Assembly: GCA_944351765.1 (NCBI GenBank)
Contig: CALVPR010000007.1
Location: forward strand, 1 to 45,631
Reading direction: 5' to 3'
DNA length: 45,631 bases
Source: an uncultured Bacilli bacterium
GTDB taxonomy: Bacteria > Bacillota_I > Bacilli_A > RF39 > UBA660
A program made the position numbers and the translations under genes. The notes beneath the pieces were generated by a model. It worked only from the letters and a program-made list of their open reading frames with translations. It was not told the DNA's origin and did not search any database. Below, one piece after another: positions 1 through 45,631 of this stretch (positions are counted from its first letter, which is position 1; each line of letters starts with the position of its first letter).

Positions 1-66
1 TTCTTACAAAGATTTTGAAAAAATTTTTGACATTATAAAAAGTTAATCACATTACGCATTTTTTTA

Positions 67-120
67 AAGCAAAAAAATCTCTTTAAACCCTTATATTTTA
101 AGGGTTTGAGAGATTTTGCT
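67..120. terminator. Long imperfect hairpin
   Basis: A long inverted repeat pairs aaaccctta with taagggttt around a 4-5 nt loop, and extends outward through agagat/atctct to agcaaaa/ttttgct. Neither side has a clean unpaired T-run, so it may be a terminator or a leader structure of a gene beyond the left edge. Bases 1-66 hold nothing else that I recognise. Confidence 0.45.
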
Positions 121-191
121 TTCTTACAACTGTCAAAGTCAGGATTATAAGTATATTATATTTAGTTAAATTAATCAAGAATATAGACATT

Positions 192-219
192 AAAAAAATT
201 AGCTTTCACTAATTTTTTA
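192..219 (-). terminator. Intrinsic terminator after rseP
   Basis: On the minus strand the stem aaaaattag/ctaattttt closes a 6-nt loop and runs into a T-tract. It lies about 40 nt after the rseP stop and fits as the end of the cdsA-rseP transcript. Confidence 0.65.
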
Positions 220-257
220 TTTTACTTTATGTAAAGAATTCTATATTCACAAGAATC

Positions 258-1298
258 TTATTGAAATAATCTAAATATATCATTACATGTTACATATAAT
301 ATAAGAAGTACTAATAAGTAAAAACCTATTTGATGAATTGTATTTTCTACTTTTGGTGATACAGGACTTCCTTTAATTTTTTCAATTATTAAGAATAATA
401 TTCTACCACCATCAAACGCTGGGAATGGCAATAAATTAATTACACCAACGTTAATACTTAAAAACGCTATTAAATATATTATATTTTCTAATCCAGCATC
501 TTTTTGCTGGTCAACAACTGTAAAAATACCAACAGGGCCTGATAATTCATTAACCCCTACTTCTCCACTAAATAAGCTCTTAATAGTTTCTCCCATCAAC
601 TTAAAAGTTGATCCAGTTTTATTGAAAGCATAAGTTGCAGATGAAATTAATCCTCTATCTCTTTTTGTATTCATTCCTATTCCATATTTATATGTAACTG
701 TTCCATCTTCATTTTCTTCTTTAAGCGGAGTAACATTAATAGTTTTAGTATTTCCATTTACATCTTCTATATAAAACTCTAATTCTGCTCCTTTACTCAT
801 TTGTATTTCCCACATTGCAGCATCCCAAGACTTAACTTTAACATCATTTATTTCTAAAATTAAATCTCCTTCACGAAGACCAGCTTCATAAGCTGGATAT
901 TCTTCTGTTACAGTACCTATAATTGGTTTAGTACTAACACTTCCAAATATTAAAGCACTTATAAACAACAACACTAAAGCAAGAACAAAGTTAAATCCAG
1001 CACCTGCAAACATAATTAAAAATCTCTGCCAAGTAGGTTTGGCCATTAATTTTTTATCTTTTGGAACTTTAGTATCATCTTCTATTTCTTCTCCTGCTAA
1101 AGAAACATAACCGCCTAAAGGAATAGCTCTAATTGAATATTCAGTATCTCCTTTTTTCTTAAACCAAAGTCTTTTCCCCATTCCAATAGAAAACTCATAA
1201 ACATATACTCCAAATAATTTTGAAAATAAGAAATGTCCAAATTCATGAATTAATATAATTAATCCTAATATAAATATAAATAAAATTAATGATATCAT
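258..1298 (-). CDS. rseP: Site-2 intramembrane zinc protease RseP/RasP
   Basis: This is the intramembrane metalloprotease that cuts anti-sigma factors and leftover signal peptides within the membrane. The zinc motif HEFGH is at residues 18-22 in the first membrane helix. A PDZ domain spans about residues 125-195. The second metal-binding motif, NLLPFPAFDGG, is at about 288-298, followed by a last membrane helix. The 346-residue length is normal for Gram-positive RseP. The gene follows cdsA by 10 bp, the conserved order in Bacilli, and probably shares its transcript. uppS, usually immediately upstream of cdsA, is about 18.6 kb away here. The family call is firm; the substrates are not known from sequence. 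Confidence 0.95.
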   Translation of the reverse strand: MISLILFIFILGLIILIHEFGHFLFSKLFGVYVYEFSIGMGKRLWFKKKGDTEYSIRAIPLGGYVSLAGEEIEDDTKVPKDKKLMAKPTWQRFLIMFAGAGFNFVLALVLLFISALIFGSVSTKPIIGTVTEEYPAYEAGLREGDLILEINDVKVKSWDAAMWEIQMSKGAELEFYIEDVNGNTKTINVTPLKEENEDGTVTYKYGIGMNTKRDRGLISSATYAFNKTGSTFKLMGETIKSLFSGEVGVNELSGPVGIFTVVDQQKDAGLENIIYLIAFLSINVGVINLLPFPAFDGGRILFLIIEKIKGSPVSPKVENTIHQIGFYLLVLLILYVTCNDIFRLFQ

Positions 1299-1308
1299 TT
1301 TAACCCTC

Positions 1309-2088
1309 CTAAATAAATCCTAAAAATAATATGAACAATAACGCTATAAATATAACACTATCGAATCTATCTAACACTCCACCATGTCCTGGTATTATAT
1401 TAGAGTAATCCTTCTTATTAAAATATCTTTTAATACTACTAAACATAAGATCTCCTATTTCTCCCATTATGCTAAGAGCTAGTGACATAAGAAGTACAAA
1501 TATAAGTTCACTTCCAACTACATTTAAGTAATATACAGTACCTACTATAGTTCCCATAACTACCCCAATAATTGATCCTTCTATTGTCTTATTTGGAGAT
1601 ATTTCACATAACTTATGTCTTCCAATAAGTCTACCACCAATATAAGCATATGTATCAGTAATAAATGCTATTATAAATATATATACTACCTTTAATGTAT
1701 CTAAACTACTAACTCTAATAAGAGTTCCATAAGAAATACTTAAAAAGTACCATATACCCAATATATATATTGCATCATTAATATTATATTTTTTATTATC
1801 ATTATAAAATAATATTGGTAATGTAATCAATAATATTGGTATTATATATATACTATAATTATTTATATTATAAAATATTCCATTAAATAATATAAGAAGT
1901 AAACTAATTATTCCAAATATTTTCATTAATATTATATCTTTTTTATTATCATATCTTATATTAAATAATTCAATAAATGATAAAAATGCACATAAACACA
2001 TAAGTAAATTAAATGCATAGCTACCCATTATTAAAGATAATATAAGAACAAATAAAACAATTATGGCTCCTAATACTCTTTTCTTCAT
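1309..2088 (-). CDS. cdsA: Phosphatidate cytidylyltransferase CdsA
   Basis: The enzyme makes CDP-diacylglycerol from phosphatidate and CTP, the entry to anionic phospholipids. It is an integral membrane protein of 259 residues with about eight hydrophobic helices. The CDP-DAG synthase signature is present near the C-terminus: SPNKTIEGS, then GDLMFSSIKR, then KDYSNIIPGHGGVLDRFDS with the conserved K, D and HGG-x-DR-xDS residues. It lies directly upstream of rseP. A promoter-like TTGTCT/TATAAT pair with 17-bp spacing sits just upstream (2106-2134), so it can be expressed without uppS, which is displaced. Confidence 0.95.
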   Translation of the reverse strand: MKKRVLGAIIVLFVLILSLIMGSYAFNLLMCLCAFLSFIELFNIRYDNKKDIILMKIFGIISLLLILFNGIFYNINNYSIYIIPILLITLPILFYNDNKKYNINDAIYILGIWYFLSISYGTLIRVSSLDTLKVVYIFIIAFITDTYAYIGGRLIGRHKLCEISPNKTIEGSIIGVVMGTIVGTVYYLNVVGSELIFVLLMSLALSIMGEIGDLMFSSIKRYFNKKDYSNIIPGHGGVLDRFDSVIFIALLFILFLGFI

Positions 2089-2105
2089 ACTTATCCACCA
2101 TATTA

Positions 2106-2134
2106 ATTATAATATATAAAAAAGAAATAGACAA
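2106..2134 (-). promoter_or_regulatory. Predicted sigma-A promoter of cdsA-rseP
   Basis: On the minus strand a -35 TTGTCT is followed after 17 bp by -10 TATAAT, about 20 nt before the cdsA start region. The -35 overlaps the closing arm of a weak hairpin (aaataga/tctattt plus T-run) that could end the upstream ATPase transcript. Confidence 0.55.
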
Positions 2135-2165
2135 TTATATTATTATCTATTTACATATTCTTTAC

Positions 2166-3365
2166 TTAATTTTTATCTAATAACCAATCCACTACATTCA
2201 TTTTTTTTATACCATCATAATCAGTCTCTAAATCCATATCCAAAGTTAACAATATTTTAGGATAATAATCCCCTGTTTTTTGTAGGGATTTCAATTCTCT
2301 TTCTAAAATCTTATCATCTCTTACTGTTAATGCAACTTGATAATATTTTAATCCATCTCTATTTTCTGCTACAAAATCAACTTCTAAATCATCTACTTTA
2401 CCAACATATACTTTATATCCCCTTCTAAGTAATTCAAGATATACAATATTTTCTAATATATGCCCCATATCACTATCAGCTTTTTTCCCAAGTAAATAAC
2501 TTCTTAATCCAGGATCTACTACATAATATTTATAATCTCTTACTAATAAATTTTTCCTTTTAACATCAAATCTTTCTGCTTTATATATTAAAAAGCTTTC
2601 TAAAAATGCTGTTATGTAATTTTCTACAGTATGATTACTTGTTAACATACCTTTACTTGTTAATGTATCACTTATTCTCTTTGTTGATATAGGACTTCCT
2701 ATGCTATCAAATATAAACTTTAATATACTTTCAAGTAACATTTTATCATTTATATTATTTCTGGCCATTATGTCTTTATAAACTATTGTAGAAAATATTC
2801 CATCGAAATATTTATCTATATCATTCGGATTAGTTTTTAATATACTTATATTTCCTGGCATTCCACCATTCTTCATATAATTTAAAAATAATTGCACATA
2901 ATTTTTATCATCAAATGCTGTTATATATTCTTTAAATGATAATGGCAACATCTTTATTTCTACATATCTACCCGATAATAATGTTGCAAGTTCACCAGAT
3001 AAAAGATAAGCATTAGAGCCAGTTATATAAACATCTATATTCTTTTTTATATATAATCCATCCACTGCTTTTTGAAAACTATCTACAACTTGGACTTCAT
3101 CTAAAAACACGTAATATTTTTCATTGTCAACTATTTTTTCTTTAACATAATTATATAATTCTTTATAACCTTCAAAAGTATAGTCTGGTGATTCTAAATT
3201 AATTGATATTATATGATCATCTTTTATTCCTTCATTTTTTAAATATTTTATAAATAATTCAAATAAAGTAGATTTACCACATCTTCTTATACCAGTTACT
3301 ACTTTTATCAAATCTTTATCCTTCCATCTTTTTAATTCATCAAGATATTCAGTTCTCTCTATCAT
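2166..3365 (-). CDS. AAA ATPase with DUF4143-type C-terminal domain (paralog 1)
   Basis: The N-terminal AAA_14 P-loop domain has Walker A GIRRCGKST at residues 25-33, Walker B FLDEVQ at 87-92 and a TGSNAYLLSGELA sensor-type segment at about 115-127. A winged-helix-like middle is followed by a C-terminal PD-(D/E)XK-like fold (VDDLEVDF ... YYQVA). In that fold the usual E-x-K is Q-V-A, so nuclease activity is doubtful. The start has a good RBS (AGAGGTGAAAAT). It is closely related to the protein at 5123-6313, with nearly the same N-terminus and sensor motif. Cellular role is unknown for this large, widespread family; nothing in the sequence names a substrate. Two inverted repeats lie in its 5' region. 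Confidence 0.85.
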   Translation of the reverse strand: MIERTEYLDELKRWKDKDLIKVVTGIRRCGKSTLFELFIKYLKNEGIKDDHIISINLESPDYTFEGYKELYNYVKEKIVDNEKYYVFLDEVQVVDSFQKAVDGLYIKKNIDVYITGSNAYLLSGELATLLSGRYVEIKMLPLSFKEYITAFDDKNYVQLFLNYMKNGGMPGNISILKTNPNDIDKYFDGIFSTIVYKDIMARNNINDKMLLESILKFIFDSIGSPISTKRISDTLTSKGMLTSNHTVENYITAFLESFLIYKAERFDVKRKNLLVRDYKYYVVDPGLRSYLLGKKADSDMGHILENIVYLELLRRGYKVYVGKVDDLEVDFVAENRDGLKYYQVALTVRDDKILERELKSLQKTGDYYPKILLTLDMDLETDYDGIKKMNVVDWLLDKN

Positions 3366-3413
3366 ATTTTCACCTCTAATAAAAGTATATACTAAATTTG
3401 TTTAAAAATTAAG

Positions 3414-3435
3414 TATTGGAATTTTTTTTCCAATA
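3414..3435. promoter_or_regulatory. Inverted repeat near the promoter of ATPase paralog 1
   Basis: The perfect 8-bp arms tattggaa and ttccaata are separated by a 6-nt T-run. The repeat lies just upstream of a TATACT -10-like hexamer of the ATPase gene at 2166-3365. It could be an operator; the T-run is inside the loop, so it is not a standard terminator. Confidence 0.4.
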
Positions 3436-3492
3436 TTATTAAACTTTAACAATTTTTAGAAAATACATTTTATTAAATAGCTACTTCAAGAT

Positions 3493-3514
3493 TTTTTCAG
3501 ACATGTCTGAAAAA
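3493..3514. promoter_or_regulatory. Perfect 22-bp palindrome
   Basis: This is a loop-free palindrome with core cagacatgtctg and A/T flanks, in the 192-bp gap between two minus-strand genes. Next to it a separate gaag/cttc hairpin with a T-run (about 3525-3550) probably ends the gene at 3558-5090. The palindrome itself looks more like a dimer-binding site than a terminator. Confidence 0.4.
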
Positions 3515-3557
3515 TATAAAAAAGAAGCAAATTTTCATACTTCTTAAAACAATTATT

Positions 3558-5090
3558 CTATAAATGATAATACTTAATTGCCCTACTATATTCACCATAA
3601 ACAGTATTTCTGAATTCAGTTCCAAAATTAAATGGATAACTAAAGAATAATCCATCATAAATTAAATAATCTTTAAATGGTAATATTGATGTCTCTACAA
3701 AAGTTGGTAAAGATTCAAAAGAAATTGTTTCATCTATATTACTAGTAATGCCTTTAATCATATATACTTTGTTCATATTCATAATTGCCGTATATTCTTT
3801 AGTAAATGTTACTATTATAAAATTATCTCTAATTCCTTTTTTAAATTCATAAATTATATCTAATTCTTCTTTAGTTAATAAATATGGATTATTTTTACAA
3901 AATTCTTCAATTAAAATATCTTTATATTTCCAAAATTTATTAACTATATCAGTAAGATCAGAAGGATTAATTTTTTTCTGTTTTATAATATTATACTTAG
4001 GTTTTATCTTATATTTATTATTAGTATACTGAAGTAATCTAAAATATAATTTATAAAATAGATTAGCATCTTTTTTACTTAAATGAGCATCTTCTTGTTC
4101 GACATATTTCATTTCTTCTTTTATTTTTTTCTCTTTTAATTCCAATTCTCTTAATTCATTAATAGAAAGTCCATTTAAGGCACCAGATTGCATTTCATCC
4201 ATCGCCAGATCCATTAATTTAAAGAATTTTTTTAAATCATAATCTTTTAATATTGGTATACTTTTAATAGCATTCTTTAAATCTTTTCTATCTAAATTAA
4301 GTAATACATATATTTGTATCTCTTCAATTACGCTATAATGAATAATTGGTAGTTTTATTAGTTCATCATAAAACTTTTTAATAGTTTTATTAGTCATATT
4401 AAAGTCATTATAAAAGAGAGATTTATATTCTCTTAAATCAATATTACCAATAGCGGACTTCCCATATATACTTCTTTGTTCATCTAAGTCTTCTAATATA
4501 CTATAATAACTAATATAATATACTTCATGCACTTCCTTATTATAAAACTCTTTAGTATGAACTCCTACATAATAATTAAATAATTTGTTATTTATTATAT
4601 GATTATATATTTTTTCTTCTTTAACATTTAATATAGCACTACCTATATTAATTAATGGTAATAACAAAGTATTTCCTTGTATCTTACAATAACTAACTAA
4701 AAATTCATTTAAACGATCTTTTTCTTTAGCCTCTTTCCAATTAATATTATTAATTGCTAACTTTAAATTATCATATATTTCTTCATATATAATTATATCA
4801 TCAGGATATTCTAACTCTAAAATAAATTTTTCTCTTAAAGATTTCTTTTCCCATTTATATTTATCACTATTATATTCTAAATTATTATCAAAATATAGCT
4901 TTAAAAATTTAAGTTCTCTTACTGTACATAAATCTATTATATTATAATAGTCTTCATATACTTTATATATTTCCCTAATCATTTTATTTTTACTTATATT
5001 ATCATATTCTTTAATTTTAGAACAAATTCTTATATATATATCATATACATACTCTTTCTTATAATCTTTAATTCTTTCAAAAATCTTCAT
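3558..5090 (-). CDS. Unknown 510-residue protein between two ATPase paralogs
   Basis: I do not recognise this protein. It is 510 residues long, largely helical by composition and rich in Lys, Tyr, Ile and Asn, with no signal peptide, no clear membrane helix and no P-loop. A charged, coiled-coil-like stretch rich in Glu and Lys sits around residues 310-340. The start is supported by AGAGGTAG nine bases upstream. It sits between two close AAA/DUF4143 paralogs on the same strand, 32 bp from one stop and 192 bp from the other start, so co-occurrence with these ATPases could be tested. A function cannot be assigned. Confidence 0.7.
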   Translation of the reverse strand: MKIFERIKDYKKEYVYDIYIRICSKIKEYDNISKNKMIREIYKVYEDYYNIIDLCTVRELKFLKLYFDNNLEYNSDKYKWEKKSLREKFILELEYPDDIIIYEEIYDNLKLAINNINWKEAKEKDRLNEFLVSYCKIQGNTLLLPLINIGSAILNVKEEKIYNHIINNKLFNYYVGVHTKEFYNKEVHEVYYISYYSILEDLDEQRSIYGKSAIGNIDLREYKSLFYNDFNMTNKTIKKFYDELIKLPIIHYSVIEEIQIYVLLNLDRKDLKNAIKSIPILKDYDLKKFFKLMDLAMDEMQSGALNGLSINELRELELKEKKIKEEMKYVEQEDAHLSKKDANLFYKLYFRLLQYTNNKYKIKPKYNIIKQKKINPSDLTDIVNKFWKYKDILIEEFCKNNPYLLTKEELDIIYEFKKGIRDNFIIVTFTKEYTAIMNMNKVYMIKGITSNIDETISFESLPTFVETSILPFKDYLIYDGLFFSYPFNFGTEFRNTVYGEYSRAIKYYHL

Positions 5091-5122
5091 AACTACCTCT
5101 TTTTCTTATAATACTTTTATAT

Positions 5123-6313
5123 TTATTTATCTAGTAACCAATCTAATACATTTATTTGTTTTATACCATTATGAGAAGTATATGGCGTATTATCCATAGT
5201 TAATAAATATTTAGGATTATGATCATTGATACTCTCTAAACTATTTAATTCTCTATTTAATGTCTTTTCGTCTCTTACAGTATATGCTACTTGATAGTAT
5301 TCTGTACCCTTTTCATTTATACAAATAAAGTCTACTTCCTTATCATCCACTTTACCTATATATACTTCATATCCCCTTCTTTTTAATTCTAAATAAACAA
5401 TATTTTCAAGAATATGCCCTTCATCAGCTTTCTTACTACCAAGTAAATAATAACGAAGTCCTATATCTGATAAATAATATTTAACACCGCTTGTTAAATA
5501 TTGTTTTCCCTTTATATCATATCTACTTACTTTATATAAAACGAAAGCATCTACTAAAGCATTTAAATAACTTTCTACTGTAGGAACTGATATTTTTTTA
5601 CCAGCACTAGTTAAAGTATTGGCAATATTTGTACTAGAACATACATTTCCTACTATATCAAACATATATTTTATTACACTATCAAAGATTCCCATATCAG
5701 TTATATTTTTTCTTGTACTAATATCTTTAACCAATATAGATGTATATATACCTTCTAGGTAAGTTTTTATATCTTTAGTAGAGTTCAAACTCAAAGTATA
5801 AGGAAAAGAACTTTTAGTTATATAATCTATATATTTCCTAGACAAATCATTATCTCCAACATAAGATATATATTCCTTAAATGATAAAGGTAACATTTTT
5901 ATTTCTACATATCTACCTGATAAAAATGTAGCAAGTTCTCCCGATAATAAATAAGCATTAGACCCAGTTATATATAAATCTACATTCTTCTTTATATATA
6001 AACTATCGCATGCCTTTTCAAAACCATCTACTCTTTGAACTTCATCTAAAAAAACATAATTTTTTTTATTTGGATTTAATTTTTCTTTAATATAATTATA
6101 TAAATCTTTATAATTTTCTATAAAATCATAGTCAGCATCTTCTAAATTAATACGTATTATTTGATCATCTTCCACACCATTTTTCAACAAATATTCTATA
6201 TATAAATCAAACAAAGTTGATTTACCACATCTTCTTATTCCTGTAACCACTTTTATTAAATCTTTATCTTTAAAACTTATTAATTCTTCTAAATATTCCG
6301 GTCTATTTATCAT
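5123..6313 (-). CDS. AAA ATPase with DUF4143-type C-terminal domain (paralog 2)
   Basis: The architecture is the same as the 2166-3365 protein: Walker A GIRRCGKST near the N-terminus, Walker B FLDEVQ, the TGSNAYLLSGELATFLSG sensor segment, and a C-terminal VDDKEVDF ... YYQVAYTV segment where the nuclease-type E-x-K is again Q-V-A. The ATG at 6313 is preferred because GAGGAGTGGTGAA precedes it with good spacing. An upstream in-frame ATG at 6343 lies between the promoter elements and the RBS and is unlikely to be used. The resulting protein is 396 residues. A strong promoter lies directly upstream. The function is unknown. Confidence 0.85.
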   Translation of the reverse strand: MINRPEYLEELISFKDKDLIKVVTGIRRCGKSTLFDLYIEYLLKNGVEDDQIIRINLEDADYDFIENYKDLYNYIKEKLNPNKKNYVFLDEVQRVDGFEKACDSLYIKKNVDLYITGSNAYLLSGELATFLSGRYVEIKMLPLSFKEYISYVGDNDLSRKYIDYITKSSFPYTLSLNSTKDIKTYLEGIYTSILVKDISTRKNITDMGIFDSVIKYMFDIVGNVCSSTNIANTLTSAGKKISVPTVESYLNALVDAFVLYKVSRYDIKGKQYLTSGVKYYLSDIGLRYYLLGSKKADEGHILENIVYLELKRRGYEVYIGKVDDKEVDFICINEKGTEYYQVAYTVRDEKTLNRELNSLESINDHNPKYLLTMDNTPYTSHNGIKQINVLDWLLDK

Positions 6314-6333
6314 TTTCACCACTCCTCGTATAA

Positions 6334-6362
6334 ATTTTATCATACAACTTATTATACGTCAA
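6334..6362 (-). promoter_or_regulatory. Predicted sigma-A promoter of ATPase paralog 2
   Basis: On the minus strand TTGACG and TAAAAT are separated by exactly 17 bp. Transcription would begin near 6327, leaving a short leader carrying GAGGAG before the ATG at 6313. This also argues against the longer start at 6343. Confidence 0.65.
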
Positions 6363-6383
6363 TTTGTAAAATGTATTTTATAT

Positions 6384-6428
6384 TTATTATAACTATTAAT
6401 GCTAGAATAATAGCTTTTATAACTAATA
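6384..6428 (-). repeat. Direct repeat, left copy: remnant of an RT 3' end
   Basis: This 45-bp segment matches 7833-7877 with two differences, same orientation. Read on the minus strand it encodes ISYKSYYSSINSYNK, and both differences are synonymous Ser codons. Weaker matching continues to about 6442 with a 2-bp deletion that breaks the frame. It is therefore a degraded copy of the end of the reverse transcriptase described at 7826-8230, now on the other side of an ATPase gene. Confidence 0.8.
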
Positions 6429-6458
6429 AACTATTGCTACATTTTAAATTCCTTTAAA

Positions 6459-7721
6459 CTAATTTTTTAAATTCCCTATTGAAACAACATATACTCCATC
6501 TTCACGTACATACGATAATCCAGCCCCACTTAAGACAAGTAAAAATGAAGGCTCACCACTTTTTTTAACATCAACTTTTTCTTTAAATTTTTTTAAATTT
6601 GTAGCAGCTTCTTCCACTTGCTTTGCACCTAATTTTACTTCAACAGCTCCCCATTTACCATCTTCACATCTTAATATAAAATCTATTTCAAAATCTTTAT
6701 TATCTCTATAATAAAATAATTCAGCCCCCAAAGAATCAGCATATATTTTTAAATCCCTATAACACATATTTTCAAATATAAATCCTGTAAAATTTAAATC
6801 ATTTATTAAATCTTCTTTCTTTAATCCCAAAGATGCAATTACGATAGAAGGATCTACTAATTCTATTTTAGGATTAGTTCTTAATTGTATTGATGATCTT
6901 AAATTTAAATTTGTAGCAGGAACATATTCTAATACAAACAGTTTTTCTAATGTAGTTAAATAATCATCTACTGTTGGTCTAGATATTTCTTCTTTAAAAA
7001 TAGTTGATATGTCATTTATTATTGTTTTTTTATTCGTTGATGTAGAAACATTTCTACTTACGCTTTTTAATAAAGACTCCATCTTTATTTTATCTCTTTC
7101 TACACCATCTACTGTTCTAATTTCTTCATTAATTAAACTTTGAACATATTCTTTAGATACTTTAAATTTATTATCGCCACTTATATTTAATGATTCCGGC
7201 CATCCACCTCTTACCATAACATTTATAATATCTTCTAATTCAAGATTAGATACACCAGATACTTCTTTACCATCAATAATATCTTTTAAAGAAACTAATC
7301 CATTAGAATCACCTGATTCATATAATGACATAGTTCTCATAAGTAATTTAGAAATTCTTCCAGTTCCTGTATGCATAATTCCATTTTCTACTGGTTTTGC
7401 TGATCCTGTCAATATATATTGCCCTTTTTCCCCAGTACGGTCAACATCAGTTCTAATAGAATCCCATATAACAGGATACATTTGCCATTCATCAAATAAT
7501 CTTGGCTTTTCACCTTCTAAAAATAACGATGGTTTAGTTTCACTAATATTATCGTATTGAATTTTTTTATCTGGATCCTGTAACTCTATTACGCTCTTAC
7601 TAAACTGTTTAGCAGTAGTTGACTTTCCACACCATTTAGGCCCTTCTATTACAACAGCTCCCATATATTCTAACTTATTTTTTAAAATACTATCTACAAT
7701 TCTAGGTAAATACTTTTTCAT
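6459..7721 (-). CDS. Divergent AAA ATPase with DUF4143-type nuclease-like domain
   Basis: This is a 420-residue P-loop protein of the same superfamily as its neighbours but of another branch. Walker A reads GPKWCGKSTTA near residue 26, the Walker B region is RLFDEWQ, and the sensor segment is ILTGSAKP. The C-terminal domain keeps an intact nuclease-type core, FEIDFILR followed by AVEVKLG (D, then E-x-K), unlike the Q-V-A/T of the three other ATPases here. The start has TAGGAG upstream. The gene is bracketed by direct repeats derived from a reverse transcriptase 3' end (6384-6428 and 7833-7877), which suggests it moved or was duplicated as a unit. Its role is unknown. Confidence 0.85.
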   Translation of the reverse strand: MKKYLPRIVDSILKNKLEYMGAVVIEGPKWCGKSTTAKQFSKSVIELQDPDKKIQYDNISETKPSLFLEGEKPRLFDEWQMYPVIWDSIRTDVDRTGEKGQYILTGSAKPVENGIMHTGTGRISKLLMRTMSLYESGDSNGLVSLKDIIDGKEVSGVSNLELEDIINVMVRGGWPESLNISGDNKFKVSKEYVQSLINEEIRTVDGVERDKIKMESLLKSVSRNVSTSTNKKTIINDISTIFKEEISRPTVDDYLTTLEKLFVLEYVPATNLNLRSSIQLRTNPKIELVDPSIVIASLGLKKEDLINDLNFTGFIFENMCYRDLKIYADSLGAELFYYRDNKDFEIDFILRCEDGKWGAVEVKLGAKQVEEAATNLKKFKEKVDVKKSGEPSFLLVLSGAGLSYVREDGVYVVSIGNLKN

Positions 7722-7742
7722 ACTATATCATCTCCTATTGAC

Positions 7743-7771
7743 ATTATAATATATTTTTTGAAAAAAGTAAA
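7743..7771 (-). promoter_or_regulatory. Predicted sigma-A promoter of the divergent ATPase
   Basis: On the minus strand TTTACT, 17 bp and TATAAT lie about 15-25 nt before the TAGGAG RBS of the gene at 6459-7721. Confidence 0.6.
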
Positions 7772-7777
7772 TGTTTA

Positions 7778-7816
7778 TTTTACATTTTGTACTATTTTCA
7801 TTTTACATTTTGTACT
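7778..7816. promoter_or_regulatory. Two 16-bp direct boxes, 23-bp period, upstream of a promoter
   Basis: The sequence ttttacattttgtact occurs at 7778-7793 and again, unchanged, at 7801-7816. The 23-bp period is about two helical turns. The boxes end just upstream of the -35 element of the ATPase at 6459-7721, a placement typical of activator sites or UP-like elements. Confidence 0.5.
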
Positions 7817-7825
7817 TTTTTCACT

Positions 7826-8230
7826 TTAAGTTTTATTATAACTATTAATACTAGAATAATAACTTTTATAACTAATATAACCATTACTATATAAATAATC
7901 CTTTTTCTTAATATTTCTTTTTATTCTCTTTCTTTTATCACTAGTAATATTAACTATAGTTTTATTATTAATTAATCTATACCTACTACCTAAAAATATA
8001 AAACCATGTTTTATATTAACTATCATACTCTTCTTTTTATTTAACTTTAATTTATATTCTTTATCTAATTTATCTTCTATAACTTTATATACATATTTTA
8101 AATACTCTTTGTCATGATGTATTAATATAAAATCATCTACATATCTAATATAATGCTTAATATGTAAATTATTAATTATATAATGGTCTAACTTATATAA
8201 ATAAAATATATTTATTCTAATAGAATAAGT
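7826..8230 (-). pseudogene. 5'-truncated reverse transcriptase (palm end and C-terminus only)
   Basis: An open frame of 134 codons without an early start encodes the second half of a reverse transcriptase. It contains YKLDHYI, then IRYVDDFILI with the catalytic YVDD at 8132-8143, then a Lys-rich thumb region, GFIFLGSRYRL, KRKRIKRNIKK and a final YISYKSYY segment. This order (YxDD, FLG-x-R/Y, basic helix, Y-x-x-Y tail) fits DGR-like or other group-II-related bacterial RTs. Fingers and the first palm motifs are missing: a TAA closes the frame at 8231-8233 and an oppositely oriented XRE gene starts at 8276. An internal ATG at 8026 gives only 66 residues. It lies 0.5 kb downstream of a protein with a DGR-like variable region. 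Confidence 0.85.
7833..7877 (-). repeat. Direct repeat, right copy: end of the RT remnant
   Basis: This is the partner of 6384-6428 (43 of 45 bases identical). It covers the last codons of the truncated reverse transcriptase. The two copies flank the ATPase gene at 6459-7721. Confidence 0.8.
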
Positions 8231-8263
8231 TTATTTTTTATTTATTAAATTTATGTAGAATAA
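8212..8263. promoter_or_regulatory. Palindrome and half site upstream of the XRE gene
   Basis: TTATTCTA, one central base, and TAGAATAA form a 17-bp palindrome at 8212-8228. A repeat of the half TAGAATAA lies at 8256-8263, 12 bp before the regulator's ATG. A regulator gene reading away from such sites suggests autorepression. The palindrome also overlaps the broken end of the RT remnant. Confidence 0.5.
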
Positions 8264-8275
8264 CCATGTGATAAC

Positions 8276-8581
8276 ATGTATAATAATTTAATAAAAAGAA
8301 GAATAGAATTAGGAATAAAGAGAAATGATATGGCTAGAATACTAGGGTATAGTTTGTCTCATTACTCAAACATTGAAAATGGGATAAAAGCATTACATAT
8401 AAGAGAATTATATAAACTATCTTATATATTAAATGTTGATGATATGTATATTACAGGTTTAATAGATGAACCTATACCATTAAATAAGTATAAAAGAGAA
8501 TGTATTAAAAAACATTATAATTTAGACGATAATGCTATTAAAAAACTATATGGAAAAGATGTATATGATATCACAAAATAA
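8276..8581 (+). CDS. Small XRE/Cro-type helix-turn-helix regulator
   Basis: The protein has 101 residues. A helix-turn-helix domain covers about residues 3-60: LIKRRIELGIKRNDMARILGY, then SLSHYSNIENG as recognition helix, then LYKLSYILNVDD. The C-terminal 40 residues are charged, with no known effector domain. It is the only plus-strand gene in the first 25 kb. No good Shine-Dalgarno precedes the ATG, so the transcript may be nearly leaderless. It stands where the first half of the reverse transcriptase would be, and palindromic TAGAATAA sites precede it. It may control itself and the neighbouring minus-strand genes. Confidence 0.8.
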   Translation: MYNNLIKRRIELGIKRNDMARILGYSLSHYSNIENGIKALHIRELYKLSYILNVDDMYITGLIDEPIPLNKYKRECIKKHYNLDDNAIKKLYGKDVYDITK

Positions 8582-8594
8582 TTTCTAATTCTAA

Positions 8595-8630
8595 AAACCA
8601 ATGTACTTTAAAAGCACATTGGTTTCTTTT
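8595..8630. terminator. Bidirectional terminator hairpin
   Basis: The arms aaaccaatgt and acattggttt pair around a short A/T loop, with T-runs on both sides (ttctttt on plus, tttttag on minus). It closes the XRE gene and can also end the transcript of the surface protein. Confidence 0.7.
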
Positions 8631-8642
8631 CCACAAGGCTTA

Positions 8643-8706
8643 CCTAGAGAAACATAAATGTTTCCCTAGGATGAGGAATAGAAGACTTACGCCTTCTATA
8701 TTCCTC
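8643..8706. other. Two tandem hairpins just after the variable region
   Basis: Hairpin one, 8673-8706, pairs gaggaatagaag with cttctatattcctc (12-bp stem, 2-nt bulge, 8-nt loop). It lies 14 bp past the stop codon of the surface protein. Hairpin two, 8643-8670, pairs cctagagaaacat with atgtttccctagg (13 bp, one mismatch, 2-nt loop) and has no T-run on either strand. The first could serve as a plus-strand terminator because TTTTTT follows it. Both also fit the place where DGR targets carry a structure needed for homing. Confidence 0.55.
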
Positions 8707-8720
8707 TTTTTTGTTTATTG

Positions 8721-10055
8721 TTAATTTAAAGTAAACGGATTTCCAAAAGTCCCATCTCCACCAGTAATTTCTACTGTTGATGCTAGATAAAGGACTGGGG
8801 AAGCGGAGTAGTTGGAGTTGTTCGCGCTGAAGCTGTAAACGACACCTGTCGTGTTCACATAAAAGACGAGATTCGAGAGACTGGAGAGCGGAGTAATGGT
8901 CCACTGGTATAAACTAGAATTATATAAATAATCATTATTTTTACAATCACTATAACTGGAACTATCCCAACTAAATAATTCTTTTGCTAAACAAGATGCT
9001 CTATTTGTGATTGTTCCACCACTTGTGGCATATCCATAGTCTGATAGATACATTAATCCTATTTTACCTACCCAATATGTCGGACGGCCACTATATACTG
9101 TTGTTCCTCTTTCATAACCATAAAAGTGACTAGCAAGTCCATCAGATGAACTTGCATAGGTTGCGGTTCCACCTAGATTCCAATAAGTGTCTCCTATAAG
9201 GCTTTGAGATATAGAATCCAAACTATTATAATAGTCTCCATTCAAGTAAGTTTGTAATGAAGCAGATGTCCAGTTATTTGTATTAGCGCTATCCCATGCC
9301 ATTTTACCTAACGACTCATTTCTTATTATTTTAAGTCTTTTTTCTAATTGACCATTCTCACTAGACTTTACATCAAATACTCCGATTATTCTCCATAATT
9401 CATTATTAAATGATACATAGTTATTAGGATCTGCTCCCATATATCTTACATTACCATCAGGGTCATCATTATTCATTGTAGTGGGATTACTTGCGAGTAA
9501 TGATTCTATATAATCTGCCCCAGTTACATACTCACTTCCTACCCCATCAGTTACTATCTTGGCACTAAAACTCTTCCCTATTTCTGTATTTGGTGTATCT
9601 ATACTTAACCATATTCTAACTGACATAGTTACTGAATCACTAGGGTTTAATGTTAAATCACTTGCTATTAATCCATTACTTAAACTAGATAAAGTAACAG
9701 GACTATTATCATCTAATTTTACTTTTATATAAGCAGGATTTATTTGATTACTAGTGGTAGTAGACAATAATTTTAAATCAAATGTATATGTTAAATTACC
9801 TGTGTTAGTTACTTTAAAAGTATACGGTGTTAATGCACTACCTTCTTCATCTGTCATAGGTAGAGTATTACTTAATGTTAAAGCTGTACCTTCTTCTACT
9901 GTTACATCAAGTATTCCTGAAGTATAACTTTCGGTATTATCTAATGTATTTACTTTCATAAATAATGCATAAGTTGTTGATAACATTATTGATAATACTA
10001 ATAATATTGATAATACTGTAATTATTGCTTTTTTGTTTGTAAATATCTTTTTCAT
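8721..10055 (-). CDS. SipW/TasA-type secreted protein with DGR-like variable C-terminus
   Basis: The ATG at 10055 (444 residues) is chosen over one six bases upstream, because AGGA lies six bases before it. A SipW-type signal segment (lysines, hydrophobic run, then TTYALF) leads into a CalY/TasA-like beta domain (GILDVTVEEG; FKVTNTGNLTYTFDL) to about residue 175. A second domain opens with YVSFNNELWRIIGVF and ends in PVLYLASTVEITGGDG. This resembles lectin-like ligand-binding domains that retroelements diversify. Codons 390-419 are mostly NNC and GC-rich, unlike the rest of the gene (see 8799-8888). A -35/-10 pair lies upstream, and a reverse transcriptase remnant downstream. The secretion call is firm, the DGR target call likely; the ligand is unknown. 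Confidence 0.8.
   Translation of the reverse strand: MKKIFTNKKAIITVLSILLVLSIMLSTTYALFMKVNTLDNTESYTSGILDVTVEEGTALTLSNTLPMTDEEGSALTPYTFKVTNTGNLTYTFDLKLLSTTTSNQINPAYIKVKLDDNSPVTLSSLSNGLIASDLTLNPSDSVTMSVRIWLSIDTPNTEIGKSFSAKIVTDGVGSEYVTGADYIESLLASNPTTMNNDDPDGNVRYMGADPNNYVSFNNELWRIIGVFDVKSSENGQLEKRLKIIRNESLGKMAWDSANTNNWTSASLQTYLNGDYYNSLDSISQSLIGDTYWNLGGTATYASSSDGLASHFYGYERGTTVYSGRPTYWVGKIGLMYLSDYGYATSGGTITNRASCLAKELFSWDSSSYSDCKNNDYLYNSSLYQWTITPLSSLSNLVFYVNTTGVVYSFSANNSNYSASPVLYLASTVEITGGDGTFGNPFTLN
8799..8888 (-). other. Candidate DGR variable region (VR)
   Basis: Thirty consecutive codons contain 45 G/C of 90 bases, while the flanking gene and the window are about half that. Eighteen of the 30 codons end in C as NNC (CTC, TCC, GTC, AAC, TAC, AGC, TTC). 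These are the products expected when AAC codons of a template repeat are randomised at their adenines. The residues are mainly Ser, Asn, Leu, Val, Tyr, Phe and Ala. Both flanks (NSSLYQW before, PVLYL after) return to A/T-ending codons. No matching template repeat is visible in the window. Confidence 0.7.
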
Positions 10056-10085
10056 ATACATTCCTACTTTCTATTCTCTATTAAT

Positions 10086-10114
10086 ATATTAACACAAATA
10101 ATTACTTTCTACAA
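10086..10114 (-). promoter_or_regulatory. Predicted promoter of the surface protein
   Basis: On the minus strand TTGTAG and TAATAT are separated by 17 bp, directly after the holA stop codon and about 30 nt before the start codon. Confidence 0.5.
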
Positions 10115-10115
10115 G

Positions 10116-11030
10116 TTATATATCTTTATTTATTAAAAATAATTCAAGTCCTAAAGTTTTATCTATATTACCTGTTTTTATATCTTTATCTAAATTAGCT
10201 AATTTATATATATATTTAATTAAATCACTTTCTGTATAATAATAACTATTTTGAATAGCTAATTTTACTCTATAAGGGTGAACATTCAATATGCTTGCTA
10301 TATCATTATTATTTTTACCAATATTATATAATTTCTTTACTTGATATAGTAAAGTAAATTGATTACCTAATAATCCTATTATATATATTGGTTCATAATT
10401 CTTTTCCATAAATTTATTATATAATTTTAAAGATCTATCTATATTTCTATTAATAACACTATCAGTTAAAGCAAATATATCATCTTCAATATTACTTATT
10501 ACCAAGTCATCTATATCATTATTAGTTATATTTTTATCTTCTAATTTATATAACATTAATTTATCTAATTCATTTTTTATATTATCTAAATCATCATTTA
10601 CTTTACTAAGAAAATAATTTATATCTATTTTATAATCTTTTATATATTCTTTTATATAAGATCTAATATAATTATTATCATTAGATACATCTTCAACAGT
10701 TCCATATTTAGTTATTAATTTATATAGTTTTCTTCTAGTATCTATTTTATCATTAGATACAAATACTAAATAACTATTAGTATTATAATTTTTTAAATAA
10801 TCTTCTAATTTATCTATATCTAGTTCTTCTTTAAAAGTAGTATTTATAATAATTAATTTAGTGTCCCCGAATAAACTAATCATTGAAGCTTCTTCAATTA
10901 TATTATCTAAATTATCTTCTAAATCGTATTTAATAATATTATTTTCAACAATATTATATTTATCTACAATATTATTTATTTTATTATTAATAATAGTTTT
11001 GTTATTACCATAAAACAAATATAAATTCAT
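10116..11030 (-). CDS. holA: DNA polymerase III subunit delta HolA
   Basis: The delta subunit opens the beta sliding clamp as part of the clamp loader. The 304-residue protein starts NLYLFYGNN, has the short delta-type first domain (lacking a working Walker A), the SLFGDTKLIII strand, a middle with DLDNIKNELDKLMLY, and the C-terminal collar segment with VHPYRVKLAIQNSYYY. This is the usual HolA layout, slightly short. ATG at 11030 is chosen; GTG at 11039 is in frame but lies inside the RBS region. It overlaps the upstream KilA-N gene's end closely, so they are co-transcribed, an unusual neighbour for a core replication gene. Confidence 0.85.
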   Translation of the reverse strand: MNLYLFYGNNKTIINNKINNIVDKYNIVENNIIKYDLEDNLDNIIEEASMISLFGDTKLIIINTTFKEELDIDKLEDYLKNYNTNSYLVFVSNDKIDTRRKLYKLITKYGTVEDVSNDNNYIRSYIKEYIKDYKIDINYFLSKVNDDLDNIKNELDKLMLYKLEDKNITNNDIDDLVISNIEDDIFALTDSVINRNIDRSLKLYNKFMEKNYEPIYIIGLLGNQFTLLYQVKKLYNIGKNNNDIASILNVHPYRVKLAIQNSYYYTESDLIKYIYKLANLDKDIKTGNIDKTLGLELFLINKDI

Positions 11031-11035
11031 AATTA

Positions 11036-11929
11036 TCACTCTCTAAAATCTATCTGCTTTGAATCATAATTAATATTATTTTCTAATGATTCAAGTCCTT
11101 TTATATTTTTATTATTTTTTAAAATTTTTATTTGTTCTTTAGCAGTTTCATTTAATATAGTTAATCTATCTTTTTGAGATATTTTACTTTTAATTAATTG
11201 TGCATTTATATTTTCAAGATTATTTAAAATTAATAAATGAAGTATATCAGTATAATCTCTAATATTTCCTTTTTCTGCAAGAATTGGATTATTATCTCTC
11301 CATTCTTTTGCAGTCATTCCAAACAATGCAACATTTAATACATCTGCTTCTTCAGCATATACAAAATTCTTTTGCTTTTCTGTTAAATTCGGTATAATAT
11401 TATTTTTTATAGCATCTGTATGTATTAAATAATTAGCTTTTGCTAACATTCGATTAGCATGCCATTCTAAATTTTGTTGATATGCCTCATTTTGTTTTAA
11501 TCTCTCAAATTCTTTTATCAGGTACATTTTAAATTCTGGTGAAAGCCAACTTGCAAATTCAAATGCAATATCAGGATGTGCATATGTTCCTTTACTATAT
11601 TTACCACTGCTTGGTATAATACCAATTGCATTAAATTCTTTTTTCCATCTATTTGGTGTCATAGTAAATCTGTTATATGGCGCTTCATCAATTTTAATTC
11701 TGCGTGATTCCACAGAATTAAAATTTTCATTATTTAGTTCTTCCCATAACGAATAAAAGGCAAAAGAATTTTTATTTGACATCCAATTTCTAATAACACC
11801 AGACGGATCATTAGCATTTGCATATTTTGCTAAATCAGTTATAGAAATATAATCTACATTCCCTACTCGCATAACTCCAATTTTATTATTAACTACATTA
11901 ATTTCTGTCTTTATTACTTCTTTATTCAC
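11036..11929 (-). CDS. KilA-N domain DNA-binding protein
   Basis: The KilA-N domain, a DNA-binding module common in phages and large DNA viruses but also found in bacterial accessory regions, covers about residues 10-135. It runs YISITDLAKYANANDPSG, IRNWMSNKNSFAFYSLWEEL, then KGTYAHPDIAFEFASWLSPEFKMYL. The remaining 160 residues are mostly helical. GTG at 11929 is preferred since AGAGGG lies eight bases before it; an earlier GTG at 11938 abuts the RBS. The stop is TGA, overlapping the holA start area. The regulatory target is unknown. It suggests phage-derived content within this inserted region. Confidence 0.8.
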   Translation of the reverse strand: MNKEVIKTEINVVNNKIGVMRVGNVDYISITDLAKYANANDPSGVIRNWMSNKNSFAFYSLWEELNNENFNSVESRRIKIDEAPYNRFTMTPNRWKKEFNAIGIIPSSGKYSKGTYAHPDIAFEFASWLSPEFKMYLIKEFERLKQNEAYQQNLEWHANRMLAKANYLIHTDAIKNNIIPNLTEKQKNFVYAEEADVLNVALFGMTAKEWRDNNPILAEKGNIRDYTDILHLLILNNLENINAQLIKSKISQKDRLTILNETAKEQIKILKNNKNIKGLESLENNINYDSKQIDFRE

Positions 11930-11982
11930 CAAATTCACCCTCTTAATATAAATTTACCATATACAATATACCACTTTAATAT

Positions 11983-12873
11983 TTATTTATCTTCTTCTAC
12001 TACATTACATGTATATGTATAATAAGCCATTCTTTCTAATACTTCATCGTAATTAGTAGGCTCAAAATATTCTGTTTCTGTTTTAGCATGTTCAATAATA
12101 GTAAAAGTATTATTAACATCATCATTTACATATTCTATTTCTGAACTACTTACTAATGGTTCATACTTATAATATAACCCTAATTGTTTGTATTCCGTAT
12201 AAGAATTACTATCATTAAATGTATATTTAATATTCACTGTTCTTGTTAATAATTTTTTTTCAGAATTAAAAATAAAAGTATCATTTCTATCTTCACTTGC
12301 ATTTATATCTTCTAATACATCATTTTTATTACAAATAACAGTTATTGTTTCTTCTTTAAATAACTCATCTTTATTTACAAAATAAAAGATAACCACTACT
12401 AATAACGCTAAAGAAAAACCTCTTATTAATATTTTAGTAGAAGAAGATATTAAAGGTTTTAATAAAGATGGATCATCTTTCTTTTTAGGTATTAATTTTT
12501 TTGTTAACGTGTTTATTACTTCATCTTTTACTGTAATTGTATTAGAAGAAATTATCTCTGCTTTATTAAGACTACTTATATCTAACATTTCATAATTAGT
12601 ATTTTCTTTATCATTATAAATATTCCAAGTAAACTCTTTTACCATTTCTTCTACTTTACTTACTTCTTTAACATTTAAAAGAACTAAAGTATCCCCTTTA
12701 AAATGTGTACTAGCATAATGTAATACATCATTAGTTATATCATTATTATCTTTATATATGGCATAAATATTTCCATATTTTAAATCTTTAAACACTGCAT
12801 ATACATATAATGTATGTATTTCTTTATCTATCTTTTTTTCTAAATCTATTACTTTTAGTTCTTTTCCTTTCAT
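11983..12873 (-). CDS. Unknown membrane-anchored protein, single central membrane helix
   Basis: I do not recognise this 296-residue protein. An N-terminal cytoplasmic domain of about 145 residues (starting GKELKVIDLEKK) precedes one hydrophobic helix (ILIRGFSLALLVVVIFYFV). An extracytoplasmic domain of about 120 residues follows, rich in Thr, Ser, Asp and Glu. This inside-helix-outside layout resembles anti-sigma factors or signalling adaptors, but no family motif is visible. The RBS is GATGGTGG. The next gene on the same strand ends 18 bp upstream and is also membrane-anchored, so the pair is likely one unit. Confidence 0.7.
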   Translation of the reverse strand: MKGKELKVIDLEKKIDKEIHTLYVYAVFKDLKYGNIYAIYKDNNDITNDVLHYASTHFKGDTLVLLNVKEVSKVEEMVKEFTWNIYNDKENTNYEMLDISSLNKAEIISSNTITVKDEVINTLTKKLIPKKKDDPSLLKPLISSSTKILIRGFSLALLVVVIFYFVNKDELFKEETITVICNKNDVLEDINASEDRNDTFIFNSEKKLLTRTVNIKYTFNDSNSYTEYKQLGLYYKYEPLVSSSEIEYVNDDVNNTFTIIEHAKTETEYFEPTNYDEVLERMAYYTYTCNVVEEDK

Positions 12874-12891
12874 AAAACCACCATCTTTATT

Positions 12892-13548
12892 CTATTTAAA
12901 ACTATTACTATTAGTATCAAATTCATATATATTATTATTTATATTTATTTCAATAATATTATTTTTAAAGGCAATATTTATATTTTTATTATAATTAATA
13001 TCTAAAGTACTATCTAATTTACTTTCTAAATTAGTAGATAATACATCTAACTTATTTTCTTTTATAGTTATAATATTACCTTCTATATATTCAATATAGT
13101 CATTATCTATATCCAATTTAATATTATTATCAATATCAATTATACCATATTTATTATTATTTTTTATAATTATATAATTAACTATTTCATTATCTTTTAT
13201 AATTTGATATTCTTCATAATCATTAATTATTTCTCCATTTATATAATCATAATATAAATAATTACCATTATCATTTATTATAATATATTTATCTATTACA
13301 TATTGGTAAGTTGGAATATTAGCATTATAATCATATTTATATACTGATAATAATGTACTTTGATCTTTTATATTATTAATATCATCTGTTGTACAAAAAT
13401 TATTATTACATTTATAAAAGTATAAATATTTATAAAATGTATTATCTTCATATTTTACTTTATATTCTATTACTAAAAGTAATATTATTAATAAAATAAC
13501 AAAAATCCCTGTTACCCATATATAACTTAATTTAAACTTACTTTGCAT
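12892..13548 (-). CDS. Unknown secreted or anchored protein with WG-like repeats
   Basis: The protein has 218 residues. A hydrophobic N-terminal helix (IWVTGIFVILLIILLLVI, about residues 10-27) acts as an uncleaved anchor. The outside part is Tyr-, Asn- and Ile-rich with repeats such as NDNGNYLYYDYINGEII and NNNKYGIIDIDNNIKL. These resemble WG/beta-propeller repeats but lack the usual Trp. Two Cys lie near residue 50 (CNNNFC). AAGGAG precedes the ATG. It probably forms an operon with the gene at 11983-12873. No function is recognised. Confidence 0.7.
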   Translation of the reverse strand: MQSKFKLSYIWVTGIFVILLIILLLVIEYKVKYEDNTFYKYLYFYKCNNNFCTTDDINNIKDQSTLLSVYKYDYNANIPTYQYVIDKYIIINDNGNYLYYDYINGEIINDYEEYQIIKDNEIVNYIIIKNNNKYGIIDIDNNIKLDIDNDYIEYIEGNIITIKENKLDVLSTNLESKLDSTLDINYNKNINIAFKNNIIEININNNIYEFDTNSNSFK

Positions 13549-13566
13549 ATTTACTCCTTATATTTT

Positions 13567-14775
13567 TTATAGTATATCTTTGTTTAATAAGAAATCTATT
13601 AAATTTAAATGAATAATACCATTTCGTGATAAATCAACTTTATCAAGAGAAATAATATATTTAGGATAATTATCTTCAATTGACTTAAATGCTCCAAATT
13701 CTCTTTCAATAGTATTATCATTACCTTTCATTTCATAAGTTACTTGAATATATTTAATATTACCATCTTTTTTAGCTAAAAAATCTATTTCGCCATTTTT
13801 CGTTTTACCTATATATACTTCATAATTTCTATTTATTAATTCATTATAAACTATATTTTCTAAAACAACATAACTTTTAAATTCAGGATTATTATTTTTT
13901 ATTTGTGCTATTCCTAAATCAGTAGCATAATACTTATTTAATGTCTTTAATACACCTTTACCAGAAATATCATATCTATATACTTTTTTTAATATTAATG
14001 CTTTACATAAAGCATCAATATAGTTATATAATGTTTCATTTGATATTTTTTTATTTTCTTTATCTAAATATTTTACAATACTATCAGCAGAAAATTCACG
14101 ACCAGTAGTTTCAATTAAATATTGTAATATCATATCAAATAATACTGTATCTTTTAAATTAAGTCTCTTTACAACATCTCTTAAAATAATTGAATCATAT
14201 ACACTATGAAGATAATTTTTTATATCTATCTCATTTATAAATTCACATCTATTAGGAAGTCCACCCCATTTAGCATAATCCCAAAAAGTCTCTAAATCTT
14301 TTCCATCTTTATTGATTAGTAAAACATATTCTTTATAAGATAATGGATTAATATTAAATAAAACATATCTTCCTGATAAGACTGATGATAATTCATCTGA
14401 TAACATTTTACTATTTGATCCAGTTAAAAAGATACTTATATTTTTTATAGAAGCCCTAAGTGAATTAACTACTTTTTCAAAATTATCAACATTTTGTATT
14501 TCATCTAAAAATAAATAGTATATTTTTTCATCCTTAATTTTATCCTTTACATATTTATTAAGTTTTCTATAATCTAATAATTCTTCAAATTCAATGAATT
14601 CAAAATTAATAAATATTACATGTTCATCATCTATTTTTTTCTTTTCTTTTAGTTCTTCAATTATTTGGTTTAAAATAACTGATTTACCACATCTTCTTAT
14701 TCCTACTAATATTTTTATTAAATCGGAATCATAAAATCCTCTTATTTTAGATAAATAGTCTTCTCTTAATAACAT
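13567..14775 (-). CDS. AAA ATPase with DUF4143-type C-terminal domain (paralog 3)
   Basis: This is a 402-residue relative of the proteins at 2166-3365 and 5123-6313 but more divergent. It has Walker A GIRRCGKSVIL near residue 25, Walker B LFLDEIQ, and the sensor segment LTGSNSKMLSDELSSVLSG. The C-terminus has NGEIDFLAKKDG followed by YIQVTYE, so the nuclease-type E-x-K is Q-V-T. The ATG at 14775 follows AGAGGTGAT; an earlier in-frame ATG at 14802 lies in the promoter. A consensus-like promoter and an 11-bp inverted repeat precede it. The family's role is unknown. Confidence 0.85.
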   Translation of the reverse strand: MLLREDYLSKIRGFYDSDLIKILVGIRRCGKSVILNQIIEELKEKKKIDDEHVIFINFEFIEFEELLDYRKLNKYVKDKIKDEKIYYLFLDEIQNVDNFEKVVNSLRASIKNISIFLTGSNSKMLSDELSSVLSGRYVLFNINPLSYKEYVLLINKDGKDLETFWDYAKWGGLPNRCEFINEIDIKNYLHSVYDSIILRDVVKRLNLKDTVLFDMILQYLIETTGREFSADSIVKYLDKENKKISNETLYNYIDALCKALILKKVYRYDISGKGVLKTLNKYYATDLGIAQIKNNNPEFKSYVVLENIVYNELINRNYEVYIGKTKNGEIDFLAKKDGNIKYIQVTYEMKGNDNTIEREFGAFKSIEDNYPKYIISLDKVDLSRNGIIHLNLIDFLLNKDIL

Positions 14776-14793
14776 AGTAATCACCTCTATTAC

Positions 14794-14822
14794 ATTATAC
14801 ATTATTTGATAATAATTGTAAA
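14794..14822 (-). promoter_or_regulatory. Predicted sigma-A promoter of ATPase paralog 3
   Basis: On the minus strand TTTACA, 17 bp and TATAAT, with the RBS AGAGGTGA close after. Its -35 touches the arm of the hairpin at 14820-14849. Confidence 0.65.
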
Positions 14823-14849
14823 GTTATTACGGTAGATAGTAATAACTTT
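14820..14849 (-). terminator. 11-bp hairpin after the P-type ATPase
   Basis: Perfect arms aaagttattac and gtaataacttt surround an 8-nt loop, about 30 nt beyond the P-type ATPase stop. The downstream T-run is weak, so it may act as terminator, as operator for the adjacent promoter, or both. Confidence 0.5.
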
Positions 14850-14879
14850 TATTTTTTGATAATTATTACAGATAAACAT

Positions 14880-17195
14880 TTAAACTTGCTTTGCATATTT
14901 ACTTCTTTTAAATAATTTATCATATATATCTTCTAAAAATGATATTATATAAGTATTTGCAACACTCATTATTATTATTATTATTACGTTTATTATACTA
15001 TATTTATTTACTAAAAACAAACTAGGAAGCAATATTAATAATTCAAAAAATGTTATTGTACAACCCACTAATAATATTTGTCTTTGTAAATTAAGTGGCT
15101 TACATATATTATATAATAGTCTTAAATTAATAAATCCAGTTAGAGATACTACTATTATTCTAACATCATTATAACTTATATTAAATAAATTAGTTATCAT
15201 AATTAAAAAGAAAATATTTATAAACACACATATCCCACTAGGTAAAGCATTTCTAAATACTTTTACCATAAAGTTACCAGTTACTTTATTATAATTAGGT
15301 TCAAGTGCTAAAAAGAATGATGGAACACCTACACATATAGAACCAATTAAAGATAATTGAATTGGATAAAAAGGATATTCATGTGATAATATTACTACTA
15401 ATATTGATAAGATAAACGAATAAGTTGTTTTTACTAAAAACATACTTGCAACTCTTTCGATATTATTAACTACTCTTCTTCCTTCATCTACTATTTTAGG
15501 AAGAACGGAAAAATCTTCAGTAGTAAGCACTACTTCTGATACGCTTCTTGCGGCACTTATACCTGTAGCAAGTGCTATACCACAATCTGATTCTTTCAAC
15601 GCTAATATATCGTTTACTCCGTCTCCAATCATACCTACAGTACTTTTTTCTTTTAAGGCTTTTATAATTAATTGTTTTTGTTTAGGAGTACATCTTCCAA
15701 ATATTGTATAGTTATTAATAACACTAACTAATTCTTTATAATCTGTTGGCAAATTACTTCCTTCAATATATTTATCATAATTATCAAAGTCTAAACCTTT
15801 CATTATATTTGATACAGTTTTAGGATTATCTCCTGATATTATTTTTATGTCTACTTCTTGTTCTTTAAAATATTTAAGAGTTTCTTTAGCATTTAATCTA
15901 ACATTATCTTTAATAATAATAAAGGCAATTACTTTTATATCACTAGGGATATCTTTATCCATATCTTTTTTACTTTTACACAAACTAATAATTCGATATC
16001 CATTTTCAATATATTTAGATAAATATTTATCATATTTGCTAATATTTTCTTTAGTTATATATTCTAAAGCCCCAAGTATATATGTATTTTGATCAAATAC
16101 TTTAGCACTATATTTACGGTAACTAGAAAAAGGAATTGCTTTTTTTACGTTATATATATTTCCTTTAGTAAACTTCTTGGATATTGCAATATCTGTAGCA
16201 TTTACTAATTTATCAGGAATCATATTAAACATTATTTCTTCTATATTGTCATTAGTTAAATTTACAGTATCTATTACTTCCATAGAACCATCAGTGATAG
16301 TACCTGTTTTATCTAGACAAAGAACATCAACACAAGATAACATTTCTATCCCACTTAATTTTTGAATAATAACTTTTCTTCTTGCCATTTTTATTACTCC
16401 AACAGTTAAAGCAAGACTGGTTAAAAGAACTAATCCTTCTGGTATCATTCCAATTATACCTGCAACTGTGCTAAGGATTGCTTCTTTATATGATTGGCCA
16501 CTATAAAAATATTGGGAAGTAAATAATAAAATTCCAACTGGTATTATTAAAAAAGTTACTATTTTAAGTATTTTATTAACACTTTTCATTAAATATGAAT
16601 CTTCTTCTTCAATATTACTTGCTTCTTTAATTAATTTATGTTCATAATTATCTTTGCCTATAGAAACAACTTTAGCAAGACAATTACCACTTACAATAAT
16701 AGCTCCTGATAATAATTTATCATCTTTTTTCTTTAATATAGGATCTGATTCTCCAGTTATTATTGATTCATCTACTTCTAAATTAGAACTTTTTAAAATA
16801 ACAGAATCTACTACTACTTGATCACCACTAGATAATACTAGAACATCATCAATAACTATTTCTGTTTTTAATATTTCTTGGATTTCTCCATCTCTTTTTA
16901 CTTTAACTTTTTCTTGAGTAGATATTTTTAAATTATCAAGAATAACTTTTGCTTTTATTTCTTGAATTATTGCAATAATTGTATTAATGATAATTATAAA
17001 TGCAAATAAGCCATTTTGTAATGATCCTGTAGTTAGTACTAATACTAAAAGGCCTATATTAATAAAATTAAACAAAGTAAATATATTAGTCAAAATAATT
17101 GTTTTAGTACTTCTTGTATATTTTATATTTTCATTATTAACTAGGTTATTATTAATACGATATTCTACTTCTTGTTTTGTCAAACCATCATACAT
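14880..17195 (-). CDS. P-type cation ATPase, CtpE-like (probable calcium)
   Basis: This 771-residue membrane pump has all P-type motifs: TGES at 147-150, PEGL in helix M4 at 252-255, the phosphorylated DKTGT at 295-299 and GDGVND near residue 525. About ten membrane helices are arranged 2+2+6. There is no N-terminal heavy-metal domain. PEGL with the following LLTSLALTVG matches the CtpE-type branch, in which a calcium-uptake role is known from Mycobacterium; the ion here is inferred. The RBS is AGGAGGTATATTT. A terminator of the M23 gene sits directly before that RBS, with only 36 bp between the genes, so expression must come from read-through or a promoter inside the M23 gene. Confidence 0.88.
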   Translation of the reverse strand: MYDGLTKQEVEYRINNNLVNNENIKYTRSTKTIILTNIFTLFNFINIGLLVLVLTTGSLQNGLFAFIIIINTIIAIIQEIKAKVILDNLKISTQEKVKVKRDGEIQEILKTEIVIDDVLVLSSGDQVVVDSVILKSSNLEVDESIITGESDPILKKKDDKLLSGAIIVSGNCLAKVVSIGKDNYEHKLIKEASNIEEEDSYLMKSVNKILKIVTFLIIPVGILLFTSQYFYSGQSYKEAILSTVAGIIGMIPEGLVLLTSLALTVGVIKMARRKVIIQKLSGIEMLSCVDVLCLDKTGTITDGSMEVIDTVNLTNDNIEEIMFNMIPDKLVNATDIAISKKFTKGNIYNVKKAIPFSSYRKYSAKVFDQNTYILGALEYITKENISKYDKYLSKYIENGYRIISLCKSKKDMDKDIPSDIKVIAFIIIKDNVRLNAKETLKYFKEQEVDIKIISGDNPKTVSNIMKGLDFDNYDKYIEGSNLPTDYKELVSVINNYTIFGRCTPKQKQLIIKALKEKSTVGMIGDGVNDILALKESDCGIALATGISAARSVSEVVLTTEDFSVLPKIVDEGRRVVNNIERVASMFLVKTTYSFILSILVVILSHEYPFYPIQLSLIGSICVGVPSFFLALEPNYNKVTGNFMVKVFRNALPSGICVFINIFFLIMITNLFNISYNDVRIIVVSLTGFINLRLLYNICKPLNLQRQILLVGCTITFFELLILLPSLFLVNKYSIINVIIIIIMSVANTYIISFLEDIYDKLFKRSKYAKQV

Positions 17196-17207
17196 AAATA
17201 TACCTCC

Positions 17208-17230
17208 TAAAAAAGGGCGGTTACCGCCCT
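17208..17230 (-). terminator. Strong GC terminator between M23 gene and P-type ATPase
   Basis: On the minus strand AGGGCGG-taa-CCGCCCT is followed by TTTTTT, and AGGAGG of the next gene begins right after. It is among the most GC-rich stretches nearby. Confidence 0.8.
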
Positions 17231-17231
17231 A

Positions 17232-18401
17232 TTATCTGTAAAAGTATCCGCCATACATTGGAGGAAAATAGAAAATATCCCTTGGATTAAATGAATAAGC
17301 ATTAAAACTTCCTGAATTTGAATGATGTCCATAAGATAATCCAAAATGTAGATGAGCACCACCAGTACATCCATCATAACTTGCAGTTGATCCACCACCC
17401 ATAAGTCCTATTACAGTTTGATCTGTTACTTCTTGTTTATTTGAAACATAAACTGTCAACAAATGCATATAAACAGTTGTATATGCTTGACCATTAACAA
17501 TATGATTAATCCAAACTATATTACCACCACAACTATTATATAAAGATACCCTCGCAACAGTACCTGCTGCTGCAGCATATACTGGAGTACCTTCCGGAAC
17601 ACACGATAAATCTATTGCATGATGGCCACCACCGCCAGACCAATCAGGTCTTTCTTCATAACCAGTATATTCACTTGTAACACATCCGTAAGCAAGTGGA
17701 TATTTCCATCCTTTTGCATAAGGAGTATCTGAACAAGTTGTTAAATCTTGATTAGGACTACAATTTAATGTATTTTCATAATAATCTATTTGATCTTTTA
17801 AATCAGCAATATCATCTTCAAGTGAAGCTCCTAATTCTTGAAATCCTGCTAAATTAGCTCTTAATTTATTTGTTTTTTCTATTGATTCTTCTCTTTTTTG
17901 TTCCAATTCTTTTTGTTTATTTGCAAGTTCTACTTTTTTATTTTCCAAATTTGTTATTAAAGTTTCCAATTCATCCATAAGTTTATTATTATAACCAGAC
18001 ATCTGTGTAACTATAGAATATCTATATATAAAATCTGTATAACTTTCAGCTTCAAATAAATACTCTAAATAAACATTGCCACCACTAGTTATTTGTAAAA
18101 ACTTCATAAGTTCATTAGTTTCATTCTTCTTTTCTTCTATTTTTTTATTGCTATCCTCAATATCTTTTTGTGCTTGTGTAATATCTTCTTTTGCTTGTGT
18201 AATGTTGCTATTGATTGTAGCAATTTCTGACTCTAAAGCTTTTATTTGTTCGTCTGTTAATTTTTTATCACTATTTGCTTGATTATATTCATTTTCTAAT
18301 TGTTCTAATTCGTCATATAAATCATTTAATGTTTTAGCTTCTACCTTCATAGGAATTAGAAAAATAGATAATATCATTATTGAAATAACTACTTTCTTCA
18401 C
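17232..18401 (-). CDS. Secreted M23 murein endopeptidase with coiled coil (EnvC-like)
   Basis: The GTG at 18401 is chosen: a consensus promoter ends at 18418 and GGGTGAT lies just upstream, so earlier ATGs would be at or before the mRNA start. The 389-residue product has a signal peptide (KKVVISIMILSIFLIP...VEA), a long coiled coil (about residues 25-220) and a C-terminal peptidase M23 (LytM) domain. Metal ligands are visible in GGGHHAIDLS (H-x3-D) and GGAHLHFG. It should cut peptide cross-links in peptidoglycan during growth or separation; the coiled coil suggests regulation as in EnvC/PcsB. Four Cys in the catalytic part may form disulfides. It ends in a strong terminator. Confidence 0.88.
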   Translation of the reverse strand: MKKVVISIMILSIFLIPMKVEAKTLNDLYDELEQLENEYNQANSDKKLTDEQIKALESEIATINSNITQAKEDITQAQKDIEDSNKKIEEKKNETNELMKFLQITSGGNVYLEYLFEAESYTDFIYRYSIVTQMSGYNNKLMDELETLITNLENKKVELANKQKELEQKREESIEKTNKLRANLAGFQELGASLEDDIADLKDQIDYYENTLNCSPNQDLTTCSDTPYAKGWKYPLAYGCVTSEYTGYEERPDWSGGGGHHAIDLSCVPEGTPVYAAAAGTVARVSLYNSCGGNIVWINHIVNGQAYTTVYMHLLTVYVSNKQEVTDQTVIGLMGGGSTASYDGCTGGAHLHFGLSYGHHSNSGSFNAYSFNPRDIFYFPPMYGGYFYR

Positions 18402-18417
18402 TTTATCACCCATAATA

Positions 18418-18446
18418 ATTATATAAGTTATAAATAATTTTGTCAA
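18418..18446 (-). promoter_or_regulatory. Consensus sigma-A promoter of the M23 gene
   Basis: TTGACA, 17 bp and TATAAT on the minus strand match the consensus exactly. It is the best promoter in the window and fixes the start of the gene below it. Confidence 0.85.
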
Positions 18447-18475
18447 TTAATTTTAAGAGTTAATATGTAAAATAA

Positions 18476-18505
18476 AATAAGAACTTATAAAGATTAGTTC
18501 TTATT
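18476..18505 (-). terminator. Intrinsic terminator after the Rpn gene
   Basis: On the minus strand AATAAGAAC and GTTCTTATT pair around a 12-nt loop and lead into TTTATTTT. The stem overlaps the last codons of the Rpn-family gene. Confidence 0.65.
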
Positions 18506-19597
18506 CTCTTTAATAATATTTTCTATTTCTTCCAATGATTTATTAGAAATTTTTGCTATAAATTCTAGAGGTAAGTTTTCTTTTAGCATGTTCTTTATGA
18601 AAATTATATCTCTTTGTTTGATAGTTTCTAAAGAAAGTTGATTAAGATATTCTTTTTCTATTTTATCTTTGTTTACATCAATGTATTCTTCTTTTATTTT
18701 ATCTTTGTTTGCATCCAGATATTCTTCTTTTATTTTATCTTTGTTTTCATCTAGATATTCTTCTTTTATTTTATCTTTGTTTTCATCTAGATATTCAGCT
18801 TTTAATTTGGCTTTTATTTCTGCTTTTATTTCTTCGCCATGTTCTTCTATGAATTCGGCTTTGGTTGATGCTATTTGATTTTCTATATCTTTTTCAATAT
18901 CCCAAGTCATGAATGGTGCTTTTCCTTCATAAACTATTCCTTTTACTGTTTTCATAAATTCTTCTTTCTCCTTTTTTTCTAATAAATCATTTCCTAGTAT
19001 TGTTTCTATATCTTTTAAATTATCTGCATATAATAATGCTCCCCATCTTATTCCAGGTAGTACATTTGTTATTTCATCCTCATTATATACTATATCTAAA
19101 CACTTAACAATATCTATTTGGTAAATATAATAGTTATCTATAAATATTTTGCACCTATTTGTATCAAAAACTACACATTTACTTATAGGTAGATCTTCAC
19201 TTTTATAGTTTACATTAAAATTTATTTGGATAGCTACTTTTTTACCATATTCATTATACTTTAATCCTGTTGTTACTACTGCATTATATAAATTATTTAA
19301 GTAAGCAAAATTACGGTATTTTATCCATTTACTAGGATACATATTCATTTCAATATTAATACTATAATTATCTACATTAACAATAAAATCACATACTTTA
19401 GATTTTTCTTTTATATGATTTAATCTAAGCTCATTACTACTAAATACTATATTATCTTTTATTTCAAGATAAGGTATACCTGTAATATCACTAATTAACT
19501 TTGCTAAAGCATTTGGATTATCTCTAAATACTTTTTTAAATACTTTATCATAACATATTTGTATTCTAGGACTAATTAATATTTCTTTTGTTGGCAA
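18494..19597 (-). CDS. Rpn-family PD-(D/E)XK nuclease / transposase-like protein
   Basis: The protein has 367 residues and starts at TTG, supported by an ideal AAGGAGGTGACAA. The N-terminal 220 residues follow the recombination-promoting nuclease family: DKVFKKVFRDNPNALAKLISDI, a CDFIVNVDNYSINIEMNMY nuclease core, and YLNNLYNAVVTTG. The family is known from E. coli RpnA-type enzymes; many members sit in multicopy sets. After residue 230 comes a long charged helix with four 12-residue repeats (YLDENKDKIKEE type), then a short tail with LPLEFIAKISNKSLEEI. The repeats are nearly identical in DNA, so their number could vary between strains. It lies inside the insertion between uppS and cdsA. Confidence 0.82.
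   Translation of the reverse strand: MPTKEILISPRIQICYDKVFKKVFRDNPNALAKLISDITGIPYLEIKDNIVFSSNELRLNHIKEKSKVCDFIVNVDNYSINIEMNMYPSKWIKYRNFAYLNNLYNAVVTTGLKYNEYGKKVAIQINFNVNYKSEDLPISKCVVFDTNRCKIFIDNYYIYQIDIVKCLDIVYNEDEITNVLPGIRWGALLYADNLKDIETILGNDLLEKKEKEEFMKTVKGIVYEGKAPFMTWDIEKDIENQIASTKAEFIEEHGEEIKAEIKAKLKAEYLDENKDKIKEEYLDENKDKIKEEYLDANKDKIKEEYIDVNKDKIEKEYLNQLSLETIKQRDIIFIKNMLKENLPLEFIAKISNKSLEEIENIIKENKN
18652..18795 (-). repeat. Four in-frame 36-bp tandem repeats
   Basis: Four units of 36 bp encode E-Y-(L/I)-D-x-N-K-D-K-I-(K/E)-(E/K). Neighbouring units differ at few bases, the two closest to the catalytic domain being almost identical. The repeat extends a charged helix without breaking frame. 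Confidence 0.85.
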
Positions 19598-19631
19598 TTG
19601 TCACCTCCTTCCTCCTCTATAATAATTATTG

Positions 19632-19689
19632 ATAAAAAAAATAACAAATTACTTGTTTTTTTATGAAAAAAGTTTAAGAATTTGTTATT
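19632..19689 (-). terminator. Terminator after the M15 peptidase
   Basis: On the minus strand AATAACAAATT pairs with AATTTGTTATT, with further pairing inside (CTT/AAG and T/A-runs), followed by a T-run. Confidence 0.65.
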
Positions 19690-19728
19690 TTTTATTATTT
19701 TCAATACACTTGTTTGTTTTTATACAAA

Positions 19729-20619
19729 TTAAGCTTTAATTAATTTACCGCTCTTAAGTAAGTTTAACATAGTAGTATTTTGTTCACTTGTTCCTTTATA
19801 ATTAGATATATTATTTTTTGTTGCTAATTTACTTCGATAATTATAACTACTATCTACTTTTATCTCATTTAAAGCATCCACTAAAGATACTCCTTTATAA
19901 TTAGGATTACTTAAATAAGTAATATTATTAATTATTACAGAATCATTTACCCAACCTATTTTACCATCATTAAGCAGATATGGATTTTTTGCATTTGTCA
20001 CTATTTTAGTAATTGTTCCTGTTGTAATTCTTGGTGTTAATTTTTCGTTAGAATCACTTGATATATATACTCCATTAATAGTAACAGTGTCCCCTACTTT
20101 ATATTTATTATTATTACTATTATTATCATTAGGTTTAGTTATATTAAAGTATGAATAAAAACTACTTATACCAGTCTTGCCATTAGTTTCATCAAAATAA
20201 CTTTTACTACTTCTTACATCAATATGAGTATAATTACCACCGTATCCTATTCCATTAAAACCAACTGTTTCTGCTGCACAACACACTAACTTTGAATCAA
20301 CACTGCCACCACTTTTTTTGTTTACAATAATATCAGAAGCAGTTCCTTTAGGATGCTGTCCATTTGGTACACCACCAGGAAGAGATGCTTCAAAGTCAGG
20401 ACTACGATATCCTGATGTTATTAGTATACTTTTAATTCCATATAAACTATCTAAATAATCATATAATTTTTCTAACATTACTACTAAATTATCATCAATT
20501 AGTATTTTATCAGTAGTTAGTTTATTACCACGATTATCAATTGAAGCAAACTCTCCTACTTTAAAATGTTTACTTAATACTTTATTTTTATCATTTTTAT
20601 AAGAATACTCTCTTATCAT
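19729..20619 (-). CDS. M15-type D,L-carboxypeptidase/endolysin-like with SH3-like domain
   Basis: The 296-residue protein has three parts. The first 150 residues are a peptidase M15 domain: HFKVGEFASID, ILITSGYRSPDFEAS, the metal-site segment GQHPKGTASDI and the second ligand in YTHIDVR. Next is an SH3-like wall-binding stretch (KYKVGDTVTINGVYI ... GKIGWVNDSVI), then a short C-terminal domain (VDALNEIKVDSSYNYR...). There is no signal peptide, as in phage endolysins that leave via a holin, but no holin is nearby. GGGAGGTG precedes the ATG. It follows uppS by 68 bp. It may be prophage-derived or a domesticated cell-lysis enzyme. Confidence 0.8.
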   Translation of the reverse strand: MIREYSYKNDKNKVLSKHFKVGEFASIDNRGNKLTTDKILIDDNLVVMLEKLYDYLDSLYGIKSILITSGYRSPDFEASLPGGVPNGQHPKGTASDIIVNKKSGGSVDSKLVCCAAETVGFNGIGYGGNYTHIDVRSSKSYFDETNGKTGISSFYSYFNITKPNDNNSNNNKYKVGDTVTINGVYISSDSNEKLTPRITTGTITKIVTNAKNPYLLNDGKIGWVNDSVIINNITYLSNPNYKGVSLVDALNEIKVDSSYNYRSKLATKNNISNYKGTSEQNTTMLNLLKSGKLIKA

Positions 20620-20687
20620 TTTACACCTCCCATAATAATATATGGAAGTTCATTTTTTTTATTATTTACTAATAACTAAAAAATAGA

Positions 20688-21401
20688 TTATTTTTTATCA
20701 TAATCTATCTTACCAAATCTTCTATCTCTTTTAGTATATTCAATTATTGCTTTATCAAACTCTTCTTCATTAAAATCAGGAAAATATGTATTTGGAAAAT
20801 AAAACTCGGCATAAGACATTTGCCATAACATAAAATTGCTTACCCTAATTTCTCCACTTGTTCTAATTAAATAATCTATTGGTGGTAAATCTTGATATAA
20901 ATATTTATTAAATAATTCTTCATCAATATCTTCTGGATTAATATTTTCTTTAATCATTTTCCTACAGGCATCTATTATTTCAAAATGCCCACCATAATTT
21001 AAGCAAATATTTAAAATACCTCCTGTATTATTTTTAGTTAAATTAGCTAGTTCATCCATAGATTCTAATACATCTTTTCTTAAATTTTCTCTTCTTCCTG
21101 AAAATACTACTTTTATATTTTCTTTATTAAAATAGTTCTTTTCTTTTTTAAATCCTTTTACAAATAAATTCATAAGAAAATCTACTTCTTCAGTACTTCT
21201 ATTAAAGTTTTCTGTTGAAAAAGCATAAACACTAAATACTTTTATTCCTTTGCTAAGTATATATTTACTTAACTTTTTTAAATTATTAAATCCTTCTTCG
21301 TGTCCTTTACTTCTACTCATTCCTTTTTCTTTAGCCCATCTTCCATTTCCATCTAGTATAATGGCAACGTGATTGGGAATTTTTAAACTACTATAATCCA
21401 T
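20688..21401 (-). CDS. uppS: Isoprenyl transferase UppS (undecaprenyl diphosphate synthase)
   Basis: This cis-prenyltransferase makes the C55 lipid carrier for wall synthesis. The 237 residues carry IPNHVAIILDGNGRWAKEKG with catalytic Asp17, the GHEEGFNNL helix, YAFSTENFNRS, NICLNYGGHFEI, and the C-terminal LIRTSGEIRVSNFMLWQMSYAE and RDRRFG motifs. All conserved sites are present. It overlaps the upstream deaminase gene by one base. In most Bacilli cdsA and rseP come next; here they are 18.6 kb further on. Confidence 0.96.
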   Translation of the reverse strand: MDYSSLKIPNHVAIILDGNGRWAKEKGMSRSKGHEEGFNNLKKLSKYILSKGIKVFSVYAFSTENFNRSTEEVDFLMNLFVKGFKKEKNYFNKENIKVVFSGRRENLRKDVLESMDELANLTKNNTGGILNICLNYGGHFEIIDACRKMIKENINPEDIDEELFNKYLYQDLPPIDYLIRTSGEIRVSNFMLWQMSYAEFYFPNTYFPDFNEEEFDKAIIEYTKRDRRFGKIDYDKK

Positions 21402-21856
21402 TAATATATCTCCTTATTTTTTTCTTTATATTCACGAAATAATTCTAAACATTTATCATGATCAATATTTATAAGTTCTAAAGTCTTATTATCATTATCT
21501 CCTTTAATATAATTATAAATAAAATCATCTCTAAAACCAATATCTTCAGCATCTTTTAAGTTAGTTCCATAATATACCTTTTTAATATTAGCCCACATTA
21601 TTGCTGATAAACACATAGGACAAGGATATCCTGTTGCATATAATATATAACCACTTAAATCATGTGTTTTTAATATACTACAAGCCTTTCTTATTGCATT
21701 TATTTCCGCATGAGCAGTTGGATCATGACTTCCTAATACTGTATTTGAACTAACTGCTATAACATTTCCAACACTGTCTGTAATAACGGCTCCAAAAGGT
21801 CCACCTATATTTTCATTCATTGTTTTTCTTGCTTCTTCTATACCTAAATGCATCAT
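21401..21856 (-). CDS. Nucleoside/guanine deaminase (CDA fold)
   Basis: This zinc cytidine-deaminase-fold enzyme has HAEINAIR and PCPMC as the zinc site. The 151-residue length, GPFGAVITD and the C-terminal DDFIYNYIKG resemble the B. subtilis guanine deaminase (GuaD) better than tRNA deaminase TadA. The expected reaction is guanine to xanthine plus ammonia. The ATG at 21856 is chosen, GGAG being nine bases upstream; longer in-frame starts up to 21898 exist but lack an RBS. It is co-transcribed with uppS. The substrate is inferred, not proven. Confidence 0.8.
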   Translation of the reverse strand: MMHLGIEEARKTMNENIGGPFGAVITDSVGNVIAVSSNTVLGSHDPTAHAEINAIRKACSILKTHDLSGYILYATGYPCPMCLSAIMWANIKKVYYGTNLKDAEDIGFRDDFIYNYIKGDNDNKTLELINIDHDKCLELFREYKEKNKEIY

Positions 21857-21915
21857 TTTTATCATCTCCACTTTCATTATATCAAAAAAAGAAAACATAA
21901 TAAATATTTTCTTTT

Positions 21916-22989
21916 TTATTCTTTTAAACTAGAACTATCATTTACAAGTAATGTGCTATATAAGAAAAGTACATCTTGATTAGTAAATTCTATTTTATCT
22001 AAATAATAATTACTAGTTATATATCTAATATCAATAACAGTAATTTTAGAATAATATGGAATTAGTAATGGTATTAAACTACTTCCAAAAGAATCTCTAA
22101 ATACTACTAATTCTCTATTATCTTTACTATTTGGATTATTAATAGTAATAAATGATGATGCTCCATCTAAAAATACATCATACGAGTCCATCCCAGTTAA
22201 TTTTGATGGATTATAAACAGTATTTAAATTAGGATTTTCTAAATACTCTACTGTACATTCATTAATAATATCATTGGTTAAATAAGTTATGATATCAGGT
22301 TTTCCATTTAATGCGGCTTGTCCATAATAAACTCCATAAAATTTAGAATAAGTATTATGTTTATAATTTAATTTAGTATATGAGAAATCCATCTTTTCAG
22401 ATAATCTTTTTACTACTTTATCTAAGTTTTCTTGTCTCCAATGTGTATCTGTCTTATAGTAATCATTAATGTTCATTATATCTCTAACATCAATAGATGT
22501 TGTATTTAACTTTTCTATTTTAGAATATAATAAGTCATAATCTATTTTTAAAAACAATTTATCTTCAACATAATAATTTTTATCAGGAATAATTAGAGAA
22601 TATACTTTGTTATCTTCGTTTAAAGTATCTATTATACCATTAATTTTATTAATAAACTTATCTATAGACTCGGTATTAGTAGGCTCTACTTTAAAAATAC
22701 CATCTTCATTTAAGTATATATTATTATTATCAAGTTTACCTAACGCGTAGTAATTAACACTTGCTTTTATACTTCTAAAAGTATCTCGATATGGAAACTG
22801 ATCTAACGAGTAATCTTCAAAATCATCCATAAAACTTCCATCCATTATTTTATTTATTGTTAATTTAGGAAATGCCTCTAATTTCCTTCGTTCCGTTTTA
22901 CTAATACTCTCATCTTTAATAATGATACTTAATATAAAGAAAAGTTCTATTACAAAAACAAACGAAATTGTTATTATTTTATTTTTCAT
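21916..22989 (-). CDS. DHHW/AlgX-like SGNH-type protein partnering an MBOAT acyltransferase
   Basis: The 357-residue protein has an N-terminal membrane anchor (IITISFVFVIELFFILSIII). It continues with ERRKLEAFPKL, a region common to DHHW proteins, and the family motif KTDTHWR near residue 189, a catalytic Asp-x-His type site. A late ELVVFRDSFGSSL segment carries a serine like SGNH hydrolases. Such proteins complete transfer of acyl groups to an extracellular polysaccharide after MBOAT moves them across the membrane. AAGGAGGG precedes the ATG. It lies 9 bp after the MBOAT gene in the same operon. Confidence 0.82.
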   Translation of the reverse strand: MKNKIITISFVFVIELFFILSIIIKDESISKTERRKLEAFPKLTINKIMDGSFMDDFEDYSLDQFPYRDTFRSIKASVNYYALGKLDNNNIYLNEDGIFKVEPTNTESIDKFINKINGIIDTLNEDNKVYSLIIPDKNYYVEDKLFLKIDYDLLYSKIEKLNTTSIDVRDIMNINDYYKTDTHWRQENLDKVVKRLSEKMDFSYTKLNYKHNTYSKFYGVYYGQAALNGKPDIITYLTNDIINECTVEYLENPNLNTVYNPSKLTGMDSYDVFLDGASSFITINNPNSKDNRELVVFRDSFGSSLIPLLIPYYSKITVIDIRYITSNYYLDKIEFTNQDVLFLYSTLLVNDSSSLKE

Positions 22990-22998
22990 ATACCCTCC

Positions 22999-24372
22999 TT
23001 AAAATCTAAAATATAAAAATGGATTAAATGAAGTATCTACTAAATAAGCTGTTACTAATATAATTATTCCTATATATATAACTGGTTCTAAAAATTCTAA
23101 TTTTTTAATTTTATTTCCTATTACTTTTAATAATGGAGTTGACGCTATTATTGCTATAATTAATAATATTAAATAACTTCTTATATAATATAATGTTTCA
23201 GTATTTATTAAAGGTAAGTTATTTAAACCAAACATACTAGATAAAAAGATTTTTATATCACCAATAGTTTCACAGTTAAATATAACAAAACTAATAACTA
23301 CTAAACCTATTGTATATATATATTTAAGTACTTTAGTATTATTTAAATATTTTCCATATATTTTCTTTTCTAATACTAGGATAACTGCAAAATACAGTCC
23401 CCATAAAATAAAATTCCAACTGGCTCCATGCCAAAATCCTGTTAAAAACCAAACTATAAAGATATTTCTTATCCATTTTAATAAAGATACTCTGTTACCT
23501 CCAAGTGGAATATAAACATAATCTCTAAAGAAACTTGATAAAGATATATGCCATCTTCTCCAAAAGTCGGTAATAGAAGAAGCTACTAATGGATAATTAA
23601 AATTTTCTAAAAAATGGAATCCAAAGAATAATCCTAAACCTATTGCCATATCTGAATATCCACTAAAATCAAAGTATATTTGTAAGGTATATCCTACTGC
23701 CTCTAATAAATATGACATAACTGAACCATTAGGAAGGGATGCTAATGAAGTGCACATTTCTCCTAATAAATTTGCTATTAATACTTTTTTAGCAAGACCT
23801 ATTGTAAATCTTTTTACTCCAAGAGCAAATGTATCAAAATTACTTTCTCTATTTTTAAGTTCATTTGATATCGTTTCGTAACGCACTATTGGACCTGCTA
23901 CTAACTGTGGAAATAAACATACATAAGTTGCAAAGTTAAGAAAGCTTTTTGAAGACTCTACTTTCTTATTATAAATATCTACAACATAACTAATCGTTTG
24001 AAATGTAAAGAAACTTATACCTATTGGCATTACTATATACATAAATCCTATATTAGTATTAAATATGTTGTTTATGTTTTCAATAAAAAAGTCTAAATAT
24101 TTAAAATATATTAGTTGCCCTATATTATACATAAGAGCAATAATTAAAAATACTTTTGCACGTTTTCTATATTTATCTATAAGATTACCCATTATATAGT
24201 TAATAATACAAGATAAAAGTAACAAAAATCCATATTTAGGTTCTCCATAGAAATAGAAAAACAAACTAAATATAAATAAAACTAAATTTTTAAATTTTTT
24301 CGGTACTATAAAATATATTATTAATAATATTGGTAAAAAATAAAATAAAAATGTAATACTTGAAAAAAGCAT
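22999..24372 (-). CDS. MBOAT O-acyltransferase (AlgI/DltB family)
   Basis: A membrane protein of 457 residues with about ten helices. It contains the AlgI-type core VMPIGISFFTFQTISYVVDIY, FPQLVAGPIVRY, FWRRWHISLSSFFRDYVYIPLGGNR and the catalytic histidine in FWHGASWNFILWGLYF. The enzyme moves an acyl (usually acetyl) group across the membrane for attachment to an exported polymer. The downstream DHHW protein and the upstream DUF4358-like lipoprotein are typical partners. The polymer is not identified by this locus, since no matching glycosyltransferase operon is adjacent. Confidence 0.92.
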   Translation of the reverse strand: MLFSSITFLFYFLPILLIIYFIVPKKFKNLVLFIFSLFFYFYGEPKYGFLLLLSCIINYIMGNLIDKYRKRAKVFLIIALMYNIGQLIYFKYLDFFIENINNIFNTNIGFMYIVMPIGISFFTFQTISYVVDIYNKKVESSKSFLNFATYVCLFPQLVAGPIVRYETISNELKNRESNFDTFALGVKRFTIGLAKKVLIANLLGEMCTSLASLPNGSVMSYLLEAVGYTLQIYFDFSGYSDMAIGLGLFFGFHFLENFNYPLVASSITDFWRRWHISLSSFFRDYVYIPLGGNRVSLLKWIRNIFIVWFLTGFWHGASWNFILWGLYFAVILVLEKKIYGKYLNNTKVLKYIYTIGLVVISFVIFNCETIGDIKIFLSSMFGLNNLPLINTETLYYIRSYLILLIIAIIASTPLLKVIGNKIKKLEFLEPVIYIGIIILVTAYLVDTSFNPFLYFRF

Positions 24373-24390
24373 ATATATTCTCTCCTTTAA

Positions 24391-24415
24391 AGAAAAATCT
24401 TCCTTTTGGAAGACT
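24391..24415 (-). terminator. Terminator after the DUF4358-like lipoprotein
   Basis: On the minus strand gtcttcc-aaaa-ggaagat is followed by TTTTTCTTT, and the RBS of the MBOAT gene starts right after. Read-through may therefore set the MBOAT/DHHW level relative to the lipoprotein. Confidence 0.65.
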
Positions 24416-24416
24416 T

Positions 24417-24875
24417 CTATAAATTATCAAAACTGTTTTCTATTTTTTCGATATAATTAGATGAAGACATTATTAAGATAATTAAATTACCTTTATTTTT
24501 AACTACTACATCTTCTGCTTCAACACATATCCATTTTCTTGGATTAACGTTCTCTTCTATTTTCTTTTTAGCATCTTCAATGTTTGCTCCATCTTTCATT
24601 CTAACAAGGACTACAGAGTGAGCAATTGATCCTACTGCAGATTCAGATGCTAATGCTTCTTCATACTCAATATCTTTTGTACCAAGATAATTCTCAACAT
24701 TTTCTTCAGTAACTTCTGTATTAGTAAGCATCATTGGTCTTTCATCTTCTGGAACGTCAGCATAAACTTTTGTCATTATTTCTTCTAAAGTTCCTTCTAC
24801 TTGCTTTTCCCCGCATCCTGTTAAACTAAATAAAGTTACACATGCTAAACAACCTAAAATTATTTTTTTAAACAT
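24417..24875 (-). CDS. DUF4358-like lipoprotein
   Basis: The 152-residue protein has a lipoprotein signal ending in lipobox LTGC (Cys about residue 21). The mature part, with VENYLGTKDIEYEEALASES, SVVLVRMKDGANIEDAKKKI and NPRKWICVEAEDVVVK, matches the DUF4358 pattern as I remember it. These lipoproteins are often encoded next to MBOAT/DHHW genes, as here. It would sit on the outer membrane face. Function within the acylation set is unknown. AAAGGAGG precedes the ATG. Confidence 0.8.
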   Translation of the reverse strand: MFKKIILGCLACVTLFSLTGCGEKQVEGTLEEIMTKVYADVPEDERPMMLTNTEVTEENVENYLGTKDIEYEEALASESAVGSIAHSVVLVRMKDGANIEDAKKKIEENVNPRKWICVEAEDVVVKNKGNLIILIMSSSNYIEKIENSFDNL

Positions 24876-25003
24876 TTATTTTCCTCCTTTAATCTTAGTT
24901 GCCATATTAATTATATCAAATTAAATTTATTTTGAAAATATTTAATATTTAACTTTACACATATATTTTTATTTTACCCATCTAATATAGTTTAATACAA
25001 AAA

Positions 25004-25570
25004 TCATTTCCCTTCACAAATATTTTCTTGTATTTGTTCAACACCTTTTTTATCTGTTTCGTTAATAGTTAAATAAACGAACAGTTCCTTATCTTTATAT
25101 AGTTCATTCTTTGTTTTATCATCGGCTTGAGTATAAAGTTCTGTTGCAGCAATTTCTTGATAAATATCATTCATATCTTTTAGATTTCCACGTCCCTTAA
25201 TCTGGTAAGTAAATTCGTAATATTTATTGGTCTCTAATTTAGTTTTTAGATTTGATGGAATAAGATGAGATAATGCAGAATGATCTAGATATGCATCTAG
25301 TATAACATATGATAATTCAGGTACTTCCGCTATATAGCCATCTAATAAATTTACTACACGATAAGTTTTCGTAAAAGTGCAATCATAATATTTATCATTT
25401 TCCTCTTTTTTAGCATCCTCTTTATTTTCTAATCTATTAATTTCTTCTTTACATGAGTTAATATCTTCCTTATATGAATTAATCTTCGTTCCTTGTAAAA
25501 CAATAAATACTACACATATTACTATAATTATCAATAAAGATACTATAGTTACAACTTTTTTCTCTTTCAT
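25004..25570 (-). CDS. Unknown membrane-anchored 188-residue protein
   Basis: An N-terminal helix (VVTIVSLLIIIVICVVFIVL, about residues 6-25) is followed by a short coiled coil (KEDINSCKEEINRLENKEDAKKE in part) and an outside domain of about 130 residues with Cys near residues 65 and 185. I recognise no family. The RBS AAAGGA is present. It stands alone on the minus strand, divergent from the gene at 25741. Confidence 0.7.
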   Translation of the reverse strand: MKEKKVVTIVSLLIIIVICVVFIVLQGTKINSYKEDINSCKEEINRLENKEDAKKEENDKYYDCTFTKTYRVVNLLDGYIAEVPELSYVILDAYLDHSALSHLIPSNLKTKLETNKYYEFTYQIKGRGNLKDMNDIYQEIAATELYTQADDKTKNELYKDKELFVYLTINETDKKGVEQIQENICEGK

Positions 25571-25740
25571 AAAAATTCCTTTCTTAATTAATATAAATTA
25601 TAATAAATACCTTAACTACCCTCCTTCTAATATTTATATAATTTATCTTATACATAATATTCTTAAATATATTGTAGCAAATTTTATTATAAATAGCAAT
25701 TATAAATATTTTATAGTATAATAATTTTAGGAGGTATCTT

Positions 25741-26076
25741 ATGTATGATATTAAATTAATGGATAATGAAAAGATATTGTTAATATCTGATAATTCATTA
25801 ATATATAATTCTAATTATGAAAAAGAATATACCACAATTATAACTAATTACCGATTTTTAGTTTTAGATTTTCCTAGTAATAAAAATAATTCTTTAGAGG
25901 ATTTAAGAACTAGTCAAAGATTGACTTATATAAATAAAAAAGAAATAATTTTAAGTATTAAATTAGATGATATTAATGATATAACCAAACAAGATGATTA
26001 TTATAAAATTGATTTTAATAATAATTATATTTTGATAAAAGATAATGATATTGTAAATAAATTAAAAGAAGTATAA
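25741..26076 (+). CDS. Small PH-like domain protein
   Basis: The 111 residues form strands that resemble bacterial PH/GRAM-like domains: an early LMDNEKILLISDNSLI, then TTIITNYRFLVLDF, and LDDINDITKQDDYYKIDF near the end. There is no membrane helix. TAGGAGGT lies at ideal distance from the ATG, and a TATAAT lies about 20 nt before it. It is followed 21 bp later by a CmpB-type membrane protein and may be co-transcribed. The role is unknown; the fold call is tentative. Confidence 0.7.
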   Translation: MYDIKLMDNEKILLISDNSLIYNSNYEKEYTTIITNYRFLVLDFPSNKNNSLEDLRTSQRLTYINKKEIILSIKLDDINDITKQDDYYKIDFNNNYILIKDNDIVNKLKEV

Positions 26077-26097
26077 AGAAGTAAAGGTGTTGGTAGT

Positions 26098-26733
26098 ATG
26101 AAAAAACATTTTAAAAACTATTTAAATAAAAATCCTAAATTTGACAAAAGTACAATGTTAGGAATCTATTGTTTAATTATTGTAATGTCTGGAATATTTG
26201 GTTGGATATATGAAGTCATATTTTATTATTTTAATAGTGGTATGAAAAATTTTTATTGGCGTGGTGGAAATTTCTTACCATGGATAAATATATATGCAAT
26301 TGGGGCTATATTAATAATTATTCTAACTTTTAAAAAAAGAAAAAATCCTTTATATGTATTTACAGTTAGTGTAATTACTACAGGAATACTTGAATATATT
26401 GGAGGATGGATTCTTGATAACTTAATGAATGTAAGATGTTGGGATTATACTCAAGAAATACTTAGTTTTGGTAATATTAACGGTTACGTTTGCATAAGAA
26501 GTGTTTTAATTTTTGGAATATTAAGTTTGATTCTTATGTATGCAGTTTTACCAATTTGTTTTAGTATTGCTAAAAAAATGAAGAAAAAACATTTCTTAAT
26601 ACTTAGTTATAGTCTTTGTTCAATATTTTTAATTGATGAAATATATAATTTAGTATTTACAAAAATATTTTCTCTTCCTAAAGCTTCATCTATTTATCAA
26701 AAGTTAGGATTACCTTATTTATATTTTAAATAA
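26098..26733 (+). CDS. CmpB-type putative ABC transporter membrane protein
   Basis: This 211-residue membrane protein has about six helices. It shows the pattern of the ABC_trans_CmpB family: GIFGWIYEVIFYYFNSG early, RGGNFLPWINIYAIGA, TTGILEYIGGWILDNL, then CWDYTQ ... NINGYVCIRSVLIFG. Although named for a transporter, no ATPase partner is adjacent and the real function of the family is unclear. The RBS is AAAGGTG. A hairpin overlapping the stop ends the transcript. Confidence 0.8.
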   Translation: MKKHFKNYLNKNPKFDKSTMLGIYCLIIVMSGIFGWIYEVIFYYFNSGMKNFYWRGGNFLPWINIYAIGAILIIILTFKKRKNPLYVFTVSVITTGILEYIGGWILDNLMNVRCWDYTQEILSFGNINGYVCIRSVLIFGILSLILMYAVLPICFSIAKKMKKKHFLILSYSLCSIFLIDEIYNLVFTKIFSLPKASSIYQKLGLPYLYFK

Positions 26734-26764
26734 ATCTCATTTATATTCTAAATGAGATTTTTAT
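26732..26764 (+). terminator. Terminator after the CmpB-type gene
   Basis: aaatctcattta and taaatgagattt pair around a 5-nt loop and run into T-rich sequence. Confidence 0.75.
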
Positions 26765-26788
26765 AAAAAACTATAATTTAACATTTCA

Positions 26789-27205
26789 CTAAAATTCAGG
26801 GTCAAAATTCTCCCAATTAAAGGCTTCACTTTCCTCATAATCCTTACATTTTATATATGTTTTAAATTTCCATTTATTTTTTTCTACACAAGCTGCATAA
26901 GTAATTGTATCACAATAACTTTTTCCATCAACATCTAAAAATTTTTCTTTATCCATTCCTGCATTATTAACTAATTCAGACATAGAAACATTTCGTACAG
27001 CTGTATCTTTAGGATCACAATATGGATAAACTATATAATGGTATCTTTCCATTTCTTTATTAACATCTTTTTTTATTTGTTCATATCTTATTTTATTTTC
27101 GGCTATTTGTTTTTCTTTTTTTATTTCTATATAATTGTATACTACAAATAGTAATACAATTAAAAATATTAAACTTATACCTACTATAATTATTGTTTTT
27201 TTCAT
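26789..27205 (-). CDS. Unknown small anchored protein
   Basis: The 138 residues start with a strong membrane helix (TIIIVGISLIFLIVLLFVVY) and a short charged coiled segment. The outside part has four Cys (PYCDPKDT, SYCDT, AACVEKN, IKCKDYEE), which could form two disulfides. TAGGGTGA precedes the ATG. It ends against the convergent CmpB gene's terminator, and tRNA-Arg lies just upstream on the same strand. No family is recognised. Confidence 0.65.
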   Translation of the reverse strand: MKKTIIIVGISLIFLIVLLFVVYNYIEIKKEKQIAENKIRYEQIKKDVNKEMERYHYIVYPYCDPKDTAVRNVSMSELVNNAGMDKEKFLDVDGKSYCDTITYAACVEKNKWKFKTYIKCKDYEESEAFNWENFDPEF

Positions 27206-27252
27206 AATTCACCCTATTTTTCTATATTAAACTTAAAATAAGTTAATTCAAA

Positions 27253-27329
27253 TGGCGTCCCCGATTGGAATCGAACCAACGGCCTATCGCTTAGGAGGCG
27301 ATCGCTCTATCCTACTGAGCTACGAGGAC
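27253..27329 (-). tRNA. tRNA-Arg (anticodon CCU)
   Basis: The minus-strand sequence folds as a full cloverleaf. Acceptor GTCCTCG pairs with CGGGGAC (one G-U), the anticodon stem ATCGC/GCGAT closes loop CTCCTAA with CCT as anticodon, the T-loop reads GGTTCGATTCC, and CCA is encoded. The minor Arg codon AGG would be its main target. Confidence 0.95.
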
Positions 27330-27426
27330 AAAATACTTGCATATTAAGTATAACATTATCAAGAATTATTATCAAGTAATTGCTTTAAATATTTTTATTC
27401 TGTATAATATTATTGGTGAGATAGTT

Positions 27427-28479
27427 ATGTATATAAAAAATATGGGATTTATTGAAGAAACTAAATATAAATGGAAAAATTTTAATATCACATTTAATAA
27501 AACTAATAATAATAGTACAGTTTCTAATATAGAATATATATTATCTTTTGCAAAACTTAAATATAATAACAATTATTCTACTAATGCAAGAAATTTAATA
27601 ACTCCCCTAAACTTTGACATTTTTGCCAAATATTTATATGCAATTAACAAAATTAATAACTATAATAATAACTTTATTAACAAACTATATATAAAACATA
27701 TTAAAGCATTTAATAAATTTAAAGAACCAGATAAAACTAAAAATAATAAGAAAGACTTTATAAATTCATTTAATAACTTAATTTATAAATTTAATAATAA
27801 AGAATTAGATTTTACCAAATTTGCTTTTCCTATTAGTACACAAAATATTTTAATTGATGGTTCACATAGATTAAGTTGTGCCATTATAAATAACGATAAA
27901 ATTAATTTAAAAATATTTGATACTACTGATTTAGTTTTTGATTACTTATATTTTAAAAAAAAGAAACTTAATGCTAAATATTTAGATTATATGGCTCTTC
28001 AAGCTAAAAATATTTTACCTTACGCAAATTATAAACTTATATTTTATAAAAATAATAAAGAAAAAACAAATATTATAAATAAACTATATCAAGAATTAGA
28101 TATATATTATATAAAAAATACGAAAATTAATATTAATAACTTAAATATAGTTTTAAATAGTAATTATAATCAAAATTATAATAAAGTTTTATTTATTATT
28201 TATAAAGATAATATTTTAAATAATAATATTGATAGTGCATTCAATTTATTTTTAAATAAAAACTCCTTAAATTTAATAAATAAGATAAACACTACTAAAC
28301 TTAAAAACATTATAAATAAAATACCTAAATTAGATAAACAATTTGTTTATACATATAATAATAAATTTATTAAGTTAAATAATATATACTGTTATAATCC
28401 TGAAGATATATTTTATATAAAAGATTATTGCTTTTTAAAAGGATGTGATTTTGATGAAAACAATAATTATTATTTATAA
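27427..28479 (+). CDS. ParB/Srx-fold protein paired with a glycosyltransferase
   Basis: The start ATG at 27427 follows GGTGAG; an upstream in-frame ATG at 27337 lacks an RBS. The 350-residue product is extremely rich in Asn, Lys, Ile and Tyr. A ParB/sulfiredoxin-like phosphate-binding motif is visible in FPISTQNILIDGSHRLSCAI around residues 134-153 (G-S-H-R). Around it the protein is otherwise unfamiliar. The next gene, a GT2 glycosyltransferase, begins inside its last codons. This pairing suggests a role in sugar or polymer metabolism, perhaps an NTP-dependent kinase as in sulfiredoxin-fold proteins, rather than plasmid partition. That is inference. Confidence 0.7.
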   Translation: MYIKNMGFIEETKYKWKNFNITFNKTNNNSTVSNIEYILSFAKLKYNNNYSTNARNLITPLNFDIFAKYLYAINKINNYNNNFINKLYIKHIKAFNKFKEPDKTKNNKKDFINSFNNLIYKFNNKELDFTKFAFPISTQNILIDGSHRLSCAIINNDKINLKIFDTTDLVFDYLYFKKKKLNAKYLDYMALQAKNILPYANYKLIFYKNNKEKTNIINKLYQELDIYYIKNTKININNLNIVLNSNYNQNYNKVLFIIYKDNILNNNIDSAFNLFLNKNSLNLINKINTTKLKNIINKIPKLDKQFVYTYNNKFIKLNNIYCYNPEDIFYIKDYCFLKGCDFDENNNYYL

Positions 28480-29698
28480 TATAATTTTGTTTAGTTATGC
28501 ATTATATCATCTTATAAGAACAATTATATTTATAAATAAAACGCATATTAATGTAACAAATAGTATTAATAAAAATACAAAAATTATTATTTTAATTCCT
28601 TGTTTAGAAGAACAAAAAATAATAAAAGATACTGTTAAACATTTTGATAAAATAATTAATAACAATCCTAATATTTCAATAAACTTAATTACTACTGAAA
28701 AAGAAATACAGAAAGATAATAATGATACGACTTATGAATATATAAAGAAAAATATTATTGGTAAATATAATAATATAAATTTAATTCACTATCCATATAA
28801 AGAAGGATATATGGCCGATCAATTAAATTATGCAATAAAAGAAATTAATTCAAATAAAACTATTAATAAAGATAATACTTATATATGTGTTTATAATGCT
28901 GATAGTTATCCTAGTAAAAATACTTTTAACGAAGTATTAAATCAAATAAACACACATAATAATCCTTTAATACTTCAACAATATTCATATAGTTTTCTTA
29001 ATATTGATTCATTAAATATTATTTTAAAAGGATTTGCTATCTATCAATCTAATTTTGAATTAAAAATGGGGTTGTTAAACTCTTATTTTGATAACAAATT
29101 ACATAAACATATATTAGGACATGGATTATTTGTTAGATTAGATTATATTAATAAAATTAATGGTTTCAATACTAAATATTGGTGTGAAGATATTTACTTA
29201 AGTATGTATTTAGAACAAGAAAACACAAAAATTATACCTTTATTAACTCTTGAAAATATGGAGACTGCAAATAGCATTAGTAATCTTACTAAACAAAATG
29301 CTGTATGGTTTAATACTTCATCTAAATGTATATCAATATATAAAGAAATAAAAAAATCTACTAAAAAAAGAACTATAAGTAGTATTATTGGACTTATAAA
29401 TGAAATCCGTTCTTTTATTAATTGGTTATTTTTCCCAATATTATTATTATTTATAATTATAAGTTCTATATTAATTAATAGTTATAATTTAACAATAATT
29501 ACTATTTTTAATTATCTTATATATATCTACATATATTATATTACCACTATTAAAATTATTAATCATTTAGATAATAAGCAATATAAATTTAATATAAAAA
29601 TATATTTAGGTACAATAATTGCAACATTTATTTCTAATATTGGACCACTGTACTCAATAATTGTATCTCCAAAAGAAAAGCATAAAACCGAAAGATAA
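28454..29698 (+). CDS. GT2-type membrane glycosyltransferase
   Basis: The 414-residue protein begins with a membrane helix, then a GT-A domain: IIILIPCLEEQKIIKDTV (nucleotide-binding strand), VYNADSYPS as a DxD-like motif in which the first Asp is Asn, LGHGLFVRLDYINKINGF, and WCEDIYLSMYLE with the ED catalytic pair. C-terminal helices (about residues 310-400) anchor it. This layout is that of processive or lipid-linked GT2 enzymes. The ATG at 28454 is chosen with AAAGGA upstream; GTG at 28445 is the alternative. It overlaps the ParB-fold gene, so the two are translationally coupled. Confidence 0.82.
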   Translation: MKTIIIIYNIILFSYALYHLIRTIIFINKTHINVTNSINKNTKIIILIPCLEEQKIIKDTVKHFDKIINNNPNISINLITTEKEIQKDNNDTTYEYIKKNIIGKYNNINLIHYPYKEGYMADQLNYAIKEINSNKTINKDNTYICVYNADSYPSKNTFNEVLNQINTHNNPLILQQYSYSFLNIDSLNIILKGFAIYQSNFELKMGLLNSYFDNKLHKHILGHGLFVRLDYINKINGFNTKYWCEDIYLSMYLEQENTKIIPLLTLENMETANSISNLTKQNAVWFNTSSKCISIYKEIKKSTKKRTISSIIGLINEIRSFINWLFFPILLLFIIISSILINSYNLTIITIFNYLIYIYIYYITTIKIINHLDNKQYKFNIKIYLGTIIATFISNIGPLYSIIVSPKEKHKTER

Positions 29699-29711
29699 TT
29701 TTTATGCTTTT
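29677..29711. terminator. Bidirectional terminator between convergent genes
   Basis: aaaagcataaaa and ttttatgctttt form a 12-bp stem with T-runs on both strands. It covers the stop codons of both the glycosyltransferase and the PHP gene. Confidence 0.8.
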
Positions 29712-30568
29712 TTATACCAATCTTTTATTATATCTAAATTTATGTTTAAGGCTCCTAATACTCTATCTTGATGTTTATCACCATGACAGTCAGATCCACC
29801 AGAAACATATAATTTATTATTCTTACAATAATCTAATAAAAATTCTGTTTGTTCTTTAGTGAAATTACTATGGTAACACTCTATTCCATCTAAAATATTT
29901 GCATCTACTATATTGTTTAAGAAATTCTTATGATCATTCATTTTATACACAAATAAATGAGCTAAAAATACTTTACCACCATTTTTATGAATAATATTAG
30001 CTACATCTTCTGCTTTCGGATAATCTTTTGTAAAATCTCTATATAATATAAAATCCTTATCAGTTGTACATTTCCTAAAGAATAGTGATTTACTGTTCCA
30101 TACTTCTTCTTCAATGTATTTTTTATTTTCATCATATTTTATAACATCATAATATATAACATCAATAGGATACTCTTTATCTGGATTATATAATAAATTA
30201 TTTGATAATTTTATATTATTATTTTTACAAATATCTACCATATCATTAAATTCTTTAATAAAACTATTTTTTACATTCTCTTCTCCATACATAGAATCTA
30301 ACCATTCTTGTACTTTTTCTTTATTAAAATCATAAGCAAGTAACTCAATTTTAGTGTCATTAAAAACACAATTGATTTCTGCACCTACTAATAACTTCCC
30401 TTTATAATATTTACTTCTATCTACTTTTTCTAACTCAAAATAAGCTTTAGCACTATCATGATCTGTTATAGATAATACTTCTATTCCTTTTTCTTCGGCT
30501 TTTTTTAATAATTCTATTACACTCCATGTTCCATCAGAATATGTTGTATGACAATGTAAATCTATCAT
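29702..30568 (-). CDS. PHP-domain phosphoesterase
   Basis: The 288-residue protein has the PHP metal motifs: DLHCHTTYSDGTW at the N-terminus, SITDHDSAKAYFEL, GAEINC, a VFLAHLF histidine, and a final GGSDCHGD. This matches the TrpH/RNase AM-type and histidinol-phosphatase-like phosphoesterases. Substrate could be a 3',5'-nucleotide or short RNA; sequence cannot decide. AAAAGGAG precedes the ATG. It is the last gene of a five-gene operon with nucleoside enzymes, which favours a nucleotide substrate. Confidence 0.85.
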   Translation of the reverse strand: MIDLHCHTTYSDGTWSVIELLKKAEEKGIEVLSITDHDSAKAYFELEKVDRSKYYKGKLLVGAEINCVFNDTKIELLAYDFNKEKVQEWLDSMYGEENVKNSFIKEFNDMVDICKNNNIKLSNNLLYNPDKEYPIDVIYYDVIKYDENKKYIEEEVWNSKSLFFRKCTTDKDFILYRDFTKDYPKAEDVANIIHKNGGKVFLAHLFVYKMNDHKNFLNNIVDANILDGIECYHSNFTKEQTEFLLDYCKNNKLYVSGGSDCHGDKHQDRVLGALNINLDIIKDWYKKA

Positions 30569-30569
30569 C

Positions 30570-31214
30570 TTATCTACTCCTTTTTTTAGTTACTTCTAAT
30601 AATCTATTTAATACTTCTTCTAAAGTAAGATCTGTTGTATCAATTAATTTCGCATTACATGAATTACTTTGACTAACAAAAAAACTATTTTGCATATTCA
30701 TTAATTTAGGGCTTATCCAATCATCTGATAATGTTTTTTCTCTTGTTTCATTTCTCTTTTTTACCATATTTGGATCCGTAATTAAGAATATATATTTTAT
30801 GCATTCATTTAATTGTAAATCATTAATAAAATGATAATACTCTCTTAATAGTTTGACTGAATTTATATAAATACCCCCAAATAAACTATTATCATCAAGT
30901 GAATATGCAACTGATACTGTACTTAAAAAAGAACGATCTAATATAGCATTTTTACCACTTTTTATAATGTAATATGCTAGTTTTACTCTTTCTAATTCTG
31001 CTTCTAAAAGAAATCTTTGATTTGCAATCTCTTCTTCTTTATTTTTAGGTATTCCAGGAAGTTCTTTACCCATAAATAACTCTTTATGATTTTTTATAAA
31101 TAAAGGTACTTCTTCAATTAATACATTATTTTCATCTTTAGTTAAAGTCTTACATAAAGTAGTTTTACCAGAATTTGATACTCCATCAATTATTATTATA
31201 TTTCCTAAATGCAT
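30570..31214 (-). CDS. P-loop nucleoside/nucleotide kinase-like protein
   Basis: The protein has 214 residues with Walker A GVSNSGKTTL near residues 11-20, ILDRSFLSTVS as the DR-S motif typical of thymidylate and deoxynucleoside kinases, and KKRNETRE as LID-like basic segment. It may phosphorylate a nucleoside or nucleotide freed by the neighbouring deoxyribosyltransferase, but a non-nucleoside substrate is possible. The ATG has AAAGGAG upstream. One base separates it from both operon neighbours. Confidence 0.75.
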   Translation of the reverse strand: MHLGNIIIIDGVSNSGKTTLCKTLTKDENNVLIEEVPLFIKNHKELFMGKELPGIPKNKEEEIANQRFLLEAELERVKLAYYIIKSGKNAILDRSFLSTVSVAYSLDDNSLFGGIYINSVKLLREYYHFINDLQLNECIKYIFLITDPNMVKKRNETREKTLSDDWISPKLMNMQNSFFVSQSNSCNAKLIDTTDLTLEEVLNRLLEVTKKRSR

Positions 31215-31215
31215 A

Positions 31216-31647
31216 TTATAGCTCCTTTAAATATTCTAAAAGCATATCGATATTTTTTGCTATTTTAAAATCAAAACATGCTTCAATAAATAAATTATCA
31301 TCTCCGGTTTTATCTAAAGCTCTAGTATCAGTTTTATACCCTATACATTTTTTATTTAATGCATACGCATATCCAAGTTCTACACAAGCTCCTTCATCAG
31401 GAACTCTACCATCTAAAAGAAAAAGTAATATATCAGAACTATTAATTCCTTTTATATCTTCTTCAAATATCTTTTTATTTATTTCTAATTTATTATTTTC
31501 ATCAATAAGGTCAAATGCAAGACCTGCTTCATCCTGTGGTAAGTAAACTTCATACCCATTGTTTACTAAAATTTCTTTTATTTTGCTATTCCTTTTTAAT
31601 TCCATTTCATTAAATAATGGTGCTGCCACATATATTCTTTTTTTCAT
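31216..31647 (-). CDS. Nucleoside 2-deoxyribosyltransferase
   Basis: The 143 residues match the family: RIYVAAPLFNEMEL at the start, YEVYLPQDEAG, DILLFLLDGRVPDEGACVELGYAYAL containing the catalytic Glu, and CIGYKTDTRAL. The enzyme exchanges bases between deoxynucleosides, or hydrolyses a nucleoside. It overlaps the transporter gene's stop by one base, so the transported compound may be its substrate. GAAAGGATG precedes the ATG. Confidence 0.9.
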   Translation of the reverse strand: MKKRIYVAAPLFNEMELKRNSKIKEILVNNGYEVYLPQDEAGLAFDLIDENNKLEINKKIFEEDIKGINSSDILLFLLDGRVPDEGACVELGYAYALNKKCIGYKTDTRALDKTGDDNLFIEACFDFKIAKNIDMLLEYLKEL

Positions 31648-32282
31648 TATGCCATCCTTTCTTCAATTTGTTTTATTTTATTTATTACTATACATGTAAC
31701 TGGAGTAAATACTATTTCAATAATTATTTTTAAAATATAGACATCAATTACTAATTTTATTAATTCACTCATCGTAATAGTACCAATAAAAGTAATGGTA
31801 ATAAATATCACTGTATCAACCAATTCTCCAATCAAAGATGATAAAATCGTTCGTTGATATACCTTGCTATTTTTATTTTTAAACTTTATTTTGTTTAATA
31901 TTTTAGCATTAACAATACTTCCTATAGTGTACGATAAGAAGGATCCTAACAAAATTCTCGGAGTACTTAATAATATGTTCATATATCCTTCTTGATTTAA
32001 CCAATAATCAGGATACGGAAGAAGTATCGTTATATAAAATATAGTAACCATTATTAAATTACATATAAAACTTAATATAACTACTAACTTCGTTTTTTCA
32101 TATCCATAAACTTCTGCAAAAACATCATTTAAAATATATGTTATCGGAAATAAGAAATCTCCTGCCGTAAATATAAGTCCAAATATTAAGATTAATTTAG
32201 AAGTAATAATATTAGATACAAGTAAAAAAGTAATATTTATTGCTAGCAAAATAATGAATATTTTAGAATAATTATTTTTCAT
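31647..32282 (-). CDS. Queuosine-precursor-type transporter (YhhQ/VUT family)
   Basis: The 211-residue membrane protein has six helices and the family signature AGDFLFPITYILNDVFAEVYGYEKTKLVV. YhhQ of E. coli imports queuine precursors preQ0/preQ1; other members take up different bases or nucleosides. No queuosine gene lies in this window. The tight linkage to a deoxyribosyltransferase and a kinase suggests salvage of a nucleoside or a modified base. The RBS GGGGAGAG lies within the end of the upstream gene, which it overlaps by 11 bp. Confidence 0.88.
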   Translation of the reverse strand: MKNNYSKIFIILLAINITFLLVSNIITSKLILIFGLIFTAGDFLFPITYILNDVFAEVYGYEKTKLVVILSFICNLIMVTIFYITILLPYPDYWLNQEGYMNILLSTPRILLGSFLSYTIGSIVNAKILNKIKFKNKNSKVYQRTILSSLIGELVDTVIFITITFIGTITMSELIKLVIDVYILKIIIEIVFTPVTCIVINKIKQIEERMA

Positions 32283-33207
32283 ATAATACTCTCTCCCCTA
32301 ATATTTTTTCTACTTCTTTATTTATTAACTTCTTATCCAAAACTCTATACTTTACTGATTCTACATTTTTCAAACTAACTAATTTTTTACTATATTTTTG
32401 AATATTATTATAGCATTGCTTATTTGATATTAATTTATTTTCTAATAATCTTTTTTGTTTTAATGTATACCATTTCAATAAATATAAATTTATCTTTTTC
32501 ATACTATTTACTAAAATATGGTAATAAACTTTGTTTAATATAGAATTATCAATTAAGCTAGACATAATATCTACATAATTGATAAACTTCAAAATGTTTT
32601 CTTCTGTATCATATTGTTTTAATTCTTCAATAAAATCATATAAATTAGCTGTATAATAACATTCTTCTGACTTTTCTCTTCCTATAATTTTCTCTAAATT
32701 AATAGCAATTCTTTTTTCAACACAATAAGAATCTGTAAATTGATAATATCTCTCCATCAAAAGTTCGGTATATCCTTCATTAAGTCCTGTACCAAACTCG
32801 TTTTGAGACAATCCAGAATAATCATCACCATCATAATAACTACTACTCACATGATTTAATTCATGAAAAAGAGCATTTTCATCAGTTATATAAATAGCAT
32901 TATCTACTGGCGTATACTGATTAACATAAATATTTAACATTTTTAAATTTTTACTTCTTTTTATCTTAAGTGTTTTTAAATTATTATAAAAAAATGATTG
33001 ATTAAAATATTTTATATTTATAGATTTTTTTACAAATTCCTTTACTTTTTCATCTTTTATTTCAACACTTTTTATTTTTTCTACTTTTGGTATTTGCTTA
33101 ATTTCTTTAAATTTTTTAGTATAATATCTTTTAATTAATTTTAAATAATAACCTACATATAACATAATTAAAGGTCCAAATGTAAAACTTAAAAATATTT
33201 CTCCCAT
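32272..33207 (-). CDS. Unknown membrane-anchored zincin-like protein
   Basis: The protein has 311 residues. A hydrophobic N-terminal segment (FLSFTFGPLIMLYVGYYL) anchors it. A central HELNH at about residue 128 matches the HExxH zinc-protease motif, followed by a third-ligand candidate in GLNEGYTELLMERYY (E in NEGYTE). This arrangement, H-E-x-x-H then N-E-G-x-T-E about 30 residues later, is typical of small secreted or anchored metallopeptidases. The C-terminal third is basic. GGGGGAGA precedes the ATG. It starts the five-gene operon, an odd partner for nucleoside salvage genes. Confidence 0.72.
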   Translation of the reverse strand: MGEIFLSFTFGPLIMLYVGYYLKLIKRYYTKKFKEIKQIPKVEKIKSVEIKDEKVKEFVKKSINIKYFNQSFFYNNLKTLKIKRSKNLKMLNIYVNQYTPVDNAIYITDENALFHELNHVSSSYYDGDDYSGLSQNEFGTGLNEGYTELLMERYYQFTDSYCVEKRIAINLEKIIGREKSEECYYTANLYDFIEELKQYDTEENILKFINYVDIMSSLIDNSILNKVYYHILVNSMKKINLYLLKWYTLKQKRLLENKLISNKQCYNNIQKYSKKLVSLKNVESVKYRVLDKKLINKEVEKILGERVLYEK

Positions 33208-33268
33208 TCTATATCTCCCCCTTTTTGAACATGTATTATTATACCATAAAAGGCAAAAAAAAGAAAGT

Positions 33269-33781
33269 TTACAACCCTCTTTTAGCTAAAATAATAAATA
33301 ATATTGCTGCATACTGTGACTTAAACATAAATATTTTTGAATAAGAACTTGCAAATTCATATGTTGCTACTACTTTATCTACCAAACTAACTACCCAACT
33401 TTCCAAATATTTAGGAGGTCTAGTAGGAATCAAAGGAAACATATGCGAATATATTATATCTTTTTCCATATCAGATAATATAAATCTATCACTTGCTTTT
33501 TCTAATGCTTTTTTAGGATGCGTAAAAGCACTAACTTTTTGAGATCTTTCTGACAAATCAGTATTCATAAAGAAATCATGCAAAAGCCCTGCTCTAGCAG
33601 TTTCTCTAACATTCAAATGTAATAATTTACTTACTTTATATGAATAATAAGACACTCTTAATGAATGCTCTAGTCTTGTAATTCCATGATGCCTACAATT
33701 AATTATTTTTTTAAAATCTTCATTTTCCATTATATTATTTACTATATTTTTAAACTCTTTATCACAAGAATTATATTCCAC
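33269..33781 (-). CDS. HD-domain phosphohydrolase
   Basis: The 170-residue protein has HD-superfamily residues: CRHHGITRLEHSLRVSYYSYKV (first His), GLLHDFFM (the HD pair), then SAFTHPKKAL and IYSHMFPL (later His). These are expected to bind metals and hydrolyse a phosphate ester or nucleotide. GTG at 33781 is chosen since AGAGG lies eight bases before it. The substrate is unknown. It stands alone on the strand, 61 bp from the next operon's start. Confidence 0.85.
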   Translation of the reverse strand: MEYNSCDKEFKNIVNNIMENEDFKKIINCRHHGITRLEHSLRVSYYSYKVSKLLHLNVRETARAGLLHDFFMNTDLSERSQKVSAFTHPKKALEKASDRFILSDMEKDIIYSHMFPLIPTRPPKYLESWVVSLVDKVVATYEFASSYSKIFMFKSQYAAILFIILAKRGL

Positions 33782-33862
33782 TTTATACACCTCTATTTTT
33801 CAAACCTATTATAGTATATCATAAAAATGCACTTATTAGAATAGAAAAAATACATTTTTTTC

Positions 33863-33897
33863 AAAAAAAATAAATAGCCATGTAAACTATTTATTTT
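33863..33897 (-). terminator. Terminator overlapping the stop of the 139-residue gene
   Basis: On the minus strand AAATAAATAG and CTATTTATTT pair around a 9-nt loop with a run of eight T. The stem includes the stop codon at 33891. Confidence 0.75.
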
Positions 33898-34310
33898 CCA
33901 AGCATATTTAATAAATTAATTTTAAATATATCTTTTTCAGCATGAGATTTAGAAATAGGAACTCCTTTATAAGTTTGTAACTCTTTTTGATGTCCTTCAG
34001 TTAAAATATCATCTGGAGTAATAGTATTTAACATAACTATTTTTTGATTTTCATAAACAGTATAATGTAATACTATTTCTTGATATACTTTAGCAAAAGT
34101 ACTATCTGTAGGTAATTTTAATTCATATTTAGTTATACCTTCTTTTTTATTAGTAGATATAACTTGTCCTTCAAAATTACCTTCCCTAAATTCTGGATAA
34201 TATGTAAACATTAATTTTTTATAAGCTAACATATTATATTTTTTAACAGATCTTTCTCTTTTTCTAAACTCATTTTCATTTAAATATTCGATTACATAAG
34301 CATTTTTCAT
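33891..34310 (-). CDS. Unknown 139-residue cytoplasmic protein
   Basis: There is no signal peptide or membrane helix. The sequence alternates beta-type strands (EGQVISTNKKEGITKYELKL; KVYQEIVLHYTVYENQKIV) and ends with DIFKINLLNMLGK. AAGGGGGA precedes the ATG. It is a single-gene unit with its own terminator. I recognise no family. Confidence 0.65.
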   Translation of the reverse strand: MKNAYVIEYLNENEFRKRERSVKKYNMLAYKKLMFTYYPEFREGNFEGQVISTNKKEGITKYELKLPTDSTFAKVYQEIVLHYTVYENQKIVMLNTITPDDILTEGHQKELQTYKGVPISKSHAEKDIFKINLLNMLGK

Positions 34311-34389
34311 ACCAAATTCCCCCTTTTATTATAATCTTCAACCAAATGTACACTAATTATATCATAAATGTATAATTTTGTCAAATTTA

Positions 34390-34418
34390 TTGTTTTTTTA
34401 ATATAATATTGATATAAT
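34390..34418 (+). promoter_or_regulatory. Plus-strand promoter of a short orphan unit
   Basis: TTGTTT, 17 bp, TATAAT on the plus strand, in the gap between convergent-looking minus-strand transcripts. The only downstream plus-strand element is a terminator 22 bp after the -10. Confidence 0.55.
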
Positions 34419-34424
34419 AAAAGA

Positions 34425-34472
34425 GGTGTTTTGTATCTTCAATAGATGTTTCTTGAGTCATCTATTTTTTTA
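34425..34472 (+). ncRNA. Candidate ~50-nt small RNA ending on the smsB stop codon
   Basis: The predicted transcript starts near 34425 and ends in the stem aatagatg/catctatt followed by seven T (34441-34472). The 3' end overlaps the smsB stop on the opposite strand. It contains AGAGGTG followed by TTG and three codons to a TAG, so a four-residue leader peptide is conceivable. Only promoter plus terminator support it. Confidence 0.45.
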
Positions 34473-35384
34473 TTTCAAAAAACCTTTTATTATCTCTTTT
34501 TCAGCTTCTTTTTCAGTAAGGCCTAAAGTCATTAACTTAATTAATTGTTCTCCTGCAATTTTACCAATTGATGCTTCATGAATCAAATTAGCATCAACAT
34601 TATTTGCAATTATTTCTGGTATTGCTACAACTTTTCCACCATCTTTTAAAATAGCATCACATTCAACATGAGCGTAACATTTATTATTTCCGTATACTTT
34701 TGACTTAAATTTTTGTTTTGAATTACCAGTAGCAAAACTTCTAGATACCACATTACAACTAGAATTAACACCATTTAGTTTAACATCAAATATTGTATCT
34801 GCTTTAGCGTCATTATCTGTCATTATTTTTTCAGTTACCTCTAATTTAGCATTATTTTCAAGAACTATTTTAGTTACTCTTTTAGTTTTATCTACTCCTT
34901 TTATTTGAATACTTTTCATATCCATATTACTATTATTTTTTAAATATACTTCTGTAATAGGATTTAATATTTTATCACTATGTTTATGGCCTTCAGCATA
35001 ATGTGTTTCCATATAATGAACATTAGATCCTTCTTCTACAAAAAATCTATGAATTCCATTATGTTCACTTCTAGATATACCTTCATTTTTTATTGCACAA
35101 CCCGCGATTATATAAACATTACTATTTTTACCTATATAAAAATCATTATATACTATATCAGATAAACCACTTTCTGTAATTAATACAGGAATATATATAT
35201 ATTCAAAATTAGTATTATCTTTAACTATTATATCTATCCCTTTATTGTCTTCTTTAGATATTATTTTTACATTATTAGTAATTTTTCTTTCAACACTTTT
35301 AGAGTTACTCCTAATATTATAAGCATATTCATAGTTAATATCAGGTATAACTTTAGATAATAATTCTTTTTCTGTGTTATTCAT
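34470..35384 (-). CDS. smsB: SmsB/SufB-like Fe-S cluster scaffold
   Basis: This 304-residue SufB/SufD-family protein is much shorter than SufB (about 470), as in the two-gene SUF-like minimal system. The conserved C-terminal core is present: NVVSRSFATGNSKQKF, CYAHVECDAIL with a likely cluster Cys, and NLIHEASIGKIAGEQL with the HE pair. It should act as homodimer with the SmsC ATPase, building [4Fe-4S] clusters. ATG at 35384 follows AAGGAG and overlaps the smsC stop by 8 bp, giving translational coupling. No cysteine desulfurase or SufU is nearby. The Sms name is by architecture; a plain SufD/SufB label is the alternative. Confidence 0.85.
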   Translation of the reverse strand: MNNTEKELLSKVIPDINYEYAYNIRSNSKSVERKITNNVKIISKEDNKGIDIIVKDNTNFEYIYIPVLITESGLSDIVYNDFYIGKNSNVYIIAGCAIKNEGISRSEHNGIHRFFVEEGSNVHYMETHYAEGHKHSDKILNPITEVYLKNNSNMDMKSIQIKGVDKTKRVTKIVLENNAKLEVTEKIMTDNDAKADTIFDVKLNGVNSSCNVVSRSFATGNSKQKFKSKVYGNNKCYAHVECDAILKDGGKVVAIPEIIANNVDANLIHEASIGKIAGEQLIKLMTLGLTEKEAEKEIIKGFLK

Positions 35385-36081
35385 TAGCAATCTCCTTTTT
35401 CATACATCTATTACAACATAACAATTCTTTCATTGTTATATAACTTTCAGAAGATTTTATTTTACCATCTTCAAGTAAAATTATTTCGTCTGCTATTTTA
35501 AATAATTTTTGTTGATGAGATATGATTAACAATCCGGATTCTTTCTTTTTCTTTATAAATAAATTTATTAAATCATTAAAACTCCACAAATCTATTCCTG
35601 CTTCTGGTTCATCTAATATTATTATTTTAGACTCTTTAGCAAGTACCGTTGCAATTTCTATTCTTTTAAGTTCTCCACCTGATAGTTTATCATTAATTTC
35701 TCTATTTATATATTCAGAATAATTTAATCCCACTTCATTTAAAACATTGATTATAGTATTAATGTCATTTTTTTTATGTGAAGATAAATCAATAATATCT
35801 TTAACAGTTATTCCTTTAAATCTAACTGGCTGTTGAAATGCATAAGATAATCCTAAATTACTTCTTTTATCAATACTCATATTCGTTATATCTTTACCAT
35901 TCCATAATATTTGTCCTGTTGTAGGCTTTAATATTCCCATTATAATTTTAGATAAAGTTGATTTACCACTTCCATTAGGACCCGTTATAATTATTATTTT
36001 ATTAATATCTATTTTTAAATTAATATTTGATAATATTTTTTTACCATCTATTTCATAATTTACATTAATTAATTCTAGCAT
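35377..36081 (-). CDS. smsC: SmsC/SufC-like ABC ATPase for Fe-S assembly
   Basis: The 234-residue ATPase has Walker A GPNGSGKSTL, Q-loop AFQQPVRFKG, signature KLSGGELKRIEIATVL, Walker B IIILDEPEAGID and the H-loop LIISHQQ. The order and the EPEAGID variant fit SufC (which reads EPDSGLD). An unusual tail with CCNRC precedes the stop, absent from ordinary SufC as I know it, and may bind a metal or cluster. AAAGGTGA precedes the ATG. It follows the ArsR regulator by 12 bp and overlaps smsB, so the three genes form one operon. Confidence 0.85.
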   Translation of the reverse strand: MLELINVNYEIDGKKILSNINLKIDINKIIIITGPNGSGKSTLSKIIMGILKPTTGQILWNGKDITNMSIDKRSNLGLSYAFQQPVRFKGITVKDIIDLSSHKKNDINTIINVLNEVGLNYSEYINREINDKLSGGELKRIEIATVLAKESKIIILDEPEAGIDLWSFNDLINLFIKKKKESGLLIISHQQKLFKIADEIILLEDGKIKSSESYITMKELLCCNRCMKKEIANE

Positions 36082-36093
36082 ATTATCACCTTT

Positions 36094-36429
36094 CTATTTT
36101 ATATGATCTATCCCTTGAAGAATTATTTGCTCAATATGTGGATCTTTTAAACTATAGTATTTTTCTAAACCAATTTGTTTAAATTTAACTAATTTATTAT
36201 CTCTTAATGTTTTTAAATGATGTGATACAGTAGTTCTATTTATATTTAAACTATTTGATATATCAGATACTCTTATTTCTTTATTTAGTAAAGAACATAC
36301 AATTTTTAATCTAGTTGTATCTGATAATATTTTAAATATATTAGATAATTCTTCTATTCTATTTAATTCTATTTCCTGTCTTTTATTATTTATTTTTTGA
36401 TAATTAGGACAATTTTTACCACATATCAT
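36094..36429 (-). CDS. ArsR-family regulator of the Fe-S operon
   Basis: The 111-residue winged-helix repressor begins MICGKNCPNY; the two Cys (3 and 7) are possible metal or Fe-S ligands. The domain reads IFKILSDTTRLKIVCSLL, then IRVSDISNSLNINRTTVSHHLKTLRDNKLVKF, an ArsR recognition helix and wing. The ATG at 36429 has ideal AAGGAGG six bases away; an earlier in-frame ATG at 36468 overlaps the -10. A perfect 16-bp palindrome lies between promoter and RBS. This suggests autorepression and control of smsCB by iron or cluster status, as SufR and IscR do in other bacteria by unrelated means. Confidence 0.85.
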   Translation of the reverse strand: MICGKNCPNYQKINNKRQEIELNRIEELSNIFKILSDTTRLKIVCSLLNKEIRVSDISNSLNINRTTVSHHLKTLRDNKLVKFKQIGLEKYYSLKDPHIEQIILQGIDHIK

Positions 36430-36444
36430 ATAAATCCTCCTTAA

Positions 36445-36460
36445 GTGCATACGTATGCAC
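36445..36460. promoter_or_regulatory. Perfect 16-bp palindromic operator (GTGCATACGTATGCAC)
   Basis: The palindrome is exact over 16 bases and starts at the predicted transcription start (about 36462), 16 nt before the regulator's ATG. A dimeric ArsR protein binding here would block initiation. Its GC content stands out from the A/T-rich flanks. Confidence 0.75.
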
Positions 36461-36468
36461 ATATACAT

Positions 36469-36497
36469 ATAGTAACATAAGTCAGTAATTTTGTAAA
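36469..36497 (-). promoter_or_regulatory. Promoter of the arsR-smsCB operon
   Basis: On the minus strand TTTACA, 17 bp and TACTAT. The decamer ACTGACTTAT recurs upstream of and inside the promoter as a direct repeat, a possible second regulator site. Confidence 0.6.
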
Positions 36498-36521
36498 TAT
36501 AAAATAAGTCAGTAAAAAGAA

Positions 36522-36553
36522 AGAAAAAAGACTAAGATTGAATATCTTAGTCT
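36522..36553 (-). terminator. Strong terminator after ppdK
   Basis: On the minus strand AGACTAAGAT-attca-ATCTTAGTCT is followed by TTTTTTC. It isolates ppdK from the arsR-sms operon. Confidence 0.85.
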
Positions 36554-36576
36554 AAATCAAAAATATATATCTTATA

Positions 36577-39201
36577 TTATTTTTTCATATTAATTTCAGC
36601 TTGAGCTGCTGCAAGTCTTGCTATAGGTACTCTAAATGGTGAACATGAAACATAGTTAAGTCCAACTCTTCTACAGAATTCTACTGAACTTGGGTCTCCT
36701 CCATGTTCTCCACATATTCCAAGTTTAATATCTTTTCTTGTTTCTCTTCCTAATTTAGCAGCCATTTCTACTAGTTTACCAACACCATGTTGATCTAATT
36801 TAGCGAATGGATCACTTTCAAATATACCTTTATCATAGTAATCGTTTAAGAATTTACCTGCATCATCTCTTGAGAATCCATAAGTCATTTGTGTTAAATC
36901 ATTTGTTCCAAATGAGAAGAATTCTGCTACTTCAGCAATTTCATCTGCAAGTAATGCTGCTCTTGGTATTTCAATCATTGTACCAATTTTATATTTTAAT
37001 TTTACATTTCTTTCTTTAAGTATTTCTTCAGCAGTTTCTACAACAACATTTCTTACATATTTAAGTTCATTTACGTCTCCTACTAAAGGTATCATTATTT
37101 CTGGTTCTACGTTTATTCCTTTTTCTTTTACATTAAGAGCTGCTTCTATTACCGCTTTAGTTTGCATTACAGCAATTTCTGGATAAGTAATAGATAATCT
37201 ACAACCCCTATGTCCCATCATTGGATTAAATTCTTTAAGTGAATCAATTCTTGCTTTTAGTGCTTCAAAAGTCATTCCTAATTCTTTAGCAAGTGGTTTA
37301 ATTTCTTCATCAGTATGTGGTAAGAATTCATGTAAAGGTGGATCCAAATATCTTACTGTCATAGGTCTTCCTTCTAAAGCTGTATACATTTCTTCAAAAT
37401 CTTTTCTTTGCATAGGCAATATTTTGTTTAATGCTACTTCTCTTTGTTCTTTTGTTTCAGCAGTGATCATTTGCCTTACAGCAAAAATTCTATCACTTTC
37501 AAAGAACATGTGTTCTGTACGGCAAAGTCCTATGCCTTCTGCTCCAAATTTAATAGCTTGGATAGTATCTCTTGGATTATCAGCATTTGTTCTAACACCT
37601 AATGTTCTAATATCATCTACCCAACCCATAAAGGTTTCAAAATCACCACTTATTTCAGGATCAACTGTTTTAACTAGTCCATCATAAACATATCCAGTAG
37701 ATCCATCTAATGAAATAGCATCTCCTTCTTTGTATACTTTTCCTTCGCTAGTTGTAAGTGTTTTTGCTTCTTCATCTATTTTTAATTCGCCACATCCACT
37801 TACACAACATCTTCCCATACCTCTTGCTACTACTGCTGCGTGAGAAGTCATTCCACCACGAATAGTTAAGATTCCCCTAGCATCATTCATACCTTGAATA
37901 TCTTCTGGTGATGTTTCTAATCTAACTAGAATAACATCTTCTCCATTATTAGCTGCTTTTGTAACATCTTCAGCATTAAAATATATTTTACCTGCTGCTG
38001 CACCTGGAGAAGCTGCTAATCCTTTAGCAATTTTATGCGCTTCTTTTAAACTTACATTATCAAAAGTTTTATGTAACAATTGATCAAGAGCTTTAGGTTC
38101 TACTTTCATAATTGCTTCTTCTTTAGTAATCATTTTTTCATTTACCATATCAACAGCAATTTTTAAAGCAGCATGAGCAGTTCTTTTACCATTTCTTGTT
38201 TGTAGCATGAACAACTTACCATTTTCAATAGTAAATTCCATATCTTGCATGTCTTTATAATGTTTTTCTAAAATTTTACATATTTTAGAAAATTGTTCAT
38301 ATACTTCTGGCATTTCTTCTTTTAAAGTTTCAATACTTTGTGGAGTTCTAACACCTGCAACAACATCTTCTCCTTGGGCATTTATTAAGTATTCACCATA
38401 TAATTTATTTTCTCCTGTAGCAGGATTTCTTGTAAATGCTACACCAGTTCCACAATCATTTCCACGATTTCCATATACCATTTCTTGAACATTAACCGCA
38501 GTTCCCCAAGAAGATGGAATATCATTCATTCTTCTATAAATAATTGCTCTTTCATTATTCCAAGATCTAAATACAGCTGTTACTGCTTCAATCAATTGAA
38601 CTTTTGGATCTTGTGGAAATTCTTCCCCTGATAATTCTTTATAAATATCCTTGAATTTCATAGCAATTTCATACATATCATCTTCATTTAGATCTGTATC
38701 AAATTTTGCATTCTTACTTTCTTTAAATTCATCTAATACTCTTTCAAATGAACTCTTTGAATATCCTTTTACAACATCAGCAAACATCATAATAAATCTT
38801 CTATAAGAGTCATATGCAAATCTTTTATTTTGTGTTGCTTCGGCAAAATTTTTAGCAACTTCATCATTAAGTCCTAAATTTAGAACAGTATCCATCATAC
38901 CAGGCATAGATGCTCTAGCACCACTTCTTACTGATACAAGAAGTGGGTTCTTTAAATCTCCCATCTTTTTACCAGATATTTTCTCTAATTCATCTAATTT
39001 TTCAAATATTTGTTTTTTTACTTCTTCACTTATAACTTTACCATCATCATAATATTTATTACAAGCTTCAGTAGTAACAGTAAATCCATTTGGAACAGGA
39101 AGTCCAATCGATTTCATCTCGGCAAGATTAGCGCCTTTACCTCCAAGTAAATTACGCATATCTTTGTTTCCTTCACTAAACGAATAAACATATTTTTCCA
39201 T
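36577..39201 (-). CDS. ppdK: Pyruvate, phosphate dikinase PpdK
   Basis: The 874-residue enzyme interconverts pyruvate, ATP and phosphate with PEP, AMP and PPi. The N-terminal ATP-grasp domain holds FSEGNKDMRNLLGGKGANLAEM and RSGARASMPGMMDTVLNLG. The swivelling domain has the phosphohistidine loop GGMTSHAAVVARGMGRCC. The C-terminal TIM barrel has GIGLCRTEHMF, FGTNDLTQMTYG and the catalytic Cys loop KLGICGEHGGDP. Length is normal. GAGGTGATAG precedes the ATG. In anaerobic gut bacteria it often runs toward pyruvate using PPi. It is a monocistronic unit. Confidence 0.97.
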   Translation of the reverse strand: MEKYVYSFSEGNKDMRNLLGGKGANLAEMKSIGLPVPNGFTVTTEACNKYYDDGKVISEEVKKQIFEKLDELEKISGKKMGDLKNPLLVSVRSGARASMPGMMDTVLNLGLNDEVAKNFAEATQNKRFAYDSYRRFIMMFADVVKGYSKSSFERVLDEFKESKNAKFDTDLNEDDMYEIAMKFKDIYKELSGEEFPQDPKVQLIEAVTAVFRSWNNERAIIYRRMNDIPSSWGTAVNVQEMVYGNRGNDCGTGVAFTRNPATGENKLYGEYLINAQGEDVVAGVRTPQSIETLKEEMPEVYEQFSKICKILEKHYKDMQDMEFTIENGKLFMLQTRNGKRTAHAALKIAVDMVNEKMITKEEAIMKVEPKALDQLLHKTFDNVSLKEAHKIAKGLAASPGAAAGKIYFNAEDVTKAANNGEDVILVRLETSPEDIQGMNDARGILTIRGGMTSHAAVVARGMGRCCVSGCGELKIDEEAKTLTTSEGKVYKEGDAISLDGSTGYVYDGLVKTVDPEISGDFETFMGWVDDIRTLGVRTNADNPRDTIQAIKFGAEGIGLCRTEHMFFESDRIFAVRQMITAETKEQREVALNKILPMQRKDFEEMYTALEGRPMTVRYLDPPLHEFLPHTDEEIKPLAKELGMTFEALKARIDSLKEFNPMMGHRGCRLSITYPEIAVMQTKAVIEAALNVKEKGINVEPEIMIPLVGDVNELKYVRNVVVETAEEILKERNVKLKYKIGTMIEIPRAALLADEIAEVAEFFSFGTNDLTQMTYGFSRDDAGKFLNDYYDKGIFESDPFAKLDQHGVGKLVEMAAKLGRETRKDIKLGICGEHGGDPSSVEFCRRVGLNYVSCSPFRVPIARLAAAQAEINMKK

Positions 39202-39264
39202 TCTATCACCTCATTTTTTATGATAACAAAAATAAAATTATATTGCAATAAAAACAACATAATT

Positions 39265-39621
39265 TTACTTTTTTTTGGCATATTTTAATACTTTATTTTT
39301 TTGTTCTTTTATCCTTTGATAATAAAATGTATAGTTATTCAAAACCTCTTCGGTACTATTACATGGTGAAAAATATATAGGCACTTTTTCACGATCTTCT
39401 TTAATTCTTAAATTATAAAAAATTCGGTTTATAAATTTACGGTTTAAAATTACCGCGTAATATTTTATTTTTTTAGAATTAAAAGATATTTGACTTCTAA
39501 TTATTTCTATTTTTTTTATTTCATTTCCTAAATTTTTAAGTTCATCTACACTAATTAAATAATCTTTGGCAACATTATAATCATTTTCATATTCGACATT
39601 AATATAATAAAATTCTTTCAA
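39265..39621 (-). CDS. Unknown 118-residue protein downstream of tdk
   Basis: The start is a TTG with GGGGATGAT eight bases before it; the gene follows tdk by 18 bp. The product is basic at the C-terminus (YAKKK), with no membrane helix. YYINVEYENDYNVAKDYLISVDEL and KYYAVILNRKFINRIFYNLRI may be strands of a small alpha/beta fold. No family is recognised. Confidence 0.6.
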   Translation of the reverse strand: MKEFYYINVEYENDYNVAKDYLISVDELKNLGNEIKKIEIIRSQISFNSKKIKYYAVILNRKFINRIFYNLRIKEDREKVPIYFSPCNSTEEVLNNYTFYYQRIKEQKNKVLKYAKKK

Positions 39622-39639
39622 CCAAAATCATCCCCAATC

Positions 39640-40233
39640 TTACTTTTTATTAATACTATTTCTTAATTTTCTTTCACATTTTCTGCAAACAGATTCATAA
39701 GTAATATTATTTTCACCATCTATTGCTACTTGGCCACCATCAAAAGTAGGTGCTCCATTTACATAACGAATATTTCTAGTTGCTTTATTACCACAAGCAC
39801 AAACTGCTTTTAATTCTTCTAATGAATCAGCAGTCTCAAACAGAGCTTTACTTCCTGGAAATAAATGCCCTTTAAAATCAACTCTAAGGCCATAGCATAT
39901 AACAGGAATATCTAATAGATCTACTATATCTGCAAATTCTTTAATATGTTTTTCTTTAAAAAATTGTACCTCATCTACTAGTATACAGTGAAGAGGATGA
40001 TATGATTTATAATATTCTATCATTTTATAAATATCATCATTATCCCTTATTAAATAATCTACTTTAACAGGATCTGCTCCTCTTGGAACTATAGTATCTT
40101 CTCCTTTTGTATCTTTTCTTGGTTTTAATATTAAAACATTCATTCCTTTTTCTTTATAATTATACATTGTTTTAATTAAATCTCTTGTTTTCCCACAACT
40201 CATTGCGCCATACTTAAAATATAACTTTGCCAT
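39640..40233 (-). CDS. tdk: Thymidine kinase (type II)
   Basis: The 197-residue enzyme phosphorylates thymidine for salvage. Walker A GAMSCGKT is at residues 8-15; the base-binding/catalytic segment ILVDEVQFF and the VICYGLRVDFKGHLFPGS lasso region follow. Four zinc Cys are present in CACGNKATR and CRKCERK. AAGGAGTAG precedes the ATG. It lies 2 bp after the xer gene within the trmB-xer-tdk operon. Confidence 0.96.
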   Translation of the reverse strand: MAKLYFKYGAMSCGKTRDLIKTMYNYKEKGMNVLILKPRKDTKGEDTIVPRGADPVKVDYLIRDNDDIYKMIEYYKSYHPLHCILVDEVQFFKEKHIKEFADIVDLLDIPVICYGLRVDFKGHLFPGSKALFETADSLEELKAVCACGNKATRNIRYVNGAPTFDGGQVAIDGENNITYESVCRKCERKLRNSINKK

Positions 40234-40235
40234 AA

Positions 40236-41120
40236 CTACTCCTTCTTTGCTCTTGGATGAGCCATTTCATATACTTTTTTTATTTGTTCATTAGTAACAT
40301 GAGTATATATACTAGTTGTATTAAGTGATTCATGACCAAGTAAGTCTTTAACACTTACTAAATCAGCCCCATTATTTAACATATCGGTTGCAAATGTATG
40401 TCTAAACACATGGGGAGATATTTTACCATCAATACCTGCTTTTACTTTTATTTTATTAATAATATCTCTTACATATTTACTAGAAATATGCCCATTGTTT
40501 CTTCCTATAAATAAATATTCACTATCTTTTTTATATAATTTTTTTCTTCCTTCTTTAATAAATTTATTTAAAGCATCTTTACAGGTATCATTAAATATTA
40601 CTATTCTTTCTTTACTTCCTTTTCCCAATATTTTTATCTCATTGTTATAAAAATTTATATCACTTAATTTTATATTAATAAGTTCACTAACTCTTATTCC
40701 AGTAGAATATAATATTTCTATTATCAATCTATCTCTTTCTAGTATTGGGTCATCTCCCATACATACATCAAAAATATCAGTAATGTCTTTTTCATTTATA
40801 AATTTAGGTAAAACTAATCCTTTTTTAGGATTATTAATATTAACAAAATAATTATATTCAATAATACCCTCTTTTACTAAAAAATTATAAAAAGTTCTAA
40901 GAGAACTTAACTTTCTACTTATACTACTTTTAGATAACTTATTGTCATTATATAAATGTGCTAAATATAAACTTATATCTTCATCAGTTATATTAATTAC
41001 TTTATTTATAAAATCCGTAAATTCTTCTATATCTCTTAAATAAGCATTAATTGTATTCATAGAGTATTTCTTATTAGTTTTTAAATATAAATAAAACATA
41101 TCTATATAATTAGTTTTCAT
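40236..41120 (-). CDS. XerC/XerD-type tyrosine recombinase
   Basis: The 294-residue protein has an N-terminal SAM-like core-binding domain (FYLYLKTNKKYSMNTINAYLRDIEEF) and the catalytic domain with all six residues: TGIRVSELI (Arg), LGKGSKERI (Lys), HVFRHTFATDML (His and Arg), LGHESLNTTSIYTHV (His, Tyr). This is the size and layout of chromosome-dimer resolvases XerC or XerD, rather than of phage integrases. The ATG at 41120 follows AAGGAA. It overlaps trmB by coupling, so it is probably the housekeeping recombinase; whether XerC or XerD cannot be said. Confidence 0.9.
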   Translation of the reverse strand: MKTNYIDMFYLYLKTNKKYSMNTINAYLRDIEEFTDFINKVINITDEDISLYLAHLYNDNKLSKSSISRKLSSLRTFYNFLVKEGIIEYNYFVNINNPKKGLVLPKFINEKDITDIFDVCMGDDPILERDRLIIEILYSTGIRVSELINIKLSDINFYNNEIKILGKGSKERIVIFNDTCKDALNKFIKEGRKKLYKKDSEYLFIGRNNGHISSKYVRDIINKIKVKAGIDGKISPHVFRHTFATDMLNNGADLVSVKDLLGHESLNTTSIYTHVTNEQIKKVYEMAHPRAKKE

Positions 41121-41122
41121 AA

Positions 41123-41749
41123 TCATTTCCTTGCTATTAATTTATTTATTTTAATATTCAAATTTGAAAATTTTTCTTCATATTCTGTCATTATATTATT
41201 AGCACATTCCTTATGTAAATCATTAGTAAGATATTCGATATTATAACCATATTCTTTTAAACTATCTACAGAATAATTAAATAAATCTATATTATCCGTT
41301 TTCATTTCTATTATATTATCATTTTTAAATATTTTATCATATTTTTCTAGAAAAACAGGACTAGTTAATCTTCTTTTTGCATGTCTTTCTTTAGGCCAAG
41401 GATCAGAAAAATTTAAATATATTTTATCTATTTCTTTATTAAATACTTCATCAATTCTAAAAGCATCCATCCTAATAAATTTTAAATTAGATATATTTAA
41501 TTCTTCTACTTTTTCAATTGCCCGTACTAGTACACTATCAAATTTTTCTATTCCAATATAATTTATGTTAGGATTTTTAATAGCATTTTCTATTATAAAC
41601 TTCCCTTTACCCATTCCTATTTCTATACAAATAGGATTATTATTATTAAATACTTTATTCCAATTATTAATATTATCAAAAGGATTATCTATATTGTAAT
41701 TACTTAATAATATTTTATCTTTTGCACCCTTTACATTTCTTAACCTCAT
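41123..41749 (-). CDS. trmB: tRNA (guanine-N7-)-methyltransferase TrmB
   Basis: The SAM-dependent enzyme makes m7G46 in the tRNA variable loop. The 208 residues show CIEIGMGKGKFIIENA (SAM site), NYIGIEKFDSV, and the family hallmark NFSDPWPKERHAKRRL. GAAGGAAGTG precedes the ATG. It heads the operon with xer and tdk and is divergent from the Met-rich gene at 41834. Confidence 0.95.
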   Translation of the reverse strand: MRLRNVKGAKDKILLSNYNIDNPFDNINNWNKVFNNNNPICIEIGMGKGKFIIENAIKNPNINYIGIEKFDSVLVRAIEKVEELNISNLKFIRMDAFRIDEVFNKEIDKIYLNFSDPWPKERHAKRRLTSPVFLEKYDKIFKNDNIIEMKTDNIDLFNYSVDSLKEYGYNIEYLTNDLHKECANNIMTEYEEKFSNLNIKINKLIARK

Positions 41750-41833
41750 AGTACACTTCCTTCAAATTTATTTTAACACAATCTGGGTATTTTGCATATA
41801 TTAAAATGAAAAGAATAACGGGAGTGTGAAAGT

Positions 41834-42175
41834 ATGAAAGATGATAGAGATATGTATTATGGTAATTATGGATATGTAGCCAATCCTTTTCCTAATGGAA
41901 TGATGCCTATGATGCAAGGAGGAATGATGCCTAACGGAATGATGCCTATGATGCAAAACCCTAATATGAATTACAGTATGCCTTATAGTAATCAAAATAT
42001 GATGCCTTGTAATCAAAATAATAGTTCTAATAATAATGATATTGATACTAGACTAAATATTATAGAAAGGCAAATAAAAAGATTAAATGAAAGAGTTACA
42101 AGATTAGAAGCATCGTATAATAATACTACTACTAACATTTATAATGAACCGGATAGTTCGATGTATATGATGTAA
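41834..42175 (+). CDS. Met-rich repeat protein with C-terminal coiled coil
   Basis: The 113 residues begin with a Tyr/Gly stretch, then a Met-, Pro-, Asn- and Gln-rich region with the repeat NGMMPMMQ twice and related PNGMMP units. The C-terminal part (IDTRLNIIERQIKRLNERVTRLEASY) is a short coiled coil that should oligomerise. The end is Met-rich again. This composition is like small spore-coat or surface-layer assembly proteins, but no family match is certain. GGGAGTG precedes the ATG; a terminator overlaps the stop. Copper binding by the Met runs is another possibility. Confidence 0.75.
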   Translation: MKDDRDMYYGNYGYVANPFPNGMMPMMQGGMMPNGMMPMMQNPNMNYSMPYSNQNMMPCNQNNSSNNNDIDTRLNIIERQIKRLNERVTRLEASYNNTTTNIYNEPDSSMYMM

Positions 42176-42202
42176 ATACCTAATAATATTTAGGTATTTT
42201 TT
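42174..42202 (+). terminator. Terminator between the Met-rich gene and the U32 gene
   Basis: aatacctaa and ttaggtatt pair around a 5-nt loop, followed by TTTTTTC on plus. It includes the stop codons of both convergent genes. Confidence 0.8.
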
Positions 42203-44387
42203 CTAATAATTTTTGAATTTCTATTTGGGTTTCATCTAATAATTCTATTCGATAATTTTTAATTCCCATATCTATATAATCTTTTATATTATTAATATAA
42301 TCAATATTTTTATAATGCATTATATGAGTTAAGCAATTATTATGAATAATTCTATATTTATAACCTAATCTATCTTGTAAATAATATTTATTCTTATTAA
42401 TTTTACATACACTACAATTATTTAATAATTCTTTTAATGGGCAATACTTCATAATCATAAGTTCCATCTTACCATATATAATTACTTCAATATCTTTATC
42501 TTTTAATAATTTTATTTTATTAAAGTCACATTCTGGAGATATTACTACTCTTTTAACTCCTAATTCTTTAAAAAACTTAATACTATAGTCATTTACTACA
42601 TTTAAGAAATAATCACTAACAACATTATTATTTTTACTATATTTATAGACACTCCCTAATTCAGATGCTAAAATATTTTCATTTTTAAATTCATTAAAAG
42701 ATGACATTACTCTACTAGTTCTATAATAAATATTATTACTCTTATATTTTAAATATAAATTATAGTTATCGGTATATATATTATCTACTTTGTTTAAACA
42801 TGCAAGTAATTGTTCTTCATTTCTTACTAACACATTTACACTAACATTATTTGTTTTTACATTATCTTTTATCTTTGGTATTTCATTAATTATTATTTCT
42901 TTTTTATTTTCTATTCTTTTATTTATTAATTTAGTTACCAAATCTCTTCTTAATTCATTTAATTCTTTTAAACTAATAAATATATTATCATCTATATCTA
43001 TTTCTATATTATTTAATATAAAAGGAGTATTTCCTAATTTAGATAGCTTATCTATTATTACTTCTTTAGTTACTGGATTATTAATAGAGGGTTCTACAAC
43101 AGTTCCATATACTTCTACTTCATTTATTCCATCACTAATACTAATATATAATCCTTTATTTATTTTAGCAGTAACTTTATAATCAACTTTTATTTTTTTC
43201 TCCCCATAATTATTTAACTTTTTTAATAGGTCTTTATCAATTGTTTTAAGTACAGTATCATCAGCTTTTAAATTAACTTTATTAGGAATAGAAATAATGT
43301 CATTAGGGTTTCCTTTATTTACTAATTTATCATGTTTATCATATAACATATTAACAATCATTCCTGTGTTACTTTCTTTAAATCTAATTCCATCTTCTTG
43401 ATTCAATACTCTACTTAGTTTTATATATATTCTATTTTTAGTAGTTTTAACTACTTTACCTAAATTAATTCCCTGATGATTAGGACTTTCAATATTAATA
43501 ATATTGTCGTTAAATAAAAATCCTTTAGTAAATTTACGATTAAATAACACTTTTAAGTTATCTATATCTTCTTTAGTCAAAATCATTTCTTCTTTATTAT
43601 AATATTTATCTATTAAAGTTCGATATAATTTAGTTATGAATCCAACATATTCAGGGCTTTTCATTCTACCTTCTATTTTTAAACTAGTAATACCTAAATC
43701 TAATATTTCTTTTAAGTTATCTAAAGTATTTAATTCTTTAGTGCTAAGTAAATATTCACCTTTAGTATTAATTACTTTATCATTTTCTATTAGTTTATAA
43801 GGAAGACGACAAGATCCTACACATTCACCACGATTACCACTTCTACCACCATTTAAACTACTAAATAAGCAACATCCAGAATAACTTATACATAATGCTC
43901 CATGAATAAACACTTCTTTCTCTATATCAATATTTATATTATTTATTTCACTTAAAGACATTTCTCTATCAAGAACTACCCTAGTAACTCCTAAATCTTT
44001 AAAACATTTAATTCCATAAATATTATGATTATGACATTGAGTAGAAGCATGTACTTCTAAATTAGGAAGTACTTTTCTAATTAAACTAATCATTCCAATA
44101 TCTTGCATAATTACAGCATCAACATTATTCTTATGTAAAAAAGTTAAGTATTTAACAAATTCTTCTACTTCGTCGTTATATATAATTGTATTTGCAGTTA
44201 CATAAACTTTAACGCCATATATATGAGCATAGTTAATAGCTTCCACTAATTCATCATTAGTAAAGTTATTTGCATATTTTCTAGCTCCAAAAGATTTGCC
44301 TCCTAAATATACAGCATCTGCTCCATTATGTACTGCTTGATATAAACTTTCCATATTTCCTACTGGACTTAATAATTCTACTTTCAT
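42180..44387 (-). CDS. Peptidase-U32-family RNA hydroxylation-type protein (RlhA/TrhP-like)
   Basis: The 735-residue protein starts with the U32 barrel: VELLSPVGNMESLYQAVHNGADAVYLGG, HASTQCHNHN, and the cysteine/iron-sulfur stretch FIHGALCISYSGCCLFSS with GNRGECVGSCRLPY. After it come the LKIEGRMKSPEYV motif and a DUF3656-like C-terminal extension, then another Cys group (CPLKE, CSVCK). U32 proteins of this length are known to hydroxylate RNA: RlhA on 23S rRNA and TrhP on wobble uridine. The two-domain length fits RlhA better than TrhP, but the target is not proven. AAAGGAAGTG precedes the ATG. Confidence 0.85.
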   Translation of the reverse strand: MKVELLSPVGNMESLYQAVHNGADAVYLGGKSFGARKYANNFTNDELVEAINYAHIYGVKVYVTANTIIYNDEVEEFVKYLTFLHKNNVDAVIMQDIGMISLIRKVLPNLEVHASTQCHNHNIYGIKCFKDLGVTRVVLDREMSLSEINNINIDIEKEVFIHGALCISYSGCCLFSSLNGGRSGNRGECVGSCRLPYKLIENDKVINTKGEYLLSTKELNTLDNLKEILDLGITSLKIEGRMKSPEYVGFITKLYRTLIDKYYNKEEMILTKEDIDNLKVLFNRKFTKGFLFNDNIINIESPNHQGINLGKVVKTTKNRIYIKLSRVLNQEDGIRFKESNTGMIVNMLYDKHDKLVNKGNPNDIISIPNKVNLKADDTVLKTIDKDLLKKLNNYGEKKIKVDYKVTAKINKGLYISISDGINEVEVYGTVVEPSINNPVTKEVIIDKLSKLGNTPFILNNIEIDIDDNIFISLKELNELRRDLVTKLINKRIENKKEIIINEIPKIKDNVKTNNVSVNVLVRNEEQLLACLNKVDNIYTDNYNLYLKYKSNNIYYRTSRVMSSFNEFKNENILASELGSVYKYSKNNNVVSDYFLNVVNDYSIKFFKELGVKRVVISPECDFNKIKLLKDKDIEVIIYGKMELMIMKYCPLKELLNNCSVCKINKNKYYLQDRLGYKYRIIHNNCLTHIMHYKNIDYINNIKDYIDMGIKNYRIELLDETQIEIQKLLEKIPKYY

Positions 44388-44411
44388 AATTCACTTCCTT
44401 TAAAAAGAAAA

Positions 44412-44431
44412 TAACTTAGACGCCTAAGTTA
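44412..44431 (-). terminator. Terminator after the DUF4282-like gene
   Basis: On the minus strand TAACTTAG-GCGT-CTAAGTTA is followed by TTTTCTTTTT. Confidence 0.8.
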
Positions 44432-44881
44432 CTATTCTTCATTTTCTTTCTTCTTTGGTTTTTCAGGATTTTTTAATTTTTTATTAATTTCTGTTGTATT
44501 TCTACAAATAGTTAATAAAATCAATGAAAATTCATATGCAATTCTAGCAACTACATTTCCTACAATAATTGTCATAAGAGCAGATAAAATGTTTACTGAA
44601 AGTAGTCCTAATCCAACTAGTGTTATATAAATTGCAGTAATTAAATAACATACTTTTAAAATAGTTTCAAGTAACATTTTCTTAAATGATAAGAAATCAT
44701 AAAGCCATGCTGTAAAACCAGTAAATTTATTTTCGTTTTCTTTATTTAAAAACAAAATATAAACTACTATTCCGCCTGCAATTGCAATTACTACTGAAAT
44801 AATCATCCAAATCCCTAAACTTTCTAATCCTGAAGTGTTCAAAGAATTACTATAATTGTAATAATTTCCATATCCGTACAT
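44432..44881 (-). CDS. DUF4282-like membrane protein
   Basis: The 149-residue protein has a Tyr/Asn/Gly-rich N-terminus (YGYGNYYNYSN), a first helix (GIWMIISVVIAIAGGIVVYILF), a cytoplasmic FTGFTAWLYDFLSFKKM segment, then two close helices and IAYEFSLILLTICRNTTEINKKL. The end is charged and Lys/Glu-rich. The helix pair plus YEF-x-L-L and NTTEIN resemble DUF4282, from memory. The ATG at 44881 follows AGGAGGAG; an upstream in-frame ATG at 44938 has no RBS and would overlap the small gene at 44928. The function is unknown. Confidence 0.75.
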   Translation of the reverse strand: MYGYGNYYNYSNSLNTSGLESLGIWMIISVVIAIAGGIVVYILFLNKENENKFTGFTAWLYDFLSFKKMLLETILKVCYLITAIYITLVGLGLLSVNILSALMTIIVGNVVARIAYEFSLILLTICRNTTEINKKLKNPEKPKKKENEE

Positions 44882-44927
44882 ATTACTCCTCCTCTTAATC
44901 AATATTATAACACACTTTATATTAATA

Positions 44928-45032
44928 TTACAAAACAAATTTTTTCATAAATATATAAGTTAATGAAAATATAACACTCACAAATAAAAATACTTTCATA
45001 GCTACGTAAAATATACTTTCTTTTTTCTTCAT
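44928..45032 (-). CDS. 34-residue single-pass membrane peptide
   Basis: A short gene with AGAGAGGTAAG five bases before the ATG encodes KKKESIFYVAMKVFLFVSVI and then FSLTYIFMKKFVL. A basic start, a 20-residue hydrophobic helix and a basic end make a plausible small membrane protein. It ends 47 bp before the DUF4282-like gene on the same strand and may be co-transcribed. No homolog is known to me. The strong RBS and the helix are the only support. Confidence 0.55.
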   Translation of the reverse strand: MKKKESIFYVAMKVFLFVSVIFSLTYIFMKKFVL

Positions 45033-45134
45033 TTTCTTACCTCTCTATAAAATTATATCATAAATGTTATTTTTTTCATATAATATATTGTCAAAATAAT
45101 TATTTTTTGATACAATTAATTTGTTCCAAGTTAC

Positions 45135-45208
45135 GGGGCTTTAGCCAAGTGGTAAGGCATGGGACTGCAACTCCCTGAGCACCGGTTCAAATCCGGTAGG
45201 CCCCTCCA
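45135..45208 (+). tRNA. tRNA-Cys (anticodon GCA)
   Basis: Full cloverleaf: acceptor GGGGCTT with AGGCCCC, anticodon loop CTGCAAC, T-arm CCGGTTCAAATCCGG, and encoded CCA. It is followed by hairpins and a T-run. Confidence 0.95.
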
Positions 45209-45256
45209 TTGGGAAATCTGTTCGAACTTTTATAGTTTGAACTTAATATAGAAAAG

Positions 45257-45289
45257 TATCAATTTCTAAATGAAGTTGATATTTTTTTG
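45257..45289 (+). terminator. Terminator after tRNA-Cys
   Basis: tatcaatttc and gaagttgata pair (one G-U) around a 5-nt loop and lead into seven T. A smaller hairpin (gttcgaact/agtttgaac) sits just before, at about 45222-45243. The AAGAAAGGA of the next gene follows at once, so partial read-through may express it. Confidence 0.75.
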
Positions 45290-45309
45290 TTTTAAGAAAG
45301 GATTTTATT

Positions 45310-45585
45310 ATGATTAATATTGTAAGTAAACCAATAGAGTTTGAAACTGAGTTAAAAAAGAAAATTGAGTTTATATGTGACTTTTGTAATACTAAACCGA
45401 AAATAATAAATGGCAATATAAGAAATATAGAACACTCTAATTTATCTTATATAGAGCCACATAGAGTTATTATTAAAGGAATTACTTTCCTAGCATTTAA
45501 TTATTCTAAAACACTCTATATCGGTAATCTATCAAACAAAGATTTAGAAGATTATAGAACAAAAGTCAAAATAAATTTTGACTAA
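45310..45585 (+). CDS. Unknown 91-residue protein
   Basis: The ATG is preceded by AAGAAAGGA. The product is soluble, with CDFC near residue 23 as a possible metal or redox pair, and strands such as RVIIKGITFLAFNYSKTLYI. It lies between two terminators, directly after tRNA-Cys. I recognise no family. Confidence 0.6.
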   Translation: MINIVSKPIEFETELKKKIEFICDFCNTKPKIINGNIRNIEHSNLSYIEPHRVIIKGITFLAFNYSKTLYIGNLSNKDLEDYRTKVKINFD

Positions 45586-45608
45586 CTTACCTCACGGTAA
45601 GTTTTTTC
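45584..45608 (+). terminator. Terminator after the 91-residue gene
   Basis: aacttacc-tcac-ggtaagtt followed by TTTT on plus. The stem includes part of the stop codon. Bases 45609-45631 hold nothing that I recognise. Confidence 0.75.
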
Positions 45609-45631
45609 TACTTCACGGGAATTTATATTCC

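Follow-up and report, generated by a model that had tools for sequence, protein, structure and literature searches.

A reverse transcriptase stump beside a variable gene as the probable remnant of a multi-target DGR in an uncultured Bacilli bacterium

The window, a stretch of 45,631 nucleotides, is contig C7 of a 1.29-Mb MAG of an uncultured gut Bacilli bacterium (64 contigs, 92.7% complete) and carries, next to a variable surface-protein gene, a stump of the reverse transcriptase (RT) of a diversity-generating retroelement (DGR). The stump is very probably the rest of a multi-target DGR that lost its template repeat (TR), its accessory genes and the front of its RT in a deletion of ~2.28 kb between copies of a 15-bp repeat, which would leave three variable repeats (VRs) frozen in the genome. 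In the DGR family, TR RNA is copied by error-prone reverse transcription with Avd, and a downstream hairpin aids retrohoming. Adenine-specific VR variation on a common backbone, remnants that are syntenic and orthologous with an intact DGR (L101), and stem-loops downstream of the VR mark the locus as a degenerate DGR.

The RT remnant, the deletion junction and the XRE gene

The stop-to-stop frame at 7826-8230 on the minus strand has 134 codons, and within it the C-terminal remnant of a DGR RT occupies 7826-8208 (-), starting at codon ~214 of a ~342-codon gene. RT homology begins at ~8208; the initial ~7 codons of the frame (8209-8230) are intergenic sequence from the XRE side, and no RT sequence lies upstream. 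After YVDD (8132-8143), the remnant continues with IFLGSRYR and a basic tail. Profiles from PHROGs (phrog_1423 RT, E 1.6e-23), Pfam (RVT_1, positions 145-203 of 205, E 1.7e-6, slightly below the cut-off) and NCBIfam (TIGR04416, group II RT, positions 194-315, 48 bits against a cut-off of 300) all match over the C-terminal RT part alone, placing the frame in RT families and not in a non-RT family. Aligned with residues 214-341 of the intact 342-aa RT of L101, the stump is 83% identical over 128 residues. The profiles and this alignment bear out the initial annotation, which had read the frame as the second half of an RT with YVDD and an FLG/basic tail and without fingers. Rather than a full-length RT with motif 4, (I/V/L)GxxxSQ, and YxDD, the frame holds only the part after motif 4. 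Because the first ATG, GTG or TTG lies at 8026, past YVDD, with no usable start ahead of that motif, the stump cannot be translated as a YVDD protein; with only ~127 C-terminal residues left, the claim that the local element cannot make an active RT also stands.

When parts of L101 were searched against the window by tblastn, the RT C-terminus was the sole match, and the RT N-terminus, Avd and the MutS-like genes were absent elsewhere in the window; blastn with the L101 stretch deleted here gave AT-rich chance matches and nothing more. No TR for this element was found in the window or in the assembly, and Avd, present in L101 and in two further DGRs of this genome (contigs C18 and C32), is absent from the window. 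A second copy of the RT 3' tail (60 bp, 90% identical to 7832-7892) lies at 6383-6442 (-), and the AAA_14/DUF4143 ATPase gene at 6459-7721 is flanked by the two tail copies. ATPase genes of this type are found repeatedly beside DGR RTs or targets in the genus: the window has them at 2166-3365, 5123-6343 and 6459-7721 (Pfam-checked) and at 13567-14802 (by sequence resemblance), and others were recognized by sequence resemblance at L039:4096-5364, L041:4478-5737 and L066:3510-4778. Near the C18 DGR, a 300-bp perfect direct duplication (L039:10652-10951 and 11418-11717, 766 bp apart) yields two copies, one short and one long, of an AAA-ATPase-like gene.

The intact ortholog L101 (CALVRZ010000003.1), 12 kb of sequence from a second uncultured Bacilli MAG, was obtained in a scan of 84,980 genomes. 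It has the order target with VR, stem-loops, divergent XRE, MutS-like gene, small ORF, TR, second MutS-like gene, Avd and 342-aa RT. L101 resembles the window in gene order around the target and XRE and in its orthologous XRE, RT, TR backbone and stem-loops, and differs in retaining 2.28 kb that the window has lost. The window can be aligned to the XRE side of L101 as far as 8194 and to its RT side from 8209 down, and the overlap is exactly the 15-bp direct repeat TATTTTATTTATATA, whose lone remaining copy forms the deletion junction at 8194-8208. L101 has TATTTTATTTATATA twice, at 3721 and 5999, 2,278 bp apart. A shared stretch as long as the junction repeat appeared in 2 of 500 shuffles, and both sides of the junction have diverged from L101 as one native sequence would. 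The overlap and the two copies in L101 point to one deletion between the repeats, probably a single event, which would have taken both MutS-like genes, the small ORF, the TR, Avd and RT codons 1 to ~213. The ancestral locus would thus have had the order of L101, including an operator beside the XRE gene, with one repeat in the XRE/MutS-like intergenic region and the other in the RT gene past motif 4, and recombination or slippage between them would have lost ~2.28 kb in one step.

The XRE gene (8276-8581 (+), 101 aa, 90% identical to the L101 XRE) had been taken to fill the place of the missing RT half, a reading that the comparison overturns. It is a native DGR neighbor: L101 and the paralogous DGR of C32 also have an XRE at this place, divergent from the MutS-like/Avd/RT operon, and in C32 it lies between target/TR and the operon and is directed away from the latter, as in the window; XRE insertion as the cause of RT loss was ruled out on these grounds. 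The native promoter/operator region at 8209-8275 holds a palindrome, TTATTCTATTAGAATAA, conserved in the window and common to the intact DGRs L101, C32 and G006:C7. The deletion spared both the XRE gene and this palindrome, and XRE did not displace the RT. Judged from the arrangement, the regulator would repress the MutS-like/Avd/RT operon via the palindrome, with TTATTCTATTNGAATAA as the putative XRE binding sequence. XREs divergent from such an operon were also seen at L040:5033-5347, L101:3348-3653, L069:2029-2620, L070:6723-7310 and L103:52-357, and the operator-like palindromes of these lineage DGRs vary with XRE type, the XRE of the lineage's DGRs being a possible DGR repressor. A limited search of the literature, itself weak evidence, found no paper on an XRE/operator module of DGRs.

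The stump is open across 125 codons, and comparison with the three nearest relatives gives a dN/dS of 0.16-0.20. In the phylogenetic tree the end branch of the stump is not longer than theirs, and with 100/99 support the stump falls in a group of RTs that also contains the one from the complete Avd/TR/VR locus L101. The open frame, the dN/dS values, the ordinary end branch and the lack of non-adenine-type differences among the three VRs suggest that the RT was lost recently, or else that an unseen copy is still working.

One template behind three variable genes

The target gene (8721-10061 (-), 446 aa) encodes an N-terminal membrane/signal segment and a C-terminal DUF6273-like domain, slightly below the Pfam cut-off, which carries the VR at 8797-8888 (-). 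For a C-type-lectin fold, the predicted model was too poor (pLDDT 55) and was dropped, and no PDB match was found at E <= 0.001. The VR has paralogs in two remote genes of the same genome, on contigs C11 and C13. Across the three VRs, 29 of 97 aligned columns vary, 25 of them including an A, and all variable columns except one fall at codon positions 1 or 2, while the flanks vary at every codon position (variable at positions 1+2: 28/69 in the VR vs 14/103 in the flanks, P = 1e-4). The non-adenine bases are identical in all three although the flanks have diverged, with zero non-adenine-type differences. This adenine-type variation on a backbone shared with C11 and C13 confirms the neighbor as a DGR variable gene, and the pattern indicates that one DGR once served all three genes. 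As read from the alignments, it is what mutagenic retrohoming into three genes from a single template leaves behind: the element would formerly have copied TR RNA with adenine errors and rewritten, both in cis and in trans, the VRs of the window, C11 and C13, and after the deletion rewriting would have ceased and left all three frozen.

The template adenines were inferred from the three VRs and not from a local TR. The resulting template, GAACTCCAGTAACTCGAATAACGTCTTTAATGTGAACACGACAGGTAACGTTAACAACAACAACGCGAACAACTCCAACAACTCCGCTTCC, is rich in AAC codons, and 59/59 of its non-A bases fit the three VRs, partly by construction, the template having been derived from them. The start of the L101 TR, GAACTCCAGTAACTCCAACAACGTCTTTAACGTGAACA, closely resembles the independently inferred GAACTCCAGTAACTCGAATAACGTCTTTAATGTGAACA, and this resemblance is the strongest check on the predicted template. 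In a TR-VR matrix the inferred template fits the window, C11 and C13 targets alone, and a search with it across the 92.7%-complete assembly returned only these three VRs. The TR of G003:C28 was rejected as the template: it has a similar motif (81% over 62 nt), but only 30/51 non-A bases match. Target-family genes at L043, L044, L045 and L046 (contigs C37, C24, C35 and C16) fit none of the TRs examined, and those on C16 and C37 are interrupted by stops; these four may be older orphaned targets.

Directly downstream of the variable gene lies a tandem pair of stem-loops (8636-8705 (-)), which follows all three targets (C7, C11 and C13) as well as the target of L101. The window stem-loops have a z of -5.7 and show compensatory differences relative to L101, and within the genome the core of the first is confined to the three targets.

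Alternative sources of the truncation and of the variation

The initial annotation had left a choice between a dead DGR with a frozen variable gene and an intact RT or template serving the target in trans, and had proposed looking for a full-length RT in the genome. Two such RTs exist, on C18 (365 aa) and C32 (367 aa), each of them part of a complete DGR with MutS-like and Avd genes (MutS-like: MutS_I in Pfam; Avd: phrog_3206), a TR, and targets with VRs that depart from their own TR mainly at adenines; for the C32 TR, a remote target on C52 (L047) fits as well. These two complete DGRs with adenine-mutated VRs in the same 1.3-Mb genome were noted at L039:6876-6949 and L040:4758-4860. That either RT diversifies the window target in trans with its own TR is nevertheless very improbable, since the window VR matches only 28/58 non-A bases of the C18 TR and 30/65 of the C32 TR, against 59/59 for the inferred template, while the two TRs fit their own targets at 53/58 and 62/65, respectively. 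With such a mismatch, retrohoming from them would replace the VR backbone, and the TR-VR matrix rules out both TRs for this target. The search for intact RTs thus succeeded without yielding a matching TR; the dead DGR with its frozen gene is supported, and the reading in trans meets mismatched C18 and C32 TRs and an inferred TR that hits these three VRs alone.

It is unlikely, though worth keeping in mind, that the target is still being diversified, with the local element broken, by an intact cognate RT and TR located in the missing 7% of the assembly or in other cells of the population. A MAG of 64 contigs at 92.7% completeness leaves room for a cognate copy that is intact but absent from the assembly, and the contig may come from a single strain within a mixed population; degenerate DGR loci in Thiohalocapsa had intact structural variants in long reads (PMC10907252). 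VRs that are identical at all non-adenine bases between diverged flanks, with no non-adenine-type differences, would also fit continuing rewriting by an unseen copy. Against this, the inferred TR retrieves the three VRs and nothing else, searches of the assembly with Avd and RT profiles pick up nothing beyond the stump and the copies on C18 and C32, and recent loss accounts for the same data without unseen parts. We consider it quite improbable that the truncation is an assembly artefact over an intact locus. DGR regions do break assemblies of this kind (contig G003:C14 starts within an RT), but the junction here is a clean 15-bp-repeat deletion well inside a contig of 45 kb, assembly k-mers are usually longer than 15 bp, both junction sides show the divergence from L101 expected of one native sequence, and the element's TR, Avd and RT N-terminus did not turn up anywhere else in the assembly. 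The match to TIGR04416 might suggest an origin in a group II intron maturase or in some other class of RT, to which we give a negligible probability: the score is far below the cut-off, Rfam found no group II intron RNA in the window, and both the grouping of the stump with RTs including that of L101 and the orthologous intact DGR itself refute it.

RT breakage in relatives and decay of DGRs

Relatives show independent, repeated breakage of the orthologous RT. In G002 and G004 it is cut by an IS at different codons, leaving 129 and 275 codons, respectively; the IS elements, with the terminal repeat GGACAGTTTT, lie at L064:5121-6608 and L063:6490-7360 in these two sister species, and such an IS was discarded as the cause at the window, whose junction has none. 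More distant relatives have RT frameshifts (L123/L124 and L136), some of which may be sequencing errors. In L109, L127 and L158 the RT is split exactly at motif 4 (GLPIG^NMTSQ) by ~3.4-kb cassettes of three tyrosine recombinases in either orientation, which suggests that recombinase-trio elements target this conserved site. These recombinase-in-trio (Tn554-like) cassettes lie at L109:1932-5291, L127:2534-5977 and L158:2578-5977, and no paper with both a recombinase trio and a DGR RT was found in the literature searched. Insertion of such a cassette was ruled out for the window, where a deletion between direct repeats has its junction a few codons further downstream.

DGR decay is already known, and the window is an unusually well-resolved further case. 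The DiGReF survey (PMC3521204, Fig. 4) reported inactivated DGRs in Ruminococcus gnavus, Acaryochloris marina and Bacteroides sp., which resemble the window in that the RT was recently inactivated and VR mutations are still all at adenines. There, TR/VR pairs are intact and the damage is a stop codon, frameshift or insertion, whereas here one direct-repeat deletion took the TR, Avd, the MutS-like genes and the RT N-terminus together. The degenerate loci of Thiohalocapsa PB-PSB1 belong to another lineage, in which reads revealed the intact variants. The Treponema denticola DGR has remote targets, with one TR for several scattered genes, and isolates lacking core components, their genomes having targets without RT or TR (PMC4891356); in the window, by comparison, the RT stump, XRE gene and deletion junction are still visible.

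It is a doubtful, more speculative extension that loss of the writer is adaptive and recurrent, the RT being broken independently in several genomes of the lineage with their targets retained, so that a useful receptor variant is locked in while cells with the intact cassette persist, and that the DGR operon would have a dedicated on/off switch in XRE and its operator. What the locus offers is the death of a DGR resolved to the base pair, in an element that had probably rewritten three scattered genes beforehand. It also serves as a warning that half an RT beside a variable gene is no evidence for a mobile or alternative RT. With intact, freshly dead and long-orphaned targets together in a small genome and its relatives, the lineage is well suited to asking whether the switch-off of hypermutation is selected.

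Follow-up and report, generated by a model that had tools for sequence, protein, structure and literature searches.

A probable orphaned target of a diversity-generating retroelement in a surface protein gene of an uncultured gut Bacilli bacterium

The stretch at 8787-8897 of the window (the whole stretch of DNA analysed here, 45,631 nucleotides in length) is very probably the variable region (VR) of a target of a diversity-generating retroelement (DGR). The gene that carries it would, with good probability, represent a recently orphaned and fixed DGR variant, encoding a surface protein that is either secreted or anchored. Orphan status is most likely, save for a template repeat (TR) located in the unassembled ~7% of the genome. 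This genome comprises 1.29 Mb in 64 contigs, is 92.7% complete and has 24% GC. To the DGR origin proposed for this gene in an earlier note on the same DNA, the analysis adds a broken cassette, two targets in trans, two complete DGRs and paired hairpins. The features of the locus and of the DGRs used for comparison are collected in Table 1.

Table 1. Features of the window and gene content of the related DGRs.
Feature	Position	Strand	Description
DGR target gene (probable)	8721..10061	-	446 aa; signal/TM helix, TasA/camelysin-like beta domain, DUF6273-like C-terminal domain
DUF6273-like C-terminal domain	about aa 175-446 of the window protein		VR at its end
Probable variable region (VR)	8787..8897	-	Core 8799-8888; GC-rich 3' end GCTTCCCCAGTCC, IMH-like
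Hairpin 1	8673..8706	-	GAGGAATATAGAAG-GCGTAAGT-CTTCTATTCCTC; compensatory changes in relatives
Hairpin 2	8643..8670	-	CCTAGGGAAACAT-TT-ATGTTTCTCTAGG; compensatory changes in relatives
Terminator-like hairpin and T run after target	8595..8626	-	Present in L094 too
XRE/Cro-type HTH regulator	8276..8581	+	101 aa; L094 counterpart at the same place
Deletion scar	8194..8208	-	Single copy of the 15-mer TATTTTATTTATATA
Reverse transcriptase (RT) remnant	7829..8215	-	129 aa; C-terminal third of a DGR RT; YVDD kept, motifs 1-4 lost; frame open
L094 (sister genus)			Gene order: target (-), XRE (+), then MutS-I-like, small ORF, TR, second MutS-I-like, Avd-like, RT, all (-)
C18 DGR (same genome)			RT, Avd-like gene, MutS_I-domain gene, TR, two targets
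C32 DGR (same genome)			Target, TR, XRE gene, MutS-like gene, Avd-like gene, RT

Codons 392-421 of the target gene (8799-8888), to which the earlier note had attributed 18 NNC codons and 50% GC, have exactly these values on recount and rank first among the gene's 30-codon stretches, for which the median is 2 NNC codons and 32% GC. When the 37 ORFs of the window with at least 150 aa were compared, the runner-up stretch contained 8/30 NNC codons. With NNC accounting for 4% of codons overall, 18/30 would arise by chance with a binomial P of about 3e-18. Alignment to the intact relative L094 sets the limits of the VR slightly wider than this core, at about 8787-8897. As in known DGR targets, the VR is placed at the 3' end of the gene; its own end is GC-rich and IMH-like, and a hairpin follows downstream.

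A search of the own genome with the VR DNA has revealed two paralogs of the region, on contigs C11 and C13, with 83% DNA identity. The targets to which they belong have the C-terminal domain in common with the window protein and differ from it in their N-terminal parts. In the alignment of the three copies, the differences fall at the NN of NNC codons and the remaining VR is nearly identical: the variable columns are distributed over codon positions 1, 2 and 3 as 15/13/1 in the VR versus 4/9/10 in the flanks (Fisher p=6e-4), and pairwise differences amount to 20-24/84 sites in the VR versus 15-17/219 in the flanks. Such variation, placed at the template-adenine positions (the NN of NNC) with third positions nearly fixed, is that of a DGR target.

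The same domain is also present in two further paralogs, neither of them with a strong downstream hairpin. The one on C35 (G000:C35, L152) has 0 NNC codons, and the one on C37 (G000:C37, L155) has 7, is AT-drifted and looks like a former VR in drift. A syntenic ortholog of the window target, likewise adjoining a holA-like gene, is found in another genome (L038 2116-3432, G001:C61); its tip holds merely 1-2 NNC codons and hence no fresh DGR signature.

A locus in a sister genus (L094, in G235) is laid out as in the window, with an XRE gene that is near-identical to that of the window and stands in the same place. It is a complete DGR, with RT, Avd-like gene (E=6e-9, under curated NCBIfam/Pfam cut-offs), TR and VR, in which TR and VR mismatch at 18/33 template adenines and, apart from two bases at the 3' edge, at no non-A position. 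Coming from another genus, this TR was used as an independent predictor of the variable columns. Among the 28 columns that vary between the window's three copies and align to this TR, 25 coincide with a template A, versus 8/80 of the invariant columns (p=1.6e-14). This prediction is the strongest evidence for a DGR origin, and, together with the variation of the paralogs at codon positions 1 and 2, it bears out what the earlier note had proposed for this stretch. A remote, hairpin-tagged gene of G235 (L165) was also considered as an A-only copy of the L094 TR; the backbone is common to both, but indels and some non-A changes separate them, so that this gene is no proof of homing in trans in G235.

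The RT remnant that had been noticed near the target is real. It matches RVT_1 with E=1.4e-6, has an aa identity of 82-84% to intact or contig-edge relatives, and falls in a DGR RT clade with Avd and TR nearby, its closest RTs being those of G004:C14 (at a contig edge), G235:C3 and G109:C8. An extra 3' cut of the window RT was considered and dropped, as this RT clade naturally ends near ...SSINSYN. Beside the target, full-length RT and Avd are absent, and the C-terminal third of the RT remains.

The DNA alignment between the window and L094 runs from 9455 to 8189 of the window, jumps to 4438 of L094, and resumes in the window from 8209 to 7818. Of the 15-mer at the scar, L094 has two copies (6715 and 4437), whereas the window retains a single one, which lies at the junction. 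According to this jump and to the single 15-mer, about 2.3 kb have been deleted between short direct repeats; the corresponding segment between the L094 repeats encodes both MutS-I-like genes, the TR, Avd, and the N-terminus (first two thirds) of the RT. Given the 64-contig, 92.7%-complete assembly, the deletion could be a single population variant or an assembly join. The open frame of the remnant, its pN/pS of 0.22-0.29 versus intact or contig-edge relatives, and the unameliorated NNC codons in a genome of 24% GC suggest that the loss is recent.

Related damage is present elsewhere in the genus: of the RT, G003 retains a short remnant and G006 a shortened form, in both cases beside a transposase-like gene. 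At L061 3774-5424 and L057 3188-4861, in two species of the genus other than that of the window, a shortened RT of the same clade stands beside a transposase-like gene, as if this DGR lineage decayed repeatedly. In the window, a direct repeat around GTACAAAATGTAAAATG (7760-7830) separates the RT remnant from the gene that follows, and the surroundings of the locus are dense in ATPase-type ORFs, four of them, of related kinds, being placed at 2166-3365, 5123-6343, 6459-7721, and 13567-14802. One more such ORF is found beside the C11 target and one beside the C18 DGR.

Hairpins located 3' of VRs are a known feature of DGRs. In all three targets, two hairpins directly follow the stop codon, and the 18-base core of hairpin 1 has exactly three copies in the genome, one after each target. 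This core occurs in few other genomes of the family, with two copies in G235, both after a target. Within the hairpins, six predicted pairs exhibit two-sided changes that preserve pairing, and across the collected target loci hairpins are associated with NNC codons with p=1.3e-6, a value partly confounded by terminators and relatedness. The paired hairpins probably mark the recipient sites of remote targets, and would act there in homing. It can be proposed, as a speculation somewhat against the odds, that they are transferable address tags, in such a way that a surface gene gaining a DUF6273-like domain plus the hairpins would become a trans target of one DGR; these small-genome Bacilli would by this means maintain an array of differently anchored, hypervariable surface proteins, repeatedly losing and swapping the engine and retaining the repertoire that it made.

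An A-tolerant scan found no TR inside the window, and BLAST-type searches with the inferred TR and the L094 TR found none for the window VR in the own assembly, so the template of this VR was inferred from the relative. When the own genome and the genus were searched with the same two sequences, the matches consisted only of targets and of the TRs of other DGRs. The earlier note had offered a whole-genome search for the template as a check on its proposal: the assembly holds no such TR, but its absence does not refute the DGR origin, because the deletion scar explains it.

Matches to RVT_1 in the own genome are found on C32, on C18, and in the window. Both C18 and C32 hold complete DGRs, with RT, Avd-like gene (E-values of 3e-11 and 9e-5, respectively, both under curated NCBIfam/Pfam cut-offs), TR, and VR with A-only mismatches; in the A-tolerant scan, their TR/VR pairs differ at up to 12-14 sites, and in the best stretches every mismatch falls on a template A. 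The presence of these two DGRs in the same genome makes the organism a DGR host, and the mechanism does not need to be imported by analogy. The exact VR-backbone pattern has no match in IMG/VR. There is no sign of a phage origin either, since the L094 RT has no match in IMG/VR and a tblastn search of 50,697 phage records with the window domain found nothing. In L056 and L030, DGR cassettes are flanked by targets on both sides, and in L056 the MutS-I-like gene and the Avd-like gene are apparently both present in duplicate.

In the mechanism proposed here, RT, TR, and accessory genes would once have adjoined the window target. Reverse transcription of a template RNA with many AAC codons would have introduced errors at adenines, and the resulting cDNA, homing in trans as well, would have replaced the 3' ends of the window gene and of the remote C11 and C13 targets, providing each protein with a different tip, presumably for ligand binding, while the paired hairpins 3' of the stop codons would have marked the recipient sites. 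Recombination between the two 15-bp repeats would then have removed both MutS-I-like genes together with the TR, Avd, and the N-terminal part of the RT, probably with no other TR left.

Two other explanations have been weighed. Diversification of the VR could be ongoing, driven by a TR and RT that the assembly lacks or by an intact cassette carried by other cells in the population. The missing ~7% of the genome and the 64 contigs leave room for this, the identity of the non-adenine VR positions and of the first hairpins in the three targets speaks for it, and in G004 an RT of the same clade is cut at a contig edge and its target stands close to the end of a different contig, as though assemblies tended to break at DGR loci. 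It is nevertheless unlikely, as searches of the own genome with the inferred and the real TRs give nothing but targets and TRs that belong to other DGRs, the remnant is the sole representative of the matching RT clade, and the scar is clean. Far less credible still, and strongly disfavoured, is that the NNC stretch was imported from a higher-GC donor or shuffled among paralogs under diversifying selection. Such an origin would account for the abrupt change in GC content and codon use, and the domain has many paralogs that could serve it; however, the variation lies on template adenines, with nearly none at third positions, the non-A positions are identical in the three loci (import would not limit the differences to the NN of NNC), and two clear DGRs in the genome act likewise on the same domain type. 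The orphaned target thus remains the preferred explanation.

The C-terminal domain of the window protein is DUF6273-like, an established DGR-target domain. What the earlier note had described as a lectin-like last domain corresponds to a marginal match to DUF6273 (PF19789), with 23.4 bits versus a gathering cut-off of 23.5, and the orthologous target of L094 scores above this cut-off (26.8 bits). The AlphaFold model of the target (pLDDT 84) has its best PDB match in 9qa6, an IgA peptidase of Thomasclavelia whose N-terminal domain is a DUF6273 (PMC12402451), and viral DUF6273 proteins match as well. The structural matches are to DUF6273 proteins, and no direct match to Mtd or TvpA is present among the matches listed. 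DUF6273 has been reported as a DGR target domain of gut phages (tentaclins), with a fold described as C-lectin-like (PMC10743442), and in Faecalibacterium prophages the VR is located at its C-terminus (PMC11792537).

The SipW/TasA type to which the protein had been assigned fares less well. The N-terminus scores 18.4 bits against the camelysin/TasA family PF12389, below the threshold of 22.5, but a SipW-type signal peptidase is encoded in the genome, on another contig, with none adjoining the target; a TasA/SipW-type N-terminus is plausible, if weakly supported. No paper joining DGRs with SipW or TasA was found in the literature searched.

These results document DGRs encoded by the cells themselves in gut Bacilli that are uncultured and have reduced genomes. 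Several DGR lineages share a genome, and several secreted proteins have one domain in common. The decayed locus and its intact counterpart form a before-and-after pair for DGR loss, and the hairpins common to the targets make the marking of remote DGR targets a testable question. Surveys requiring a TR beside the RT would overlook all three targets.

Similar to DGRs of the BPP-1 type, the system described here exhibits A-directed TR-to-VR substitution, a C-terminal VR, an Avd-like gene, a DGR-type RT, and a hairpin after the target. In contrast, the window has lost the TR, Avd, and the N-terminus of the RT by deletion, a divergent XRE gene and a pair of MutS-I-like genes form part of the cassette, and further targets are present in trans on the chromosome. 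In Treponema denticola, one DGR type serves several scattered targets, which persist where RT and TR have been lost (PMC4891356). Both traits are shared with the present case, whereas the phylum is another, the targets are lipoproteins, and the accessory is HRDC; for the window, moreover, the deletion junction has been resolved to a 15-bp repeat. The DUF6273 targets of phages (PMC10743442, PMC11792537) also carry their VR in this domain and are structurally matched by the window protein. The latter, by contrast, is cellular, and joins the domain to N-terminal modules of a secreted or anchored kind. TasA and camelysin resemble this protein in having a beta domain preceded by an N-terminal signal helix, in the sub-threshold match to PF12389, and in the SipW-type peptidase encoded in the genome, but adjacency to sipW is missing here and TasA has no hypervariable C-terminal domain. 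DGRs, remote targets, and left-over targets were already known (PMC4891356, PMC8144416); what is new is the type of carrier, the clean deletion that orphans a DGR target, and the hairpin pair common to three targets with different N-termini.
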